A DNA stretch of 10,593 bases, from NCBI GenBank assembly GCA_017555445.1, contig JAFZGK010000100.1, forward strand, positions 1 to 10,593, in the 5' to 3' direction. Numbering within the stretch: position 1 is the first letter of the stretch; every line of letters starts with the position of its first letter. Below are positions 1 to 10,593 of this stretch, piece by piece. Source of the stretch: Bacteroidales bacterium (GTDB lineage Bacteria > Bacteroidota > Bacteroidia > Bacteroidales > UBA932). The notes under the pieces were generated by a model. That model was not told where the DNA came from, made no database searches, and was given only the letters and a program-made list of their open reading frames with translations. The position numbers and the translations under genes were made by a program.

Positions 1-27
1 AAGGTCAGCCAATAGGCTGACTTTCTT
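1..27 (+). terminator. Hairpin with T-rich tail at the left edge
   Basis: GTCAGCC (4-10) pairs perfectly with GGCTGAC (15-21) around an AATA loop. Outer G-T and A-T pairs extend the stem to bases 1 and 24, and TTTCTT follows. This has the form of an intrinsic terminator for a gene left of the window. Only about 22 bases separate it from the ATG at 50, too few for a full Bacteroidota promoter, so it could instead be a hairpin in the leader of the next gene. Confidence 0.6.
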
Positions 28-49
28 GACTAAACCTATTAATATTAAG

Positions 50-337
50 ATGAAGATTATAAGCGATACATTCAACTGTGGTGTCAGGACCGTAGTTGCC
101 CAACCTGAAGGAGTATGCTCGCAGGCAATCGAACTCAAGCTCTTCGGCGACGTAATCGCTGAAGTGAACTTCTACGGCGGATGCAGCGGCAACCTTAAGG
201 GAATTGCCTCACTCTGTAAAGGACAGAAGATTTCCGATGTGCAGCAGAGGCTTCAGGGAATTACCTGCGGCCCGAAGAATACCTCCTGTCCTGATCAGTT
301 TGCACAACTTTTGAGAGCCATACAGAAGATTGATTAA
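50..337 (+). CDS. TSCPD-domain (TIGR03905-type) small protein
   Basis: A 95-residue protein that fits the TIGR03905/TSCPD family almost end to end. These are small stand-alone proteins resembling a C-terminal segment of adenosylcobalamin-dependent ribonucleotide reductases; their biochemical role is not established. Visible family features are GVCS around Cys23, FYGGCSGN at 41-48, a Cys at 73, and the diagnostic TSCPD at 78-82. The conserved cysteines suggest metal binding, which is inference. I chose the ATG at 50 over an in-frame TTG at 26. The TTG adds only eight residues, lies in the tail of the preceding hairpin, and the ATG places the protein at the usual family length. There is no Shine-Dalgarno sequence, which is normal for this phylum. 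A terminator follows directly, so the gene appears to end its transcript. Family assignment is firm; function is not. Confidence 0.9.
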   Translation: MKIISDTFNCGVRTVVAQPEGVCSQAIELKLFGDVIAEVNFYGGCSGNLKGIASLCKGQKISDVQQRLQGITCGPKNTSCPDQFAQLLRAIQKID

Positions 338-354
338 AGTTATTGATATAATGA

Positions 355-400
355 CTCAGCCAAATAGAACTGATTTTGTTTCTTTTGGCTGGGTTTTGTT
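355..400 (+). terminator. Intrinsic terminator after the TSCPD gene
   Basis: CTCAGCCAAA (355-364) pairs with TTTGGCTGGG (384-393), including one T-G wobble, around a loop of about 19 bases. TTTTGTT follows. It begins 18 bases after the stop codon. Confidence 0.8.
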
Positions 401-445
401 ATGGAAAGAGCATAATCCTGACTTGTGTTTCTGTAATCTTTCTTA

Positions 446-473
446 TTGCTGAATGTTTTTTTGCGTAAGTTTG
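446..473 (+). promoter_or_regulatory. Bacteroidota-type promoter of the rubrerythrin gene
   Basis: TAAGTTTG (466-473) is an exact match to the TAnnTTTG -7 element. A TTG at 446-448 lies 17 bases upstream as a minimal -33 element. The expected start point near 480 gives a leader of about 43 bases before the ATG at 523. Confidence 0.65.
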
Positions 474-522
474 TCTTGATTTAAAATTGAATCCCTTTTT
501 AAGTAACAAAGCATAGACGATT

Positions 523-1065
523 ATGAAAGAATTGAAAGGAACAAAGACGGAGGCTAATCTTCAGACCGCTTTTGCCGGTGAGTCTCAGGCTCGCAACAAG
601 TACACTTACTATGCCTCCAAGGCAAAGAAGGATGGATATGTACAGATCGCAAAGCTCTTCGAGGAGACAGCTAACAACGAGAAGGAGCATGCGAAGATAT
701 GGTTCAAGCTTCTCCACGGTGGCGAGATGCCTGACACAGCAGCTAACCTCCTTGATGCTGCAGAAGGTGAGAACTACGAGTGGACAGATATGTATGCCGG
801 TTTCGCAGAAGAGGCTCGCGAGGAAGGGTTCACTGAGATTGCAGTGCTTTTCGAGAAGGTTGCTGCCATCGAGAAGATGCATGAGGAGCGTTACCGCAAG
901 CTTCTGGCTAATGTCCAGGGAGGACTGGTCTTCTCACGTGACGAGGATATGATGTGGGAGTGCTCTAACTGCGGTCATGTCGTGGTCGGCAAGAAGGCTC
1001 CGGAACTCTGCCCTGTGTGCAAGCATCCGAAGAGCTATTTCATGATTCACCCTACCAACTATTAG
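523..1065 (+). CDS. rbr: Rubrerythrin
   Basis: Rubrerythrin is a cytoplasmic non-haem iron protein that reduces hydrogen peroxide to water in anaerobes, usually with electrons from rubredoxin or an NADH-dependent reductase. The 180-residue protein is slightly short but complete. Residues 1-130 are the ferritin-like four-helix diiron domain: Glu20, the EKEH motif (Glu53, His56), glutamates in the 96-101 segment, and the EKMH motif (Glu117, His120). Residues 145-173 form the C-terminal rubredoxin-like domain, with CSNC (Cys147, Cys150) and CPVC (Cys163, Cys166) to bind the Fe(SCys)4 centre. All expected ligands are present, so it should be functional. It has its own promoter and terminator and looks monocistronic. 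The ATG at 523 starts the protein where the family normally begins ([10 protein letters not shown]). Confidence 0.97.
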
Positions 1066-1087
1066 TAAGCAAACCCTCTTATGCGAT

Positions 1088-1137
1088 ATAATCCGGCCGG
1101 AAAGATCGATGTGCCTTTCAGACCGGATTATTTGTTT
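1088..1137 (+). terminator. Intrinsic terminator after rubrerythrin
   Basis: A nine-pair outer stem, ATAATCCGG (1088-1096) with CCGGATTAT (1123-1131), encloses a second small stem, GAAAG (1100-1104) with CTTTC (1115-1119). TTTGTTT runs on from the stem end. Confidence 0.85.
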
Positions 1138-1304
1138 CCTGGCGGACTTCAGACGCTTTCGTTATTCCAAATATTCCCTCTAAGTAGTATCTGAAAATAT
1201 GCAATATGAGACTTTGTCAAACTCTTGAAAGATTTTTCTTAAAAATGGCCTCGTAACTCATTGATACTCAATATGGGCTGAAAGACTTTTGTAAGACGAT
1301 TAAT
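1138..1304. other. Non-coding spacer with no recognised feature
   Basis: The gap between rubrerythrin and the next gene (1066-1394) is 329 bases. It holds the rubrerythrin terminator and, at its right end, a promoter. In this remaining stretch I see no gene, RNA, repeat or convincing operator. It is AT-rich and has stops in all plus-strand frames. Confidence 0.5.
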
Positions 1305-1335
1305 TTTGATGTCAAACTATGAATGCTTAACTTTG
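1305..1335 (+). promoter_or_regulatory. Bacteroidota-type promoter of the membrane-anchored coiled-coil gene
   Basis: TTTG (1305-1308) is followed by 19 bases and TAACTTTG (1328-1335), matching both elements of the TTTG-N(17-23)-TAnnTTTG consensus. Transcription would start near 1342, about 50 bases before the ATG at 1395. Confidence 0.75.
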
Positions 1336-1394
1336 TGTCCGGTGGATGCTACAATGGAGCATACTGATTGTTGCAAGTGCTAATTAGTTTGACT

Positions 1395-1997
1395 ATGAGT
1401 TTTCTTGAAAGCACCACTGCTGTTTGTGTGGTGCTGATCATTATTGCGGTTCTTCTGCTTGTGCTTGTCCTGATGGCTGCAGCTGCCTGTCGCGGAAGTA
1501 GTTCAGGAGTAAGTAGCATTTTGACAGAGATGAAGGCCATGAATGAGTCCTTGGTGTCATACGGGGAAAGTCTCGAAACCCTCTGTCGGCATATGTGCAA
1601 TACGGACCGAAACATCGCGACGCTGAAGAATTATCTGAAGGAGGATAAGGCAATGTCCTGTTATGCCGTATACATGGCTCAGATAATAGACCTCAGGCGT
1701 TCCTGGGAGACCTTGTCCGTATATGCCGGCTTGCTTTCCAAGGTCCGCCATCTGTCCGAACTGGACAAGGATGACACTATGATCCGTATGATGAGCACTC
1801 ATCTTGCGGAGACGGAGGATTTATGCTCCCGTATCAATGGAGATCGGGATATGTATCCGCTTCAGAGACGGCGTCTGGTCAACTATATGAAGGTGGCTAT
1901 GGAAGGATATGTGTTTCCGTTGCTGGAGAGTATTCATTATCACGGGAGTGAGGAGCTATCTAAAACTATCGAACGAATAAGAGAGGAGATATTTTAG
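1395..1997 (+). CDS. Membrane-anchored helical protein, unknown function
   Basis: I do not recognise this 200-residue protein. Residues 8-31 form one strongly hydrophobic transmembrane helix rich in Val, Leu, Ile and Ala, ending in a small-residue and cysteine stretch (AAAACRG). The remaining 168 residues are polar and predicted helical: coiled-coil-like around 38-85, then further charged helices to the C-terminus (SKTIERIREEIF). No catalytic motif, lipobox or signal-peptidase site is obvious, so the helix probably stays as a membrane anchor. Which side the soluble part faces cannot be decided. I chose the ATG at 1395. The reading frame is open from a TTG at 1368, but that start adds only nine residues and is a rarer codon. 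The gene has its own promoter, no clear terminator, and lies 100 bases before the TPR regulator. A shared pathway is possible but unproven. Confidence 0.75.
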   Translation: MSFLESTTAVCVVLIIIAVLLLVLVLMAAAACRGSSSGVSSILTEMKAMNESLVSYGESLETLCRHMCNTDRNIATLKNYLKEDKAMSCYAVYMAQIIDLRRSWETLSVYAGLLSKVRHLSELDKDDTMIRMMSTHLAETEDLCSRINGDRDMYPLQRRRLVNYMKVAMEGYVFPLLESIHYHGSEELSKTIERIREEIF

Positions 1998-2059
1998 TCT
2001 ATATGGCGTTAATCGCTTGTCATTTTCCCTCTGTATTATGTAGTTACATATTTATGATT

Positions 2060-2067
2060 TATATTTG
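2060..2067 (+). promoter_or_regulatory. Probable -7 element of the TPR regulator gene
   Basis: TATATTTG matches TAnnTTTG exactly and would start transcription near 2074, about 24 bases before the ATG. No good TTTG lies 17-23 bases upstream, so the promoter may be weak or activator-dependent. Read-through from the preceding gene is also possible, as I see no terminator after 1997. Confidence 0.5.
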
Positions 2068-2097
2068 TGTTGAATTGTATCCGATCATCAGTAAACT

Positions 2098-3807
2098 ATG
2101 AATAAAAGACACATACTATATATATTGCTATTGGGATTTGTTCTTGCTTCATGTTCTGACACTGCCGAGGTGGAAAGGTATCTTGATGCAGCAGATGTAC
2201 ATATGGAGGATAATCCGGAAATGGCTCTTGAGACTCTCGAAGACATCGATAGGGAAATGCTGACCAACCGTAAGGTCCGTGCCCGATTCGCATTGCTCTA
2301 CACGATGGCGTTGGACAAGAATTATATTGATGTGGCAAGCGACAGCATCATCGCTCCAGCTGTCAAATATTATGAGAACCACGGGACTGCTGAAGACAAA
2401 TTCAAGACCTTATATTATACTGGTCGAATTTATCAGAATGCCGGTAATGTCGAGGCTGCGATGAAGAAATTTGTTGAAGCCGAATACCATATTTCTAATC
2501 AGATAGACAAGGGTATTATAGCTCGTATGTATAAAGCTAAGATGGTTGCTTATCAAAGTATATTCGATTATAAATCGGCTGTTCTACAGGCCCATAATGC
2601 GGCTAGGTATTATTTGGCCGCAAATGATTCTATCAGATATCTGAATGCAGTTAATGATATAGCCGTACTTTATAGTCAGTTAAATGATATGGAATCTCAG
2701 GATAAATATATTAAGATTCTTGAATCGAATACTTCTATTATGGATGAGTATCAGCTGAGTAATTATTATGCTATTCGTTTAAATACTGCCTTTGGTATAT
2801 CGGATCATACAATTAATGATACTCTATCAGAATATCTATCAGTTATTTCAGATAAATCGTTAATTAATTGGTTGTCTGTATCAAAAGCCTATATTGTTTT
2901 GCAAGATTTTAAATCTGCAAGAATCGCTCTTGATAGTTATATATCTTATGGTGGGTTACCGGATCCTTCTTACTATTGGATAGCAGCAACTTTATATGAA
3001 CATCTTGGTGAATATTGCGAAGCTCTAAAGTATTATAAAGAATATCAGAATTCAACTGATGAAACAGATGTCTATATATTTGAAAGTGATACTAAATTCA
3101 TAGAGGAACGATATGATGCAGAACTAAAATCAGTAAGGCAAAGCCTTTATATAATAATCATTACATTATCTTTAACTATTGTAGTTCTTGTGTTGATTAT
3201 TCTTGCACAAAGAATGAAGAAAGTGAAAGAAGAAAAACGCATTCAAAAAATCAAGTTCGATGAAGAACGCAGGGCTATAGTCGGAGAAAAAGAGGAAGTT
3301 GAAGCACGATATGTTCTTATTAAAGAAGAGAAGGAAGAGGCGGAACGAATGTATTCTTCACTTAAAGCCGAGATAGAGCAACTCAAGAAGATTAGAAAAG
3401 ATAAATCAATAGATAAGGATATTCTTGCTTCTGTCGAACAGAGGTTGAATGTTCTTAATATGTTCATTCTGGCAGAGCTCTCAGATTCCTTTGAAAAAAT
3501 CGCGTATACTGAACTCGGAAAATTGATGGAGAACAGAGAGAGTTTTCTGGAATCCACAAAGAAGACCTTTATGATCTCTCATCCGAAGTTTATGGCATAC
3601 CTTCGTGAGAGAAATCTTACAGAATGGGAGATCGGCTGCTGCTGCTTGTATTGTATTGGTTTCAACGGAGCCGAGATTTCAGAGTATCTTAATCGCAAGG
3701 CAATCTATAATGTTAACAGTACTATTAGACAGAAATTGGATATTCCAAAGGGTGGAACGCAGATAGATGTATTTCTTAAGCAAAAAATGCAAGAATTGCA
3801 TACATAG
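2098..3807 (+). CDS. Transmembrane TPR regulator with C-terminal LuxR-like HTH
   Basis: This 569-residue protein has the layout of the Bacteroidota one-component regulators usually annotated as tetratricopeptide repeat proteins. Residues 1-19 are a signal peptide with a lipobox (LASC, Cys19). Residues about 21-340 are helical TPR-like repeats with the family signature around KNYID (74-78), recurring Tyr/Ala/Leu pairs and EALKYYKEY (308-316). One transmembrane helix spans about 349-371. A highly charged coiled coil covers about 372-435. The C-terminus (about 500-550) resembles a LuxR/GerE helix-turn-helix: LTEWEIG at 507-513, GAEISEYLN at 524-532 as first and turn elements, and NSTIRQKLDI at 540-549 as the recognition end. 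I infer that the TPR part senses a periplasmic or envelope ligand and that the cytoplasmic HTH controls nearby genes. The 5' and 3' ends are about 45-50% GC while the middle (about 2500-3250) falls to about 28-33%. The start is followed at once by a good signal peptide. Confidence 0.88.
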   Translation: MNKRHILYILLLGFVLASCSDTAEVERYLDAADVHMEDNPEMALETLEDIDREMLTNRKVRARFALLYTMALDKNYIDVASDSIIAPAVKYYENHGTAEDKFKTLYYTGRIYQNAGNVEAAMKKFVEAEYHISNQIDKGIIARMYKAKMVAYQSIFDYKSAVLQAHNAARYYLAANDSIRYLNAVNDIAVLYSQLNDMESQDKYIKILESNTSIMDEYQLSNYYAIRLNTAFGISDHTINDTLSEYLSVISDKSLINWLSVSKAYIVLQDFKSARIALDSYISYGGLPDPSYYWIAATLYEHLGEYCEALKYYKEYQNSTDETDVYIFESDTKFIEERYDAELKSVRQSLYIIIITLSLTIVVLVLIILAQRMKKVKEEKRIQKIKFDEERRAIVGEKEEVEARYVLIKEEKEEAERMYSSLKAEIEQLKKIRKDKSIDKDILASVEQRLNVLNMFILAELSDSFEKIAYTELGKLMENRESFLESTKKTFMISHPKFMAYLRERNLTEWEIGCCCLYCIGFNGAEISEYLNRKAIYNVNSTIRQKLDIPKGGTQIDVFLKQKMQELHT

Positions 3808-3842
3808 TAGTCTCACTTTGAGATAGTATAGTCTCACCTTTG
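3808..3842. repeat. Pair of 21-bp-spaced TAGTCTCAC boxes after the regulator's stop codon
   Basis: TAGTCTCACTTTG (3808-3820) recurs as TAGTCTCACCTTTG (3829-3842), with starts exactly 21 bp apart, about two helical turns. The first copy begins immediately after the regulator's stop codon. On the minus strand the core reads GTGAGACTA, which is also the core of the boxes at the next promoter. The first copy additionally contains the small palindrome TCTCA-CTT-TGAGA (3811-3823). It is probably a protein-binding site pair, as inferred from spacing and repetition. Confidence 0.7.
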
Positions 3843-3843
3843 T

Positions 3844-3881
3844 AACTCCCCGATAATCAAGTGGTTATCGGGGAGTTTTTC
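3844..3881 (+). terminator. Very strong intrinsic terminator after the regulator
   Basis: A perfect 13-pair stem, AACTCCCCGATAA (3844-3856) with TTATCGGGGAGTT (3865-3877), closes an eight-base loop and runs into TTTTC. It isolates the regulator's transcript from the secreted-protein block. The A-rich start of the stem gives little sign of bidirectional use. Confidence 0.95.
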
Positions 3882-3910
3882 TATATGTATCTAAACGCTT
3901 AGAAAATAAC

Positions 3911-3918
3911 GGGGGGGG
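3911..3918. repeat. Run of eight G
   Basis: An uninterrupted G8 tract lies in the spacer between the terminator and the promoter of the DUF3244 gene, about 40 bases left of the first GTGAGA box. Homopolymer G tracts of this length are prone to slippage. Confidence 0.9.
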
Positions 3919-3956
3919 TAAGTTGCTATAAATCAATATTTTACCAATTTTTAAAA

Positions 3957-3986
3957 GTGAGACTAAAAATTTGCAGGTGAGAATGA
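3957..3986 (+). promoter_or_regulatory. Candidate operator: two GTGAGA boxes 21 bp apart
   Basis: GTGAGACTA (3957-3965) and GTGAGAATG (3978-3986) have starts exactly 21 bp apart and lie on either side of the -33 TTTG at 3970-3973. The first box, extended to AAAGTGAGACTA (3954-3965), is a perfect 12-base inverted copy of 3808-3819 just downstream of the regulator gene. The position relative to the promoter suits an activator that contacts RNA polymerase, or a repressor that blocks it. The adjacent TPR/HTH regulator is the obvious candidate protein (inference). Confidence 0.65.
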
Positions 3987-4002
3987 GGCCGCGATACTTT
4001 TG
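3970..4002 (+). promoter_or_regulatory. Promoter of the DUF3244 gene
   Basis: TTTG (3970-3973), 21 bases, then TACTTTTG (3995-4002) matches the Bacteroidota -33/-7 consensus. Transcription should start near 4009. It leaves an A-rich leader of about 20 bases before the ATG at 4030, a common arrangement for highly translated genes in this phylum. Confidence 0.8.
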
Positions 4003-4029
4003 TAGCACAAACCAAAAACAATTTGAAAA

Positions 4030-4407
4030 ATGAAAAAAGTATTGTCCATTATTATTGCGGCCTTCTGCATAAGCCTCACTTATAGTTATGCAGATAATGC
4101 TAAGAGCACGCAGGAGCCGAAGAAGCCTATCATGATTTTTAAAGGCAAACCTACTGTTGGAATTGAGAGATCTGCCCAGTATGTTAATGCTGTACTAAAT
4201 CTAGAGACTAAAACCATTGAGATGGAGTTTTATGGATTGGGGGATGGAGAGATTTATATAGTTGATTCAGATAATAAGGTAGTAGATTCTGTTATGCTTA
4301 CCTGGGAGATGACTTCAGTTATTATGAATTCACCTATTAATGAGGGGTACTATTATTTGGTTGTCTCATGCTCGGAATTTTATGGTGAAGGGGTGTTTGA
4401 AATATAA
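4030..4407 (+). CDS. DUF3244-type small secreted protein
   Basis: A 125-residue protein with a clear Sec signal peptide (MKKVLSIIIAAFCISLTYSYA, cleavage probably after Ala21) and a mature part of about 100 residues. The mature part is a predicted beta-sandwich: repeated short hydrophobic strands, LETKTIEMEFYG (58-69), EIYIVDSDNKVV (74-85), and the closing YYYLVVSCSEFYGEGVFEI (107-125). This order, with IYIVDSDNKVV matching the typical 'v.I.d..G.vVy' strand and a final G-F-I strand, is what DUF3244 proteins of Bacteroidota show. The function of that family is unknown; it is periplasmic or exported. It is the first gene behind the boxed promoter and is likely the main target of that control. 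The assignment rests on pattern memory rather than a profile search. Confidence 0.75.
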   Translation: MKKVLSIIIAAFCISLTYSYADNAKSTQEPKKPIMIFKGKPTVGIERSAQYVNAVLNLETKTIEMEFYGLGDGEIYIVDSDNKVVDSVMLTWEMTSVIMNSPINEGYYYLVVSCSEFYGEGVFEI

Positions 4408-4451
4408 ATCATAAAGAAATGGATACTGCTGATGAACCACCTTATATTTTT

Positions 4452-4464
4452 GCCCCATTGGGGC
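4452..4464. other. Short GC hairpin between the DUF3244 gene and the lipoprotein gene
   Basis: GCCCC (4452-4456), loop ATT, GGGGC (4460-4464). T residues precede rather than follow it on the + strand, so it is not a normal terminator. It lies in the 99-base gap and could act as an mRNA stability or processing element that lowers expression of the downstream genes. I see no consensus promoter in the gap. Confidence 0.4.
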
Positions 4465-4506
4465 TAATCCATTGTTCATTAAGTTCAACTTTAAATTAAT
4501 AATAAT

Positions 4507-5406
4507 ATGAAAAAGCTAATTGTTTACTCAATATTTATTGTATTAAGTATTGTGTCTTGTTCAAAGAATAATCACGTAAATGATATAGATGATACACCAG
4601 TTACACCTGTTACATCAGTAGTAAATCAAGAGTATATTAATTTGATTAATGAATTAGAGGTGTATAACTCCAACTTTAATGTTGAGACAAGATTTAGTAG
4701 TCTCAGAGGTGGTTTTTGGAGAAGATTGGGAAGAGTTGCACTAGCTGATTGTATGGGATTCTTAGGTGGTTCATTCTTGGGCCCAGGTGCTGGTCTAGGT
4801 TTTGGCGTGTTCAGCTCAGCTATGGCAGCAATGGCTGAAATCATAACTGTTATTGAAACCCGATCGGTTACTACAGAAGTTTCCTTGTCGAATGATTTGT
4901 TGTATACCAATGTAGCTCTAGATGATTTGGAAGCATGTGACTTAGTTGGTGAAATACATAATCAAATTCTAGATGAAATTTACACAGAATATCCTGAATG
5001 CTTCGAGACTTTTACTGAAGAGCAGTGGATTAATGTTATAACAGAAAAGATAATTGAATTATTTCCGGATGAGCCAGCAGTAGATATCAATTCATATCGT
5101 AGTGAATCGGCAGAAACAATAAGTATCATAATGGATCCGGATAATGACTTAGATGCCGCATTTGATGCGTTAAAAGTAAGGATGCCATTAAGATGTGATG
5201 AACTCGAAGTTGTTCGAACTTATTGTGAGACGGTTAATTCCATTGAAGAAAATCAAGGCGTAATTGATTATACAGATGGCTTTAGAGAAATTGTGGTCGG
5301 GTCAGACATTAATGATGATTCAAAACAATATATACAGTCCGCTATCTCTGTAGCAGGAAACAGTCAACTTCTTTGGTCTGAATGCGTTAAAGAGCCTGTA
5401 CTATGA
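4507..5406 (+). CDS. Lipoprotein with glycine-rich, bacteriocin-like hydrophobic segment
   Basis: I do not recognise a named family for this 299-residue protein. It opens with a lipoprotein signal peptide and lipobox (SIVSC, Cys18), then a Thr/Pro/Val linker (29-39). Residues 66-69 read LRGG, followed by a basic aromatic stretch (FWRRLGRVALADC, 70-82). A Gly/Ala-rich hydrophobic block spans about 83-112 and contains MGFLGGSFLGPGAGLGFG. The rest (113-299) is acidic and predicted helical. Besides the lipidated Cys there are cysteines at 82, 144, 165, 230, 240 and 293. The Gly-rich block resembles membrane-active segments of class II bacteriocins, or a glycine-zipper insertion helix. Toxin, adhesin or structural roles are all possible. 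It is probably co-transcribed with the DUF3244 gene and shares an ATGA stop-start overlap with the next gene. The coding sequence is AT-rich except in the glycine codons. Confidence 0.8.
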   Translation: MKKLIVYSIFIVLSIVSCSKNNHVNDIDDTPVTPVTSVVNQEYINLINELEVYNSNFNVETRFSSLRGGFWRRLGRVALADCMGFLGGSFLGPGAGLGFGVFSSAMAAMAEIITVIETRSVTTEVSLSNDLLYTNVALDDLEACDLVGEIHNQILDEIYTEYPECFETFTEEQWINVITEKIIELFPDEPAVDINSYRSESAETISIIMDPDNDLDAAFDALKVRMPLRCDELEVVRTYCETVNSIEENQGVIDYTDGFREIVVGSDINDDSKQYIQSAISVAGNSQLLWSECVKEPVL

Positions 5407-5966
5407 ATGGATTAAAGAAAGTGTATGTTGCAATAGCCCTTGTTGGGGCTATTGCAAGTCAATCGCTATATGCACAGGATAAGCAATCTAAAGTTGATAG
5501 TCTGCTATTTGCTTCGATTGAAATGTATCATTCTGGAGATATCTTTTCTGAGTCATACTGGGATAAAGGCATACCGAGTCGCTCAAATATTGGTTATTCA
5601 ATTAAATTGGGATATGACTTTACTCCGAGGTTGAAGACTTATATTAATGCAAAGATGGAGTATGATCACTATAATCGGCTTACAACGCAAAACTTCTATA
5701 CTCAAGTGGAATTGGGAGTCGGTGCAGCATATACTTTTATTTCAAAGGATGGACATCTTTATTACGAACCAGACTTCTCAATTTCGTCAGATGTAAGTAG
5801 TAAGTCCCCGATGGGTCTCAACACCAAACTTGCATGCAAAGCTGGAGTAAACACCAATCGCTATAAGCCCTTCATTTCTCTGTTTTTTGAGTTTATGAGT
5901 CCATATGAGAAAACATTAAAACCATGTGCATATATGGGACTGTCAATTGGTATTGATTTGTTATAG
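5403..5966 (+). CDS. Small outer-membrane beta-barrel protein, unknown function
   Basis: A 187-residue protein with a Sec signal peptide (cleavage after SLYA, near residue 24). A series of alternating hydrophobic/polar strands follows, typical of small outer-membrane barrels: YSIKLGYDFTPRLKTYINAKMEY (about 65-87), FYTQVELGVGAAYTF, HLYYEPDFSIS, KPFISLFFEF and a final GLSIGIDLL strand. The count suits an eight-stranded barrel. No enzymatic motif is visible. Its ATG overlaps the lipoprotein's TGA by four bases (ATGA, 5403-5406), so translation is probably coupled and the products made in fixed ratio. I infer they act together, for example as a lipoprotein-barrel surface pair or as toxin and self-protection partner. 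I see no clear terminator after it. Confidence 0.75.
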   Translation: MNGLKKVYVAIALVGAIASQSLYAQDKQSKVDSLLFASIEMYHSGDIFSESYWDKGIPSRSNIGYSIKLGYDFTPRLKTYINAKMEYDHYNRLTTQNFYTQVELGVGAAYTFISKDGHLYYEPDFSISSDVSSKSPMGLNTKLACKAGVNTNRYKPFISLFFEFMSPYEKTLKPCAYMGLSIGIDLL

Positions 5967-6060
5967 GGAATAAGAAGCACTATCATCCGATTGCCCTCAC
6001 AGAAAAGGACTTACCTTACTGTTTTGCCGTAGTTGCATACTAGAAATTAATATACCTAAA

Positions 6061-8283
6061 ATGTTTTTTCATCACTACAAACAGTTAGACGCCATGGACT
6101 GCGGTCCTACGTGCCTGCGCATGATCGCGCGGCATTACGGCAGGAGCTACAGCCTCCAGAACCTTCGCGAGCGGTGCCACATCACCCGCGAGGGGGTGTC
6201 CATGCTGGGGATAAGCGATGCGGCGGAGGGCATCGGCTTCCGTGCGACGGGCGTGAAGATCACCTGGGACCAGCTCCGCGACGAGATGCCTCTGCCGTGC
6301 ATCGTCCACTGGAACCAGAGGCACTTCGTGGTGGTTTATGAGGTAAGGAAGAGACGTGGCGGTTATATTGTCAAGGTTGCCGATCCGGCATCTGGACTCC
6401 TGACCTATACTGAGGAGGCATTCTGCAGGGCCTGGCTCCAGACAGGGAAAGACAATGAAGGTGACGATTCCGTATCAGCAAACACCCACGGCATAGCTCT
6501 GATGCTGGAGCCGACTCCGAAGTTCTACGAGGAGAAGGGTGACGAGGAGAGGAAGTTCGGATTCGAATACATCCTCGGATATCTGCGTCCTTACAAGTCG
6601 TTTATCGTCCAGATACTCCTGGCGATGCTCGTGACCAGCGTCATTAGCCTGATACTGCCGTTCATCACTCAGTCCGTGGTTGATACCGGTATCGGCACAG
6701 GCAACCTATCCTTCGTGGTGATGCTGCTGATAGCACAGCTGGTGCTGACGATAGGTCAGATGGCCAACAACCTTATCCGCAGCTGGCTGATGCTCCACAC
6801 CACCTCCAGGGTGAGCATATCGCTCATCTCGGACTTCCTGTGCAAGCTGATGAAGCTTCCGATAGCGTTCTTCGACTCGAAGATGGTCGGCGACATAATG
6901 CAACGCATCGGTGACTACAACAGGATCCAGACCTTTCTTACCGGTTCTCTTCTGAGCATCATCATCGCTGCCGTGACGTTCCTCATCTACGGAGGCATAA
7001 TGGCGGGATACAACATAGGAGTGTTCCTGGTGTTCTTCGCGGGAGCCGCTCTCTACATCGGATGGGTGCTCCTGTTCCTCAGGAGAAGACGCAAGCTCGA
7101 CTACATGAGGTTCCAGGAGGCGTCTGCCAACCAGAGCAACATCGTGCAGCTGATCGGAGGAATGCAGGACATCAAGCTGAACAACTGCGAGAAGCAGAAG
7201 CGCTGGGACTGGGAGCGGATACAGGCACGCCTGTTCAAAGTAAGCGTCAAGAGTCTCTCGCTCGGCCAGGCTCAGGAAGTGGGAGGAACTTTCATCGACC
7301 AGACGAAGAACATCCTTATATCGTTCCTCGCAGCCAAGTCTGTCATCAGCGGTGACATGACCCTCGGTATGATGATGTCCCTGCAGTACATTATGGGACA
7401 GCTGAACGCCCCCATCTCACAGTTCATCTCGTTCGTCCAGGCCACGCAGGATGCTTCCATCTCCCTTGAGAGGCTCGGAGAGATCCACGACATGAAGGAC
7501 GAGGAGCCGGAGGACGAGCAGAAGATCAGGGACATCCCTCAGGACGCGGACATCGTGTTCGACAACGTTACCTTCCAGTACGACGGCCCTCACTCGACCA
7601 AGGTGCTTGACGGAGTGTCTCTGCGCATACCTGCCAACAAGGTGACTGCGATCGTCGGAGCCTCCGGCAGCGGCAAGACCACGATGCTGAAGATGATGCT
7701 TGGCTTCTACAGGCCGGTCAGCGGAGAGGTGCGCCTCGGTGGAGCATCTATCTCTGCCTACAGAGAGAGGGTTTGGAGGTCGCAGTGCGGAAGCGTGATG
7801 CAGGAGGGCTACATCTTCTCCGACAGCATATTGGGCAACATAGGAGTGTCGGATGAGACTCCTGATATGGCAAGAGTGCGCAAGGCAGCAGATGTGTCGA
7901 ACATCCGGGAATGGATCGAGAGGCTTCCGTTGGGATACAACACCAAGATCGGAGCCGACGGTCACGGTCTCAGCACAGGACAAAAGCAGAGGATCCTCAT
8001 AGCGAGAGCTGCGTATAAGGACGCGAAGTTCCTGTTCTTTGACGAGGCGACCAACTCGCTTGATGCGAACAACGAGAAGGCCATAATGGAGAACCTCGAC
8101 AGACTGTTCGAGAACAAGACGGTCGTTATCGTGGCGCACAGGCTCAGCACCGTACGCAACGCAGACAACATCATCGTGCTGGACAACGGAAGGATCGCGG
8201 AGGAAGGAACGCACGAACAACTTACGGCAAGAAGAGGAAAGTACTATGAACTGGTCAAGAATCAGCTCGAACTTGGAAACTGA
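6061..8283 (+). CDS. C39-peptidase-containing ABC exporter (bacteriocin/peptide type)
   Basis: A 740-residue inner-membrane transporter that removes a leader peptide and exports the product with ATP. Residues 1-150 are a C39 peptidase: catalytic Cys14 in DCGPTC, His88 in NQRHFVVV and Asp108 in ADPASG, all intact. Residues about 175-460 are the six-helix transmembrane domain, including helices around 180-200, 218-235, 296-312 and 320-340. Residues 497-740 are the nucleotide-binding domain: Walker A GASGSGKTT (533-541), Q-loop Gln581, signature LSTGQ (637-641), Walker B FLFFDE (657-662) and H-loop His693. This is the peptidase-containing ABC (PCAT) layout used for double-glycine leader substrates. 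MFFHHYKQLDAMDCG is a normal C39 beginning, so the ATG at 6061 is sound. The gene heads an operon with the HlyD and TolC-type genes. The first 270 bases are markedly GC-rich (63-67% in lines counted) against about 52% just after. Confidence 0.96.
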   Translation: MFFHHYKQLDAMDCGPTCLRMIARHYGRSYSLQNLRERCHITREGVSMLGISDAAEGIGFRATGVKITWDQLRDEMPLPCIVHWNQRHFVVVYEVRKRRGGYIVKVADPASGLLTYTEEAFCRAWLQTGKDNEGDDSVSANTHGIALMLEPTPKFYEEKGDEERKFGFEYILGYLRPYKSFIVQILLAMLVTSVISLILPFITQSVVDTGIGTGNLSFVVMLLIAQLVLTIGQMANNLIRSWLMLHTTSRVSISLISDFLCKLMKLPIAFFDSKMVGDIMQRIGDYNRIQTFLTGSLLSIIIAAVTFLIYGGIMAGYNIGVFLVFFAGAALYIGWVLLFLRRRRKLDYMRFQEASANQSNIVQLIGGMQDIKLNNCEKQKRWDWERIQARLFKVSVKSLSLGQAQEVGGTFIDQTKNILISFLAAKSVISGDMTLGMMMSLQYIMGQLNAPISQFISFVQATQDASISLERLGEIHDMKDEEPEDEQKIRDIPQDADIVFDNVTFQYDGPHSTKVLDGVSLRIPANKVTAIVGASGSGKTTMLKMMLGFYRPVSGEVRLGGASISAYRERVWRSQCGSVMQEGYIFSDSILGNIGVSDETPDMARVRKAADVSNIREWIERLPLGYNTKIGADGHGLSTGQKQRILIARAAYKDAKFLFFDEATNSLDANNEKAIMENLDRLFENKTVVIVAHRLSTVRNADNIIVLDNGRIAEEGTHEQLTARRGKYYELVKNQLELGN

Positions 8284-8284
8284 C

Positions 8285-8290
8285 AGGAGG
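8285..8290 (+). promoter_or_regulatory. Strong Shine-Dalgarno sequence before the HlyD-type gene
   Basis: AGGAGG lies seven bases before the ATG at 8298, inside the 14-base gap after the ABC gene's stop. It is the only full Shine-Dalgarno I see before a gene here. Most genes in this phylum lack one. Confidence 0.75.
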
Positions 8291-8297
8291 AAGCACC

Positions 8298-9605
8298 ATG
8301 CCACATAAAAGAGACATAAACTATCATAGCGAACCCGTGCAGGAGATAATGGGTACAATCCCGTCGTGGATCACACGCTGGGGCGTGACCGTGATCTTTG
8401 CGGTCTTCACGCTGATCGTCATCGGATGCTGCATCATCAGGTATCCGCAGACAGTGGATGCGGGCATCTCGATCACTTCCTCCTGTCCACCATCAGAGCT
8501 TACGGCCAGATATGACGGCCTCATCGACAGGGTGTGCGTCATCGACGGTCAGAAGGTGCAGGCAGGCGAACTTATAGCCCTGCTCTCTACGCCGGCAAGT
8601 TACGAGGACATCATCTCGATGAGTGAATATCTCTCAATGTCGGACACACTGGGATTGGATAGGATGGCACAGATGCCTGTTCTTTCAGCAGACCTTCAGC
8701 TCGGAGGACTGCAGAGCCAATGGAGCACATTGCAGAAGGCGTTCCGTGACTACTCGCATTATCTTGAGACTGATCAGGTGTCCGTAAAAAAAGGACTGCT
8801 CCGACAGCAGATACAAGGTCAGAAGTCTCATCACTCTACACTGATGAGGCAGAAGACTCTGCTTGACAGTGAGGTGGAGATGGAATGCAAGACTCTTGAA
8901 CGAGACTCTCTGCTATATGCAAGAAAGGCTATCTCGCAGGCGGAGTACGAGACCTCCCGCAAGGGTTTCCTGGCCAAGTTGAATACGGTGGCGGGGTTTG
9001 AGGCGAGCCTTGAGGCTACAGCCCTTGGTATACTCCAGCTGGAGCAGCAGCTGGTGGAACTCGACCTGCAGAGAGTGACCGAGACAGAAATACACGAGTC
9101 GCAGATAAGCCAGCAGATATACCAGCTGAAGGCTCAGGTTGCCACCTGGCTGGATACATACGCGATCATCGCGCCATCAAACGGCATAGTGTCCCTGCAG
9201 GACTACTGGAGCCCGGGACAGCACGTCAACGTCGGGGACGTGATAGCCAACATCACCCCAGAGAATCCGTCCGAAGTTACCGGAAGAATGAAGGTGTCAT
9301 CCGTCGGCTTCGGCAAGGTGGCCCTCGGCCAGACAGTCAATGTGCGTCTGAACGGGTTCCCGTATATGGAGTACGGCATCCTGAAGGCTGTGGTGGCGAA
9401 CGTCGCATCCGTGCCGGAAAGGATGCAGGACGGCAGCGTGGCATACACTGTTGCAGTGGACTTTCCTGACGGACTGGAAAGCACATACCACAAGGAGTTC
9501 CCGCTGATCCAGCAGATGGACGGCGAGGCCCAGATCATCACCAGGGACAGAAGGCTCATCGAACAATTCATAGATCCTATAGTGTCACTCTTCAGGAACA
9601 GATAG
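8298..9605 (+). CDS. HlyD-family periplasmic adaptor (membrane fusion protein)
   Basis: The adaptor that joins the inner-membrane ABC exporter to the outer-membrane channel. The 435-residue protein has a short cytoplasmic N-terminus and one transmembrane helix at about 28-47. The first half of a lipoyl-like domain follows at 68-97 (YDGLIDRVCVIDGQKVQAGE). Residues about 135-285 form a long alpha-helical coiled-coil hairpin. The second lipoyl half comes at 289-320 (IIAPSNGIVSLQDY, PGQHVNVGDVIA), then a beta-barrel and membrane-proximal region to the C-terminus. Length and domain order are usual for HlyD-type proteins paired with peptidase-containing exporters. It lies 14 bases behind the ABC gene and 2 bases before the TolC-type gene, a tight operon. 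Confidence 0.95.
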   Translation: MPHKRDINYHSEPVQEIMGTIPSWITRWGVTVIFAVFTLIVIGCCIIRYPQTVDAGISITSSCPPSELTARYDGLIDRVCVIDGQKVQAGELIALLSTPASYEDIISMSEYLSMSDTLGLDRMAQMPVLSADLQLGGLQSQWSTLQKAFRDYSHYLETDQVSVKKGLLRQQIQGQKSHHSTLMRQKTLLDSEVEMECKTLERDSLLYARKAISQAEYETSRKGFLAKLNTVAGFEASLEATALGILQLEQQLVELDLQRVTETEIHESQISQQIYQLKAQVATWLDTYAIIAPSNGIVSLQDYWSPGQHVNVGDVIANITPENPSEVTGRMKVSSVGFGKVALGQTVNVRLNGFPYMEYGILKAVVANVASVPERMQDGSVAYTVAVDFPDGLESTYHKEFPLIQQMDGEAQIITRDRRLIEQFIDPIVSLFRNR

Positions 9606-9607
9606 TT

Positions 9608-10593
9608 ATGCGTACGATGACGGTCATACTGGCAATGCTTGCCGCAGGAACGCTCTGCGCTCAGATCCCTTCCAAGGTCTGGACCCTTGAGGAGTGCATA
9701 GACTACGCCCTTGAGCATAACATAGAGATCAAGAGGCAGGAACTGGGCGTAGATAACTCGGAGATAGGACTCTCGGAGAGCCGGTGGGACTATGCTCCCT
9801 CGCTGTCAGCCGGATCATCATACAGCATATCCTCCGGAAGGGTACTCGACCAGACCACATACGAGTTCATCGAGAACAACGTGGTGGGAAGCAGCAGCGC
9901 ATCCGTGTCCGGAAGCGTGCAGGTCTTCTCGGGAATGAGACGGCACTATGCACTCAAGAAGGCCAAGGCATCGTTGAAGGCTTCGCTGGCGGATCTTGAG
10001 AGCGTCAGACAGGATATAGAACTGAACGTCACGGCAGCCTACCTTCAGATACTGTGTGATCAGGAGAACCTATCCTCTGCAAAGGAGATGGCCTCGATGC
10101 TTGAAGCACAGATTGAGAAGATACAGACGATGGTGGAACTGGGCCGTGTGACCGAGGCTGACCTGCTTCAGATAAGGTCTCAGCACTATGCGGCGCTTAA
10201 TGATGTCGCGGCAGCAGAAGGCCAATGCAGACTGTCGAGGATGGAACTATGCCAGTTGCTGGAGATACAGGACTGGGATAGCTTCAAGATAGAGACGATC
10301 GACCCCGATGAGTATGAGAGTATGCAGCTGTTCCCAATAACGGACTCACTCGCAGTAGAATCAAGACCAGAATACCGATCTGCAGAGGCAAGTGTGGAAG
10401 TAGCAAGGAGAAACATCCAGATCGCAAGATCGTCGTACTATCCGACGCTATCTCTGTCTGCAGGCTACGGCACGAGCTACTCAGGCGCAAGGCAGAAGGC
10501 CGTACAGAACCCCGACGGTACATATCGTTACGAGGCGTACCCTTTCTTCCGGCAGTACCTTGACAACGGAAGCTCGTACCTCTCGCTGAGCCT
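9608..10593 (+). CDS. TolC-family outer-membrane efflux protein, 3' end outside the window
   Basis: The outer-membrane and periplasmic tunnel of the exporter. About 328 residues are visible and the reading frame stays open to the last base, so the C-terminal part is missing; the family usually runs to about 430-490 residues. A signal peptide occupies residues 1-19 (cleavage near LCAQ). The first outer-membrane-efflux repeat follows: WTLEECIDYALEHNIEIK (25-42), a beta segment around APSLSAGSSYSIS, long helices around 112-215, and the family motif GRVTEADLLQIRSQ (179-192). The second repeat starts with SRPEYRSAEASVEVARRNI (252-270) and YYPTLSLSAGYG (277-288). The ATG at 9608 comes two bases after the HlyD-type stop, so coupled translation is likely. 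No defects are seen in the visible part. Confidence 0.95.
   Translation, partial: MRTMTVILAMLAAGTLCAQIPSKVWTLEECIDYALEHNIEIKRQELGVDNSEIGLSESRWDYAPSLSAGSSYSISSGRVLDQTTYEFIENNVVGSSSASVSGSVQVFSGMRRHYALKKAKASLKASLADLESVRQDIELNVTAAYLQILCDQENLSSAKEMASMLEAQIEKIQTMVELGRVTEADLLQIRSQHYAALNDVAAAEGQCRLSRMELCQLLEIQDWDSFKIETIDPDEYESMQLFPITDSLAVESRPEYRSAEASVEVARRNIQIARSSYYPTLSLSAGYGTSYSGARQKAVQNPDGTYRYEAYPFFRQYLDNGSSYLSLS

Follow-up and report, generated by a model that had tools for sequence, protein, structure and literature searches.

Regulators of the NarL/FixJ/LuxR type (NarL, VpsT, LiaR, VraR, and RcsB) appear to share a predicted DNA-binding fold with the regulator examined here; in the latter, however, it is a transmembrane TPR protein and not a receiver domain that carries the HTH, and the −33 element of the promoter is flanked by tandem 8-mer sites spaced about 20 bp. 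ToxR and CadC likewise reach from the periplasm to promoter DNA within one protein that has a single transmembrane (TM) helix, but their topology is the opposite one and their DNA-binding fold is another, the HTH in our case being C-terminal and of the LuxR type. Phage lambda CII also uses direct repeats, which straddle the −35 element, and activates; it is an unrelated, soluble protein, and the spacing of its repeats is shorter. The TPR solenoid has its fold in common with the RRNPP sensors (Rap and NprR) and with domain III of MalT, all of them cytoplasmic, and further TPR proteins, LGN among them, match equally well. Likeness to the RRNPP peptide sensors in the TPR fold does not show peptide sensing.

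The BT3442 family (NF053779), found beside DUF3244 genes in Bacteroides, shows a similar gene order and weak full-length similarity to the regulator (72.2 bits, far below the curated cutoff of 940 bits), and its profile was matched at an E value of 1e-40 in at least 5 of 295 genomes of the order. BT_3441, encoded next to BT_3442, is presumably a DUF3244 protein. In the available portion of the report on these genes, BT_3442 is a multidomain TPR protein, its neighbor BT_3441 is an Ig-like protein, and DNA binding is not named (PMC2954219). Three loci of the BT3442 type (L175, L180, and L176) carry repeated words 44 or 45 bp apart that by eye flank a TGATTATCA or TTGATAATCAA core, and in L181 the spacing is 21 bp; the HTHs of NF053779 members were too different for the base 3 comparison described below. 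A search of the literature on the regulator family itself found no description of DNA binding or of an operator. The present analysis provides this uncharacterized family of gut Bacteroidales, which is multiplied within genomes (3 to 21 matched stretches in each of six), with a predicted operator, a promoter architecture, and a residue-level rule; the targets of other members become predictable at the sequence level, and the specificity of the protein for DNA becomes open to a compact mutational test. The family is also linked to small secreted proteins and, in the window (the whole stretch of 10,593 nucleotides analyzed here), to a C39 exporter, and this link makes the question of the signal testable.

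The locus and its promoter

Table 1. Positions of the regulator, the repeat boxes, the promoter, and the downstream genes in the window
Feature	Position	Strand	Remarks
Regulator	2098..3807	+	Lipobox-like N terminus, TPR solenoid, one predicted TM helix, coiled coil, NarL/LuxR-type HTH
Left outer box, GTGAGACT on minus strand	3809..3816	−	Matched in L001, L002, and L005
Left inner box, GTGAGACT on minus strand	3830..3837	−	21 bp from outer box
Intrinsic terminator of the regulator gene	3844..3877	+	15-bp stem and T tail
IHF consensus match AATCAAGTGGTTA	3855..3867	+	Exact; inside terminator stem-loop; consensus is enterobacterial
Run of 8 G	3911..3918	+	Between terminator and promoter; G or C runs recur in relatives
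IHF consensus match AATCAATATTTTA	3931..3943	+	Exact; begins 26 bp before right box 1; consensus is enterobacterial
Right box 1, GTGAGACT	3957..3964	+	Upstream of −33 element
−33 element, TTTG	3970..3973	+	Sigma-ABfr consensus (PMC7366714)
Right box 2, GTGAGAAT	3977..3984	+	In −33/−7 spacer, 20 bp from box 1
−7 element, TACTTTTG	3995..4002	+	
Small protein, 125 aa, DUF3244-like	4030..4407	+	Signal-peptide-like N terminus; first gene after the promoter
Predicted lipoprotein	4507..5406	+	Lipobox by eye; probably cotranscribed
Probable outer-membrane protein	5403..5966	+	Weak DUF481 match; probably cotranscribed
C39-peptidase ABC exporter	6061..8283	+	
HlyD-type adaptor	8298..9605	+	
TolC-type outer-membrane efflux protein	9608..10593	+	Runs off the window

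The domain order of the regulator was examined by hydropathy and structure prediction. A single predicted TM helix (hydropathy peak at about residues 345 to 376, within a predicted helix of residues 306 to 390) lies between the sensor and DNA-binding domains, an arrangement that would make the protein a membrane-bound one-component regulator. The DNA-binding domain was modeled with a pLDDT of 92 as a four-helix HTH with a LuxR-type fold and no strand; the recognition helix is predicted to begin at about residue 536, with the specificity residue N538 third in it. The first 38 of the 50 structural matches listed for this domain are HTH proteins of the NarL/LuxR type. In an hmmscan up to an E value of 0.01, the regulator matched weak TPR families only, with no match to Pfam GerE or to LytTR. 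LytTR DNA-binding domains are beta-rich. The likeness to LytTR-type activators that had been drawn in the initial annotation does not amount to membership, because the C-terminal model contains helices only and the first 38 structural matches are of the NarL/LuxR type.

The arrangement of the boxes was largely as first described. On the left, TAGTCTCAC is present at 3808 and 3829, which places minus-strand GTGAGA at 3811 to 3816 and 3832 to 3837, 21 bp apart, and the pair begins directly after the regulator's TAG codon (3805 to 3807), on a second in-frame TAG. Positions 3808 to 3819 and 3954 to 3965 are exact 12-bp reverse complements. On the right, GTGAGA occupies 3957 to 3962 as reported; the second box, reported at 3978, is at 3977 to 3982, and the spacing is 20 bp (3957 to 3977) instead of the 21 bp claimed. 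The right pair does bracket the −33 element, which is followed by the −7 element. The promoter at 3970 to 4002 carries both parts of the sigma-ABfr consensus, TTTG near −33 and TAnnTTTG near −7 (PMC7366714). Autoregulation at the regulator's own promoter was also looked for, and positions 1700 to 2110 contain neither GTGAGA nor TCTCAC.

By itself, without relatives, the box arrangement is only suggestive. GTGAGA occurs nine times in the two strands of the window together. A scan for paired GTGAGA with a 15-nt gap and up to two mismatches gave two matches against 1.19 expected, which is not above chance; these were the left pair (exact) and a one-mismatch match at 3605 inside the regulator gene, and the right pair was missed. 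In 177 of 20,000 dinucleotide shuffles of a 222-nt segment, some hexamer formed two opposite-strand pairs at 19 to 21 bp. Since chance is not negligible by either measure, the related loci are decisive.

Tandem repeats at related promoters and HTH residue 538

Of 230 relatives in a scan of a genome collection, the best 80 yielded 79 loci; L035, which runs off its contig, was left out, and the remaining 78 loci plus the window made up 79 sources. Promoter-like elements, picked without regard to repeats, were found in 47 of these sources, and 41 were nonredundant. Direct 8-mer repeats matching at 7 or more of 8 positions were found at a spacing of 20 bp in 18 of the 41 promoters (13 of them perfect), at 19 bp in 9, and at 21 bp in 3, against about 0.75 to 1.1 in shuffles and 0 to 3 at every other spacing in the range of 8 to 32 bp. 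Because other spacings reach 0 to 3, the count at 21 bp is not above background. Among other promoters of the same loci, used as controls, 19 of 186 had such repeats, and by eye about nine of these 19 look like promoters of the same kind. Conservation in related loci, on which the initial annotation had staked its interpretation, was found for the right pair as this spacing peak at 19 to 20 bp.

The boxes are also specific to their loci. In the two genomes of 2.3 to 2.4 Mb that hold L001 and L002 (G001 and G002), GTGAGA-N13-15-GTGAGA occurs three times each, and two of the three sites are the left and right pairs of this locus; read backwards, the pattern occurs once and twice. The third site lies inside a coding frame in G001, and in G002 (L081) it lies outside open frames of at least 100 aa, by eye without a clear −7 element. 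The box pair of the paralogs L018 and L021 has a single occurrence in each genome, which is the one at its own locus. Close orthologues of the regulator were confined, among the matches listed at an E value of 1e-120, to G001 itself in 299 genomes of its family; only G004 had one in 98 genomes of its own family, and none was found in viral contigs.

In L018 and L021, the TPR regulator is separated from the controlled gene by a small gene encoding an HTH on its own, and this HTH gene has its own promoter with similar boxes.

Box words differ between regulators. The word is GTGAGACT in the window, L001, and L002, and other related loci use GTCAAACT, GTTAAACT, GTAAAACT, ATGAAACT, ATGAAAGT, CTGAAACT, GGAAGACT, or TTAGAAAC; paralogs within one genome differ as well (L002 versus L021 and L001 versus L018). 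Across 33 loci, the Mantel correlation of box distance was 0.47 with HTH distance and 0.29 with TPR distance (P = 0.001 for both). With the TPR part held constant, the HTH correlation persisted (partial Mantel 0.38, P = 0.001); with the HTH held constant, the TPR correlation was 0.01 (P = 0.43). Three of the 33 regulators are short frames without a TPR part (L018, L021, and L061), and the comparison was repeated on the other 30, giving 0.50 for the HTH and 0.42 for the TPR part (P = 0.001 each) and partial values of 0.32 (P = 0.001) and 0.09 (P = 0.12), respectively. By these correlations, the box sequence follows the HTH more than the TPR part.

Individual HTH columns were then compared with box bases in 45 regulator/box sets, i.e., 48 sets less the window (HTH and box the same as in L002) and L019 and L025 (box pattern fits under 6/8); L021 was counted twice, as two HTH genes precede one promoter. 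The column most strongly associated with box base 3 was residue 538, at a z of 16.7 against 7.8 for the runner-up. His at this position went with C in 9 of 10 sets, Ile with A in 3 of 3, and Asn with G or T in 28 of 28; the rarer Lys and Arg went with A (3/3) and C (1/1). Residue 538 remained the top column when HTH identity was limited to 95, 80, 70, and 60% (n = 36, 20, 17, and 11; z = 12.8, 6.3, 4.9, and 3.1), the only His row left in the 60% set being the exception, L015.

A rule for base 3 was written from the first 33 loci, before more were added: C if residue 538 is His, T for KRHYN, and G for RSHVN or RSHYN. It was applied to sets whose promoter lay outside the first 33, with L058 left out (HTH identical to that of L060), and was right in 9 of the 10 sets it covered. 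These were L120, L121, L099, and L164 (His to C), L125 (Asn to T), and L043, L062, L130, and the second promoter of L018 (all to G); it was wrong for L015, which has His, base A, and a doubtful promoter. L090 (PGHVN), outside the wording of the rule, also has ATG. Only L120, L121, L125, L130, and L164 were obtained after the rule had been written, the others having been on hand outside the 33, and the test is a modest one because several of the loci are close kin of earlier ones. The covariation suggests a readable protein-to-DNA code in which residue 538 would be matched to box base 3. Conservation, locus specificity, and covariation between box and HTH together lend support to the proposal, made in the initial annotation, that the GTGAGA boxes would be the operator of the adjacent TPR/HTH regulator.

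Upstream DNA, mode of action, and the left pair

The DNA upstream of the right pair contains a further recurrent element. WATCAANNNNTTR is the enterobacterial IHF consensus (PMC8942017). It was found 59 to 67 bp upstream of the −7 element as an exact match in 8 of the 41 regulator-linked promoters versus 1 of 186 controls, and with at most one mismatch in 16 of 41 versus 5 of 186; four of these five controls carry repeats too. HU/IHF-family proteins were matched once in G001 and three times in G002. The two IHF consensus matches between the box pairs are 76 bp apart, as they are in L001 and L002; both are exact in L001, and each has one mismatch in L002.

Among regulator-linked promoters, runs of at least six G or C upstream of the IHF-like site were present in 6 of the 27 that have repeats and in none of the 14 that lack them; the corresponding counts in controls were 1 of 19 and 0 of 164. 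L008 and L009 have 6 and 11 C, though their regulators are 99.2% identical in DNA. This difference suggests slippage, with assembly error as the alternative, and the run is a possible slipped-strand switch.

We consider it quite probable that the right pair (3957 to 3984) serves the adjacent membrane-bound regulator as its operator and that it works as follows. The TPR domain would lie on the periplasmic side, and the cytoplasmic C-terminal NarL/LuxR-type HTH would read each box, with residue 538 reading base 3, as the covariation indicates. Two protomers would bind head to tail, about two helical turns apart and straddling −33. By analogy with lambda CII, tandem boxes on one face of the DNA around −33 suggest a head-to-tail HTH pair that would meet RNA polymerase from the opposite face. 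Most likely, the protomers would bring RNA polymerase with sigma-ABfr to the promoter in front of the gene for the small secreted protein, a promoter that may also drive the downstream lipoprotein, the outer-membrane protein, and the C39/HlyD/TolC exporter. The conserved site that begins 26 bp before box 1 is probably where a protein of the IHF/HU type bends the DNA.

Activation is the mode we favor, with some reserve. Repression is possible, if doubtful: the regulator would occlude −33 and −7 until freed by a periplasmic signal, and the left pair would back a repression loop. The position of box 2 in the −33/−7 spacer and the near-consensus promoter elements fit this reading, and the layout of two operators enclosing bend-like sites is reminiscent of known repression loops; however, the fixed upstream IHF-like site suits activation at least equally well, and the promoter pair stands alone in many loci.

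The left pair was compared with the right pair of the same locus. An inverted match was found in the window, L001, L002, and L005 (P = 0.002 relative to random windows from that locus, the lowest value the test allows), and the left windows of L029, L032, L044, and L060 matched the right pair on the same strand. Matches in L018 and L021 were discarded, as the test window overlapped the promoter itself, and the other 23 of the 33 loci had no match (P of 0.055 or more). In the left windows of 71 nonredundant loci, repeats matching at 7 or more of 8 positions had a spacing of 20 bp in 5 cases and of 21 bp in 4 (0 to 3 at other spacings). On these comparisons, the left pair is real but limited to some lineages. 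Its distance from the right pair looks constant in the window, L001, and L002 (127, 127, and 128).

The preferred reading of the left pair is that of an auxiliary operator: in this lineage the regulator would have a second operator there, and a bent loop would most likely keep the protein close to the promoter. Looping had been among the roles proposed at the outset and is plausible; the phasing of the two pairs gave it no support, with no peak at 10.5 bp over ten loci (R = 0.31) and, in six two-box loci, an R of 0.79 at 10.5 bp that was equally high at neighboring periods. The minus-strand promoter that had been offered as another role was not seen by eye: TTTG is absent between the left boxes of the window, L001, and L002, and the minus strand of the window has no good TAnnTTTG at the matching distance.

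It is unlikely that the left pair is a relic, or the operator of a weak minus-strand promoter, without present function. Its restriction to some lineages and its degeneration in L004 and L007 speak for this; against it, six loci (the window, L001, L002, L005, L008, and L009) keep paired boxes within 3 nt of the stop codon with 0 to 4 mismatches in 16 to their own right box 1, although the box word differs between loci, and the −33/−7 elements that a minus-strand promoter would have were not seen by eye.

A very improbable alternative to the operator reading places the function in RNA, the left and right boxes of a read-through transcript pairing with each other and thereby controlling its termination or translation. 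The 236-nt segment does fold strongly with the boxes paired (z = −5.6), an energy that can come largely from the terminator. That terminator (3844 to 3877) lies between the two pairs and promoter transcripts start downstream of the boxes, so that a normal transcript should not contain the two pairs together; moreover, pairing in RNA leaves unexplained why loci that lack a left pair have tandem repeats at 20 bp around −33, and it leaves unexplained the covariation with an HTH residue. That the boxes are chance or low-complexity repeats or mobile-element ends, as the shuffles with opposite hexamer pairs and the first pattern count might have allowed, is practically negligible in the face of the conservation, the spacing peak, and the covariation with the HTH.

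The small protein and the exporter

The product of the gene at 4030 is at most DUF3244-like by sequence comparison. It had no match to DUF3244 (PF11589; Pfam cutoff, 25 bits), and among the products of eight relatives, five matched at 13.0 to 20.1 bits, below the cutoff, and three had no match; a profile search with the 4030 family reached a DUF3244 structure (3sd2) at an E value of 0.14 only. The C39 exporters of L001 and L004 are 97 and 96% identical to that of the window, compared with 43 and 38% for the small protein. These values, with the mosaic regulator allele of P0016 described below, would fit a module for sensing and cargo that is exchanged while the exporter downstream of it stays constant. 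On this basis we also entertain, as a speculative and rather improbable extension, a large polymorphic family of self-recognizing export circuits. The variable periplasmic TPR domain would sense the secreted product of its own operon, the LuxR-type HTH would read a private tandem operator by a residue-to-base code so that paralogs avoid crosstalk, and the slippery G/C run, which adjoins the IHF-like site and has one operator on either side, would switch the promoter by changing DNA length.

Positions 1395 to 1997 encode a 200-aa protein between rubrerythrin and the regulator, with no Pfam match up to an E value of 0.01. Exporter genes (window positions 6061 to 10593) are 91 to 97% identical (the C39 exporter in L001 and three genes in L004), and the regulator and small protein are only 38 to 60% identical, a pattern of a variable cassette preceding a conserved exporter. 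Four regulator alleles (P0016, P0018, P0019, and P0023) are mosaic, with conserved ends and a TPR middle that falls to 15 to 30% identity; the P0016 homologue is 97% identical to the regulator at the N terminus, 15% in the middle of the TPR region, and up to 100% in the C-terminal part.
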